NCBI RefSeq assembly: GCF_964355755.1
Contig: NC_092678.1
Span: 21,866,365 to 21,930,364, forward strand
Reading direction: 5' to 3'
Length of the DNA: 64,000 nucleotides
Source: Antedon mediterranea
Lineage: Eukaryota > Echinodermata > Crinoidea > Comatulida > Antedonidae
Shown here: piece after piece, positions 1 to 64,000 of the stretch
Position numbering within the stretch: position 1 is the first letter of the stretch
Layout: every line of letters starts with the position of its first letter
The notes under the pieces: generated by a model
Told to the model about the DNA's origin: nothing
Databases searched by the model: none
What the model saw: only the letters and a program-made list of their open reading frames with translations
Translations under genes and position numbers: made by a program

Positions 1-112
1 GAATTTCTGACATGCAACAGCAGAGCATAAAATGTTCTTAAACTGAAATAGGAAGAAGGTTGATATTATTATAACATGCAGCAACATTTCATTTCCTTTC
101 CTTTACTGCATC

Positions 113-1293
113 AAGTAAACAATCTCTTTCTAATTTTTTTGTTCCTCTTATGAGTGGTATAATATCGGGAAAAAGTGTTTTTTTAACTTCTGAAGGGAAT
201 GCCTTTTGGAATGATGTTGTAACAGCCTGGAATAATCTGAATCAAAGTAATTACCCAGAAACAAATATAGATATCCCAAGAATATTTTTGTGGGGAAATA
301 ACGAAATAAAAGTTGCCAATAGGCCAGTTTAAAAAAAAAAATTGGTATGAAAGGGGAATAGTTTATATCAACGATGTATTACGTTCATAAAAAAAATTCT
401 TTTATGTCATGGGAACATTTCAAAAAACATTATAATATTCAATGTAATTTTTTATAGTACCAAGGTATGTTTAATTCAATAAAACATAGTTACAATATAA
501 GTAATTTGACTAAACTGCAAACACCAATAATTTCTTTTCACTTAGATATTTTTATTAAAAATCCAACTGGGTGTGAAGCTTTAAACAAATTTAAAGAAAA
601 TGTTTTTGTCAGACCGAAAAGTATGAGAAAATGGGAAGAAAAAATTAATGTCAATAAAACTGATGAGGAACTGAAACAAATGTACAAACTTCCTTTTAAA
701 TGTGTCAGACAAACAAACCTACAATGGTTCCAATATAGAATAAATAATAGAATAATTGCAACAAATGTTTTTTTGACAAGAATTGGTATTCGACAAAATG
801 AAGTATGTACTTTCTGTGACAATGTACCTGAAACACTTCCTCATCTGTTTGTAAGCTGCAAATATGTAAAACCACTATGGTCAAATATAGAACGAAATAT
901 TAGTATTTCCTTTAAAAAAATAACTTTTACAATTGATTCGATTTTGTTTGGAGATATTTCACAATGTTTTTCTGTTAATACAATTATTATTCTTACAAAG
1001 TATTTAATTTATAAATGTAGAATTGGTAAAACTCTGCCATGTATTAAGGCTTTAAATATTTATTTACGAAATTATTTAATGATGTTAAGGTACAGTATAT
1101 TGCAAGGCAAAATGGAGAATCAAATGATTTTGAGAAACAATGGGTAGACTTTATTAATTTATTGTAATATTAATCTTTTTTACTGATGTTATAGACACGT
1201 CTTTTAGTTTATTTTTTCCTTTTTTTTTTTTGTTTTCCCTCTGTATGAAATATGAATAAATAATTTAAAAAAAAGAAAAAAAAAGTAAACAAT
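113..1293 (+). mobile_element. 5'-truncated LINE (3' end of reverse transcriptase ORF) with target-site duplication
   Basis: The element body is about 124-1282. An 11-bp direct repeat AAGTAAACAAT flanks it at 113-123 and 1283-1293, the mark of target-primed insertion. The ORF at 467-1147 is the C-terminal part of a non-LTR retrotransposon polyprotein: a zinc-knuckle motif of zf-RVT type (CTFCDN, then HLFVSC) sits near residue 115-135. Upstream fragments in other frames at 150-330 and about 341-380 (WYERGIVYIND) belong to the same protein, so the copy has frameshifts and stops and is dead. An A-rich tail precedes the right direct repeat. The clade cannot be fixed because the polymerase core is missing. 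Confidence 0.8.
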
Positions 1294-1667
1294 GATGAAG
1301 TTAACTATTCATAAAAATTAACAAAGACCAAATATACACAGTGTATAACAAAAACAATGAAGTTACTAAAGAAAAACAAAAAAGAACAATAGCGTTTAAG
1401 GAGTATCATATGTACTCAAATAATATCTCAATCAGAATTTTGTGTGAAAAAATAGGAGAATTATTATGGTAAAATTATTTCATAATCATATCATTATTAG
1501 CACCACATACTGTCTACAAAAAGATAATGTGGAATGATTTATTGGTGGGATTTAAAAGGTGTTTGTCTTAAAGTATATGTGATTACAATGCGACACATAT
1601 TCACATGATCAAACAGCATAACAAATCAATTCATATATTACACAAACCAACAGTGGTGTTGGTAGTC
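1294..1667. other. AT-rich spacer, nothing recognised
   Basis: No gene, RNA or repeat was recognised here. The stretch is low-complexity AT-rich DNA. Confidence 0.5.
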
Positions 1668-2120
1668 TATGAGTGCTAGCTTACCTGGATAAACCGACAA
1701 TAGCCTTTCTCCTTGAAAAGCGAGATATACCTCGAAAAGTAGAAATTTTCATTGAACACCCCTCTCCACAAATGGTACAGTCCATGAACCATGCCCTTAA
1801 GTGGGAGCCTCCCCACAAACCACCACTTTTCAAGGTATATCTCGCTCTCCTTGAGGAGAAAGGCTATTGTCGGTTTATCCAGGTAAGTTAGGCACGAAAT
1901 AGACTACAGTATGTACTGTAATCAATGCATGCTGTTATCAATGTACTGTAGTCAATAATCAAGTCTTTCGGGCTAGTTAATCTATGTTCATTGAGCCCAA
2001 GAAGTGGGCTACTGTACAGGAAAATGATTTTTCCACCCCGTCAGGAGAGAAAGTACAAAAGGTTAAGCGAAATTATTACAGTCTAAAGGCTATTGTCGGT
2101 TTATCCAGGTAAGCTAGGCA
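1668..2120. mobile_element. Hairpin (foldback) element with long inverted arms
   Basis: Arms of about 60 bp at 1672-1740 and 1828-1893 are inverted copies of each other; both contain CGACAATAGCC or its complement and the CTTACCTGGATAAACC end. A third copy of the terminal 35 bp lies at 2086-2118 in the orientation of the right arm. This looks like a MITE or foldback element whose outer right end is at about 2118, with an inner duplicated end. The ORF at 1673-1891 only reads through the hairpin and is not a gene. Confidence 0.65.
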
Positions 2121-2859
2121 CTAAACATAACTAACATTGCAATGTAAGGATTGTAATGCCATCGTGTGACACTGACAGCAATAATTGTAGATATTTCGAG
2201 ATTAATTATACTGTATCATCATCAGAAGTATTTTCATGTTTGAAGTAGTGGACCTTTGGATTAATGTACTGTAGATAAATTCAAGTACTCTTTTATATTT
2301 TTATGCGAGATAAATCACGAAATCATTACAGAATATTTCAAGTGTACATGTCTAAGTATCAGTCGTGATAACATTAATAAATAATTTATTTTTCCTTTAT
2401 GCTTTTAAGTCAATCATTTGGTAATTATACTTATAGTCTATTGGTTTGTACATGTACTTTTTGTATAGTACATTTGCCTATGCAGCAACATTAATTTTGT
2501 TTTCAATTTCTCTTTTGTTTTTGTATACTGTACTATTGGCCAGTGACCGTATTCACCATTCACACTTACAATAGGTAAACACTAAGTTAAATATTTGCCC
2601 TTAAATAAAAAGAACATCATTTAAAGGAAATAAATAAAGTATTTATTGAGTTAAGTGAAATACTTCATAATAATATTAGGGAAAAATCTCACTTAAGTGT
2701 GATTGATGGCTACTGATCTTGCCCAACCTTGATGCACTGTAAATTGGGTATACTTTCTCTCAGGTTGTATAATGACTGGCTATGTATGTTCCTGCGCTAG
2801 CCTATACTGAGTATTCTTTAGTTCATTGACCCAAAAAAAAATGAACTTTGTAAGTTAAT
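2121..2859. other. AT-rich spacer, nothing recognised
   Basis: No coding exon or structured element was recognised. Several TACTGTA words occur, as elsewhere in the first 28 kb. Confidence 0.45.
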
Positions 2860-3020
2860 GACCACTACCTATCACCACACCTTAGTAGTGCAGTGTTTTA
2901 GACCAATAACCTATTACCAATATTTGCCCACTACCTAAAGTACCACTACGTATCACCACACCTTAGCAGTGCAGTGTTTTAGACCAATAACCTACTACCA
3001 ATATTTGCCCACTACCTATG
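2860..3020. repeat. Two-unit tandem duplication of about 85 bp
   Basis: A unit beginning ACTACCTATCACCACACC and ending in AATATTTGCCCACTACCT occurs twice in direct orientation with a few substitutions. This is a local duplication with no coding content. Confidence 0.8.
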
Positions 3021-3159
3021 TAAAGTACTGAATACCATGACTTGAAATGCGACTGATATTAATAAACATATAATGTCAAGAACAGGTACACTACTGTTAA
3101 TGTTATGTCTAAAGGCTATCTTAAACACAACCTAACTTAAAGCAACTACTGTAGTTGAG

Positions 3160-3626
3160 CAAGAGCGCTTACAGTATGTCGACTTTGAGCAACTGAATTG
3201 AACTACCGTACAGTAGATGTGCGAGCGCTTATACATGGGCAACTGAAAGCAAGGAAATCTAACAACAGGACACTGAGCTCGCCTTGCCAAGATAGGAACT
3301 CGTAACAGTCTTTTGATCTTATGTCTGGCTGCAAGAAATACCAACACTACTGTACTATGTACATATTCTCTTTGGTAAATAATGTAATATTCTTGTGTTG
3401 AGGGGTGTGGACTACTGTAGATCAAGTCGCAGCCACAGATAAATCCTTTGATCTCCGGAGCTCAGCATCCTGTTGTTAGATTGCCTTGCTGAAAGGAACT
3501 AAGCATTATGTGTTGACATTTTTTATGTGCCTGTCAGTTGCGGTCAGTTACGTCAAGTTGCTTGTTGTAGCTCTTAATGTCGACACAGTTGAGTTAAGTT
3601 CCGTGTCGACATACAGTAAGCGCACC
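3160..3626. mobile_element. Non-autonomous element with AGCGCTTACAGTATGTCGAC-type ends
   Basis: The left end near 3164 and the right end near 3604-3625 are inverted copies (GCTTACAGTATGTCGAC against GTCGACATACAGTAAGC). The interior at about 3250-3450 reappears in inverted orientation at 25.95-26.11 kb, inside SUMF1 intron 2, recognisable by the shared CTTGCCAAGATAGGAACT block. It is therefore a dispersed family. No transposase was seen. Confidence 0.55.
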
Positions 3627-4110
3627 TTAATTACTACTGAATAAAAATGCATCATGCTGTCGTCCATTAGACGAGCAAAAAAAAAAAGTGGTAATCTGTG
3701 TTCATTCAGCGATGATGGTAATTATTAAATTATCATTTCCTTTCTAACAAATATGGATTGTATGACATACTGTAGCAGGACTTGTCTTTTGAAAATCATA
3801 GGTGTGCTACAAATTGTAGATGTGCTGTTTGTATTTTCATGTGTAGAAGTTTACCAAATTAAGGCATGTTTTAAATCGCACTCCTCAAAGGCAGTTCAGG
3901 AGTGTGTTAGGTGAGTGATCGCACTCACCCGCCTTAAAAGACAAGGCCTTACATAGTACAAAAATAGATATATAGTAGTCAAGACTATTATTAATCTTCT
4001 GTTTTCTGTTTATAATAAAGTATAATGTATTGAAAACAATAATATGAGTCTTCTTTGTGTTACTTTTACTACATTTTTTCTGGATAAAATTATTTATATA
4101 GTAGAATAGT
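3627..4110. other. AT-rich spacer, nothing recognised
   Basis: No gene or repeat with clear boundaries was recognised. Confidence 0.4.
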
Positions 4111-4280
4111 ATACAAATAATGAATGTTTATGAGTGCAATGGTACAAATAATGGCACGAAGTGAATGATGAAAGGTTATATCAACGAGGCAAAGCCGAGT
4201 TGATATAACCTTTCATCATTCACCAAGTGCCATTATTTGTACCATTACACGAATACAAAACATTCATTATTTGTTTTATA
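4111..4280. mobile_element. 170-bp hairpin MITE
   Basis: Two arms of about 75-80 bp are near-perfect inverted copies around a short loop at 4185-4198 (GAGGCAAAGCCGA). The innermost 30 bp of each arm (GATGAAAGGTTATATCAAC and its complement) match perfectly; the outer parts match with small indels and both end in ACAAATAATGAATG. It is a palindromic MITE-like element with no coding capacity. Confidence 0.75.
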
Positions 4281-5147
4281 TAACATCTAGACGTTTTTTT
4301 TTCGTACACAAAAAGTACTATTTAACGATCGTTGAATAGTGCGTACTATTGCACGCCATGTGACCCACATTCGTCCAATCAAATGACAGGAATTTATATA
4401 GGTGTTATATAATAAGCTATATACTACTACTGTCAATTACATAGTTTACAGTACTAGCTCTCATACTATACTGTACTAATGAATAAGTAGTACTGTAGGG
4501 AGACAAACAAAACTGACCTTGTAAAAAATATTATACTGCTGTTACTGCAGTAAATCCATTTTTGTTTTTGCAATTACTGTATCTAGTTTTGTTGAGCATA
4601 GAGTACACACTGTTTATTGCAGTAAATTTGTTCAAGTAAAATGTAGTTATAATTGTCGGTAACTGCAGTAACTGCAGTACAGTACAGTAAAATAATTTTG
4701 GATTTCCTGCATTACAGTTACTACTAACTGCTACTATTACTAATGCACCATTTAAAAATATCACATACTGTGATAAGTGTGTGTATTTGATTTTAAATGA
4801 CATAATATTGATTGGTACTGTACGTCATTCAACTGGTTTTAATATGAAATCTCATTTACTGAAGTGAAACCTACATGTTTATCGAATGAATGGTGCTCAG
4901 TGGAGTAATGAAAATTTAAGAGATTGTTCGACGCGTTCATCCCATTATGATTGTAATGCAATATTTTATTAAGTTTAGGATTTCAATTCATATTCAGGCC
5001 AATTAATTCTAAATCAAAACTGACTCGGTAGTGATAATTTATTATTACAGAAAAGGACTGGATTTACTGCATCAACCTCTTCCAACCAACCCTTTCCTCA
5101 ATCCACTACAGGGACAGACATGGTCATATAGAAATTTATATGTAATT
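4281..5147. other. AT-rich spacer, nothing recognised
   Basis: No gene was recognised. Short CTGCAGTAACTG-type palindromic words occur around 4660-4690. Confidence 0.4.
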
Positions 5148-6556
5148 GCTAAGCACAAATGCCGCAATATAAGCGCAAATGCTACATTATAATAAGTGCA
5201 AATGCTGTGCCAATAAAATAAGCACAAATGCTTCAATATTAAGCACAAATGCCACAATATACTGTAGTCCTAAGTGCAAATGCCACAATATTCTGTAGTC
5301 CTAAGCACAAATGCCATAATATTCTGTAGTTCTAAGCACAAATGCCACAATATTCTGTAGTCCTAAGCACAAATGCCATAATATTCTGTAGTCCTAAGCA
5401 CAAATGCCACAATATTCTGTAGTCCTAAGTGCAAATGCCACAATATTCTGTAGTCCTACTGTAAGCACAAATGCCACAATATTCTGTACTCCTAAGCACA
5501 AATGCCACAATATTCTGTACTCCAAGCACAAATGCCACAATATTCTGTAGTCCTAAGCACAAATGCCACAATATTCTGTACTCCTAAGCACAAATGCCAC
5601 AATATTCTGTAGTCCTAAGCACAAATGCCACAATATTCTGTACTCCTAAGTGCAAATGCAACAATATTCTGTAGTCCTAAGCACAAATGCCACAGCATTC
5701 TGTACTCCTAAGCACAAATGCCACAATATTCTGTAGTCCTAAGTGCAAATGCCACAATATTCTGTAGTCCTAAGTGCAAATGCCACAATATTCTGTAGTC
5801 CTAAGTGCAAATGCCACAATATTCTGTAGTCCTAAGTGCAAATGCCACAATATTCTGTAGTCCTAAGTGCAAATGCCACAATATTCTGTAGTCCTAAGTG
5901 CAAATGCCACAATATTCTGTAGTCCTAAGTGCAAATGCCACAATATACTGTAGTCCTAAGTGCAAATGCCACAATATTCTGTAGTCCTAAGTGCAAATGC
6001 CACAATATACTGTAGTCCTAAGTGCAAATGCCACAATATTCTGTAGTCCTAAGTGCAAATGCCACAATATTCTGTAGTCCTAAGTGCAAATGCCACAATA
6101 TTCTGTAGTCCTAAGTGCAAATGCCACAATATACTGTAGTCCTAAGTGCAAATGCCACAATATTCTGTAGTCCTAAGTGCAAATGCCACAATATACTGTA
6201 GTCCTAAGTGCAAATGCCACAATATTCTGTAGTCCTAAGTGCAAATGCCACAATATACTGTAGTCCTAAGTGCAAATGCCACAATATTCTGTAGTCCTAA
6301 GTGCAAATGCCACAATATACTGTAGTCCTAAGTGCAAATGCCACAACATTCTGTAGTTCTAAGTGCAAATGCCACAATATTCTGTAGTCCTAAGTGCAAA
6401 TTTATTTATTTTATTTATGGCACAATATACTGTAGTCCTAAGTGCAAATGCCACAATATTCTGTAGTCCTAAGTGCAAATGCCACAATATTCTGTAGTCC
6501 TAAGTGCAAATGCCACCATATTCTGTAGTCCTAAGTGCAAATGCCACAATATACAG
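5148..6556. repeat. 31-bp minisatellite array, about 42-45 units
   Basis: The unit is 31 bp (AAGTGCAAATGCCACAATAT followed by TCTGTAGTCCT). Units at the left end are diverged and carry AAGCACAAATG. From about 5730 they are almost identical. Between about 5940 and 6330 units reading ATTCTGTAG alternate with units reading ATACTGTAG, which makes a 62-bp higher-order repeat. One unit near 6400-6420 is interrupted by an ATTTATTTATTTTATTTATGG insertion. There are no spacers and no coding capacity. Confidence 0.95.
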
Positions 6557-7385
6557 TACAGTACCTCTTACTGTACTGTACTATACTGTACAGTACCTCT
6601 TACTGTACTGTACTATACTGTACAGTACCTCTTACTGTACTGTACTATACTGTAGAGTACCTCTTACTGTACTGTACTGTACTGTACTATACTGTAGAGT
6701 ACCTCTTACTGTACTGTACTATACTGTAGAGTACCTCTTACTGTACTGTACTATACTGTACAGTACCTCTTACTGTACTGTACTATACTGTACTGTACAG
6801 TACCTCTTACTGTACAGTACCTCTTACTGTACTGTACTATACTGTACAGTACCTCTTACTGTACTGCGCTGTACTGTACAGTACCTCTTACTGTACTGTA
6901 CTGTACTATACTGTAGAGTACCTCTTACTGTACTGCACTGTACTGTACAGTACCTCTTACTGTACTATTCTGTACAGTACCTCTTACTGTACTGTACTGT
7001 ACTGTACTATACTGTAGAGTACCTCTTACTGTACTGCACTGTACTGTACAGTACCTCTTACTGTACTATTCTGTACAGTACAGTACCTCTTACTGTACTG
7101 TACTGTACTATTCTGTACAGTACCTCTTACTGTACTGTACTGTACTATACTGTACAGTACCTCTTACTGTACTGTACTGTACTATTCTGTACAGTACCTC
7201 TTACTGTACTATACTGTACTATACTATACTGTACAGTACCTCTTACTGTACTATACTGTACTATACTGTACAGTACCTCTTACTGTACTGTACTGTACTA
7301 TACTGTACAGTACCTCTTACTGTACTATACTGTACTGTACTGTACAGTACCTCTTACTGTACTATACTGTACAGTACCTCTTTAG
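6551..7385. repeat. TACTGTA/GTACCTCTTA satellite-like array
   Basis: This array abuts the 31-bp minisatellite. It is built of TACTGTACTGTACTATACTG segments separated by CAGTACCTCTTA. The spacing between CCTCTTA words varies from about 25 to 50 bp because the CTGTA microsatellite core changes length. Three frames are open through it, giving artificial proteins rich in YCTVLYST; these are not genes. Confidence 0.95.
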
Positions 7386-7959
7386 TATAACTTTAATACA
7401 GTAAAGCACTGTGGGCACAATAATGGTTTTTACTGTAGAAGATTGTAAACGCAAAGTTTAAATGTGTATGCTGACACCTACAATAAATGGGTGAATTGAT
7501 ACTGTATGAATAGTTTTCAGTTTATGTAAACTTTTATGGTGTTTTTATCAAAACAACCCAGTTGATAAGAGCAACCTACTACAACAATGCTATCAACCCT
7601 CATGCTGAGTGCTGTTATTACTCTTTCAACTTGACCATACAGAGATAAAGGAATCTATCCTATGCTTGTGTACAATAAACTGTATGAATTTTATAAACAG
7701 TGGTAAAACATACTGTAGTGCTGACGTCAAGTGTGACATCCTTAGATGAGATTGCGGTCAAAAGCCTTCACAAGCCATACCTACATTTGTATGGTTTTGG
7801 TACTGAGTATTAAAGTTACATTTTACTACAGTAGTATAAATAACTATGGAATAATTCTTTTTTACTCCATGCTAATTAACATAAAGAAGCAGTACCAAAA
7901 TCAATATAGAAATTTGTGTATTGAAAAATGTCTAAATTAAACTCGCTCACTGATGAAAG
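7386..7959. other. Spacer left of the Gypsy element
   Basis: No gene was recognised in this 570-bp AT-rich stretch. Confidence 0.4.
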
Positions 7960-7989
7960 GTACCTTGCCGATCATAAACTATTTCAATT

Positions 7990-10900
7990 GCGCTAAAGGA
8001 TTTAAAACATGAAACTCCAATTAGACTACCATATCGTCGTATTCCTCCTCATTCTATATCAAGTGTTAAGTCTATGTTACAAGAAATGTTAGACCAAGGA
8101 ATAATTAGGCCGTCCAAAAGCGAATTTGCAAGTCCCATTGTGTTGGTCAAAAAAAAAGACGGGTCTTTGCGCATGTGCGTTGATTATAGGAAGTTGAATT
8201 TCCAAACGTTGAAAGATTCATTTCCCCTACCACGCATTGATGAGGTTCTAGAAGTACTCACTGGGTCTTGTTATTTTTCTATCTTAGATTTATCTCATGG
8301 ATTTTTCCAAATTATAATGGCAGACGAATCTATTAATAAAACTGCATTTAGGGTTCCTTGGGGACTGTATGAATTTGTTCGTATGCCGCAGGGTCTGTCT
8401 AATAGCCCGGGAACATTTCAACGTGTAATGGAATATGTATTAGGCGACATGAATTTGACTCAGATTGTGTTGTACTTGGATGACATTTTGATATTTTCTT
8501 CTTCGTTTAAACAACATTTATCTAGATTAGAAAATGTGTTGTCCAGATTGTACTGTATAAGTATGGGTTAAAGGTTAAGGGGAAGAAGTGCGATTTCTTT
8601 AAGACGGAGGTAACCTATTTGGGTCATGTTATCTCATCTGCTGGAGTTGCTGTAGACTATGGGAAAATAGAAAAGATACTGACCTGGCCAACGCCAAAAA
8701 GTATTACTGAACTTAAATCATTTCTGGGACTCTCTTCATACTATCGAAAGTTTATTTGTAATTATGCCAAAATTGCTGCGCCCTTGCATTTGGTAACCCG
8801 GTTGTCTGACACACAAGCGGGGAAGGCCCACAGTTTTCGTTGGACTGAAATTGAAGAAGCCGCATTTGTTGAATTAAAAAATGCTTTAACTAAACCCCCA
8901 GTTCTTGTATATCCCAAATTTGATGAACCATTTGTTATTGAAGTAGATGCCAGTTTGAAAGGTTTAGGTGCTTGCTTGTTGCAGGAGTCTAATGGTTCTC
9001 TTCATCCAATTGCTTATGCAAGTAGAAGTCTTCGTGGTGCTGAATGCCGATACCCTGATTTATCGAGTTTTAAGTTAGAGTTGTTGGGGCTAAAATGGGC
9101 AGTGGTGGATAAATTCGCTTCTTACATTCAGGGTTCAAAGGTTACCATTTTTACTGATCATAATCCTTTAGCGCATTTAAAAACTGCAAAGCTTGGCGCT
9201 ACAGAAATGAGATGGGTCTCTCAGTTAGCTATGTTCGATATTGAAATCAAATATAAGCCAGGTTCTAGCAACAAATGTGCCGATACTTTAAGTTGTCGTC
9301 CGATTAGTGTGTGTACGGATTTTAAGTCGGATCTAGGAGTTATCGCTTCATGTCTTAATATATATGTTGATTCTCATCTCTCAATTAATAAGTGTAAACC
9401 ATGTATTGAAATTGATCAATCATCACGTAATATTAACAAAGCATTGTCTATTTTTCCTTCTTACTCCCATGAGCAGTTGGCAGAATGTCAGAAGAAAGAT
9501 AGGGAATTGGGAGAAATCTGGAAATTATGGATAGAAAAATGGTGTCCTGGTGACCGCTACAATACAGATAATTCTAGAATGTTGGGCTGGTTGAGACAGT
9601 GGACAAGTTATAGAGAGATTTGTGGAGTTCTGTATAGAGAGATCAATGAGGATATCCATGGTAAAATTCATCAATTGTTAGTGCCTACTAATTTGCGCAA
9701 TCTTTTTATAGATTTATGTCATGATAAATGGGCTCATCAAGGAGTTCAACGGACTATACAACTTCTAAAGCGTCGATGTTTCTGGCCAGGTATGAATGGT
9801 GATGTACGTACGCATATTTCCAAGTGTTTTAGTTGTGTATCTAGTAAAGTCCCTACTCCAACGGTCAAACCCCCTCTTCGTCATATTCTAGCCTTTCGTC
9901 CCGAAGAGATTCTTGCTATAGATTTCTTAAAGATGGATCGTGGAAAGGGAGGCTATGAGGACATTCTTGTTATGACTGATGTGTTTAGTAAGTTTTCATT
10001 AGCGGTCCCATGTAAAGATCAGACGGCTGATACAGTGGCTCGTGTATTGAGAGATAATTGGTTTTCCCACTATGGTGTGCCAGCACGGTTACATTCGGAT
10101 CAAGGTAGATCCTTTGAGGGTAAAATTATTCAAGGTATATGTAGTCTTTATGGCATGACAAAATCTCGCACTACAGCGTATTGGCCTGCAGGTAATGGGC
10201 AGTGCGAACGTTTCAACAAGACCTTATGCAGTTTATTGCGTTCTTTAAGCCCGAAAGATTGACGCAAATGGCCCGAATTGCTGCAGCATATTGTGTTTAT
10301 GTATAATTCCACCCCTCATACCGTTACAGGTGTAACACCGTATCTTCTTATGTTTGGTCGTGAACCATTAATTCCATTAGATCACTTTATTGGAGGTGCG
10401 GAGCAAGATTGGTCTGAGGATTATTTGACTAAAGAAGCTGATCTCATGAAGAGGGCATATGAAGTGGTTTCACGTAGAATCAAATCAGCAGCAGCTAAAG
10501 AAGAGCATCGTTATAAGTCTTGTTCTCCGACGGAAATATTAGAAATTGGTGATCGGGTTTTACTTCGTCGAAGACATTTTAATACTAGACATAAATTGGC
10601 TAATAAGTTCGAGGAGCACTCGTATATTGTTGAGACTATTAACAAAGAAGCAGACGTTTTTGGTATCCGCTCTGCAGTTGGGGGTCCTTTGAATTATGTT
10701 AACCGCAGACGATTGCGATCGGATCCTAGGAGTGTGGTGGAAGAACTGGTACATTTTGATTGGAATGAGTGGTTGCCGTATGATGGTCTAGAAGTGGATG
10801 TAAATTATAAAGATGAAAGTTGTGAGTCTGAATCGGACGATGATGTTGAAAGTTTTAAGATTGTTGTAGATGTGAATTCTGATCAATCAATAGATGTTGA

Positions 10901-11000
10901 GCGTGATGATTCGAGAGTAATTCCAAGGCGATCATCTCGTTTTACAAAAGGTGTTCACAAAAATCGATATCGCTTACCCATGTCCACTCTTAAAAAATAA
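7990..11000 (+). pseudogene. Gypsy pol remnant (RT, RNase H, integrase)
   Basis: The reading frame is broken into 8074-8571, 8619-10262 and 10278-11000. The first part carries the RT core with YLDDILIFS. A small insertion near 8555 shifts the frame, and a TGA at about 10260 interrupts the integrase. The second part holds the RT thumb, RNase H (VIEVDAS, TDHNPL) and the integrase HHCC zinc finger followed by the catalytic region (AIDFLKMD, HSDQGRSFE, GNGQCERFNKT). The third part is the integrase C-terminus. The domain order RT-RNH-INT is that of Ty3/Gypsy. With frameshift, stop and missing gag the copy cannot be autonomous. RT and integrase motifs are otherwise well kept, so decay is moderate. 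Confidence 0.9.
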
Positions 11001-11217
11001 ATTTGTTTCGCTCCTTTTGGGTCAAAAGGGCATCCAAGCGGGGAAATTGTAATGGATCGGAAAGCTTCCGAAGTTTCTTATATCTACATTATTGGTGGCG
11101 CAATTTTTCGCATTGCATTGCTATTGTTCACTACTGGTATTCGCGGGCGTATTTGCATATCAGGTGAATGATTATATTGTATAGGCTGCGTGAGCGTTGG
11201 TTCTGCAGAAGTTGTTT

Positions 11218-12073
11218 TACCGTATATTTCGGTGTATAAGTCGCACTTTTGACACGCAAATTTGACCTCTAAATTAAGGGTGCGTCTTATACACCGAACA
11301 TAAATGCCTCACCACACAGATTGTACATAGGCCTAGGCTATCGTCACCTCGTTTGCTAGGCCTGAGTAGGCTAAGCCTAGCTACAGTAACTAACTAACGT
11401 AACGGCCCGCGTAACGGCAACCTGCTTCTGCCTAGTTTTCAAGTCATTTTAGCATGATGTTATACTAAATATGATGAAAAGATTTGTTCATTATGGCGCT
11501 CCGATAAAATTTCATTTGTAAACGTTTACGTACGATTGGAATAGTATTTATTTATACAGTAGTTATACGCACGATCGCCGTACCCCAAGCGCAAGCCCTT
11601 CTTTTGGTGGCCACATGGTGTACGGTATTCGACTAGTATATTCTCCAGGTGATTATAGCATGGACCTAGCGTACACACTTCTCGGATACATAGATACTAA
11701 TCGAATACGATTGTCCGTGAAAACGTGCGCCCTCTCGAAATGATCGAGCGAGGCTAGCCCACACACGTGCGTGTTACACACACGGTCATGCACTCGATGT
11801 TGCGGCGAAACTCATGAATAACAAGTTAGAAAGAACTTGTTGAGGCTGGGCGCGGCCGAGCCTAGGTAAGAAAAAACCTAAATAAAGGACGCCGTTGTAG
11901 ATATAACAAAATATATTATTACAATAATATTGATTACAATTTAAAAAAACATTGTTTTGATGAAATATAAGGTGCGTCTTATACATCGACGATATAAAAA
12001 ATACCGATATTTTACTCTCAGTTGGGGGTGCGTCTTATACACAGGTGCGACTTATACACCGAAATATACGGTA
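11218..12073. mobile_element. TIR element A, copy 1 (856 bp, non-autonomous)
   Basis: Inverted ends of 28 bp start TACCGTATATTTCGGTG and close with CACCGAAATATACGGTA. A second, internal pair of GGTGCGTCTTATAC words lies close to each end. The flanks GTTGTTT and GTTGTTG are similar and may be remnants of the target duplication. No transposase is encoded. The element inserted into the LTR of the Gypsy copy. A second copy in reverse orientation forms the outer layer of the nest at 19365-22579. Confidence 0.85.
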
Positions 12074-12636
12074 GTTGTTGTCTGAGTAAGACATGTTATA
12101 TACTGTATTTCTTTAAAGTGTGGATTCTCGCCAATACTGTGAGTAGATATTTTCTATACAACCATAATGTTTTACAGTATTACTCCATGTGCATAACCGA
12201 GTTAAGTTGTTATCGTTCATTATTTGTAACGACCATGAATTCACTGTTTAATAATTTCTCTTTGATATACAGCTTTGTCTTATTAGATAGCATACATGTT
12301 GAAGTTAGTTGTATAACATGCCATGTTGAAGTTAATTGGATAACTTACCAGGTTGACGTGATTAGTAGTATGAAATTGGTGTATTGGATCCAGGTATAAG
12401 TTCGTTAAATGTTATATACAGTAATATTAATTGATAATTAGTGAAGTGACCATATTGTAGTAAGCTTGCTTGTGATTGTTTTTATTGTTGAATTATATTA
12501 CACTGCTGATGCATAATAATTATGACGTTGTTTTATACAGGGTTTGTTGTTCCTGTTTAGAAAAATAAACGATACAGAGTAAATACAGCCTCATTTTGCG
12601 TATTGTTTCGTTGCATGGGATACATGGCTTCACAAA

Positions 12637-13200
12637 CCAAACCTTAATGGTCTAAACCTAGCAAATCAATATTAAGGATTCCCGAACCACGACAAATTGG
12701 CGTTTTATTTATTTTAACATTACTTTTGGCTATTTTGACCCTAGTGGCTGCCTATAGACATAATACTATAATATCCGTATTCAACAAGTATTTTCCATCG
12801 ATACTGATTTATAAAAATATTCACAAAAATTCTATTTCTTAGATCATTAATTCATGCAAAGGTGTTTTAACAATACTTTTGGTTATTTTGACCCTAATTG
12901 CTGCCCATAGACATAATACTATAATCTGTATTTCAACACAGACATGCATTGTCCATCGATATTGATTTATTGTCATAATAATTACCCGAGATTAATGAAA
13001 ACAAGGAAAACAATACAATGTATTGTTGTTATAACTAACGAGAAATTGTTGATCATGATAGATTAGCAAACGGAATTTGACAATAAAAGTATTTCCATCA
13101 ATATTGATTTTAATTATAACAGTTTAAATACCGGAAACTGGTTATTTTTGGCAATAATAATAAGTACATACAAACAAAAGATTGACAATTTTAAAATAAT
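12637..13200. repeat. Spacer with a two-unit direct repeat of about 165 bp
   Basis: A block containing GCTATTTTGACCCTAGTGGC and CATAGACATAATACTATAAT at about 12716-12800 recurs at about 12870-12965 with substitutions; both are followed by a CATCGATATTGATTTA-like word. No coding content was seen. Confidence 0.6.
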
Positions 13201-13560
13201 AAATAAACATGCATAATTAAAGCTCCATCCCCTACAATGTATGAACATCGTAAACTAGCTATAGTACAGACATAGCTTGTATACTGTAGTTGCTGCATTC
13301 ATTGTCTTTCTGTTTTTGCCAGAATCTGTTAAATACAAATTTGGAAAATCCCGGTATTTTCACTGAAAAGTTACGATTCTTCCATTTGTTCTGGCCTTGA
13401 CAATCGATCGAATAAGGGTGAATCACAGAAGAAAAGCGAAAATATCAATCTGCCGCACGCAATGCATGTTGGGCTTTATAGCGGGCTGCTTAAATTATTA
13501 GAATCAACTTATTTTTCACATTTTTAACCATTTAGGACCTGACCATAGTATTTACTGTAC
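13200..13560 (-). repeat. Dispersed repeat X, copy 1
   Basis: This segment matches, in reverse orientation, part of the insertion at 19.96-20.62 kb. Shared landmarks are TCACATTTTTAACC, the GCTATAAAGCCC-type block, the CAATCGATCGA region and TCTTTCTGTTTTTGCC. It is a non-coding dispersed repeat of unknown class. Confidence 0.6.
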
Positions 13561-15040
13561 ACATTAACTTGTTTCATAAAATAAGTAAAGTAGGAACAGG
13601 GCTTTAAATAAACGATTATTATTAATCATGCCTAGATTTTTAAAAAACAAAAAAAAATGTATTGAGGGGACATCATCGGGACCAACAAAGTGTCCCATAA
13701 ACAAAATATAGCTGGGCAACTTTCATATAAAAATTCAGCCTTCGTAATTAATCTACAGTACTTACGCAAGGTCGACTAAGACGGAGATGACTGTAACATT
13801 TAGTTGGAAGGCTTGTCTATAATATGTCTTTGCCTTTCCGATCATTTAGCACTTCAAGCGTACAAGTTAATTAATGTTGGAATAAGTGCCTTATAATTGC
13901 ATTATCACAAATGAAAAATACTGCATCACCACAAAGAGCTTTCTTGTTAAGACGTAATTATACTTAAAGTTCTATTGATTTCCATATTAAATTGGTAGCT
14001 AATTGCACCATAGCTGGAGGTATATTTTGAGAAGGTCTTGGTAATTGGAGCTTAGCATTACCAGCCAACAGTACTACTAATACGTTCTACATTTACGCGC
14101 AGTCTTCTGTAGAAAAACTGGAAATATCCAGGGACCATGCAATAACTATTCCACGTAAAAACAGACACAATTTTGCTTTTTTTGGAGACAGGGGAAAGAC
14201 ACAACTTTCAGAAGGGTATTTTCTTACGTTGCGTCACCTAAATCTATGACACTATGATACAGTAGATAGAGGTAGTTTGATTTTGAGAAGAACTCAGTAA
14301 TTGGAACATACAGTACTAATTACGTTCTAAAAACACTGTATTGCAAAAAATATCTGTTAGACTAATTCCACGTACAATCTACGTTCGGACGATCATTTTC
14401 TTAACTGTACAGTACATTGCGTCACCTAAATTAAAATCTGACACTTATTTTTTTATGTTATTGTTAGTTAAACGAGTCTGGAAACTTTGCTGTTAAAGTG
14501 TTATAATAATAATTATAATATGACCTTGCTTGCGATATGGAAATGTAACTCCATGGATCTCAACATATGTACTGTACAGCACACTAAATTTCTAATAGGA
14601 GATTATACAGTTCTATTCTACTTGTATCTACTGTATCTATTAATGGAATCTACATACTCCTCCTATTGCATTATGGGATATACATTGAGCATGGGATTAT
14701 AATGTACTTTGTCCTACAGTATAGTACTTTAAAGAAGAATCCTAGTACTGTAACTGTAGATATTTTATTGCCGAGAGTTCTAACAGATATTTTTTTGCAA
14801 TACAGTATTTCTTAATAATAAACAGTGATTTAAAATGTGTTCACAGTTTTAAACAGTATGTGTTTTACTCTGAAGGACGGAAGTACTGTAGGGGATAGTC
14901 TTTTAATTTCTAGAACTTTCAACCTCTTTTATGCTAAAGATTAAAAGGAGAGGGATTGCCAAATTGTTGACACAACCTCAATGTACAGTTGATATCAAGT
15001 TAGGCATCACTATTCTTTATCATGCAAATAATTAACAGGA
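13561..15040. other. AT-rich spacer, nothing recognised
   Basis: No coding exon was recognised. A GGACCAACAAAGTGTCCC word near 13680 resembles GGACCCAACAAAGTGTCCCC near 62590, hinting at one more dispersed repeat. Confidence 0.35.
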
Positions 15041-15044
15041 GTTT

Positions 15045-15101
15045 AAAATAAACAGGGATTACTTTATAGCCTGTACTGAAAGTAATCCCTGTTTATTTCT
15101 T
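15045..15101. repeat. Short hairpin
   Basis: AATAAACAGGGATTACTT is followed about 20 bp later by its exact inverted copy. This is an 18-bp stem with no associated gene. Confidence 0.7.
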
Positions 15102-15124
15102 CAAAGTGTCAGAATCAGTGAAAT

Positions 15125-15423
15125 ATATATATTTATACTGGGTAACCTCTTCAGTCAAAGACTGGTCTCCCAGAGGGCCCAGTTGGTGATCAGTGGCTGT
15201 GTACTAATACACCGGGGTAACCCCCTACTCGTCTCGAAAGATGTACTAGGTTCTTTAAAGTGCACACGAGCAAGTTGTGTACACTGGACCTACGGTTTAT
15301 AGTCCTTATCCGAGAAGACTCGTTCTACCAGCAGAACCATGGAGTGAGTGAGCCTCGAACCCCTGCCGATGTTATGGCTACGTGATTACGGTTCCACTGT
15401 CTTAACCGCTCGGCCACTCAGTA
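15125..15423 (-). mobile_element. tRNA-derived SINE, copy 1
   Basis: Read on the minus strand, the element starts with a tRNA-like head: an A-box-like TGGCCGAGCGGTTAAG and a B-box-like GGGTTCGAGGC about 50 bases later. A conserved body follows, with GGACTATAAACCGTAGG and GGGGGTTACCCCGGTG. The same body lies on the plus strand at 49.67-49.93 kb. The head resembles leucine/serine tRNAs, which share GGCCGAGCGGTTAAG. There is no coding capacity. Confidence 0.8.
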
Positions 15424-16560
15424 TTTTTTTCTTTGGTGGGTGTGTCCCACATTCTCTTTATAATAATAATATAATACAAGTTTCCTTGTACTGTAAATAC
15501 AGTTAGGCTTAGCCTGTATTGTTATATCATTTTGCAGACCTTGATTTAAAAGGAGCGCCATGGACGCTCCTTGGCGCTCCTGAAAACGATCAAAGGAGCG
15601 CCTAAAATAGCGCTCCCCAACCTGTTACAGTGCGTCATAAAAATATATATAATGATAAGAATATTAACCCTGAATACAACACAGTCTATATATAGTCGCG
15701 CAAACGATCTTTGTTATGGCTACCCCCGATAGGCTAGGCGTGCCTACGATCTTTGATGTTGCAAGAAAAATATCGTAAACAATTCATTCTAAATATAGTA
15801 TCAGAACGTTCAATCGGTCGCTCAAAAAGACTGCCGACAGAAGACTGTAATTATACAGACCTAGTTTTTTTGGTCACATGGCTGCTGGCATGAAACGCGA
15901 TACTCTCTGCTCTGCTCTCTGCTACATCTCACACGAGAGGGTGGCTGCCGACGACGATACCTGGATTTTGTGTCACATGACATGAAACATAATACTCTCT
16001 GATCTGCTCACATTTTTTCCCCTCCAAATTCTGGTCGGGCCTTTTCTTATACACATGTCGTAATGTTAAATCTTATACTATAGTAATTATATATGGAATA
16101 TATATTTATTTTGCATATATTTCGTTGGTGTCCTAGCCTTGGCGTCGTTGTTTTTATAATTCGCTAACCCAAGGTAGGATTAAATAATTTATAGTGTAGG
16201 CCACCGAAACTAGACTAGATAGCCTCGACTCTCTCTCTGCGTGAGCTGAGGTCCACGGACCCGATGTCGTCGCGTCGGCGGATTTCCGTCCAAATTAGGA
16301 TAACCGATGCGTAGGCCTAGCTAGGGTGGCTACAAAAATTGACATTTACTATCTTAAGATAGGATTTTAATTAGTAAACAATACATTGTTTGTTTGCATT
16401 GTCCATGCTTCTAAGGGCGATGACAATGGTGTTTACTAACCCTACGAACCACCCTACGATCGACGCGTAGATAATTATCATAACAATACATCGTATTCGT
16501 AGACTACGTTCAGAGAACAATGACCTACGATCAATTTTACGTGCGAGAGTACCATTTCCG
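15424..16560. other. Spacer with GGAGCG hairpins
   Basis: Short inverted repeats built on GGAGCGCC/GGCGCTCC lie at 15552-15620. No gene was recognised in the rest. Confidence 0.4.
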
Positions 16561-16584
16561 GCCATCTAGGTGTGTCATTTATCA

Positions 16585-16690
16585 AAATTCGGCTCCCTAC
16601 AGGCCCAACCATGGTGGGCCTGTGCCTCGGATACTTAATCAAAATAATGGCTCTCCTCAACATATTGAGGAGAGCCATTAGGAGCTCTCC
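16585..16690. repeat. Palindrome cluster
   Basis: GGCCCAACCATGGTGGGCC (16602-16620) and a 34-bp palindrome around 16645-16678 (AATGGCTCTCCTCAA, CATA loop, inverted copy) lie side by side. These are probably ends of a foldback element. Confidence 0.65.
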
Positions 16691-16719
16691 TCTTATATTT
16701 ATAAATCAAGGTCTGATTT

Positions 16720-16840
16720 TGTTTTCTAACTTTAAGTTTTACTTTAATTTACTCTGGACGCACCTTCATTCAAGAAGTGTGCCACTGTTTCAAATGTGTA
16801 GCTTCCAAATAAATTATTATTACTGTATATTATTATAAAA
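16720..16840 (+). mobile_element. LINE 3' tail fragment
   Basis: GTGCCACTGTTTC, then CCAAATAAATTATTATT, resembles the tail at 22365-22410 (GTGCCACTGTTG, then CCAAATAAATTATTATT). Both end in an ATT microsatellite, typical of some LINE 3' ends. Confidence 0.5.
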
Positions 16841-17590
16841 TGGTTAGGACACTACTACTAGCATCTAACTACTGTAACTCTTAATACTGTACATTTTCAG
16901 TATATACTTTATTGTACAACATGATAAATTGGAACTATATAGTTTAGTGGATATTATAATATACTGTAGAAAGTCAATGGTACAGTATTTTAAGTGACAC
17001 AGATTAGAAATGAAATAATAATTATTATAAACAATATACAGTAACTGAATAGGAAAATTCACTACAGACTTTGAGACCATGATACTTGTACTGTACATGC
17101 ACTATGTACAGTAATAAAGGACAATGTAGTATTGATACAGATACTAAGACTGTACTATTAAATAGCAAAGATTTATTATGAATTTTTAGTAAATTAGGAA
17201 AATTAATTAGACTTAGGCATTATAAATAAATACTGTAGATATGTACTATTATTAAAATCCTAACAACATGCAGATTCACAGAATTGTGTGTCTTTTTGGT
17301 TCGTTATTCGGATTACGTGTGAATATACCATTTCATGTACCATTAGTTGATCCCATTCATTGGTTAAAGAAATAAAGTAATATTCAATGGGATTGTTACT
17401 AATCAATGCACTACATAACAGGCCTAGTATAATGCAATATACAGTAACTGAATTAATCTGAGTGCCGCATTTAGCCAGTCTTTTGTAAAATTTATTAAAT
17501 TTTTTTAGGTGAAAGTGGCAGGTTTTGTGTTAAATAACATCACTTGCATTTACTTTGGACCTAATAGGTGTGTTTAAAAAACATATTAAT
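16841..17590. other. AT-rich spacer, nothing recognised
   Basis: No exon of the flanking receptor gene or other feature was recognised. Confidence 0.35.
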
Positions 17591-17915
17591 GACTGACCTA
17601 CTGTATGTTTATTAAATGGAGGGAATATCTTTTCTATTTAACTTTATAAACATTCACTGTTCACAACTACAGTACTGTATAGGAAAGGTACAGTAGGCGA
17701 GTTATAAAACAAATAATGTCCTACAATGACCTGTATATTCATTGAATGGAGAGAATATCTTTCCTATATTCAACTTGAAAAACATTCACTGTTCACATTC
17801 AACTACTGTATTGGAAAGGTACAGTAGGCGAGTTATAAAACAAAATGTCCTACAATGACCTGTATATTCATTGAATGGAGAGAATATCTTTCTCTTTCAA
17901 CTCATAACATTCATT
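17590..17915. repeat. Three-unit tandem repeat of about 130 bp
   Basis: Units begin near 17593, 17726 and 17856, each with GGAGAGAATATCTTT (first unit GGAGGGAATATC). The first two contain AACATTCACTGTTCAC and GGAAAGGTACAGTAGGCG. The last unit ends a few bases from the 3' side of IP3 receptor exon 3. Confidence 0.8.
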
Positions 17916-17930
17916 ATTTGTTCTATTTAC

Positions 17931-20900
17931 CTGTAGCTTGGTAAGCAGGGCAACATCTGATGCTGAATTAATGTGAGGCTTAGCTGCTTTTCTGAATTGT
18001 TTCTGAGCAGCATACCGATTCATAGGCCAAATTTTGAAAAGACAATCTAAAATAAACAATATATTATATTATTTCTCGTCTTATAATTAATAATAATATT
18101 TATTTGGTCACCAATGAAAAATAACGAGGAGTGAGAATAGGATTCTGCACTTAATACTTCATACAATACTGTACAACGGTAATATTAAATACTTTAGAAT
18201 CTTATATACTGTATACTGAGGAAATTAAATAATTGTACAGTATATGGTAAACATTAATAACAAATACTGTAAGTAAATGAAATAAAGTGTTAATAAATAT
18301 TAAATTAAATACAGAGCTGTGGTTTTGTGGTCAAGATGTTTGCCTACCAATACACGGTTCTCGGTTCAAATCCACTCCCAGATTTATGTGAAACAATTTA
18401 ATGCACATTCGACCATGCTAACATTCGTATCATACTGTTGACTGTCGGCACAATTGACCGTGCATACAGTGTACAATACAACTGTGCCTATAGTATAGCT
18501 TCTGAATGAGGAAAGTGATAATAAACTGATGACTATAAAATAAATTTGCTGGTCTCACCTCTAAATTTTTTAGGTGGGTTTCTGATGTCCCCTGCATCTG
18601 GTTGAACAACACATCTGTCATCAACCAACCTACACAAAATAAACATGAAAAACGATGAAGACAAAGTTGATTTGAAGATTTTTTTTAGTCTACTGAACAT
18701 AACATAAAATATATTTTACATTCATAATTCAATAAATGAAATATCAGAAAACTAAAAAAAAAATGTTATTTAATAAACATTTTCAACATGTCTACTTTAT
18801 GTTATGTTATTTATTTATTATTCAAAATTTTTTGTTTTGTTTTTGACAAAGTTCTGTTATTTATTTGTTAATTTTATAGCTTAAGTTAGTTAAGATAAAA
18901 GGTACCAAGCTTGATTACCTCCGGCTATATCTTGGCTACCTTTTGTATTGATTGTTTGATACAGTACAATAAAGAAGAAGAAATGGCCAAGAATAATATT
19001 GAAATCTGTAGTGTAATCTCTTCTACTGTGGACTAATTCAAAATAAACACGCATCCGTGATACAAACGATTTCTTTGTTATGGCATTGCAGAAAAAAAAC
19101 AAATTGTGCCAAAATTACATTTAACATACTGTATATAAAAAAATTTATATAAAAAATTATACAATGTATACAGATATATAAATTCCATTTGATAGCAGTC
19201 CATACATTCAGAAAAATTTGCAGTTAAAATACAACATGAGTTTATTCTCGACATTATTCCACGTGGTAGAGTTTATTATAGTTAATTAACCAAGCCTACT
19301 GTACATATAATAATTATTATATAGTATAATAGTATTTACTGTATACTAAAAATAAAAAATAAAATACCGTATATTTCGGTGTATAAGTCGCACCTGTGTA
19401 TAAGACGCACCCCCTTTAAACTGAGAGTAAAATATCTGTATTTTTTATATCGTCGATGTATAGACGCACTTTATATTTCATCAAAACAATGTTTTTTTAA
19501 ATTGTAATCAATATTATTGTAATAATATATTTTGTTATATCTACAACGGCGTCCTTTATTTAGGTTTTTTCTTACCTAGGCTCGGCTGCGCCCAGCCTCA
19601 ACAAGTTCTTTCTAACTTGTTATTCATGAGTTTCGCACCCGCAACATCGAGTGCATGGATATGATGACCGTGTGTGTAACACGCACGTGTGTGGGCTAGC
19701 CTCGCTCGATCATTTCGAGAGGGCGCACGTTTTCACGGACAATCGTATTCGATTAGTATCTATGTATCCGAGAAGTGTGTACGCTAGGTCCATGCTACTG
19801 TATAATCAACTGGCGAATATACTTTCGAATACCGTACACCATGTGGCCGCCAAGAAGGACTTGCGCTGGGGGTACGGCGGTCGGCGATCGTGAGTATAAC
19901 TATAAATAAATACTATTCCAATCGTAAACGTTTACAAATGAAATTTTATCGGAGCGCCTAAAACAACTCCATATTAAAGCCCCATTCCCTACGTTTTTTA
20001 GATCTAATTTAAGATCACAAACTATATTTAATGTAAAAATAATACTATATGATCCTATTGCGATAACTTTTTTCGTCTTTAAACGGTTAAAAATGTGAAA
20101 AATAAGTCGTTTCTAATAATTATAGCGGCCCGCTATAAATCCCAAAATGCATTGCGCGTGGATTGATATTTTTGTTTTTCACCTGTAATTCGCCCACTTT
20201 TCGATCGATCGTGAGGCCAAAACAAATGGAAGACTCCTAACTTTTCAGCGAAAATACCGGGTTTTCCCCAATTTGTATCAACGGAGTCTGGCAAATATAG
20301 AAAGACAATTAATGCAGCAACTATACAACGTCAGGCTAGGTATATAGGTAGCGTACGATGTTCGTACGTTACCGATGTTTACCAGCTAGGCCTACAAAAC
20401 TAAGCCTAGCTAGGCTAGGCCTAAGACCGTCCACGAGAGGTCGATCGCCGCGAGCTACTTAGGTAGTGCATTGTTTCTCACTTTTTATCATAATTTACCA
20501 TAAAACGTACATTTAAGACAAGGAATGACATGGTTTAATGTTTTTAAAGTGATATATATGTATTATTTTCCAAAAAACGTCCAAAATTGCAGGGAAGGGG
20601 TCTTTAAATGAAGAAATCTTGTCATCATATTTAGTATAACATCACACTAAAATGCCTAGGCAGAAGCAGGTTGCCGTTACGTTAGTTGATGCATGACACA
20701 AACATTGCATTTTGGAAAAGTGAAATGCTAAGAAAATCGTCACTCCAGACATATTCTCTTATTAAGTCTAATCCGTGCCTTGAAAAATATTTATTGGATT
20801 GCACAGACTTTCTAGGATCTAGCCTCAAATTCAAACTACGTTCTAACACCCCTTCCTTTAGTTCACAGGAGTTGTAAGTGGCTTCCTGAATATGATGGTA

Positions 20901-22752
20901 TCTGTAAAATGTGTAAGAATGGGAATAGAAGACATTCAACATTTTCTATTCACATGTAACCAACTCAATGGCATAAGGATTGAAGAATATACCAAATTAG
21001 AATATATGTTAATCGATATCATATCAATCATTTAGATGTATGGGAAAATTTTATCTCTGGTGACCTGAACACCAAATTAAATCTTGTATTAGGTGGAACT
21101 GATAACTACTATCATTATTGTATGACGTCGATTCCATATCAAATGTCTTTGATTGTTACTGTAAGCACTATGTTAAAAGAGCATGGGCACACAGATGTAT
21201 TGTTCTAGGCGAGTAATGTTCATATCAATCAAACTAAAATGATTGATATCTATCTCATTATAGTGTTAGGTCTACATTGTTGTTGCCCAATAGAGAGAAA
21301 TGGCGAACCGCGATGACGTCACTCAAATTTCACCGAGTGGGTATAGATTGTAAACAAACCATTTCGCCACATGTTTTTGTATGGGAAATTCCGATGGGTT
21401 GAGTTAAAAAAGTAGGTAGAAAAGAACGTTTAAAACACACATAATAGCAGTATCTTTTTTTTTTTGCAACCCCATAACAATTTTAATGTTATATGGGCAA
21501 ATCTTAACATATTTTATTTTAATTTGGATTGAATTAAGACGCGTTTTTGTTATATACTGTACCCAGCTCTAGGCCCTAGATAGTTGGCCTGTATATGCTG
21601 TAGTACCTCGAGTACTCGAGCCTAGCACGGATCAGGGATTATCGGTTATTATAATAATAATAATAATAATAATATTGGAAATTCGTTATTGCATACTGTA
21701 CTACTACTACTTTAGCTAGGGTGCTGCTAAGCCTCTCCTAGCTAGGTAGTAAGACTAAATAGAGCATCTCTAGTAGATGTAGGCCTAGCATTAGTTTCAG
21801 CTTGACAACTGCTATTTTGTTATGTGGCTAGTGATGCTTCCTTCCTGCAGGGGGCTATCGCCAGTAATGAATACTTGATAACACCATTCTACTATAATAC
21901 TATAGGCCTAGTCTAATGTAGACCTACAGATATGAGATATTTTTAGGAATATGATTGTGAATGATGGATGACTTTTATACATAACAAGAATTATGAGCGT
22001 TACAGCAACAACATTGGTTAGACGACGCCATGATTCATGGGAAATGTGCCGCCCTCAACGGTTTGTTATGATTTTATACCCACTCGGATTTTAGACGCCG
22101 GTTCGCCATTTCTCTCTATTCATTTTATATTGTACAGTTCCTACCTATTCTATTATTGTTTATTTCTTGTAATTTTGTATTTTTAGGTGTCAGTGGGTTT
22201 CCTGCTGACTGTAGTGTTAATTATCAATGGTATTGTAGTTACTGTAGTTGAATTGTTTTGACATTTTGACCTACGTCGACTTTTTATTGTAATTGTTATT
22301 TACTATATCATGTTGTTTTTTGTTGTACATTTCATTTGGATGCTGCACCTTCCATTTGGTCGAGTGCCACTGTTGTAAAAGTTTAATCTCCAAATAAATT
22401 ATTATTATTATTGTAGCTAGCCCGGCCTAGCCCACTCACTCAGGCCTAGCCAACGAGGTGACGATATGTACAGTCTGTGTGGTGAGGCATTTATGTTCGG
22501 TGTATAAGACGCACCCTTCTTAATTTAGAGGTCAAATTTGCGTGTCAAAAGTGCGACTTATACACCGAAATATACGGTACTGCTTATTTTTCTACTGTAA
22601 TGTATTTTTTGTGTAGTTAGGATTTAAAACAAAAATCTAAATACTGACCCAAGTGTACTGATAAATCCATTAACACTTCCTTCTGCATATAATGAAACAA
22701 TATCTCCAAAATGCAAGAAACTGCTACTGGTGGTGGTCGACAATTCCCCCAT
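17931..22752 (-). CDS. ITPR: Inositol 1,4,5-trisphosphate receptor, first three coding exons (partial)
   Basis: The IP3 receptor is the tetrameric calcium-release channel of the endoplasmic reticulum; its N-terminus is a beta-trefoil suppressor/ligand-binding region. Exons, in transcript order: 22649-22752 (start ATG at 22752, short leader, then [20 protein letters not shown] and STLG), 18559-18629 ([21 protein letters not shown]) and 17931-18046 ([23 protein letters not shown], ending in KLQ). The phases join exactly (GG/G, then G/AT), and the donors and acceptors are GT-AG. The reading through [17 protein letters not shown] and CPMNRYSAQKQF-like motifs is diagnostic of the family. The next exon was not found to the left, so intron 3 probably spans much of 1-17.9 kb or the gene leaves the window. 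Intron 1 (18630-22648) hosts a transposon nest. The start lies about 800 bp from the divergent SUMF1 start. Confidence 0.92.
18313..18382 (+). repeat. tRNA-like segment, possible SINE head
   Basis: TGTGGTCAAGATG resembles an A box, and GGTTCAAATCC about 35 bases later matches the B-box consensus. No convincing cloverleaf or acceptor stem was made out, so this is more likely a SINE head than a tRNA gene. Confidence 0.4.
18640..19364. other. IP3 receptor intron 1, no recognised element
   Basis: AT-rich intronic DNA. A short polypyrimidine-like and AAAAAACAAA-rich stretch is present, with no clear feature. Confidence 0.4.
19958..20615 (+). repeat. Dispersed repeat X, copy 2, nested
   Basis: Copy 1 of TIR element A is continuous across this point (GGAGCGCC joined to the ATAATGAAC side). 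Here about 650 bp intervene, sharing blocks with 13.20-13.56 kb in the opposite orientation. Confidence 0.6.
20690..22410 (+). pseudogene. LINE fragment (zf-RVT region and 3' tail), interrupted
   Basis: The reading frame at 20686-20877 encodes a LINE C-terminal region ([27 protein letters not shown]). After a frame break near 20875-20930 a zf-RVT-like motif follows (CKMCK, then [11 protein letters not shown]). The 3' tail with GTGCCACTG and the ATTATT microsatellite lies at about 22150-22410, beyond an inserted TIR element. The copy is dead. Confidence 0.65.
21290..22127. mobile_element. Nested TIR element with AGAGAGAAATGGCGAACCG ends
   Basis: AGAGAGAAATGGCGAACCG at the left is inverted as CGGTTCGCCATTTCTCTCT at the right. 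A sub-terminal CGAGTGGGTATA block is also inverted. No transposase ORF was seen, so it is a non-autonomous DNA transposon inserted in the LINE fragment. Confidence 0.75.
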
Positions 22753-23546
22753 CCTCTCTTCTGGGTCCTAAAAATCCAGGCTTCAATTCAACAAATTGCT
22801 TTCCTTTTTTTATTTTCGTGAATCAATTTTCACTATAATTGTTGTGCCTGATTTATTAATTCCAATCCAAAAGCTGATTTACCATCACATAGTTATATCG
22901 CTGCATAGACTATTGTTCATTAAACGAAAATTAAAGTCACATAATTTTTAGGCTATAATTGTAGGCTGCCCTGCAGACAACAGCAACACTTCCGGGGTGC
23001 ACGCACTGCCACCGAGCTCAAGCAGCCAACAAGTCCTAACAAAATCTAGGTTAGGCCTAAGAAGACCAGGCTTACCTGCGTCAATCCTTTCTTATCTATT
23101 TACCTTGCGTTATACATAAACGAATACAGATACACAAAAGCATTTATATAATGTGCTTAGAAGTTCCTTTACTTTTAGAGATAAAGGAATCGCTATTTAA
23201 TCTCTAAAACAGTCAATCCGTCGACACGATGCACACCGCACACACAATCGCCTGTTGATGCTCTCTAGTCAATCAAAAAAGTAACAACAAACAGCCCACA
23301 TGCGCACGGCGGAATAATCCCACTAACACTATGTTTTTTAATAACTTCAAGTGTCTTTTGAATACGTAAGAAGGACATTCAACAAACGGATAGATTTATT
23401 AGAGTTACACATTTATTCTGAAAGTTTCCATTTTATAAAATAAAAGGTTATTTATTTATTGTTGCTTTTCTAAATGATGTAAATAAAAATATAGTTCCCA
23501 AAACATTACACAGCGCCCTCTTGCTGTAAATAAATTGCAAACAAAG
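22753..23546. promoter_or_regulatory. Divergent ITPR/SUMF1 promoter region
   Basis: About 794 bp separates the two start codons, which face away from each other, so this stretch must hold both 5' UTRs and promoters unless upstream non-coding exons exist. No TATA box at a convincing position was identified for either gene. The role is inferred from position. Confidence 0.55.
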
Positions 23547-26500
23547 ATGGCAGCCTCCACGATAAAAGTGAATTTGTTGTTTTCTATATTTTCACTCTGT
23601 TTATTCGTAAATGCTTATTCTTCAGAAGTGCTTACAGATGTCGATGCCACTAATTCAAAAGAAGAACAAGACTGTGGGTGTTCTTCACTGAATCGAGAGA
23701 ATTTAGTAAAGAACCAGGACGAAGTACCTGTTGACCAACATCCTGGCGAGGGACAGGATGAGACATCGGCGGCGAAGGTACAGGACGCTAGGCCCCCTGA
23801 GCATAACATTGGAGAAAATGATGGACCCGAGCTAAACCCAGCCCTAAAGTACAGTTCTGAAGCAAATAAAAATTCAAAAAGATGGAATGAAATGGTTTAT
23901 ATAGAAGGTGGAACATTTACAATGGGTATTGATCGTGCAATCATACCTCTCGACGGCGAAAGTCCTTCTAGAAGGGTTACAGTTGATTCATTTTATACAG
24001 ATATATATGAAACAACTAATTCAGAATTTATGAGGTTTATCCAAGCAACTCAGTATTTAACAGATGTATGTGTGTTACTATTTCATATTTCTTTTTATAT
24101 TAATTTGTTATAATAACTTATGTATATTAGTCACTGGTTGGAGGTACACACCTAATTGGTGACTGGCTTAGGCTGCTTTTGTGCTTTCCTGGCAGCTAGT
24201 AACTATGATTTTATGTTTTCTTTTGCGTTGTGTTTGTTTAATTTTTTGATTTGTATTATATTTTGTAAAATATATCTTTTGCCTGAATAAATAATAATAA
24301 TAATAATAATAGTGTATATAGATACTAATGTAAAGGGACAGACATTAAAACACCATCATTGTTCATTGATTTGACGTACCATCTATGTTTTTGCCCACCC
24401 ATGCGTCAATAATTATTTGTAAATGATGCACCTTTCCCAGGAGTAGTATAGTGGGTCATACAATTGACAAGTGCATAATTGTTGCAGATAGTATGGAATT
24501 AGTCAATGCTGTTTCTAGTAGACATTTAGTATAGTTTTTCTGTATTTCAACTTAATACCATAACGCAGAATCAAAAGGAACGTGCTAGCAATGGCAGACT
24601 GGTACAGTACCGAGTGGCTGCGATTCAGAGTAAATCAGTCTAGGACAGACCGTCATGATGATGCCAAATGTCAAAAATAATTCGTATTTGTATTCCAAAT
24701 TACTATTCATGCAACTTCGCAAACTGATAAGAAAAAATTCAAACAAAATATCTGAAAATACACTATAACCACCACCAGCAACATTTTTAAAGCTCTGTCT
24801 ACGTAACACTATCAAACTTTATGTGACAACAAAATGTGTTGTGCCCATATACCATACTTGGGCATACAGTATCATTACCATACTTGGGCATATCATTACC
24901 ATACTTGGGCATATCATTACCATACTGTACTTGGGCATATCATTACCATACTTGGGCATATCATTACCATACTGTACTTGGGCATATCATTACCATACTT
25001 GGGCATATCATTACCATACTTGGGCATATCATTACCATACTTGGGCATATCATTACCATACTTGGGCATATCATTACCATATTTGGGCACATCACACTTT
25101 TTTGTCAAACTGGTTTGATAGTGTAGACAGAGCATTATTTACAACATACAACACAAGATTCATCATAAATGCCACCACAGAAACAATATTTTTTTTAAAA
25201 CTAAATGTAGATTATTATATTTTATCATTTCAGGCAGAGAGGTTTGGAGATTCTTTTGTTGTGGAAATAGCTTTAAGTGAAGAAACTAAGAAAGATATTG
25301 TGCAAGCAGTAAGTTTGTTTAATATTGGTTCCCACTAAGATGCAACGGAAAGGTGTACTGTAAGGACAACGTAAGCGAGTTGACCAATGACAAGCGACAG
25401 TTCGAATAATCTGTGGTCTGTGATTGATCAAATCACTTATGTTGTGCTTAAGTCCTTGCGTTGCGTCCTAGTGGGAATCAAGCTTGACTCACTCTATTTG
25501 AGGAGACCATAGATTCTAAGATTCATTTCTTTACCTACAGGCATCCATCTTCCCTAGGACACCAGAATTCATTCTGGGCAATTTAGGATCTAGGCTAGGC
25601 CTAAGCTATGGCTATGCCTATACAGTACATAGCCTGGCCAAGCCCATGAACTGACACTACTGGCCCAATGGAATAGCACCACATGCACTTACAAGGTCAT
25701 TACGTCATAATACACTCACTGGCTTGTCGACATGAATGTCCATGTCCAATCAAAACACTCATATATCCGTGGACCAGTCGACTACCACCTACATGGACAT
25801 GAATATAGTGCACGTTCGCCCAAATTGAAAAGTCCCTGACCTGGCGTGGTCATATCCAGTGTGTTGGATAATAATAATATTCTCTTTGGGTGTTGCACGG
25901 TGCAGTAACCACCTTTTTTGCACAACTTCCCAAAATACCACTCATAACAAATGAATGGAAGGGTTTATCTGTGGCTGCGACACGATCAGTGCCCACCCCT
26001 AAACAGACACTGCGCACATACATAGTACAGTACTGTTGGTATTTGTCGCAGCCAATTCAAGGACTGTTACAGTTCCTATCTTGGCAAGGCAAGCTCAGTG
26101 TCCTGGTTTATTATAGTATTATTGTATTTTAGGTTGCAGCAGCCCCATGGTGGCTACCAGTGAAAGGGGCTGACTGGAGACACCCTGAAGGGCCTGATTC
26201 AAACATCACTAAAAGGTATATTTTAGTATATATAATGTTATTACTAGTAATGCTGCAGGAGGCATCTTTTGGGTACATAGACTGACCAGCAACCTAACCT
26301 CTCATCTGAAGAATGAGAAGAGTGAGATTTTTTTAGAAAATACATTTCTTTACATAGGTAATGTCTGTTGTGTTTACTTTCTTTATGTAGACTGAATCAT
26401 CCAGTCACTCACATTTCATGGACCGATGCCAATGAATTCTGTAAGTGGTCTGGAAAAAGGCTACCAACAGAAGCTGAATGGGAGTATGCTGCTAGAGGGG

Positions 26501-28342
26501 GTTTGGAAAACAGGTAAAATTCTCATGATTTTATCGTTTTTTCAAACGATAAATTTCTAAGCCACTTCTAGACCCTTGCGCTACCTGTTTTACTGAAAAA
26601 TACTATGGACTTGAACTACTAAACTACAGGAAAAAGGCAATGCCAGAGGGTTCAATATTTGTACTGGTCTCTCGGGGAATGGAGGCTTTCAGGAGCATGA
26701 TAAACCTCAATAGTTTTATGTGTTACCTTATTTTAACTTTGCAGACTATTTCCTTGGGGAAATAAATTTAATCCAAATAATGATCACATGGCAAACATTT
26801 GGCAAGGAACTTTCCCAACAACAAACACTGCTGAAGATGGCTACATAGGCACATGCCCGGTAAGGTAACAATGTTGTGAGAGGTTTTTGCATTATTTAAA
26901 GACCATGAGTTGCATCTTTTGAATCCTGTCAAATAAGATGTTTCGCGTACCTGCAAAATGTGCGCATCCACAGAATTTATGAAATACATAACATTTTCCC
27001 TAATTAGGCTATCGCTCTCAGTAGAGTGATAGCCTATTATTATTGTCAATCATGATATTTTGGATAATTTGTTGTTGGTTGCAGATCTCTAAAATGGCGA
27101 AAGCAGTTGTGTTGTAACTTAGCCAGCAGATACACATATGTGACAATGATTTACTGACTGTTCATACAATCGTACCATCGTACAAGAGTGCTAGCCTACT
27201 GTAAACTAAGCTAATAAATAGCCTGTGCATGTTACGATGCGTTGTGCGATAGACTAACTCGTCAAAGTGACGAGTTAAAATCTATTTTATTTTTTTAATG
27301 TGTGCATTTTTAAAAGTGTAAAATTTGTGTACATGCATATTATGCAATCCACTTTTTTTATTATTCTTAATGAAGTTTATGAGTATATGGGTAGCAATAT
27401 TTTGGATTGGGACACAATATACAGAAATATCAAAGAAACTTTTATATAATGTGGAAAAAAATGCATTTATTTATTTTCTGTTTCTTTCATAGGTTAATAC
27501 ATTTAAACCAAATGGATTTGGTTTGTACAACACAATAGGGAATGTATGGGAATGGACGTCAGATCGCTGGTCCATTCAGCATACCAATGATTCTGTCAAA
27601 AATCCTGTAAGTTTACAGAAACAGATAAAAGATTACAGAATGTATTGCATAAACGATCACTGCTTTAATAACATGCATGGCAACACTACACAGACTAACC
27701 ATTCGATATGTACATGTACAGTATGAAAGTGCATAATAAAGCAGCCTCAGTTTCTGTGCTATATTGACCATAAAAATGCATATAAACATATGCTTTTGCA
27801 AATAATAATTTTTTAAATGAAAATTGGCAAGTTAATTTCAAAATAACAGTTTATGGATGCCTGAGAAATAGCCATGTATGCGCGAGACCTAAAACACCGG
27901 TTGTAATGCGTGAAACTTGCGAGAACTACTTTTGAATTGGTTCTTCGAATTTTATTTATTGTTGGTATAAAAGTAATTTTTTTACAATTGTATGTTTTTT
28001 AGACTGGTCCTCAAACGGGTGCGAATCGAGTGAAAAAGGGAGGTTCTTTTATGTGCCACGAGGTAAGCTCTAGCTAAATGTACTGGGGTGAATGATTGAT
28101 TTTGCAGGTTAAAAATAAATAATTTAAAGGGGAATCGTTTTCAATGCAAAGGTTATCCAAGTTGGAGTTCATATGGCTCAGTGTGGTGGTTTTGCTTTTA
28201 CAATTTTTCTGTTTTCATCTAGTCGTATTGTTACCGTTATCGTTGTGCTGCTAGAAGCCAAAATGACGAAGAAAGCTCCGCTTACAATCTTGGGGTTCGT
28301 TGCGTAGCTGACCACTTACCAGAAGATGCGACAGAAATTTAG
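23547..28342 (+). CDS. SUMF1: Formylglycine-generating enzyme (sulfatase-modifying factor 1)
   Basis: FGE oxidises the active-site cysteine of newly made sulfatases to formylglycine in the ER. Exons: 23547-24065, 25234-25308, 26133-26215, 26391-26513, 26745-26859, 27493-27606, 28003-28062 and 28223-28342; all junctions are GT-AG and the total is 1209 bp, 402 residues. The ATG at 23547 gives a signal peptide (residues 1 to about 23), then the conserved N-terminal CGC motif, and a catalytic domain beginning near GGTFTMG. Recognisable family blocks are [42 protein letters not shown] and KKGGSFMCH. The paired active-site cysteines are C366 and C371 in SYCYRYRC. Introns 1, 2 and 5 carry repeats. 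The gene is intact and head-to-head with ITPR. Confidence 0.96.
24170..24490 (+). repeat. LINE-like tail and dispersed repeat in SUMF1 intron 1
   Basis: A tail ending in AATAAATAATAATAATAATA (about 24170-24310) is followed by about 160 bp that matches, in reverse, the repeat at 61.73-61.88 kb; the shared words are GGGTCATACAATTGACAAGTG and TTCATTGATTTGACGTACC (TTCATTGATGTGACATACC there). Confidence 0.6.
24791..25134. mobile_element. TAA-MITE, expanded copy with 21-bp internal minisatellite
   Basis: The left end AGCTCTGTCTAC and the right end GTAGACAGAGC, with TATCAAACTTTATGTGACA and TTTGATAGTG sub-terminal parts, define the family. The middle is an array of about eleven copies of a 21-bp unit (CATATCATTACCATACTTGGG), some lengthened by CTGTA. 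Other copies in this window contain the same word only one to three times. It lies in SUMF1 intron 1. Open frames through the array are artefacts. Confidence 0.9.
25326..25484. mobile_element. MITE with TTCCCACTAGGACGCAACG ends
   Basis: TTCCCACTAAGATGCAACG at the left and its inverted counterpart (CGTTGCGTCCTAGTGGGAA) at the right delimit about 160 bp in SUMF1 intron 2. There is no coding capacity. Confidence 0.75.
25955..26110. repeat. Dispersed repeat shared with 3.25-3.45 kb
   Basis: In reverse orientation this stretch shares TTATCTGTGGCTGCGAC-type, TGTTGGTATTT and CCTATCTTGGCAAGGC blocks with the element at 3160-3626. It lies in SUMF1 intron 2, directly before exon 3. Confidence 0.6.
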
Positions 28343-29200
28343 CATCCCCGGTAATGGACTCATCATAAAAACAAAAACGCAAATTCAATGTCTTCCAAAC
28401 ATTTATTTTTTGTTAGTTACTGTTAAAAGTGTTAACTTATTTAAGACTGTCATAGTTTTTCAAAGACTTAAGTTCACAAAAAGTTTTGCGAACAGTGCTG
28501 AAGTGAAAAGTATTTCTCTGAAAAAATTCATAAAATAATCAGAAAAATTATATAGTAATTATAAGGGGTATTTTTCATGCATCTGAATGTTATTATTTAA
28601 AAAATTGATATTTTATAACAAATTAATTCCAATGTTTTTTATGACAATTACGTGCAATAAGTCTATTCTGGATAGAACAGAAATTGAAATGATCATGTAG
28701 GTAGAACCAAATAATGAATGGTCATGTGACACACTATTTAAACTATAATAATCAACTAAGGAGCTACAATAATGTACATGATATTGATTGTATAGTTTAT
28801 ATTAAGGAATGCTTTTATTGTTAACAATCTCTGTTATGTCTTAAGTTATAAAATCGATTTCAACAAAGGCAATAGAGTGTTTAACTTGGAAACCGTGTAA
28901 CATAGTTATAATGGGTCCGCATAACTCACAACGGATGATATACTCTACTATTGCGTGTCACTATTGAATACGTCTCCCCGCAGGAGCTAGACCAAATAGG
29001 ACCAGCCCATTTATCCTTGGGTAAAAAATGCTATAATATGAGAACATTCAGTTGTATTGTTTTACTTTCTTGATATTTATAATATTATTGACTCTGAAAA
29101 CAATTCATTACTGTAGCAGATTTTAATTTATAAAAATAAAGCTTATACATTGAGTTGTACTGTAGCATAAAACATTTAAATATTATTATAAATCAGTAAT
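28343..29200. other. Convergent intergenic region SUMF1/SETMAR
   Basis: This 860-bp AT-rich spacer holds the 3' UTRs of the two converging genes. AATAAA-like words occur (for example AAAATAAAGC near 29130, on the plus strand). No other gene was recognised. Confidence 0.5.
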
Positions 29201-30487
29201 TTAAAACGCTAATAAATTATGAGGCAGGTATTTTCGGCATTTGTCACTACCGCAATAACATGGTTTTGAATTTTGTATATTTTGTGTCGGTTCTAAATCA
29301 CCATGGTAACTATAACATAACTCTTCTCGACTGCTGATGTCATATTTGGCGAATAAAGCAGCTCGTGGGATTTCATTATTAACTCGAACCGGAAAAACTT
29401 CTAAATTTGGATTGCATGAGTGGTTTATAAACCGTCCAACATTACCAATGTATGTCGGGTCAATAAACGTAATCTTTGTTTCTTTCCCAGCATGCTCTTT
29501 TAAAATTAACAGATAATTCATATCGTCTATAGTTTTTACATCTGTTCTTGATTTTGCTTCAGAATGTCCTAAAATTTCTCCAGCGTACTCACAGACAAAC
29601 TGCCCTTTTCCAATGTTTTGCAATGCTCGCAGACCCAATCCTTTATTTTCTGTCATAAAAGCTTCGAGCTGGATAGCAATACCATTCTGAACGACGCGGT
29701 TTATGCAAGTGTCACCACAGCGACAAGATCCATTGCATTCAAATATTGGTTTTATGTACGGAAGACTAGAGTTTGATGTTATTGTGAGAAGATGACCTTT
29801 GTCATCATAATTTGGTCCGTATGCTTTAATGCATGTACAACCTGGTCCACATGATAACACTGTACAATTGCATCCCTCAAGGGTAAGTTCAGAGGGCTCA
29901 TGTTGGTACCCCTTTCCTGCCACATTTTCGGAAGTGTACTATAAAAACATAAATTAATACAATTCATACACAAAAATGCTTTCTAGTAATTCTGGAAAAT
30001 ATAGTCTATGGATTATTTCTGTTATGCAAAAAAATATATATAGAATTAGGGTGCTTTAAAATTTACACAAATGAGGCCATGTATGGAATGGCTGGTGGTA
30101 GATAGATGTGGAGGGGATACGGCAACCGATCACCACGATGCACGCTGGCAACAGAGGAAGGGGGGTGATCATTGCTTATGGTTTACCATATATAGGCTCA
30201 CTAGCTAACGATAAATACTATTTTATAGTAATAGTAGTAAGCCTAGCCTAGCTAGCACACAGACACAGTAGTGACAATAATATTATTTAACCTTGATTTA
30301 CCTTAAAAGTAGCACCTTGCTCAAGTAGATAATCTTTTGGAATTTTAACTGGAACATTTTCTAATTCATTAGTAAAGTAAGCCATTTCAAAATACCACGT
30401 GAAATATTGAAATGCAGAAAATAAACTTGAAATGATATCCCTTGTAAAGTTGTACAATTGTTTACTGTTTATACCAAACCCACCCAT
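29201..30487 (-). CDS. SETMAR: SET-domain histone-lysine N-methyltransferase, SETMAR orthologue without transposase
   Basis: Two exons, 30302-30487 and 29201-29938 in transcript order, join in phase 0 (TTT AAG / TAC ACT) to give 307 residues. The join makes ATFKYTSENVAG, which corresponds to the FQYTPDHVVG region of human SETMAR. Pre-SET (about residues 85-140) has all nine zinc cysteines (GCNC, C, CTC, ECN, CRC, C). The SET domain (about 155-275) contains GRFINHSCNPN and a YSYHGD motif; post-SET is CYCGSDKC. The protein stops just after post-SET, so there is no mariner transposase, as expected outside primates. It is predicted to methylate histone H3 lysine; the exact site is inferred from the family. 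The gene's promoter side and exon 1 are repeated 2.2 kb upstream. Confidence 0.93.
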
Positions 30488-31093
30488 GCGTTACAAATTT
30501 ACACCGCGAGTTCTAAGTTTAGTCAATTGAGGGCGACATTACTATTTTCTTGAATATCAGAAACCACTGACAATCTACTGTCAAACAATCGTACACAAAA
30601 TACAGAAACTGGTTGATTCGATAGATATAAAAACCATTACATAAAAAACTTTCACTTATTCTTCAATACATTTTTATTTCAATATACAAAATATTTTGAT
30701 CAAGTAATTTTATAAGTTACTGAATATTATTCCAATTTATGTTATAATAAGCTTATAAAGAAAACATGTACACGTTAAGATGTATCTAACGTAACTGGTT
30801 GGCCCGACAAAAAAACAAAGCAACGTGTTTCTAAAATACATATTTGTTACTTATTTATAAGACACATAGCATAGTTAATATTATTAAATTAAATGTATTA
30901 TGCATAATAACAGAATAGACAGACAGACAGCATACCTGGTTTGACGATTGATGAAAGTTAAATAGATAAATATAAAATAATTAATTTAATGAAAATACAA
31001 TTTATTTCGCTGACATAATCACGTTAATGTTTGAAAAGTTCAGTTTATGCAAATGTCTAATGAAGTTAATAGTTATTTTACAGAAATGGTTAA
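30488..31093. other. SETMAR upstream region, unit 1
   Basis: It lies between the SETMAR start and the stop codon of the chimeric sHSP gene, so it holds the SETMAR promoter and the sHSP 3' UTR. An AGACAGACAGACAG run lies near 30917. The same region recurs at 32687-33295. Confidence 0.5.
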
Positions 31094-32686
31094 TTATTCC
31101 GTTTGCGCATGATCAGCATCATCGCCGTCTGCTATCACTTCTTTTTCTTCTGTGTCGTCTGCTCCGTTATGCGTACTTTCCTCATTCGGTGACGTCAATG
31201 CATTTGTAGTGGCACATAATGGTGCGTTGATAACAAGAACGCCATTGTCTTGCAGGTTTGATCTCAACTGGTTGACATCTGCGTCAGACGGCAAGTTAAA
31301 CCATTTCGTAAATTCTTCATGCAAGAAGTGTCCGTCACTCTCCTCAATTTTCTTTGCATGAACTTTCAATTTGTGTTCCTCAATGCTCACATTCACGTGT
31401 TCTGGTTTAAAACGTTTCATTGGCAGTTCAACGTGAAATCCACTCTTGGAGTCCGTTTCTGGTTCCTGATTTTGTGAGGTGGTCATGGCCACGGCATCTT
31501 GTTCAGGAGGGTTGGCAGGTGGCATCTCAGATTGAGATGGTTCGTCCTCCTTTTTGTCGGCATTCTCCATCGAATCACTTTCAGTTGAAATTTTTGCCGA
31601 TTTCGCATCTGACGTAATCGACTCTGGCTCGTTGGTGATTGTCTTAAACGGCGCAATAACATGCAGAGTGCCATCCCGAGACAGACTTGATGTCAACTTG
31701 TCTGTCTCAATATTTTCTGGTAAGCTGTACCATTTGAAAACTTCAGAAGAAGCTGTTTCTGATTTAGCATGGATTTTCAGACGGTCTTCATCTAGTGATA
31801 CGTCAATTTCGTCAGGTTTAAAGTTTGACAAATTTAGTCCAACGTGAAATTTGCCTTCTTCTGTTCGAGGACAGCATGCTGCTTTTTTCTTTTTCAATGC
31901 ATCGTTCTTATGTTGTCTCATTTCTTTCCCATCAAATGTATCCAGAAGAAGAAACGTCGGAACTGAGCTTCTACGAAAATGTCTATCGAATCGGTCGTCT
32001 GATAGGGTCCAGGGATTGTAGAATTGAATGCATGTACAACCTGGTCCACATGATAACACTGTACAATTGCATCCCTCAAGGGTAAGTTCAGAGGGCTCAT
32101 GTTGGTACCCCTTTCCTGCCACATTTTCGGAAGTGTACTATAAAAACATAAATTAATACAATTCATACACAAAAATGCTTTCTAGTAATTCTGGAAAATA
32201 TAGTCTATGGATTATTTCTGTTATGCAAAAAAATATATATAGAATTAGGGTGCTTTAAAATTTACACAAATGAGGCCATGTATGGAATGGCTGGTGGTAG
32301 ATAGATGTGGAGGGGATACGGCAACCGATCACCACGATGCACGCTGGCAACAGAGGAAGGGGGGTGATCATTGCTTATGGTTTACCATATATAGGCTCAC
32401 TAGCTAACGATAAGTACTATTTTATAGTAATAGTAGTAAGCCTAGCCTAGCTAGCACACAGACACAGTAGTGACAATAATATTATTTAACCTTGATTTAC
32501 CTTAAAAGTAGCACCTTGCTCAAGTAGATAATCTTTTGGAATTTTAACTGGAACATTTTCTAATTCATTAGTAAAGTAAGCCATTTCAAAATACCACGTG
32601 AAATATTGAAATGCAGAAAATAAACTTGAAATGATATCCCTTGTAAAGTTGTACAATTGTTTACTGTTTATACCAAACCCACCCAT
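31094..32686 (-). CDS. Chimeric gene: SETMAR N-terminus fused in frame to a dual alpha-crystallin sHSP
   Basis: Exon 1 (32501-32686) is a copy of SETMAR exon 1. Exon 2 (31094-32137) starts with the SETMAR exon 2 splice site and about 37 codons, then passes at 32024-32027 into sHSP sequence without a frame change. The predicted protein is 409 residues: 99 from the methyltransferase, up to GCTCI, then FYNPWTLSDD and both alpha-crystallin domains to the normal HAQTE end. Only five of the nine pre-SET cysteines remain and there is no SET domain. The sHSP lost its own first 26 or so residues and its heat-shock promoter, and now sits behind a duplicated SETMAR promoter. Splice signals are unchanged from the parent. 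Whether it is expressed is unknown; a collapsed or misjoined assembly must be excluded. Confidence 0.8.
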
Positions 32687-33295
32687 GCGTTACAAATTTA
32701 CACCGCGAGTTCTAAGTTTAGTCAATTGAGGGCGACATTACTATTTTCTTGAATATCAGAAACCACTGACAATCTACTGTCAAACAATCGTACACAAAAT
32801 ACAGAAACTGGTTGATTCGATAGATATAAAAACCATTACATAAAAAACTTTCACTTATTCTTCAATACATTTTTATTTCAATATACAAAATATTTTGATC
32901 AAGTAATTTTATAAGTTACTGAATATTATTCCAATTTATGTTATAATAAGCTTATAAAGAAAACATGTACACGTTAAGATGTATCTAACGTAACTGGTTG
33001 GCCCGGCGACAAAAAAACAAAGCAACGTGTTTCTAAAATACATATTTGTTACTTATTTATAAGACACATAGCATAGTTAATATTATTAAATTAAATGTAT
33101 TATGCATAATAACAGAATAGACAGACAGACAGCATACCTGGTTTGACGATTGATGAAAGTTAAATAGATAAATATAAAATAATTAATTTAATGAAAATAC
33201 AATTTATTTCGCTGACATAATCACGTTAATGTTTGAAAAGTTCAGTTTATGCAAATGTCTAATGAAGTTAATAGTTATTTTACAGAAATGGTTAA
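32687..33295. promoter_or_regulatory. SETMAR upstream region, unit 2 (promoter of the chimeric gene)
   Basis: This is a copy of 30488-31093, differing visibly only by the 3-bp indel near 33006. By position it supplies the promoter and 5' UTR of the chimeric gene and the 3' UTR of the intact sHSP at 33296-34303. Confidence 0.5.
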
Positions 33296-34303
33296 TTATT
33301 CCGTTTGCGCATGATCAGCATCATCGCCGTCTGCTATCACTTCTTTTTCTCCTGTGTCGTCTGCTCCGTTATGCGTACTTTCCTCATTCGGTGACGTCAA
33401 TGCATTTGTAGTGGCACATAATGGTGCGTTGATAACAAGAACGCCATTGTCTTGCAGGTTTGATCTCAACTGGTTGACATCTGCGTCAGACGGCAAGGTA
33501 AACCATTTCGTAAATTCTTCATGCAAGAAGTGTCCGTCACTCTCCTCAATTTTCTTTGCATGAACTTTCAATTTGTGTTCCTCAATGCTCACATTCACGT
33601 GTTCTGGTTTAAAACGTTTCATTGGCAGTTCAACGTGAAATCCACTCTTGGAGTCCGTTTCTGGTTCCTGATTTTGTGAGGTGGTCATGGCCACGGCATC
33701 TTGTTCAGGAGGGTTGGCAGGTGGCATCTCAGATTGAGATGGTTCGTCCTCCTTTTTGTCGGCATTCTCCATCGAATCACTTTCAGTTGAAATTTTTGCC
33801 GATTTCGCATCTGACGTAATCGACTCTGGCTCGTTGGTGATTGTCTTAAACGGCGCAATAACATGCAGAGTGCCATCCCGAGACAGACTTGATGTCAACT
33901 TGTCTGTCTCAATATTTTCTGGTAAGCTGTACCATTTGAAAACTTCAGAAGAAGCTGTTTCTGATTTAGCATGGATTTTCAGACGGTCTTCATCTAGTGA
34001 TACGTCAATTTCGTCAGGTTTAAAGTTTGACAAATTTAGTCCAACGTGAAATTTGCCTTCTTCTGTTCGAGGACAGCATGCTGCTTTTTTCTTTTTCAAT
34101 GCATCGTTCTTATGTTGTCTCATTTCTTTCCCATCAAATGTATCCAGAAGAAGAAACGTCGGAACTGAGCTTCTACGAAAATGTCTATCGAATCGGTCGT
34201 CTGATAGGGTCCAGGGATTGTAGAATCCAAAGCCTGGTTCCCTTCGCCGACAGCAGCTGTGCACTGGTCTATGAACAAAACTTGGTGAATATAAACTGAA
34301 CAT
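33296..34303 (-). CDS. Small heat-shock protein with two alpha-crystallin domains (intact copy)
   Basis: The single-exon gene encodes 335 residues from the ATG at 34303 (MFSLYSPSFV), the start shared with the divergent paralogue. The N-terminal region has two CC pairs. The first alpha-crystallin domain is about residues 85-151 (FHVGLNLSNFKPDEIDVSLD, ending GTLHVIAP). An acidic, Ser/Pro-rich linker follows. The second domain is about 221-294 (FHVELPMKRFKPEHVNVSI, ending GVLVINAP), then an acidic tail. sHSPs are ATP-independent chaperones that hold unfolding proteins. TATA-like TATATAAG (minus strand, 34391-34384) lies about 80 bp upstream, and a heat-shock element lies further up in the shared promoter. 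It differs from the chimeric copy at N/T in KWF(T/N)LPS and E/G in the tail. Confidence 0.93.
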   Translation of the reverse strand: MFSLYSPSFVHRPVHSCCRRREPGFGFYNPWTLSDDRFDRHFRRSSVPTFLLLDTFDGKEMRQHKNDALKKKKAACCPRTEEGKFHVGLNLSNFKPDEIDVSLDEDRLKIHAKSETASSEVFKWYSLPENIETDKLTSSLSRDGTLHVIAPFKTITNEPESITSDAKSAKISTESDSMENADKKEDEPSQSEMPPANPPEQDAVAMTTSQNQEPETDSKSGFHVELPMKRFKPEHVNVSIEEHKLKVHAKKIEESDGHFLHEEFTKWFTLPSDADVNQLRSNLQDNGVLVINAPLCATTNALTSPNEESTHNGADDTGEKEVIADGDDADHAQTE

Positions 34304-34711
34304 CTTAACAAATAAATTCACACTGGTAGCTTTTTCTTGGTCGTTTTGTTTGCGATTGATGAAATCCCTGGCTTCGCACTTATCTTATATAGTCTGATTT
34401 TACATTCGCCACAATTGTAGAACAATCGGGAACTAGTCGAAGAATCATCACGATTGGTCGAGAATTATAGAGGGCACTATTTTGATCTATTTTTAGATCG
34501 CTTGTAAATCCGCCCTCTATGGTACAGAATATTCTAGATGGTTCTGCCTGGTTCCCGAGTTTTCTGCTGTGTGACGATATTTCTTAATATGGAAGCTGGC
34601 GAGAATATAAATAACCACAATGAGAAGGGTTAGGCATTAATCGTTAAAACAGAAAAAAGTAAACACAATATTAACAAATTGACTGCAAAGAGAATACTAT
34701 ACATTGGAAAA
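34304..34711. promoter_or_regulatory. Bidirectional heat-shock promoter between two sHSP genes
   Basis: Only 408 bp separates the two start codons. TATA boxes face both ways: TATATAAG on the minus strand (34391-34384) and TATAAATA on the plus strand (34606-34613). Between them, 34526-34545 reads AGAAT ATTCT AGATG GTTCT, four contiguous pentamers in the nGAAn/nTTCn alternation with one base off in the third, a strong heat-shock factor site. Weaker GAA units spaced 10 bp apart lie at 34419-34433. HSF control of both genes is inferred from this. Confidence 0.8.
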
Positions 34712-35755
34712 ATGTTCAGTTTATATTCGCCAAGTTTTGTTCAGCGCCGACCAGCAGTGTGTTGCCGACGAGAACCAGAGCTTGGATTCTACAATTCGGC
34801 ATGGAGATCACCATCATCAACAGAAGACTGGCTCGGCTTGGGACGTTTTGCTAACAGGTCGGTTCCAACGTTCCTCCTGATGCTGGATTCATTTGATACA
34901 AATGACAGAAAGAATAACAGAAAACGAAAGAATAATGATACATGTGAGGCGGCGGCAACGAAAAACACAGCATGTCAAAAAAAGGGAGAAACATTTCACG
35001 TTGGTTTCAATTTGTCAGGCTTTAAACCTGACGAAATTAACGTATCACTAGATGAAGACCGTCTAAAGATCCATGCTAAATCAGAAAAAGCTTCTTCTGA
35101 AGTTTTTAAATGGTATAGCTTACCAGAAAACATTGAGACAGACAAGTTGACATCAAGTCTGTCTCGGGATGGCACTCTGCATGTTATTGCACCGTTTAAG
35201 ACAACCACCAAAGAGCCAGAGTCGATTACCTCAGATAGGAAATCGGCAAAAGTATCAATTGAAAGTGATGAGTCGATGGAGAATGCCGACAAAAAAGAGG
35301 ACGAACAATCTCAATCTGACACGATGCCACCTCCTGCAAACCCTGAACAAGAAGATTCAGTGATCATGACCACTACCTCACCACCACCAGAACCAGACTC
35401 CAAGAGTGGATTTCACGTTGAACTGCCAATGAAACGTTTTAAACCAGAACACGTGAATGTCAGCATTGACGAACACAAATTGAAAGTTCATGCAAAGAAA
35501 ATTGAGGAGAGTGACGGACACTTCTTGCATGAAGAAGTTACGAAATGGTTAACCTTGCCGTCTGACGCAGATGTCAACCAGTTGAGATCAAACCTGCAAG
35601 AAAATGGCGTTCTTGTTATCAACGCACCATTATGTGCTACTACAAGTACACTGACGTCACCGAATGAACAAAGTATGAAAACTGGAGCAGACGACACAGA
35701 AAAAAACGAAGTGGTAGTAGACGACGCTGACGCTGATCATGCGCAAACGGAATAA
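34712..35755 (+). CDS. Small heat-shock protein with two alpha-crystallin domains (divergent paralogue)
   Basis: Single exon, 347 residues, start ATG at 34712 (MFSLYSPSFVQRRP). The architecture matches the minus-strand copy: Cys-containing N-terminus, first alpha-crystallin domain (FHVGFNLSGFKPDEINVSL to LHVIAP), acidic linker rich in Pro and Glu, second domain (FHVELPMKRFKPEHVNVSI to VLVINAP) and an acidic HAQTE tail. The N-terminus and linker differ clearly from the minus-strand copy, but long parts of both domains are identical in protein and nearly identical in DNA, including third positions. It is TATA-driven from the shared heat-shock promoter. AATAAA words lie near 36080 and 36530. Confidence 0.93.
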   Translation: MFSLYSPSFVQRRPAVCCRREPELGFYNSAWRSPSSTEDWLGLGRFANRSVPTFLLMLDSFDTNDRKNNRKRKNNDTCEAAATKNTACQKKGETFHVGFNLSGFKPDEINVSLDEDRLKIHAKSEKASSEVFKWYSLPENIETDKLTSSLSRDGTLHVIAPFKTTTKEPESITSDRKSAKVSIESDESMENADKKEDEQSQSDTMPPPANPEQEDSVIMTTTSPPPEPDSKSGFHVELPMKRFKPEHVNVSIDEHKLKVHAKKIEESDGHFLHEEVTKWLTLPSDADVNQLRSNLQENGVLVINAPLCATTSTLTSPNEQSMKTGADDTEKNEVVVDDADADHAQTE

Positions 35756-37030
35756 TGAACTGTGTATAGGCCTATATCCTTAAGTCACTGTATATAATAT
35801 AGACATTATTGTGTTAGAATAGAATTTATACGGAATAGAATATAGGTTAAATGTAAAACACTATAGGCCCTAATTCGAGTTTGATCCTGGTGAGCATTTC
35901 AATACTGTAGTAGAGGGGATATGTAATGATGAGTTTAATTAATTGTAATGATAGATAATGATATCAGCATAGGCCTACATAGATATTATATTTACTTATA
36001 TATTTTAATATTGTGTTAACGATATCATTATTCCATACTTTATATAATGGTATGTATAATATGTCTTATACTTTAGTAATTAAATAAAATATTTAGAACA
36101 GAATATGATTAGGCCAGTAGGCATACACGTGATGATGATACTTATTTTGTTTTAATTAATGTTAACAGCTCATATGGATTATAATGATCTCAACATAGAA
36201 AAATGTATCTTATATGTCAGATTATGACAATCAATTTGTTTGGGGTTTTTTTTCTTGTAGTAAATTGATATTTGTATACGTATATTACACTAGCAAAAGG
36301 TACATTAACGCCGTTGTATATTACTATTGAAATTGCCTTTTATGGTATTAATAGCTTCTATGTATGGTATTGCTTTCAGTATCACTGAATGTTAGATTTT
36401 TTAGAAAGGAACAAAAACTCAAATACGGAATTTATTCTGCGTAAATAACAAATCTATCATGACTGACCTGATTATTGTTTTGTTTATAATTATAATTGCG
36501 ATAGTAGTAAGTAATAAGAATAAAATGTTTTATAAATAAAGTGCATTGTCTTATTTATTTTCTTTCTATTGTAAATTGTTTTGCTGTAGGCCTATATTAA
36601 ATGCCAAGTATATAGTTAAACCATGGGTGTGGAAAAGCATATTTAGAAAGTGTGCTTAATCAAATCCGTGTGTCAAATAAGACGATAAAACCATAATAAT
36701 TATAGGCCCATGTTACCAATGTGGATAGGCCTATTTGTCCGACAGCAGACTTGCCCAAAGTCTAGTTATTGTCTCTTTTTTAAGTTCAATGTACGAACAA
36801 TGAGTTTAATGTCGTTTTTTTTATATTATTATTGGTATTATTAACCACGTGAAACCAAGGCCTTAAAGTCTAATGCAGAGGCAGACAGGGTAGGGTGGGA
36901 GCATCATGCAACAAAAACATTACTACAGACTATGCCAGACGTTAATTTGTATAATTTTTAACAAGACCCTTACCAAAAGAGGAGGGCGGTATGCTAATAA
37001 TTACAAAAGCAACAATTAGTTAGCGTGTTT
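35756..37030. other. sHSP 3' UTR and spacer
   Basis: AT-rich DNA with possible polyadenylation signals near 36080 (TTAAATAAAATA) and 36533 (ATAAATAAAG). No other gene was recognised. Confidence 0.45.
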
Positions 37031-39380
37031 TGTTATACTTTGTTCAATTCAATTCATCCCACGTGGGGGACAAGTACATTTTGAAAAATACATAGTTAAT
37101 AATCAATTAAAAATACAAAAAAATCAAATCACATTTCAACGTAACATCTTAAATTTACAATATTCATAATTCATAATACTATGGCCCATAAACAAATTTA
37201 TTTGGATCTTTTATTTAACAGTTGTTACCGCAATATGCGATATATCATCTGCTCTGCTGATTGATCGACAATTTTTCACAAAAAATAAATGAAAATATGA
37301 CAACGCATGCGTACACCAATGCATTTGATTTACCTGAATAAAGTCGCTTAGTGGAAAACAAACTTTATGTCGTCATATTGAAAATATGTCAATATTTTAA
37401 TAGTGATTTATTTGTATATTCTATGAATACCGAAACTTGAAATTACAAATTACGTTAGTAAACCGGAAGATAATTGACGAAAAAGAAACACCAAATAAAC
37501 AGTGAAAATGCACTTTTGGTTTCATTCATGATCAATGTAATCATAGATTATGGTGAACTAATAGCATGGAGGTTTGAGCATACATTTAGCTTAGGACGTT
37601 AGGTTCAGTTCAGTTATTTAAACATTATCGCCTCGCCCACTAATTCAAATCCTTGGTCCGCAACTTTAATTAACAAAATAAAATTGTCTATTAATCTATT
37701 CATACTAAACAAAATATCCAAAACGGAAACAAAACCGTTTACCAAGACATTTGACGTGGTATAACATAGAGATATTATATTGTCTCTATTGGTATAATCA
37801 CATATAATGTTTTGTTAGTATATAATTGCACGCTTTAACTTTCATACTACTGACCAAAGTCCATTTGATTGTCTCGGTGCGAATGTATATACAAGGCCTA
37901 CTTATATCAGAAAATTCTCATACTAGAAGTTAACGTCTCCGAATTGGAATGTCCGAAAAGAGGCCTATAGCTAAAATTAGGTGTACCCACGGAAAATATA
38001 GAATCTGGATAATCGTAGTTATGATTCTCACAGTAGGCCTATTTTTTGTTCAATTATTTGTTACAATTAACAGAAATTTGTTTTGAAAACTGGCATATAT
38101 ATCCTATATAACTAAACAGTAAAAATACACAGATAAGCACAGCAACAACACAAACCGTTGATAAAAAGTGGCTAAAATATTAATATAATGTACTATTATT
38201 TTTGTTTTTGAAGTCAGACTCTCTTTTTTTTTTTTGGTAAGGGGTGGGGAGTGTGCTTAAAGTGTGATTTAAACAGTGTAAACCAATTGAGTGCAAAGCT
38301 AGGCTTGTCCACCCCTCCTCATTCAAGGTTTCGACGAAGGGTATAAACAAGCACCCCAAGGACAACCGGATAATCTAAGCATTGTGATTGACCTTAAGTA
38401 AATGCCTTCTATTGTCCACGTTGTATAATAGTACCGTGCCACTCCCTACGATATACGCTAACACACAAGTATAATATATCTTACAATAGTACTCAACAGT
38501 ACTTTGGTATTATTATGCCACGTTGAACAAATAGTGTTTGTCTAGTTTGTCAATAGGTAAGCTGAGATCAGGACACTGAGTCAGAACATGGAGTAAAGAA
38601 CCTTCAGAGTGTGCAATGTTCAGCGGATTGCTTATGATGAAGGAGGATGAAATTAATTAATTTCACTCCTCTCTTGTATTACATTTGTTTGGTCTTTTAG
38701 TAGCCTAAACGACATAATTTTCAAATCAGCTGCAATTGAGGGTGGAAGGGGTGCCGCGGTTGATTAGTGAGAGGGGGTTATTAATCATGCGAAGATCTTC
38801 AAGTGTGCAGATATGAACTTTATTATTTCAACAACAAAAAAACCAAAGGGGAACTTACTAATATGTAACATTAACAAATTCCAATTACTACAACAATTCT
38901 TCTCAATTGTTTTTATATGAACTTATGGAAATGCCAAAATAAACATTAATAACAAAATCATGCAAATAAGTTTTTATTAAAGTGAAACCGTACCATTTGT
39001 TACACAAGCTGTCACAACTGGTTCTGTAAAAACAGGGATCCCATTGACAATGGGTGTAACTAATTTTTATAATAATAAAAAAGGAATATAGTTGAAAACT
39101 ATTTTGGAGATATAATCATTCAAGAGTTTCTTCAAGAGTTTGTGACCGGATTCATTCATCTACCATTTTGCTTTATGGTCGTAAACTAAATTACAACAAC
39201 AAAACGTAATTGTCAGACTTGAAGTTATGACCATCTAACCATAGTTATTTGTAGGCCTACGCAAAGTACAGTCTGTTAATACTGGCTTGATGATGATAGA
39301 TGTCCGTTTGTTTATGCGAGTTGAAAACGCTTTTCCAACTCAGCATTGAAGTAACATGAGTTGTTGAGTTTCGACTAGCC
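37031..39380. other. Spacer with repeat fragments
   Basis: TTCAATTCAATTCATCCCACGTGGG near 37043 resembles the common 3' tails of invertebrate non-LTR elements. The part at about 38990-39130 resembles 43.66-43.80 kb and belongs to the duplicated profilin 3' flank. No gene was recognised. Confidence 0.4.
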
Positions 39381-39490
39381 TATATATGGACATGATGATG
39401 TCATATCACTTCCATATTTGAGCATCACTACCATAATTGGGCACTTCACACTTTTTTTTTTCAAACTAGTTTGATAGTAGCCTATATAGA
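39381..39490. mobile_element. TAA-MITE family, partial copy
   Basis: ATATATGGACATGATGATG, CTACCATAATTGGGCAC and the AAACTAGTTTGATAGT end are present. The left terminal repeat is missing and the right end is diverged. It sits in the 3' flank of profilin gene 1 and is absent from the homologous flank at 44.05 kb. Confidence 0.75.
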
Positions 39491-40046
39491 GAACCATAGA
39501 TGGTGCCAATCCAATATCAAGCATGTCAAGATGAAAACAATATTCATTGATCATTATTTGTGTGTTCTTGGACTAAAAATAAAGTGCAGTGTCTTCTACG
39601 TCTATAGTTCAAAGATTGTGTTCACAAAATGAACAAGCACGAATGAGCGATACTCGGGGTACAGCAAAAGAAGCTGTAATGACGTCATAAGACCGGATGT
39701 AACGTCACATACACATCAATAACCTCGCTACCAAATACGGCTATACGGTACCATCTTCGAGACGTGATAATGGCTGCATCCGGTTTGAAATTAAAAAATC
39801 CGGCTCTATAGATTTGAGGACATGTCCCTTTAGTATATTAATGCTAAATCCCAGCTCAATACTAAAACGAATAAGGGAGGAGTAGTACTTTAAAAGTCGC
39901 ACTTTTTACTCAATAGTGTCCGGATGGAAGAAGAAGAGGAAAAGATGAGAGAGTCCAGACTCAGGTACCCCGAGTAATAAAACGAGATATACTCTATATA
40001 ATATTGCGTATATACAGTACTCTTCACCATAAAGTTTAAAAAAAAA
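39491..40046. repeat. Duplicated 3' flank of profilin gene 1
   Basis: The stretch from GGTGCCAATCCA through AAAATAAAGTGCAGTGT to ATTGTGTTCACA matches 44.08-44.22 kb and, more weakly, 52.14-52.32 kb downstream of profilin gene 3. It probably contains the profilin 3' UTR. Confidence 0.6.
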
Positions 40047-40118
40047 GGTTTCGCCCGAGCTCGAACCGGGGACCTTCTGCGTGTTAAGCAGACGTGATAA
40101 CCACTACGGTACGTCAAG
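40047..40118 (-). pseudogene. tRNA-Val(AAC)-like sequence
   Basis: Read on the minus strand, TAGTGGTTATCACG, the anticodon arm CTGCTTAACACGCAG (anticodon AAC) and GGTCCCCGGTTCGAGC match eukaryotic tRNA-Val closely. The T stem pairs. The acceptor stem does not: the 5' CTTGACG pairs with the 3' CGAAACC at only three of seven positions. It is therefore a decayed tRNA or a tRNA-derived repeat head. It lies about 75 bp beyond the stop of profilin gene 1. Confidence 0.65.
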
Positions 40119-40192
40119 AAGCCGCATATAACAACATAACGCAAGTAAAAAGCAAATATGCAGTCTCCTCGGGTATACTGATGTACACGTTA

Positions 40193-40699
40193 TTAAAATC
40201 TATAGTGTTTTAGTACAGAAATACAAGCTTCCACACCAATATTTGTGTAGTGTGGGTTACCTCCTTCTTTTGTATGGGCTATGACTATAACAGTGTTTGC
40301 GGACTGCATCGATATTGCTCCATGATTCTCCAGTTTACCCCCAACAAGTAATGTGCCGTCTTCTTTCACTTCGTGCATCTCATATGTGTATAGGACACCA
40401 CCAACTTGTATATCACTTGACTCAAACGCTGTTAAGTCTTCATTTCTAAAATACTCCGCTATGTTCGCACCCTCACTACCCTTTAGTACAATCGTCCTAG
40501 AATCGAATTGTAATGGTTCCCAATAATTGCCGTTTTCTAAGCGAATTATACAGGCTTTATCTGCATGATACGCACCGGTTAGATCCGAACTGAGAGTGAT
40601 CACCGCATCAGTCCATGAATTAATATCAGTCAATGGTTGCGTGTACACCGGGTTAACAAGTGAAAGACAAACCAAGGCAACCAAACTAATGAAACCCAT
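40193..40699 (-). CDS. Profilin-like protein with N-terminal signal peptide (gene 1, divergent)
   Basis: Profilins bind actin monomers, poly-proline and phosphoinositides and normally lack any targeting signal. From the ATG at 40699 the protein has 168 residues and begins MGFISLVALVCLSLVNPVYT, a textbook signal peptide with a likely cleavage just after it. A profilin fold follows: ACIIRLENG, GANIAEYFRNEDLTAF, GGVLYTYE, GAISMQSANTVIVIAHTKEG. The C-terminus (ISVLKHYRF) departs from the usual AEYLESLGM. An in-frame ATG at 40801 would add 34 residues and bury the signal; I reject it because gene 2 aligns from the MGFI methionine and has no ATG at the corresponding upstream position. Single exon, intact, the most diverged of the three. 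Confidence 0.85.
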   Translation of the reverse strand: MGFISLVALVCLSLVNPVYTQPLTDINSWTDAVITLSSDLTGAYHADKACIIRLENGNYWEPLQFDSRTIVLKGSEGANIAEYFRNEDLTAFESSDIQVGGVLYTYEMHEVKEDGTLLVGGKLENHGAISMQSANTVIVIAHTKEGGNPHYTNIGVEACISVLKHYRF

Positions 40700-41985
40700 T
40701 ATATCGTTTAAGTTCAGAATTGTAATCAACTTTGAGTTATATTCACTATCACTGTAGAAGGAATGAACATATTTTTTTGCAATTTCATCACTTTTATACA
40801 TTTTCTTCAGCCATTAAAATTATTTAAACATTATTTATTACATTTATAAACGTATGGAATTTATAATTATGCATTTTTTATGCAATTCGGCAAACTGTAT
40901 ACAGTAACGCATGCTAATTGTTTTATTATATTAAATTTTTTATTTAGAATAAACAACAAACATGCGATTTATGATAATTTTATTATTTTGATCTTTTTGT
41001 AACGATCCTAATGGAGTGGCTTTCATTACTATCTATATATTACAATTTTAGCATAAACAAACAAGCCATTGTTCTAACCGTATTTGTTATTTTTATGAGA
41101 AATAATTTTGAATTTGTAATAACAAATTAGAAACTATAATTGAATTGATCACTTTGACGAATTATAGGTGATCATTTTACTGATATTTAATTTAAACAAG
41201 AAATATTTCTTACAAAAAACGCTGCTCGCTTATTGAAAAATATTTTTTATTTCTAATGTTTTTGAATGTGTCTTTATTTTCACATAATAGTTATTTTACC
41301 TGAAAAAGTGTAATTTAAAGCAACAAATACTTAAATTGTCTGTCAGACAATGGTTTTTGGGTTTCTTTTCTCTTTTTATAGGCTGTGAATAAATATTATT
41401 TTTTTGTTACAGAAGTGAATACTCAATTTCTGTCACTTTAATTTTATTGCTAAGGTCAAGTCTGGCGGTCACTTCATCACCCTAGATATTTCAAGTGTGA
41501 AGTATTATATCCTATATTACAAACACAAACTTTAATGGACTGTTTCGATAATAATTCAATGAATATCTGACAGTGAATATACCAGAAATGCTTTGGGATT
41601 TGTAATTTTAGCATGACATGTCCTAATAGACTCTTTTCCCAGACGTTTTTTGGGTCTACTGTAGCAGCTGGAATCAATAAATTATAGTGGAGTTTCCATT
41701 TTCGCAAAACTGTCGTCCTTAGAACTAGCTATAACAGCAGCAGCGTGAAAAAACAGGCAGGTACGTTAAATAAGACCGCAAAATATTGATTAGGCAATCC
41801 TATTACCTGATGCATATATGCTTATGATGCTGATTGGTGCCTATTATGTGTCATAAAATCGTCGATGAAGTGTAAATGGGGTCTTTTTTTATATACTCTA
41901 TACGGTACAGTTCACTGTATATCTATATACTGTACTGTACAGTGTAACATAGGTGAAATTACGGGAACCACAACATGTTTTAATT
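40700..41985. other. Upstream region of profilin gene 1 and spacer
   Basis: The 30 bp before the start (TAAGTTCAGAATT) match the upstream region of profilin gene 2. The rest is AT-rich with no recognised gene. Confidence 0.45.
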
Positions 41986-41989
41986 TTTT

Positions 41990-42640
41990 GGTATGATGAC
42001 GTTGTCAAAATAAACTTGCAGATCACAATTTCGAAAGAAAATGAATTGAGCAAAAAATTATAAGATTTGGAAGAAAATTTGGCACGTAGAAACGCACTGC
42101 GCGCTCTTTGAAATGTGTATAAATTTGTCGAAAGGGAGAAAAGAACTACTTTTTAACTTCAACTACATCCTATAGGCTTAATTTTTATATGAATTCATAT
42201 CTACATTTCATCAGCTTTCATAACAAAATAATAATCATCAAGGTAACCTTTAATTCTGAAGAGCTGTAAGATATTCAAAAATACGGTGTAGGTAAATTTA
42301 CACGACCTACGTTATTCAAGTTTTTACGCGTGATGACGTCATCAAAATGAAAATGTTGACAACTCATGAGAAAGATAATTAATTGAGCAATCATATACTA
42401 AAATTTGAGCGAAAATCGGGCACAAAATAACCGAGGTGCGCTCTGTTGAATATGATAATCTATGACGAAAGAGAAAAAACTTAATTTTTAAATTCAAGAG
42501 GCCATTTGATGACGTCACAACATTTTGTACGTAAAATGTGTACATGAATTTATATCTACAACTCAATGGCTTCCAGAATAAGTTAAAAAGATTGGGGGTC
42601 AACGTGCATTCTGAAGAATTATTTTCATTTTAAAAATGCC
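41990..42640. repeat. Two diverged direct repeats of about 335 bp
   Basis: Unit 1 (GATGACGTTGTCAAAATAAA, then ATGAATTGAGCAA, GGCACGTAG, GCGCTCT) and unit 2 (GATGACGTCATCAAAATGAA, then TTAATTGAGCAA, GGCACAAAA, GCGCTCT) line up over their length. This is a fragment of a tandem or transposon-derived repeat without coding capacity. Confidence 0.7.
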
Positions 42641-43640
42641 TTATTTTTCACCATTTTCAGCACTTTTATTAATGTGCGTATTTTGTAATTTTTTACCTGC
42701 TCGTATAGCGTTATTTTAAGTCGGAACGGACTCAAATTCAGTGAATGTACTAAGGATGGTGAGTAGAATGCAATTTGTACAAACATTTTAAAGTATCGTG
42801 CGCATTTTTGAGCAGTTATTTTTTAAAACACGCAAATTTATGCTCTAAGTTGATCAAAACCTAATTTTGAGTTTTTTAAATTTTTAACGCGCGATTTCAC
42901 GCGCATGACCCTACGTGCGCGTGCGTTTTTATTTGCTAATATTTTTACCCTTGACCTGAAGTTTACGTGTAATAAATTTCATTAATATCTGATAATGAAT
43001 TATGGAGATATGATTGATAATGTGATTTCATAAAATGGCGTATAAATGACGTCACGGTTGAGTGATCGCGCTGAAAAGCTTATTATGATGCCTAAGTTAA
43101 AGTATTTGAAAGATATTGTGACATTTTTGTGATCATTGCCATTCAACTTTTTGAGATAAATGTTACACAAAAAGTGTAAAGAAAGAAGAATAACATTAAA
43201 GATTTTATACAATAAGAATAGGTAATCATTTTGTTCTAAATGATCACCTAAAAATGACAACAAAGACATTGTTATTCATGAATAATCAACATAATCAGTT
43301 TAATCATATTCAGTCGTATCAATGCACTTTTGATTTAATGTATAGCATTAGGCATAAAGAACAAATAAATTGTATGAACATTTGAATTATTTCTTATAGT
43401 GTTACGTTTGTCGTTAACGGCCTTGAAAATATTGATGTGGTTATCACGCAAGCAAGTGGACCAATTACAAGCAACTATTCCAAATCCTTTGCTCGCGCTT
43501 ACGTCAATGCGCTGCGAGTTTGTATTATTAGTGAAAAAGAAAAATATATTTTGGCACATATGGCGTTTCATACGTATACTACTTGATTTTGTATTTTCAG
43601 ACAAAAATCGCGGTCGAAACAAAAACAAATAAATAAAAAA
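42641..43640. other. Spacer, nothing recognised
   Basis: No exon was recognised. GACGTCA words near 43047 may belong to the same repeat family as 41.99-42.64 kb. The overlapping open frames at 43335-43700 look random. Confidence 0.35.
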
Positions 43641-44220
43641 AAAAGATAATAGACTTGGGGCAAGTCTACTACTTACTATATTGTTACAACACACTTTCAC
43701 AATTGGTTTTGTAAAATGAAAAATTCAGTGAATATTACTGAAACTGAAAATCGTGCATAAAAAACCATAAACAAATTTTGTATACTCATAAAAAAAAAGA
43801 ATATTTGGAGATACCGGATGTGTCACGATTCTACCATATCACTTCCATATTTGAGCATACTGTATCACTACCATATTTGGGCAAATCACTATCATATTTG
43901 GGCACATCACACTTTTGTTGTCAAACAAGTTTCATAGTGTAAACAGAGCTTAAAGGAAAAGAACTCACAACTTGTAGATGAAATGTAACCATGGTTAACT
44001 TTTGTTTGTGAATTTGATAGAAATTAGAACATTTGTATCATTGAAGTATCATAAGTTGTTTGTTGGAAGTTCGGCTAAAAAGATGATGCCAATCCACTAT
44101 CAAGTATCAGATGAGAACAATATTCATTGATTAATATTTGTGTGTGTTCTTCTTCTGAAAATAAAGTGCAGTGTAAATCGTCTACGCCTATAGTTCAAAC
44201 ATTGTGTTCACACAATAGGC
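43641..44220. repeat. Orphan profilin 3' flank (possible lost gene copy), with TAA-MITE
   Basis: 43.66-43.80 kb resembles 38.99-39.13 kb, and 43.98-44.22 kb resembles 39.33-39.62 kb (GATGCCAATCCACTATCAAG, AAAATAAAGTGCAGTGT, ATTGTGTTCACA). In gene 1 this flank lies next to a profilin; here no profilin follows. A TAA-MITE copy lies at about 43838-43951. Confidence 0.6.
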
Positions 44221-44460
44221 CCTAATTGATTATTTTTTATGATGCATACCAAAATCATATAAAACCAATTCCCATTTGAAATTGTTTATAATTAAAAGAG
44301 AATTATAAAATATTCCTGATTTAATGAATTAACTTGAATTTTAAATTTAGAAAATTAAAAAAACAATAGGGCCCTAATTGATTATTTTTTATGATGCATA
44401 CCAAAATCATATAAACCCATTCCCATTTGAAATTGTTTATAAATAAAACAGAATTATATT
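44214..44460. repeat. Two-unit direct repeat of about 154 bp
   Basis: GGCCCTAATTGATTATTTTT, then ATGATGCATACCAAAATC and CCCATTTGAAATTGTTTATA, occurs at 44218 and again at about 44372 with few changes. Confidence 0.85.
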
Positions 44461-44464
44461 ATAT

Positions 44465-44900
44465 CGCTCAACATACAAAACCTTCCTAAGAAGAATGCTA
44501 GTGAATGGCTTTCAAAGGGTCTGGCCACCAAACCATGTAGACCCTCAGATGAAGAAACAGATGAAAACTATATAGACTGGAGTTACGTAATTGATAATGA
44601 CGATCTCTACAAGATTACTGGCTTTCAACCGCTAGAAGAATATGTCTACAAGCAACAATTCAACTGGATCGGACATGTAATTAGTAAAGAAAATGAAGAT
44701 CCTACAAAAATTCTTACTTTTCACACAACACAAAGTAAACGAAGAGGTCGGAAGATACCATCAGTACTTGATAGAGTTGTACAACAAAGTCAACTTACTA
44801 GATGCAACTTCATTAGAGCCTGCTTCAACAAAATGTATAATTCCCAGCAATGTTTTAACTGTATATATGACCTGTTTTATAAGTTGTTTTGTGACTGTGC
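44465..44900 (+). pseudogene. LINE ORF2 C-terminal fragment
   Basis: A broken frame encodes a retrotransposon C-terminus: EETDENYIDWSYV, then KQQFNWIGHVISKENEDPTK, RRGRKIPSVLDRV. The QFNWIGHV...RRGR pattern is typical of the post-polymerase tail of RTE-like and related LINEs. The frame shifts near 44690-44700. No polymerase core is present. Confidence 0.65.
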
Positions 44901-45507
44901 AATTTGGTAGTAGTCACTCTCATACTGTACATTTAAAAGTAACACATCCAAATGCCAACTTTAAGTCAATGGCTACCAGATGTCTCTGTGAGACGGTTAT
45001 TTAAACCAGTACCAGTAGTATAGGGCCTAACCAATTTCGAGCACACACGACTGTAGCATGTACATGGCCTTGTTCGTTTTGTTTTCGTAGTAAAAATAAT
45101 GTTTTCAGTTATAAAAATCACAAAATAAACGGTTAATTTCAACCAAAAACCCATTGGTAGACAGCCAATTTCATAATTTTTTGCTTTAAATTACAGTTTT
45201 TAGGTAAACATATATTTTAGGTTCAATTTTTGGTCAAAGTGAAGAACTATTATGTGACATTAAAATGGAATATTTAAAAAAAAAAAAAATAAAATTTTTT
45301 TTTCAGTGGGACAATACATCTTTAATATAATAATTAACCGGCTATTGGTCAATTCAATAGCTACCATGCTTATAATTAGCAATTACCAAAATACGCCTAC
45401 AAATTATTTACTAAATTTACTGTATTACAAAGTCGTCGTTATTATTATAGAAATAATAAATATATTAAATTAATCACCAAACACAATTAATATTCACTTT
45501 TCTGTTA

Positions 45508-45745
45508 AGCTCTGTCAACACTATCAAACTTTATGTGACATCAAATGTGACGTGCCTATATATGGACACGATGATGTCGTCATATCACTACCATATTTGG
45601 GCATATCATACTTTTTTAGTCACATAAAGTTTGATAGTGAGTGTAGACAGAGAATTACATACTACAACAACACAAGATGCCAGCACAGAAACAATATTAG
45701 TCACATCAAGTTTGATAGTGAGTGTAGACAGAGAATTAGAAAAAA
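45508..45745. mobile_element. TAA-MITE copy with duplicated right end
   Basis: The left end AGCTCTGTCAACACTATC and the right end GATAGTGAGTGTAGACAGAG (to about 45653) delimit a full copy. A second right end (TTTGATAGTGAGTGTAGACA) recurs at 45708-45738, so about 85 bp including the end was duplicated. Confidence 0.8.
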
Positions 45746-46276
45746 TCTGGAGTAGCCTACTGTAACCTAGAAAAACCATAACGCCACCAGATTATATGAA
45801 TTGCTTGATTCAAATTGAGATTGCCATGTACTCTTTGTAACCATCTGCTCTTGTGTATGTACTCTATGTATATTGTCGGGATTAGGCCTATATGATTTGA
45901 AGATGGTCTAATATGATTAAACCAATCGCATTTTCGCAATAATAAAGTCAGTCTAAACTGGTTAGATGTCCGTCTGTTGTGTGTGCGTTTGTGTAGGAAG
46001 ATAAACAATAGTATAGTTCACATCCATGTTGTATTTGCTCTTGTAAGGTTCGTGGTATATAATGTACACAATGCTGAGTATCGAAGATGGAACGTCGTTA
46101 GCAAATGGTTAGATGTCCGTCTGTTGTGTGTGCGTTTGTGTAGGAAGATAAACAATTAGTATAGTTCAAATCCATGTTGTATTTGCTCTTGTAAGGTTCG
46201 TGGTATATAATGTACACAATGCTGAGTATCGAAGATGGAACGTCGTTAGCAAATGGTTAGATGTCCGTCTGTGGCT

Positions 46277-47396
46277 AAAGATACGGTACCGTATTCTAAC
46301 TTCTGTTTACTAAAGATACGGTAAAATTGCATTACGTCATAACCAGCCAATGGGGTGCTGGCACGTGTGTGACGTCATCGTATAAGGACTTTGTGGATTT
46401 TTTTCATATCGCGAAAACCATGGAGGTATGGCGAAAACAGTTTAGTTATAATGGGAAAGTTTAGGCGATGTGCCTTTTTAAACCCCATATCAACTACATT
46501 GTGTCGATGCGATTCTTGAAGGTATTAGCGGTCTCAGAATTGACAACGTCGGCTGGTAAACTGTTCCAATGGTTTATTACTCGTTGCGAGAAGGTATGTC
46601 TTCTACAGTTCAATCCTTTATGGAAAGTAGGCTTGAAAAATCTCAGGTGATGCCCTCGAGTAATTCTGCTAATGTTACTTCTCATTTGGAAAAAGTCATC
46701 CTTGGCTACACCCTCGAAACCTTTAACAATTTTATATGCTTCAATCAGGTCACCTCGAATTCTTCTGTCATACAAGGTTGTTAGGCCAAGAAACTTTAAA
46801 CGATCTTCATATGATCAACCGCATTTTCTTTATGCTTTATTTATCGCTATTATCGCCGTCGTGTGTGACAAAAACTAAATGTAGCCTACGTCTGTTATTA
46901 TTATTGAAAAGCCATGTTGATTTTAATTCTAGAATAGAGAAAACCGTTTTAAAAGAGAAGGGAAAGCGATTCCAGGCTGTGGCCAGCTGCATATGTGTGC
47001 GCTGATTTCTGTGACTCGTCAGCCCTGGGACTACACTGCTGTCTAAATCATAGTATTTAAGGGCTCCTTTATTGTCCGCATTTGCTTGTTGTTTATGGTC
47101 ACCATTGTAAACAAAGTTTTAAAAAAATATAGGCCTAAATAGGCCATTTGGAATAAAAATAAAACCCTCATCTGCAGCGCAGCACACACATCCACGCAGC
47201 CTGGCGCCGCCGATAGGAATTCTCTACATATATACAACAACCAACAACAACAGACGCGATATGAAAAAAAAATCCCAAGTCCTTATACGATGACGTCACA
47301 CACGTACCAGCACCCCATTGGCTGATTATGACGTAATGCAATTTTACCGTACCTTTAGTAAACAGAAGTTAGAATACGGTACCGTATCTTTAGCCA
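46277..47396. mobile_element. 1.1-kb TIR element carrying a LINE fragment
   Basis: The left 125 bp (GGCTAAAGATACGGTACCGT, then CAATGGGGTGCTGGCACGT, GACGTCATCGTATAAGGAC) is inverted at 47265-47396. The interior holds a minus-strand LINE remnant at 46490-46800. No transposase was seen. The insertion splits the third unit of the 148-bp tandem repeat. Confidence 0.85.
46490..46800 (-). pseudogene. LINE reverse transcriptase C-terminal fragment
   Basis: The frame encodes YDRRIRGDLIEAYKIVKGFE, then HHLRFFKPTFHKG and FSQRVINHWNSLPADVVNSE, ending in ANTFKNRID. This RVxxWNSLPxxVV...FKNRLD signature is the standard C-terminus of CR1/jockey-like LINEs. It is about 95 residues, with no polymerase core. 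Confidence 0.8.
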
Positions 47397-47661
47397 CGGC
47401 GATAAACAATTAGTATAGTTCACATCCATGTTGTATTTGCTCTTGTAAGGTTCGTGGTATACAATGTACACAATGCTGAATATCGAAGATGGAACGTCGT
47501 TAGCAAATGGTGTAGTTGTTTCTTCTTCTGTACATAAAGGACAAATCTTCTACATTTTTAAGTTTTGATAGATGAATCATTTTCACAAAAAAAAAAAAAA
47601 AAGCGATATACTGCATAAGCCTATCTGTAGTGGATATGCGTTGAGTATGGTTTGCATGTGA

Positions 47662-48153
47662 CTACATTCCCAGGGATTCAAGATATTCAGCAATAACTGC
47701 GACACCTTTATTTGTGTTTCCTTGCATTTCTCCCTCTATGGTGTGTGCGATGACTATGGCAGTTTTTGAAGACTGCATCGTAATTGCTCCGTGATCTTTC
47801 AGTTTACCCAAAACAAGTAGGCCTGTGTTCACTTCGTCTTCCCTCAAGAATTGGTATTGAACCCCCTCAGCTTGTATACCACTTGCCATGAACGCTGAGA
47901 AATCTTCACTTTTGAAACTCACTGCTATATCAGTAGCCTCACTTGTTGTTAATTTGTAGGCGTTGGCATGGCCATCTGTTGTCCATTTCGCACCACCGTC
48001 CAAACCAATTATACAGGCTTGATCAGCATGCTCTGTACCACTTGCATCCTTAGTTTGAGCAATCAAATAATCAATGTATGAATCCCAACTCTGCGTGTAC
48101 ACCGGATTGACAAGTGAAAAACAAACCAAGAAAATCAAACAGATGAAACCCAT
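47662..48153 (-). CDS. Profilin with N-terminal signal peptide (gene 2)
   Basis: From the ATG at 48153 the protein has 163 residues: MGFICLIFLVCFSLVNPVYT (signal peptide), then directly a complete profilin beginning QSWDSYIDYLIAQTKDASG and ending AVIAEYLESLGM. Apart from the leader it matches the cytosolic gene 3 over its whole length (ACIIGLDGGAKWTT, QFLREDE, HGAITMQSSKTAIVIAHT). The leader replaces only the initiator Met of MSWDSY. It matches the leader of gene 1, with hydrophobic-for-hydrophobic changes in the core. A possible in-frame start at 48210 is GTG and is rejected. Single exon, intact. Secretion is predicted from sequence; no function outside the cell is known for animal profilins to my knowledge. 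Confidence 0.9.
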   Translation of the reverse strand: MGFICLIFLVCFSLVNPVYTQSWDSYIDYLIAQTKDASGTEHADQACIIGLDGGAKWTTDGHANAYKLTTSEATDIAVSFKSEDFSAFMASGIQAEGVQYQFLREDEVNTGLLVLGKLKDHGAITMQSSKTAIVIAHTIEGEMQGNTNKGVAVIAEYLESLGM

Positions 48154-49370
48154 GTTTCTTCTTCTAAGTTCAGAATTAACCAATACCGAGTTACCGTATT
48201 TAGAGTACACCGCAAGGACTGTACATATTTCACAATAGTTCTCACTTATTCATTTAATTTTAATTAAAACAATGGAGCCTATTGTATTCAATATAATTAT
48301 AATTTCCATACAGAATGCATTGATTTAGATCCCGAAGATTAATAATTAATTAGTAAATAATTAAAATTTACCTTACAACCGAATTTTTTATTTTTTTCCT
48401 TTTGTAATACAATCTAATCCCCGTGTGGACGACAACACATTGTTTTCAGTTTATTTTAATTTTTAATATAATTTATAATATTAAACAAAAAAGCCATTGT
48501 TGTGATTTATTATTTTTTAATTTTATGTAGATATATAAAAAAATAACTAGTTTGCCTATTCAGTAAGTTTGTAATGGACTGGTAATTAAAAAATGGCTTA
48601 ACCTTTCGATGAAACATTGACATTTTAGAATTTTGCGTAGGCTACATTGTGATACCTACCGATATCACAGCATAGCGACGACGTCTGGTGGTTTATAGAC
48701 TATTATTTCAAACTTATCCCTGCAAGTCTGTATAGTTTATTGTTTACTTTTATGTTTTGTATTCTAGTCATCGGCGTTTTGATTTTTTTGAAACTAGATC
48801 AAGTTTTATAGTATCATTTTAGTCGCGTACAAACGCGACTCTACAGCTCACTATCGGTCGGTAAACACTAACTAAAATTTGAGCACGCGACTGCAGCTGG
48901 CCATGTATGGTCTTGGACAAATGGAAGTGCGGAGGAGAGGGAGGGGGTGTCAGTTAGAGGAAGGTGTGCACAATGAGTGTACAGTTTGAATACGCCAAGT
49001 GATGAAAACATAAAACATTAATTATGTTAAATATTAACATATTGCGTGAACAATTAATTTGACGATTTGTTGCTGTTCTTCTTATATAAGGTTTTTTTTA
49101 TGTTATTATTATTTTAAAAAATACAAAAAGGGAAAAGGAAGTAAAAATAGGCTATATAGTATATATATGTATTGAAATGTATTATTTGCAATTCGTACTT
49201 TTTTTTAATACCTTATTCATTTATTTTTATTGTAATTGATTGAAAGAAAGAAAATAAATGTTTACGTTGATTGATTTGTCATATAGTACCGAAACTTTGA
49301 AAGGTCTAATCACCTCAATTGACTTTTGAAGAACGCACTTTTTGTTTCATGTGATAGGCCTACTCTACTA
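48154..49370. other. Upstream region of profilin gene 2 and spacer
   Basis: The first 35 bp (CTAAGTTCAGAATT) match the region upstream of gene 1. Otherwise AT-rich, with no gene recognised. Confidence 0.4.
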
Positions 49371-49371
49371 C

Positions 49372-49523
49372 ACATCAAACTTTATGTGACAAAAAATGTG
49401 ATGTGCCCATATATGGACATGATATATATCACTACCATATTCAAGTATATCACTACCATATTTGGGCAAATCACACTTTCTTTGTCAAACTAGTTTGATA
49501 GTAGGCCTATATAGACAGAGCTT
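49372..49523. mobile_element. TAA-MITE copy
   Basis: TCAAACTTTATGTGACAAAA at the left and AAACTAGTTTGATAGTA...GACAGAGCT at the right are family ends; the outermost left 12 bp are missing. Two CACTACCATAT words are in the middle. Confidence 0.8.
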
Positions 49524-49712
49524 TACTCATGGCCGAGGTGTGGTCGTCTGTAAAGTTTGGTTCCAATCAGGGAGCGATGCAAGGTCGTAAGCGCAGCACA
49601 CGCGAGTTACCCAATATAATAGAAACTTCGGCGCCGTTTACCGTACCTAAAGAGCCAACAACATCGGCAAGGGTTCGAGGCCGACTCGCTCCTAGTTCTG
49701 GTGGTGGAATAA

Positions 49713-49746
<34 letters not shown>

Positions 49747-49945
49747 AGTGTACACAGTTATAATCTGTGTGTACTTTAAAGAACCCAGTTCATTATTCGA
49801 AAAGTGTAGGGGGTTACCCCGGTGAACTGGTTCACACAATAGCCCCTGTGTCAGGGGGATTACCACCTATCTGATAGGACAGTGATTAATTCACTATTGG
49901 TAATCCTTGGCCACATTGCCTAAAGACATAAAATTAAAAAAAAAT
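49524..49945 (+). mobile_element. tRNA-derived SINE, copy 2
   Basis: The body at about 49666-49935 (GGGTTCGAGGC, TCTTCTCAGATAAGGACTAT, AACCGTAGGTCCAGTGTACA, GGGGGTTACCCCGGTG) matches the minus-strand copy at 15.1-15.4 kb. TGGCCGAGGTGTGG at 49529 may be the start of the tRNA head, with an inserted 90-bp stretch between A and B boxes. An A-rich tail follows. Confidence 0.75.
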
Positions 49946-50807
49946 AAAAAATATATAGTATATGCTTGGAATGTGATTGGCCTAATTACTTTTGGTGCGC
50001 ATACGTCTGCCCTTCTGTTGCGTGCTAATGGAAACCACCAAGCTTAGGCTACTCTCCGGTATTTAGATGCACACGTCACTGTTTGGTTCCATTTCTCTAG
50101 AACACTACGACCAGTAAGTACTATAGATAGGCTATTTAAATGAAAATAACCAATAAAAATAATGATGCGAATATAAAAAACACATAAAAAAGAGAAAGAT
50201 AATCCAGGGCATTGTGATTGACCTTTAAACAGATATGCCTTTCAATTGTTCACGTTGTAAATGCCATGTCATTCCTGATGCCGGCTGACTGCACAAGTAC
50301 AGTATAGTTGCCTTAACAATTGAATAAGGCCTACTTAGTACCCCAGGACCAATATGGTACAGGATATAACATGTGCCTTGTATTTCGTAAACTTTGTTCA
50401 AACCTACCGAGCAATGATTTCGTAGGGTAAGCCAGGTGACATCAGCAACGTGTTCACATTCGTTCTCTGCAGACCATACTACTACTCTGCATTTCGTATA
50501 ACTTGGTCCAATAATTTGACCAATCACGACGCGATGACCACCGAATTGTCACTTATGATTGGTCAACTCACTTCCGTTTGGGGAGTTTGCTCCTTTTTAG
50601 CAAATTATATATACAGTAATGTAATATTGAAGTTGTCACATTTAAGGTTTCTTCACACTCACTTATAGTATTATACGCAGCGCAGGTAATTCGCGACAGT
50701 TCGACTTAGATTGGACAATGCGTTCTATTGTCACACATGCGCACAGGAGGTACTTTCCTGTTTTAGGTTGGTCTTCTTACGACATGTATATTGTAAGATA
50801 TATAAAG
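49946..50807. other. Spacer, nothing recognised
   Basis: No gene was recognised. Open frames on both strands at 50225-50668 show no family features. Confidence 0.35.
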
Positions 50808-50811
50808 TTCG

Positions 50812-50972
50812 GTCTACACTCAATATCAAACCAGGGAGTTGTTATAATAACAACTCCCTGATCAAACTATATTGACAAAAATGTGTGATAAACCCAAATA
50901 TGGTAGTGATAATACATCATCATGACCATATATGGGCATATCCCACTTTGTTATCGCATAGCTTAATATTTG
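50812..50972. mobile_element. TAA-MITE family, variant copy with inserted palindrome
   Basis: GTCTACACTCAATATCAAAC at the left and GACCATATATGGGCATATCC with CACTTTGTTAT on the right identify the family, in a diverged arrangement. At 50832-50860 it carries a 29-bp palindrome (CAGGGAGTTGTTA, TAA, inverted copy). ATCAAAC occurs immediately on both sides of the palindrome. Confidence 0.7.
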
Positions 50973-52139
50973 TTTTGGAGACTTACTTCCTATGCGTATA
51001 ATTTAAATTCAGAAGAAGTTGATTGAATAGAAGTAAATGCATTAGAAAACTGCAAATGTTAAAAAATTGATTCAAACACAAAATGAATGGTAAAACAAAA
51101 TTGTTGTTCTGCCAAAACACAAGGTCGGTTGATTTGGAAAGTTTGTTTAAAGTACGGTAATTTACCGTAAAACAAACAATATCTCGGGTAAAACAAATAG
51201 TTTGTCAAGTAAGCAAATTTGAACTTTATAAATATGGGATGTCATTTATTATTTCTGCCAAAATCAAAAGTGGAATTGTTTATACTATAATAATCATCAT
51301 AAAAAAGATAACATGCATTCATTATATCAAGTTACATACAAGCTTTCACAGTAAAATGAATATGTTGTCAAAGAAACCCATTTTATATTAGTGAAAAAAT
51401 TCTACTTTACTAAACTATTAAAAACAACGTTGCATAACCAGTTAAGATTTTTATACTCTTAAAAATAGAATATAAAAACTCAAAACAATGCTAAATACAT
51501 ATCAGTTTGGGGGATGATACTGTATATGGTTACTTTATTAAGAACAATGTTAAAAACTAGAATATTTGTCACAATTGTAAGTAATCAGAAGCTGCTTAGT
51601 TGACAATGTAGCAAATATTAAATACAAATTAATTAATTTACTAATTATTAGAAGACCGTTTATTACTACTATTTAGAAGATAATACTTGTATATTCAATT
51701 AATCAACCCAACTAATATTGCTTGGTATTGAAGCATTTTAGAATCAACATATCATTGCAAGTGTTATATTTATTGAGATAATGTCTTTAAACAGGAATAT
51801 CTCTGAAGTCTGCTGTGGCGGGAAAAGCATCACCAGAGGTTTATAAGAAAAGTTGCTTGGTCCAATAGTTCCGCATTTTGCGATTCTTGAATTTGGGTTC
51901 ATAAACTGTAGTGTCAATTATCTGGAAAAATGTTATTTTAACATTGGCTATACAGATCAACGTAACATTAAGCGTCGGGCCCATAGTAGTCATGCCACTT
52001 TTTATGTATTGATATATTATAAAGTTATTAGTATGGTAAATGTAAAAATTCTGGAAACACTGGATGAGATTCCTCCTCTGCTTGCTGTGTCCGTTCAAGT
52101 GGCTAGAGGTTTGGTTATGGAAAGATAGTGCCAACAATT
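50973..52139. other. Spacer, nothing firmly recognised
   Basis: 51.34-51.48 kb weakly resembles the profilin 3' flank at 38.99-39.13 kb. Two overlapping open frames at 51841-52137 (one per strand) show no clear family; the minus-strand one could be a LINE or Penelope-like tail. Confidence 0.35.
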
Positions 52140-52365
52140 CGACATGCAGTAAACTATGTCAAGTTACCGAAACAATATTATTACAGCATTGATCAATATT
52201 TTGTGTTCTTGGACTAAAAATAAATTGCAGTGTTAATCTTCTACTACACCTACAGTTTGTAAGTTCGAAAATTATGATAAATCATTTTCACAAAATGAAA
52301 AAGCGAGATATCTGTAGTATTAGTTAGTATGCTTTGGTCTCCTCTCGGGTACAGGTTGCATGCGA
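52140..52365 (-). other. Profilin gene 3 3' UTR/flank
   Basis: AACAATATT, TTGTGTTCTTGGACTAAAAA and TTTTCACAAAATGAAAAAGC match the downstream flanks of genes 1 and 2, which supports a common origin of the three loci. Confidence 0.6.
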
Positions 52366-52788
52366 CTACATTCCCAGGGATTCTAGATATTCAGCAATAA
52401 CTGCTACACCTTTATTTGTGTTTCCTTGTTGACATCCCTCTGCGGTGTGGCCGATGACTATGGCAGTTTTTGAACACTGCATCGTAAGTGCTCCTTTATC
52501 TTTTTTTTTGCCGAAAACAGTTTTTTTGTCTTCTTCCCTCAAAAATTGGTATTTTTCTCCCTCAACATATATACCACCTGTCATGAACGTATTGAACTCT
52601 CTACTTTTAAAACACTTTGCTATGTTCGCACCCTCAGCACCTTGTAGTTTAAGCGCCATGGGATGGCCTGCTGTTGTCCAAGGTGCGCCACCGTCCAAAC
52701 CAATTATACAAGCTCTATCACTATGCGCTGTACCACTTGCATCCTTAGTTTGAGCAACCAAATTATCAATATATGAATCCCAACTCAT
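52366..52788 (-). CDS. PFN: Profilin (cytosolic form, gene 3)
   Basis: Single exon, 140 residues, MSWDSYIDNLVAQTKDASG to AVIAEYLESLGM. This long form with ACIIGLDGGAPWTT and HTAEGCQQGNTNKG is the one I associate with echinoderm profilins. It should bind monomeric actin and poly-proline in the cytoplasm. The frame upstream of the ATG closes within ten codons and contains no hydrophobic leader, unlike genes 1 and 2. It has several lysine substitutions (KKTVFGKKKDKGALTM). CCAAT and TATAAAG words on the minus strand near 53000 could be its promoter, which would imply a 5' UTR of roughly 200 bp. Confidence 0.93.
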   Translation of the reverse strand: MSWDSYIDNLVAQTKDASGTAHSDRACIIGLDGGAPWTTAGHPMALKLQGAEGANIAKCFKSREFNTFMTGGIYVEGEKYQFLREEDKKTVFGKKKDKGALTMQCSKTAIVIGHTAEGCQQGNTNKGVAVIAEYLESLGM

Positions 52789-54286
52789 GATTTTAATTGC
52801 TAGGTTTATAAGTGTTCAATAAACTATGAGAATCAAAGAAATGTACGGCTTACTTTAACCAGCACTTCCGCCTTCGCTACCGGTAAATGGTACAAGGACG
52901 TGTAGAATGGAAAATGGAGGTTGGTACCATGAGCGCGAGGAAGTTATTTCACACAAAAACAGACTCCCGCCCTCTACATTAAAGTCTTTATATTGGCTGT
53001 GCCTTTTCGGCTGTGTAGGATATCCATATTTAAAATTTCTATACAAACTCACAGACCTCATAAAATTAATTTTTCTACGATATTTTATTAATTAAAATTG
53101 TTTTTCAGATATATGATTCAATTAACACTATGGATGGAGTACATGAATAATTATTATCTCTGAAGAGAGAATTTAGACCCGCCCTCTAGTGTTTGAATTC
53201 ATGGAGAACAAAAATTCTCGAAATAATAATATCAATAGTTACATTTGGAGACAGTACTGATGTATGGTGCAAAAAAACCTCTCAAGTACCCAATTAAATG
53301 GATTATATAAGGAATTTATAATATAATTATATAATTTTTGTTGTTTCTCTTTTGGTGGAATGTACTAGATTTTTAGGACTTATTGCCACGTACTCATGCA
53401 ATTCGCACTTTTAGTACTATCATTTCACTTCCGCATTCACCACCGCCTCCCATGTAGTTAAAATACGATTTGTTGCGGTTCGGCATGGCGATGTGAGACA
53501 CTCCCCTTTTTCAAAAAAAGTGGGTTACACTATCACGTGATAAACACTAGTAATAACAGAACATGAAATATTACGGTGCTAATCAAAACATGTATAAACC
53601 TTTATAGTAATTCTGTAGTATTAAATAAAATTTAAGTTACATAAAAAATATTAATTTTAATATTGTAACAGGTAATGTAAATGATTGGAAATGTTATTTA
53701 TTTTGGTTTTAGAAACATTTACTGGAGCCTAGTTAGAGGGGACGCTAACCGATTAATTTCCTTGGACACCACCGATACTTAGCCTAGATAGTGTTTGACG
53801 TGTAATTTAAATTTTTGATTTAAAACTACAATTAGGCCTAGGAGGGATTAACGCCTAATTAGTATTGAATATTATGGATCTCCGAATTTTGATGATAATA
53901 ATAATAACATGAATTGGTTGGTTTAGCCACAGTACGCCTTCCTATTTAGGCCTTAATGTGTACTGGCATGGTTGGTAGGGAGTTTGAACTTTTGTGTAAC
54001 TGTTTATACACAGATGCCCACCATTTCCTATGAAATCGTATGTTGTCTCTCCACACTCACTCTGACTCACAGGGCCGAGTCATATTAGCATTACACAGTA
54101 GTATATTATTTTAGCTAGCCTTCATATCTATTGAGTAGGTAGGTCTAATTATTATATAGTAATTAAACCTGGGTTGATATATTATTGTGTATTTTATTTT
54201 ACATTAGTTGAGTTTCCCCTGATTGTGATCTACCATCAGGTGTTTATTAACTAATGAATGATGTTTGAATTCATTTTTTTATTAAG
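52789..54286. other. Profilin gene 3 upstream region and spacer to dystroglycan
   Basis: Minus-strand CCAATATAAAG near 52995 is a candidate profilin promoter. The rest is AT-rich with no confident gene. Confidence 0.45.
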
Positions 54287-54371
54287 GCATGAAGAACCCA
54301 AATATGGAATGTTACCACAAGATTATCAACAGAAAACCATTGAAGCAGTAAACAACTATATAAACATTTAA
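54287..54371 (+). CDS. Possible short terminal exon, product unknown
   Basis: After an acceptor-like TTTTTTTATTAAG the frame reads HEEPKYGMLPQDYQQKTIEA, then VNNYINI and a stop, ending 5 bp before the dystroglycan start codon. It looks more protein-like than its surroundings, but I do not recognise the family and found no upstream partner exon. It could equally be dystroglycan 5' UTR. Confidence 0.25.
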
Positions 54372-54376
54372 AAAAA

Positions 54377-57300
54377 ATGCGATGCATTACACGTTTATGG
54401 GGAGCATCGTCATTCTTTTACCACCGGCCTTTAAGGAAGCAGAGTTTTAAGATTTTACTAGTCGTTTTCTGTACCTCGATTATCAACAGCAATGCATTGT
54501 GGGGATTGGTAGAAGATGCGGAGGAAAGTAGAGCAATGGTACAGGACAAAATAGCAATTGTTGGAAAAGTATTTGTGTATCGCATTCCAAGTGTGAAGAG
54601 TAAGATGAAGGTGAGAAAATTATTCAACAATTAAATTAGACTGTTTTTCTTCACATCAGTATTGAGTAAAGTTACTATACAGTTGTAGTATACAGTAGTA
54701 CCACATTATAAAGCCTTGTCTACACTATCAAACTTTATGTGACAAAAAAATGTGACGTGCCCGTAGATGGACATGATGATGCCATATCACTAGGATATTT
54801 GGCCACATCAGTACCATATATGTGGACATCACACTTTTTTGTCAAATAAAGTTTGATAGACAAGGCTTAATATGCTATGCGAAAAAAAAAAAAATTATCA
54901 ATATTTTGTATCTCTGAATACTAACTATATATTATTGTTAAATATGGTTTGGGAATGCTTTTATTTTCGTTGTAGTGAATATCTCCATATCATGAAATTT
55001 TCACTGTCACTTCTTTTTTTTCCCTCCTTTATTTTAGGTAACAGAAGCAGGATGTGAATCTCTCCCTGATTGGTTGGACTTCAATGCTGATAATTTGACA
55101 CTGTATGGTATAGCTACTGTGCTGGACATAGGATACCACTACATAAGTGTAACAACCACATCGGAAAACAATAAAGTCTCTAGAAATAATGATATCTTTA
55201 CAATTGATGTCATGATGGACATATCTTTAACTGCAGATAAACTGTCGGACCATTTACCAGAACGAGCAAGAAATAAATTAACTGATATCTTGTTGTTGAA
55301 CCTTCAATCATCAGATGTGTTGACGTATGAGACCAGACTTGAATCATGTTCACCAGACCAACCTCGCTATTCGGCAACTATCATCTTCGATTCCACATTT
55401 AAGGAACTCGGTGGGCAAGCAAGAGTTGACGTTGCCCTACGGTTTGCAGAATTTGTGTCTCGTAGCCCGGTTGATATCACCTTGAGTCCACGTAAAAGTA
55501 CTAGTATCACTCGTCTACTTAAAAAATCAATTGTGGCAGCCGGCGCTGGGGATGTGGATGACAAACACATGGAGGAGAATGTTGAGATTTCATGGACCAT
55601 AGCTTGCAATTATCAATTCCGCATAAAAGACTTTATAATGATTTTAGAACACAATATTTTAAGCAAAACCTTGACAAATGTCATAGGATACTCCATACTT
55701 GGTTGGTATATAACCAAAGAGGCGCCCAGATTCAAACCAAGGATCAGACGGCAGGCGAATGGTATCATTGAAGGAACACCAATGCCCACTCCAAGTCTTA
55801 CCATAGTTCCGCCAACCAATGTAGGGAGTACAAGAACTTTCACTTTTCCGTCCACATCAATATTTTCCGAGTCCACATTTACAATTGAGACTATTCCGTC
55901 CATGTTTACACAAACTATATTTGCATCTCAAGATTCACAACCTTTAATATCATCATTTAGTACATCTGATCAAACATCTTATATTTCATTCAGTTCATCA
56001 GATAGTATAGTGTACTCAACCTTATTTACTTCAGAATCTGTACTCCTATCAACAACAAATTTGATTATGACTTCAACATTGCATATTTCCACTTTGGAAT
56101 CATTTTTCTCAGAATCCGTGTCCACATACAGTGTCCCTCAATTAACTTCATCCACTGCAAGAAGTAATCAATTTTCATCAACATTTATCACATCTTCTTT
56201 GTCTGAGCCATACTTCACAATGACCATTTCACCTGTTGAATTAAGCTCTTCACTTGCTAGAAGTTCTTTTGAAAGTTTTTCTGAGACTTCTTCCAGTACA
56301 TCATTTCAATATCTTAGTAGCGTTGAGAGCTCCTTCAGTTTCTACTTTTCAACAAGCATGGCTAGAGATTCTATGGCCACTGTTGTTCCATTTTCTACTG
56401 ATTCACTATCAATTTCTCCGGTGGTTTCGACAGTAACACTAACAACAGATGTAATGCCATCGACATCACAAAAATCCTCTCAAATGTTGACACAATTGGA
56501 GAGTGACTCTTTGTCAACTGTAATTGTATCAACTGCTGAAACTACTAGTCTAGATATTTCTTTAGACTTATCGTCTGTCATTACTCATCAGCCATTGTCA
56601 TCAACTGAGTTAAATTTATACTCATCAACTTTAATCACAAGTTCAGACTTATTTTCTGTGATGAGTAGCTCTGTTGATGATTCCTTTGTAACCAGTTCTG
56701 TTTTAAAAGAATCAAGCATTTTAGTGTCTTCAGTATCAACTATCCTATCATCAAGTTTTGAGGCGTCTGTTCCAGTGTTCAGCTCTAGCCTGTCACAAAC
56801 CTTCTATTCATTGCAACCATCCTCATCTCTCCTGCCATCAATGACACCTTCTGCATCATCTCAGCAAATCATGTCTTCATCTGAATTGTATTCCATGAAA
56901 TCTTCTTTTTCTATACTATCATCAGAATTGTCACCATCTATATCCGAGACATCTTTTTTTATTAGTTCAATCAACATCGAAACACAAAGTGTATCTCCCA
57001 CATCATCAGTGCTATTATCAGAACCCACCCCATCATCATCAGCAACACCCCAACCATCAGTATCCCAACCTTTAACACCCCAACCATCAGTACCCCAAAC
57101 ATTAACACCCCTAATTTCAACACCCCAATCATCAGTACCCCAAACATTAACACCCCTAATTTCAACATACCACTTATCAACATCAACAACATCCTTTTCC
57201 ACATCCAGCAGTTTGATGCCATCATCGACATTCTTGACACCCTCACCATCATATTTCCCGTCATCTGTTATGGAGAGCAGTTTGCCAACAGTGGTTCCAA

Positions 57301-59046
57301 CACCAACTCTATCTACATCTATCATGGGATCATTGTCCAGCATTTCTGTGTCGTCAATTCAGCAAGTGTTATCTTCTGACATCATACCGTCATCATCCAT
57401 TTCAAATACCATAATCTCATCCAGTTTGTATGTCATAACTCCAGGTAATAAGAACATTAACATGCATGTGTGTTTCTTTGGTGTGCAATATAGAATAAGC
57501 ATGTATTTGTTGTCATGTCCTATTGATTTTATCAGCATATAATAGTAAATATAGCACCAACTAAAAAATCAAAGGCACTGTGGTGAGCTCCTGAACCTTA
57601 TATTTTGTGTATGCTCTCCACCTTGGGTAGGGTTTTAATACTATATTTTGAATTGACTTTTTATATTTTTATTCGAACCATATTTAATGAGGGTGATCCA
57701 TCCAGTAATTGCTGATCATTTGGGACCCTCAGAACAGATACAATACACAAAAAAAGAAAAACAAAACTTGAGAGATTAGACCTCAGATATTCTAAATCCA
57801 CCCAATGTTTACAAATTAAATTTTTTTTACAGAACCCACCAATCAAGGACCGGTTGTTCTTAACGCCATCAATCATGTCTCAATCATAATTGGACGGATT
57901 CTACACTTTGATATTCCTGCCGATACATTTCACGATGCAGAAGATGGAAACACACGCAATCTTAAGCTTGAACTACTTGCAGGTGATAATGAACCTCTAC
58001 AGGGATCGTCATGGGTGAGGTTGGACTCTGAGAATCAGGTTATCTACGGGTTGCCGTTGGATTTTGATTTAATTGGCCAAAAAATAGTTTATAATTTACA
58101 TGCAATTGATACAAATGGTTTAAATGTGTTTGATGCTTTGTATTTAGAAGTGCTTCCTGACCCGTTTATATATAACCACCGATTTTTCATAACATTTAGC
58201 AATAATTACTTTGGATTTGCAAGTTACGTCAATAACGCTATAAACGTGTGTCAACGATTGGCAGATTATTATGGTGATCCGAACACGGATATGATTACAG
58301 TTGCCTCAGTAACAGAGGGATCTGTTATTTATGCGTATGCAAACAATAGCATTGCCAAAGATTTTTGCGATAAGGATACTGTATATAATGTGTATAGTCG
58401 TCTTGCGTATGCAAACGGTTCAGTAAACATTGGCCTATCGATTGTCATGCATCCAAAGTTTTCAGTTATTGCAGTGGACAAAGAATTTACAGGGATATGT
58501 TTACCAAAACCGCAAACCACCAATTCTCCGAATGTGATTGCGGAAAAACACACCAGTGAGGGTGACATAATTCCCATCATTGTACCTGCCCTCCTTTCTG
58601 CCTTAATAATTTTACTGATTGGAATTTGTGTTTGTTTCTGTTATAAGCGCAAACGTCATGGAGAGGAATTTCTATTACCGGAAGAGACTAACATGTTTGT
58701 TGGTAACCGTAAACCAATATTTCTTGATAATGAACTTCAGAAGCAAGCAAAGGCAGCCGAACCAGTAATCTTGCCTAAAGATATATCGCCCTTTCAAGCA
58801 AGTCCAATTTCTGTAAATTACCCCTTGGAAGGCAGGCCTTCTCCTCCTTCATACCTAAATGAAGCTTATGAGAAAGACGACATAGACTTGGGTATTCCTA
58901 TGGCACCTCTTTTTATGCCCCCTGCTTATTCCCCCCAACCTACTTTTAACAGACCACCTCCTTCGTATATGGACCCTCCTACTTATCGTTTACCTCCTCC
59001 GTATGAATCGGAAGATGTTGGGATTTTTGAGACATCAAAAATTTAA
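54377..59046 (+). CDS. DAG1: Dystroglycan
   Basis: Dystroglycan links laminin-type matrix proteins to dystrophin inside the cell. Coding exons 54377-54610, 55038-57444 and 57833-59046 join in frame (phase 0, then G/AA) to 1284 residues. Signal peptide about 20-42; N-terminal cadherin-like domain (VTEAGCESLPDWL, LYGIATVLDIGYHYISV) and a second globular domain ending SILGWYITKEAP; furin site RIRR at 313-316, as in vertebrates. A very Ser/Thr-rich mucin region of about 560 residues follows (about 317-880). Then come the second cadherin-like domain (DIPADTFHDAEDG), a SEA-like region (about 990-1105), a transmembrane helix (about 1127-1151) with basic KRKR, and a Pro-rich tail with PPPY at about 1269-1272, the WW-binding motif for dystrophin, followed by 12 more residues. 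The Gly-Ser autocleavage site is not present (FTGIC at that place). Confidence 0.95.
54712..54867. mobile_element. TAA-MITE copy with intact target duplication
   Basis: AGCCTTGTCTACACTATC and GATAGACAAGGCT are the inverted ends. TAA lies directly on both sides (54709-54711 and 54868-54870). The interior has ATGGACATGATGATG and the CACTAGGATATTTGG word. It lies in dystroglycan intron 1. Confidence 0.9.
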
Positions 59047-59619
59047 AATAGGGTTGAGTTATTATTAATATTATTGATTTAATAGTATTGATTGTAATGT
59101 GACGAAACTGCTTGGATTGATCCAGGCAGTCATCAAGAAAGTTTTTATAACACTAGCTGGTTCTAGGTTTGTTTTTTTTTAACTATAATGAGACAAAAAC
59201 ATTCCAGTTATGTTTAAAATGTTATATATTACTAATTAGGCTTAATGAAAAATAGCGCAATGTTCTTTAATGGATGCTTTTTTTATAAACTGTTTTTAAT
59301 TAAGGTTATTTTTTATGAAAACTAGCTGGTTCTGGAGTCATTTTATGCTGACATTTTTTAAGGTTCCAATGTAGTTAATGTTGATGAAAAAAAGTACAGT
59401 TTTAGAAGTGTTAATGATATTCCACCAATATGCAGATTACCAAGACCACCATATTTGTACATTCTATGCTTTCTAGCAGCTGGTTATGAGATCTTTCATA
59501 TACATGTATTATAATCTAATACTGTGTAATATACTATAGTAATGAAGCTTTATAGAAGTTTGATACATTCCAACAATTCTAATATAAATGTTTCTAATTT
59601 AATATACACTGTAAATACA
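59047..59619. other. Dystroglycan 3' UTR region
   Basis: AT-rich sequence following the stop codon. No other gene was recognised. Confidence 0.5.
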
Positions 59620-59834
59620 CCTGTGTCCAGTGGTGTAACGGCTATGAGTGCTCACTGGCTAAACCCAGGGGCCCCAGAACATATGGGGCCCTTGAGCAGT
59701 GCATATAGTGGAAAAACAGGCATTCAATATTAAAAAAAGGCTAAAAACGCCAGAGGCCTCCAGTGTTGGAGGGCCACTTAGAGGGTTCCTAAACCAGGAG
59801 CCTCAGGTCTCAACGTTACGCCACTGCCTGTTTC
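59620..59834. mobile_element. Non-autonomous hAT element with 8-bp target duplication
   Basis: The element spans 59628-59826. Ends CAGTGGTGTAACG and CGTTACGCCACTG are inverted with one mismatch, and CAGTGGYG is a typical hAT end. The flanks CCTGTGTC and CCTGTTTC agree at seven of eight bases, the 8-bp duplication expected for hAT. There is no transposase. Confidence 0.85.
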
Positions 59835-60792
59835 ATGTCTCCTTGAAATTACAGGAGGGCATGTTTTCCAACCTGAGTTTGCCAAGAACTAATTCATACT
59901 GACCATCGATTAATTAAGAGCAATACCTACCTTGATCACCTTCATAATATTTTTGTTTAAATTCAGTGACTGTTTGTACTGGATATATGTTTTTTTTTAA
60001 AGCAAAAGATATCATGTATAGAAAATAAACAAATATATGTTTTTAAATCAATTATTAAAAAAGTACAAGCAAGGTATTTTTAACTGAAATAAATTAAATA
60101 CTGTATAAAAGTATTATTTGTGTTTGTTATATTTATGAATAATTACTCTTCTATAGGCTAGGTACGGTACTGACTGGTAGTAGAGATGTAGACCTAGGCC
60201 CTAGGTCTGCTGAAAGTGCCCATGGGCATGGGCCATATAAATAATACAGTATAAAATAATGTATTTTTTATCCCGGCATAATTTATCGTGAATTATTCAT
60301 GATTTCTGCCGAGACGTAATAGAACTTTCGCTGGGAGCCTACAACCCACAATAACAGGCTAGCTAGCTCTACTACTACTAATAGGGCTAGGCCTACTACT
60401 TCTGAATAGACCAATCTCCACTAAGCTCTAGGCCGCCTGGCTAGCCTAGTGTAGTAGAGGCTAGGTTAAGTGTGTGTGTGTGGAGTGTACGTGTGTGCCA
60501 AAACAAGAAATTGGGAGTGAACTTACAAAAAAAAGTGCTAGGATTTTTTTTTTCTTAAATGCATCTAAAAGATATTTAAAGTAAATTCACAGTACACACA
60601 AATATAAATTGAGTAAACAACTAAATTTTAAACTTACCGCCTCATTTTTGTTTTTCAATTTTCATTGGAAAAAAAGTTTTAAAATGACGTCTGCGCTACG
60701 AACTAAAGAGGGCGCCAGACTTAAAATTAATTCTCATCATATCATCACACGCCTCAGTGCACACAACATACGTAAACACGTGTGTGTACAAG
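59835..60792. promoter_or_regulatory. Spacer and TSR1 upstream region
   Basis: A GGCCTAG-rich stretch and a short TGTGTG run lie at 60350-60500. No TATA box was identified. TSR1 promoter function is inferred from position only. Confidence 0.4.
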
Positions 60793-63700
60793 ATGGCAGT
60801 TGATGGCCAAGAAACGCATCGTTCAGGAACTTTAAAACAGAAAAATAAGACACATAAAACAGGTCGACATCGTAGTAAAGGACAACTAGAGACCATATCT
60901 AAAGGTACACCTTTAAAGAATTACCTAAATAGTATTAATTGTTATAGTTTTTTAGGCTAGGCCCGACGTCAAAACCAACTTTACTTGTTGTTGGAACAGG
61001 AAACTGGCCAGTGAGATCAATTTCCTGAGGCCTACTGTAGGCCTACCTTATCTAGGATGTTATCAGATGTTTTATGTAGTATGATTTAGTTACTATCTAC
61101 AAACTATCATATCTTTTTATATTATATTAATCCACAACATAAATTACTACTACAATACATAAGCATATCTGCAATTCATTTTCACTTTTTCATAATAAAA
61201 TAAATCATAATACAGTACACAGTATTAATAATAATATAATAAAAAAAACACTTTTTTTCTCAATGAAAAATGGTTTTCTTTTTTACCTACATTACAGGTA
61301 GAGTTAGTGTTAAAACAATAAGCAAGAAATTACGTAAGGACCTTTCCAAAAACCAGCGACGACATCAGGTTTGTAGATTCGCGTCATTATTTTGTTTGAA
61401 AAAATCTAACCATATTTTTATACCACTAATGTCTTTGAAATTTGTCTTAAAATTGTTTTTATTTTTTTTTGTATGTTTAAATTCAAATTATAAAGAAGGT
61501 GTTTGCTCATTCCCAAAGTCTGACACTTCTTTAATTTCTTGTTTTAAATTTTTATTTTAGGCAAACCAAATACGACAGAAGAAGAAAGATGATGTGATAA
61601 ACAGAAAGAGAAAAATTGGAGGGAAATATGGTGCACCCCATCTTGTGGTAATTAAAAATAGGGAGAGGGATTTCGGGAAAATGGTTGAGAAACCAGTGTC
61701 TCCTCTACAAAAACATTTCATCCTAATATCTTAAAGAATTTATGCACTTGTCAATTGTATGACCCACTATACAACCCTGGGAGAGGTGCAACATTTACAA
61801 ACAAAATGTTATTGTTTTGTAAAAAAACCTAGATGGTATGTCACATCAATGAACAATGGTGTGTCAATGTATGTCACTTAACACCCACCTGTCATGGTCA
61901 CCTAAAGGTAAGTCACCTTTTTTGATGCAGGTGTGTGATGGTAGTTCAAGTTCAAGTTAAAATTTATTGTCAAATACACAGTAAATGAAATTTGCCTTCC
62001 AAGGTTCAAATTACAATAAAAATAACAACAGTTAAAAAACATACAATAGTACTATACAATGGATGTATAAGGTATGACGCACATTGACAAATGAGGGGGG
62101 GGGGGGGGCTAGTATATTGGGTCATACAATTGATAAGTGCATTATAATAAATGATTATTAAAATAAATGTGACATTATTATCATTATTAATGATTGTATT
62201 TTATGCAAGAGTGATGATTGAATGTTCTTTTAAAGACTGTATTCTGTGCTCATCAAGAAACTGACGTAAACAATGTGGTAAACTTACTGAAGTCATGTGA
62301 CGAATCGGCAATAATCAGCCAATCAGAAAGCGGGTTAACATGTGACATAAGGTAGAGTGGTATTCTGTGTAACTTGTCCTAAGTTTTGGTAATTTTTTCT
62401 ATTTTATTGTAATAAAATTACAGTAGGACACTTATTAAAGCTCTGTCTACATTATCAAACTTTATGTGACAACAAAATATGTCATATCACTACCATATTT
62501 AAGAATATATATATTTGGGCACGTCACACTTTTTTTATCAAACTAGTTTGATAGTGTAGACAGAGCTTAAGAGAATACCGTACCTTCGGGACCCAACAAA
62601 GTGTCCCCTTAATATGGATTTTCCCTGAATAAGGGTTGGCCATAGTCTAAATGTTTGTTTCGCAGGAAATAGTAGGTGTGTCCCTTGAATAGATGTGTCG
62701 TCCCAAAGGAGAGTTTTACTGTATCGTTTCTTATATATTCATTTCTTTAACAGTATTCCTAGATTTAAACAACGCTTCACATTACTTCTTCCTCCTCCGG
62801 ACCTCAAATCGATTCTGGACGCTGCTAAAGCGTCCGACTCAATAGTAGCCGTGCTCTCACCGGACGAAGGCTGGGACGCATGGGGTGAACTATGCCTAAC
62901 CAGTCTGTTTGCACAAGGATTGCCAGCTACCACACTTCTGTTACAGGTAAGGTTACGATACAATACGATAAAACTTTATTGTCACAACGGCAAAAATATA
63001 CAGTTATGAGATATGGTAATACAGCAAACTGTCAAGATCTGTAGGGATACTGTATCTTAATTTGTTTCGTATCTTGGAAAGGTTCTAGGATACAGTATCA
63101 CATGTTCATCACATGTTACGTTTATATATTTTAGAAATTCATTCATGATACTATACAAATTATAATATTTGATCCACTGGGAGAATTGGCGTATTCAGAG
63201 GAGTTGATTATAAATATGAATTATATAATTGAGAGCGAGGACTATGTATTTTAAAAATACTTTTATGTTTTGTCTGTATGAATGTTGTAATGTGTTGTTG
63301 ATAACATTATATATTATTTTTTCTTGGTGTACAAAGGGCATGGTAGATTTATCAATCAAAAAGAAATCAGAATCAAAAAAGAACTTACAGAAGATTATAG
63401 AAAAGAGGCAAGTTTGTTTGTAAAAAAAAAATAAAATTGATCACTTAATTTTTGATAATTCATCATGATCTTTCAGGAATTGTTTGACATACATTTTATA
63501 ATCTATTTTCTCTTTCATGGAAAGGTTTCCAAAAGAAAAGATATACACGTTAGACTCGGCGCAAGATGCAATATTGTTATTGCGTCACCTAGGTGACCAA
63601 AAGTTGTCATCAATCAGGTGGCGTGACACACGCCCTCATATTCTAGCACGAAGTGTGAACTTTGAACCTAACCCTGAACAGGTACGTAGTGTTCTACATT

Positions 63701-63993
63701 ATATAAGTTTTTTTATTTGCATTTCACATGATTTAAATACTATTTAATAGTCAAACAAAATTATTGTTTTAAAAATAATTGTATTCTTTAATTTTATTTT
63801 GTCATTCAAGTGTCTTCTTGGAACTCTTAAAGTGTCGGGGTTTTTACGAGGACGACCTCTGTCTGTAAATGGTCTAATTCACATACCAGGGTATGGAGAA
63901 TTCCAAATGAAAGAGATTGATTCACCACCTGACCCTTGCCCTTTGAAATCGCATCCAAGAAAGAAAAAAAGTAAAGCTGATGAAATGAATATT
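60793..63993 (+). CDS. TSR1: Ribosome maturation factor TSR1, 5' part
   Basis: TSR1 is a GTPase-like assembly factor of the 40S ribosomal subunit. Exons seen: 60793-60904 (MAVDGQETHRSGTLKQKNKT), 61298-61368, 61561-61647 (ending KYGAPHLV), 62754-62946 (RFKQRFTLLLPPPDLKSILD, DEGWDAWGE, SLFAQGLPATT), 63337-63407, 63525-63681 and 63811-63993 (GTLKVSGFLRGRPLSVNGL, PGYGEFQMKEID). The basic N-terminus and G-like domain follow the human protein closely. The exon 61647 to 62754 join is out of phase and lacks about 35-40 residues present in human TSR1, so one exon is missing or unrecognised. The intron after 63407 has a GC donor (AG/GCAAGT). A canonical GTAAGTA donor at 63994 runs off the window, so the gene continues. 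Confidence 0.93.
61720..62160. mobile_element. Inverted-repeat element in TSR1 intron 3
   Basis: GCACTTGTCAATTGTATGAC near 61744 is inverted as GTCATACAATTGATAAGTGC near 62121. The left part matches 24.33-24.49 kb in reverse. Inside are TTCAAGTTCAAGTTAAAATT and TTATTGTCAAATACAC, a tail type common in non-LTR elements, and a 15-bp G run. Confidence 0.65.
62439..62567. mobile_element. TAA-MITE copy with intact target duplication
   Basis: AGCTCTGTCTACATTATCAA and GATAGTGTAGACAGAGCT are the inverted ends. TAA directly flanks both (62436-62438, 62568-62570). It lies in the TSR1 intron in which the expected fourth exon was not found. Confidence 0.92.
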
Positions 63994-64000
63994 GTAAGTA

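Follow-up and report, generated by a model that had tools for sequence, protein, structure and literature searches.

Within the window (the whole 64,000-nucleotide stretch of Antedon mediterranea DNA analysed), an intact SETMAR-type SET gene and an intact small heat-shock protein (sHSP) gene enclose a third gene that combines parts of both. This junction gene was very probably made by a recent end-joined tandem duplication that left both parents whole, and it is most likely a near-neutral young copy-number variant. The locus adds a further example of a known process, chimeric gene formation by tandem duplication. Its features are listed below.

29201..30487, minus strand: parental SETMAR, intact; exon 1 30302-30487, exon 2 29201-29938; 307 aa; pre-SET, SET and post-SET cysteines
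29828..32024, plus strand: left unit of 2197 bp, covering the 5′ part of parental SETMAR (beginning of exon 2, intron, exon 1, upstream region) and the sHSP 3′ part of the chimera
31094..32137, minus strand: chimera exon 2; 37 SETMAR codons, 1 junction codon, 309 sHSP codons and stop; two HSP20 domains
32025..32026, plus strand: filler TG, 2 bp, at the duplication junction
32027..34226, plus strand: right unit, 2200 bp; differs from the left one by three substitutions and a 3-bp indel
32138..32500, minus strand: chimera intron, copy of the SETMAR intron; 363 bp, GT-AG
32501..32686, minus strand: chimera exon 1, copy of SETMAR exon 1; first ATG 32686-32684, alternative Met35 32584-32582
32687..33295, minus strand: intergenic stretch 5′ of the chimera; SETMAR upstream region and 3′ flank of the old sHSP
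33296..34303, minus strand: parental double-ACD sHSP, intact; 335 aa
34527..34544, plus strand: heat-shock-element-like array GAATATTCTAGATGGTTC, four-unit, 11/12; outside the duplication; about 0 expected in shuffles
34712..35755, plus strand: sHSP paralog of 347 aa from an older inverted duplication; shares about 90% identity with the minus-strand gene across 770 bp

The duplication and its junction

The two units form a direct tandem repeat of 2.2 kb and match at 99.7%, far above chance. In the 354-Mb assembly, copies of the unit were confined to these two, besides the inverted sHSP paralog (90% identical). On the minus strand, the old sHSP gene (34303 down to 33296) is followed by SETMAR exon 1, intron and exon 2. 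The breakpoints were located in exon 2 of the SETMAR gene and close to the start of the double-alpha-crystallin-domain (double-ACD) sHSP gene, the duplication starting 37 codons inside the former and stopping 26 codons inside the latter. Since both breakpoints lie inside same-strand neighbours, a whole SETMAR gene was left on the left, a whole sHSP gene on the right and one chimera in between. The alignment of the units thereby bore out the 2.2-kb tandem duplication and the two breakpoints proposed in the first-pass annotation, and both parents, including the old sHSP gene said to be retained next door, were found intact.

The junction reads GTAGAAT-TG-AATGCATG and contains no run of N; besides the 2-bp filler, its microhomology amounts to at most 1 bp. 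End joining, leaving the 2-bp filler and using 0-1 bp of microhomology, is the probable repair class behind the tandem duplication. Retroposition was ruled out because the intron and flanks were copied in tandem, and repeat-mediated unequal crossing over because the breakpoints have no more than 1 bp in common.

Three substitutions separate the units (30215A/32414G, 31149T/33351C and 31296T/33498G), and the right unit carries 3 additional bp at 33004-33006, in agreement with the earlier count of about four differences. Further mismatches at 29827/32026 and 32025-32026/34227-34228 represent filler or breakpoint edges and are not unit differences. The resulting divergence was 0.14% on substitutions (3/2197), or 0.18% with the indel counted (four events).

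Gene structure of the chimera

The breakpoints fall within two same-orientation genes of a direct tandem repeat, and the frame is open across the junction. Splicing of exon 1 (32501-32686) to 31094-32137 yields 1230 nt, corresponding to 409 codons and a stop, as the first-pass annotation had claimed. The splice donor AAG/GTAAAT and the acceptor TTTTTATAG/TACAC are the same as those of the intact SETMAR gene, and the SETMAR alignment, which continues through the splice join (ATFK/YTSENV against human APFQYTPDHV), lends this join support. The proposed retention of the SETMAR promoter, exon 1 and splice sites was likewise recovered, in that the upstream region, exon 1 and the GT-AG intron were all copied. 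The junction gene thus consists of the SETMAR 5′ end (upstream region, exon 1, intron and the first 37 exon 2 codons) and the sHSP 3′ end and, if transcribed, would be spliced as SETMAR.

The junction peptide is ...CTCI/Q/FYNPW..., in which Gln is new. Its codon (CAA, minus strand) consists of the filler and one adjacent base, and brings both frames into phase; an in-frame join alone has a 1-in-3 chance. Downstream, 309 of the 335 sHSP residues are retained, and the polyadenylation signal AATAAA of the sHSP gene is kept 88 nt past the chimera stop.

An in-frame TAA lies two codons ahead of the first ATG, which is found in the context ACGCATGG, and Met35 lies in GAAATGG, which fits the common animal start context better. 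From Met35 onwards, the sequence (MAYFTNELENVPV) presumably resembles the human SETMAR start. The foreign N-terminus thus has at most 99 residues and perhaps 65, because Met35 is better placed as a start; the 99 residues claimed previously hold as an upper limit, not as stated.

Parental genes and promoter context

Pfam domains and structure matches confirmed the SETMAR and sHSP identities assigned in the first-pass annotation. The parental SETMAR gene (29201-30487) encodes pre-SET and SET domains, and its best match among solved structures was human SETMAR 3bo5 (E=1.4e-71), with an alignment that spans the inferred splice. The assembly yielded one complete SETMAR SET exon and no second full match, the other matches being partial and at most 54% identical, besides the duplicated 42-residue stretch. 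The parental sHSP has two HSP20 domains and resembles the double-domain structure 2bol, and a further double-domain sHSP gene occurs on C8.

At 33296-35755, two double-ACD sHSP genes are arranged head to head, with a short bidirectional promoter whose heat-shock elements are common to both. The identity of about 90% over 770 bp between these paralogs indicates that the inverted duplication is older than the tandem one. In the 382 bp between them, the three-unit heat-shock element was matched four times at 8/9, where 0.14 matches would be expected, and TATA-like motifs occur at 34386 and 34606. In the 609 bp 5′ of the chimera (32687-33295), by contrast, no heat-shock element was found at 8/9 or better. 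Upstream heat-shock elements, the mark of a heat-inducible gene, are thus present in the parental sHSP promoter and absent from that stretch of the chimera, which supports a putative promoter swap from heat-shock to SETMAR. The earlier claim that the sHSP was heat-inducible agrees at the sequence level with the heat-shock-element-like sites of the parental promoter (best 11/12). The 'housekeeping-type promoter' ascribed to the chimera was not upheld, as the upstream region is an AT-rich 609-bp intergenic stretch with no positive sign of one. Expression of the chimera would probably be SETMAR-like and not heat-driven.

Predicted product of the chimera

The predicted chimera contains two HSP20 stretches (E=5.1e-27), so that both alpha-crystallin domains and the sHSP tail are kept, while 26 N-terminal sHSP residues are gone. 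A domain search detected no SET domain in the chimera, and only 5 cysteines lie in its first 100 residues, short of the pre-SET Cys9 zinc cluster. A methyltransferase function was rejected, because the SET domain is missing and the pre-SET zinc cluster is broken; no such activity would be expected of the product. If transcribed, the gene would encode a double-alpha-crystallin chaperone in which 65-99 SETMAR residues take the place of the sHSP's own 26-residue N-terminus. The sHSP N-terminus is thought to control assembly, and the chimera may co-assemble with the parental sHSP.

The sHSP part of the chimera differs from its parent at two residues only. When polarised with the inverted paralog, the Thr-to-Asn change at 31296, within the KWFTLP stretch, was assigned to the chimera and the Glu-to-Gly change at 33351 to the old sHSP. 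At the position of the chimera's Asn, Thr is present in the old gene and in both the inverted and the C8 paralogs. This chimera-only change slightly favours relaxed constraint, and the two amino-acid changes cannot provide evidence for or against selection.

Age, status and alternative explanations

The few differences between the units suggest that the duplication is young or recently homogenised. If neutral substitution proceeds at 1e-9 to 8e-9 per site per year, an assumed range, the three or four differences seen in 2197 bp would take about 0.1-0.9 million years to accumulate, with wide limits of about 0.02-2.3 million years; gene conversion between the units could make this apparent age lower than the true age. 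The earlier view of a very young event is in line with three substitutions and one indel in 2.2 kb, or else with recent homogenisation. The differences could all be allelic, the units perhaps diverging no more than alleles do, and the duplication is possibly still polymorphic.

The possible allelic origin of the three substitutions and the indel also bears on whether the repeat is an assembly artefact, in which a haplotype copy or a misjoin from chimeric reads would have been set in tandem as the second unit, the animal itself carrying only one. However, an overlap-based assembler would hardly build this junction unless a read contained it, given that the homology does not exceed 1 bp, a 2-bp filler is present and N is absent; there are also four distinct positions at which the units disagree. 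The assembly search revealed no third copy either, and 13 sampled 10-kb pieces contained satellite-like arrays only, with no other non-satellite tandem duplication above 1 kb at 99% identity or more. We consider an artefact unlikely, since the absence of N, the filler, the minimal homology and the unit differences together indicate that the junction is likely real in at least one haplotype.

Selection for a functional new gene, i.e. a beneficial chaperone with a new N-terminus and a constitutive or SETMAR-like expression pattern, appears more doubtful still. The frame is complete, the splice sites, start, stop and polyadenylation signal are all kept, and in a D. yakuba population sample expression was raised in 24 of 76 chimeric genes formed by tandem duplication (PMC5460883). 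Nevertheless, with few substitutions, only about 5% of the possible ones being nonsense, an intact frame is expected by default, and the chimera-specific change hits a conserved position. The designation 'newborn gene', which implies expression and function beyond what DNA can show, was not sustained as stated, the intact frame at about 0.14% divergence being expected without selection. There is also a small chance that the chimera is an expressed chaperone caught at its very origin, lacking heat-shock elements and bearing an N-terminus from SETMAR that alters assembly or location, and that it is segregating or recently fixed in this species. Most likely, the duplication is at present a young, possibly polymorphic, near-neutral copy-number variant and not an established new gene.

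Other features of the window

Three profilin-family genes (Pfam) form a cluster on the minus strand at 40193-40813, 47662-48249 and 52366-52815. Two of the three start with a signal-peptide-like stretch (MGFI..L..VC.SLVNPVYTQ), which is unusual for profilin and suggests that this pair may encode secreted profilin-like proteins. A likely dystroglycan gene (DAG1 Pfam match) was located at 55038-59046, with a very Ser/Thr-rich open frame upstream. Furthermore, a retrotransposon-like pol region with RNase H and integrase domains extends across consecutive open frames at 7978-11000, and two abutting satellite-like arrays occupy 5246-7377, one with a 31-bp unit (about 37 copies) and the other with a 32-37-bp unit rich in TACTGTAC.

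Comparison with known systems

If real and expressed, the locus would represent a clean and very young new protein-coding gene with both parents adjoining, encoding a chaperone probably freed from heat control and changed at its N-terminus, and the earliest steps of chimeric gene evolution would be open to study. The mechanism of chimera formation itself is well known and not new; in Drosophila, tandem duplications have been shown to give rise to chimeric genes whose expression is altered (PMC5460883). A literature search for a SETMAR-sHSP fusion returned nothing relevant.

The parental SETMAR gene matches the SET moiety of human SETMAR (PDB 3bo5) over the pre-SET, SET and post-SET regions, whereas its frame stops after post-SET, without the transposase part. 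The chimera departs further from this moiety, being limited to the N-terminal stretch and five pre-SET cysteines. Like the double-ACD sHSPs (PDB 2bol; earthworm, PMC13226371), it has two HSP20 domains in one chain, but its N-terminus is swapped for SETMAR sequence. One member of the earthworm double-ACD set bears a THAP domain (PMC13226371), so foreign domains on such proteins have precedent. As in known tandem-duplication chimeras (PMC5460883, PMC4503668), the breakpoints lie in two same-strand genes and the 5′ end of one was joined to the 3′ end of the other at the duplication junction, with the parents kept and a putative regulatory swap. The present case differs from them in its genes and animal, and in the in-frame fusion of coding exons via a filler-made codon.
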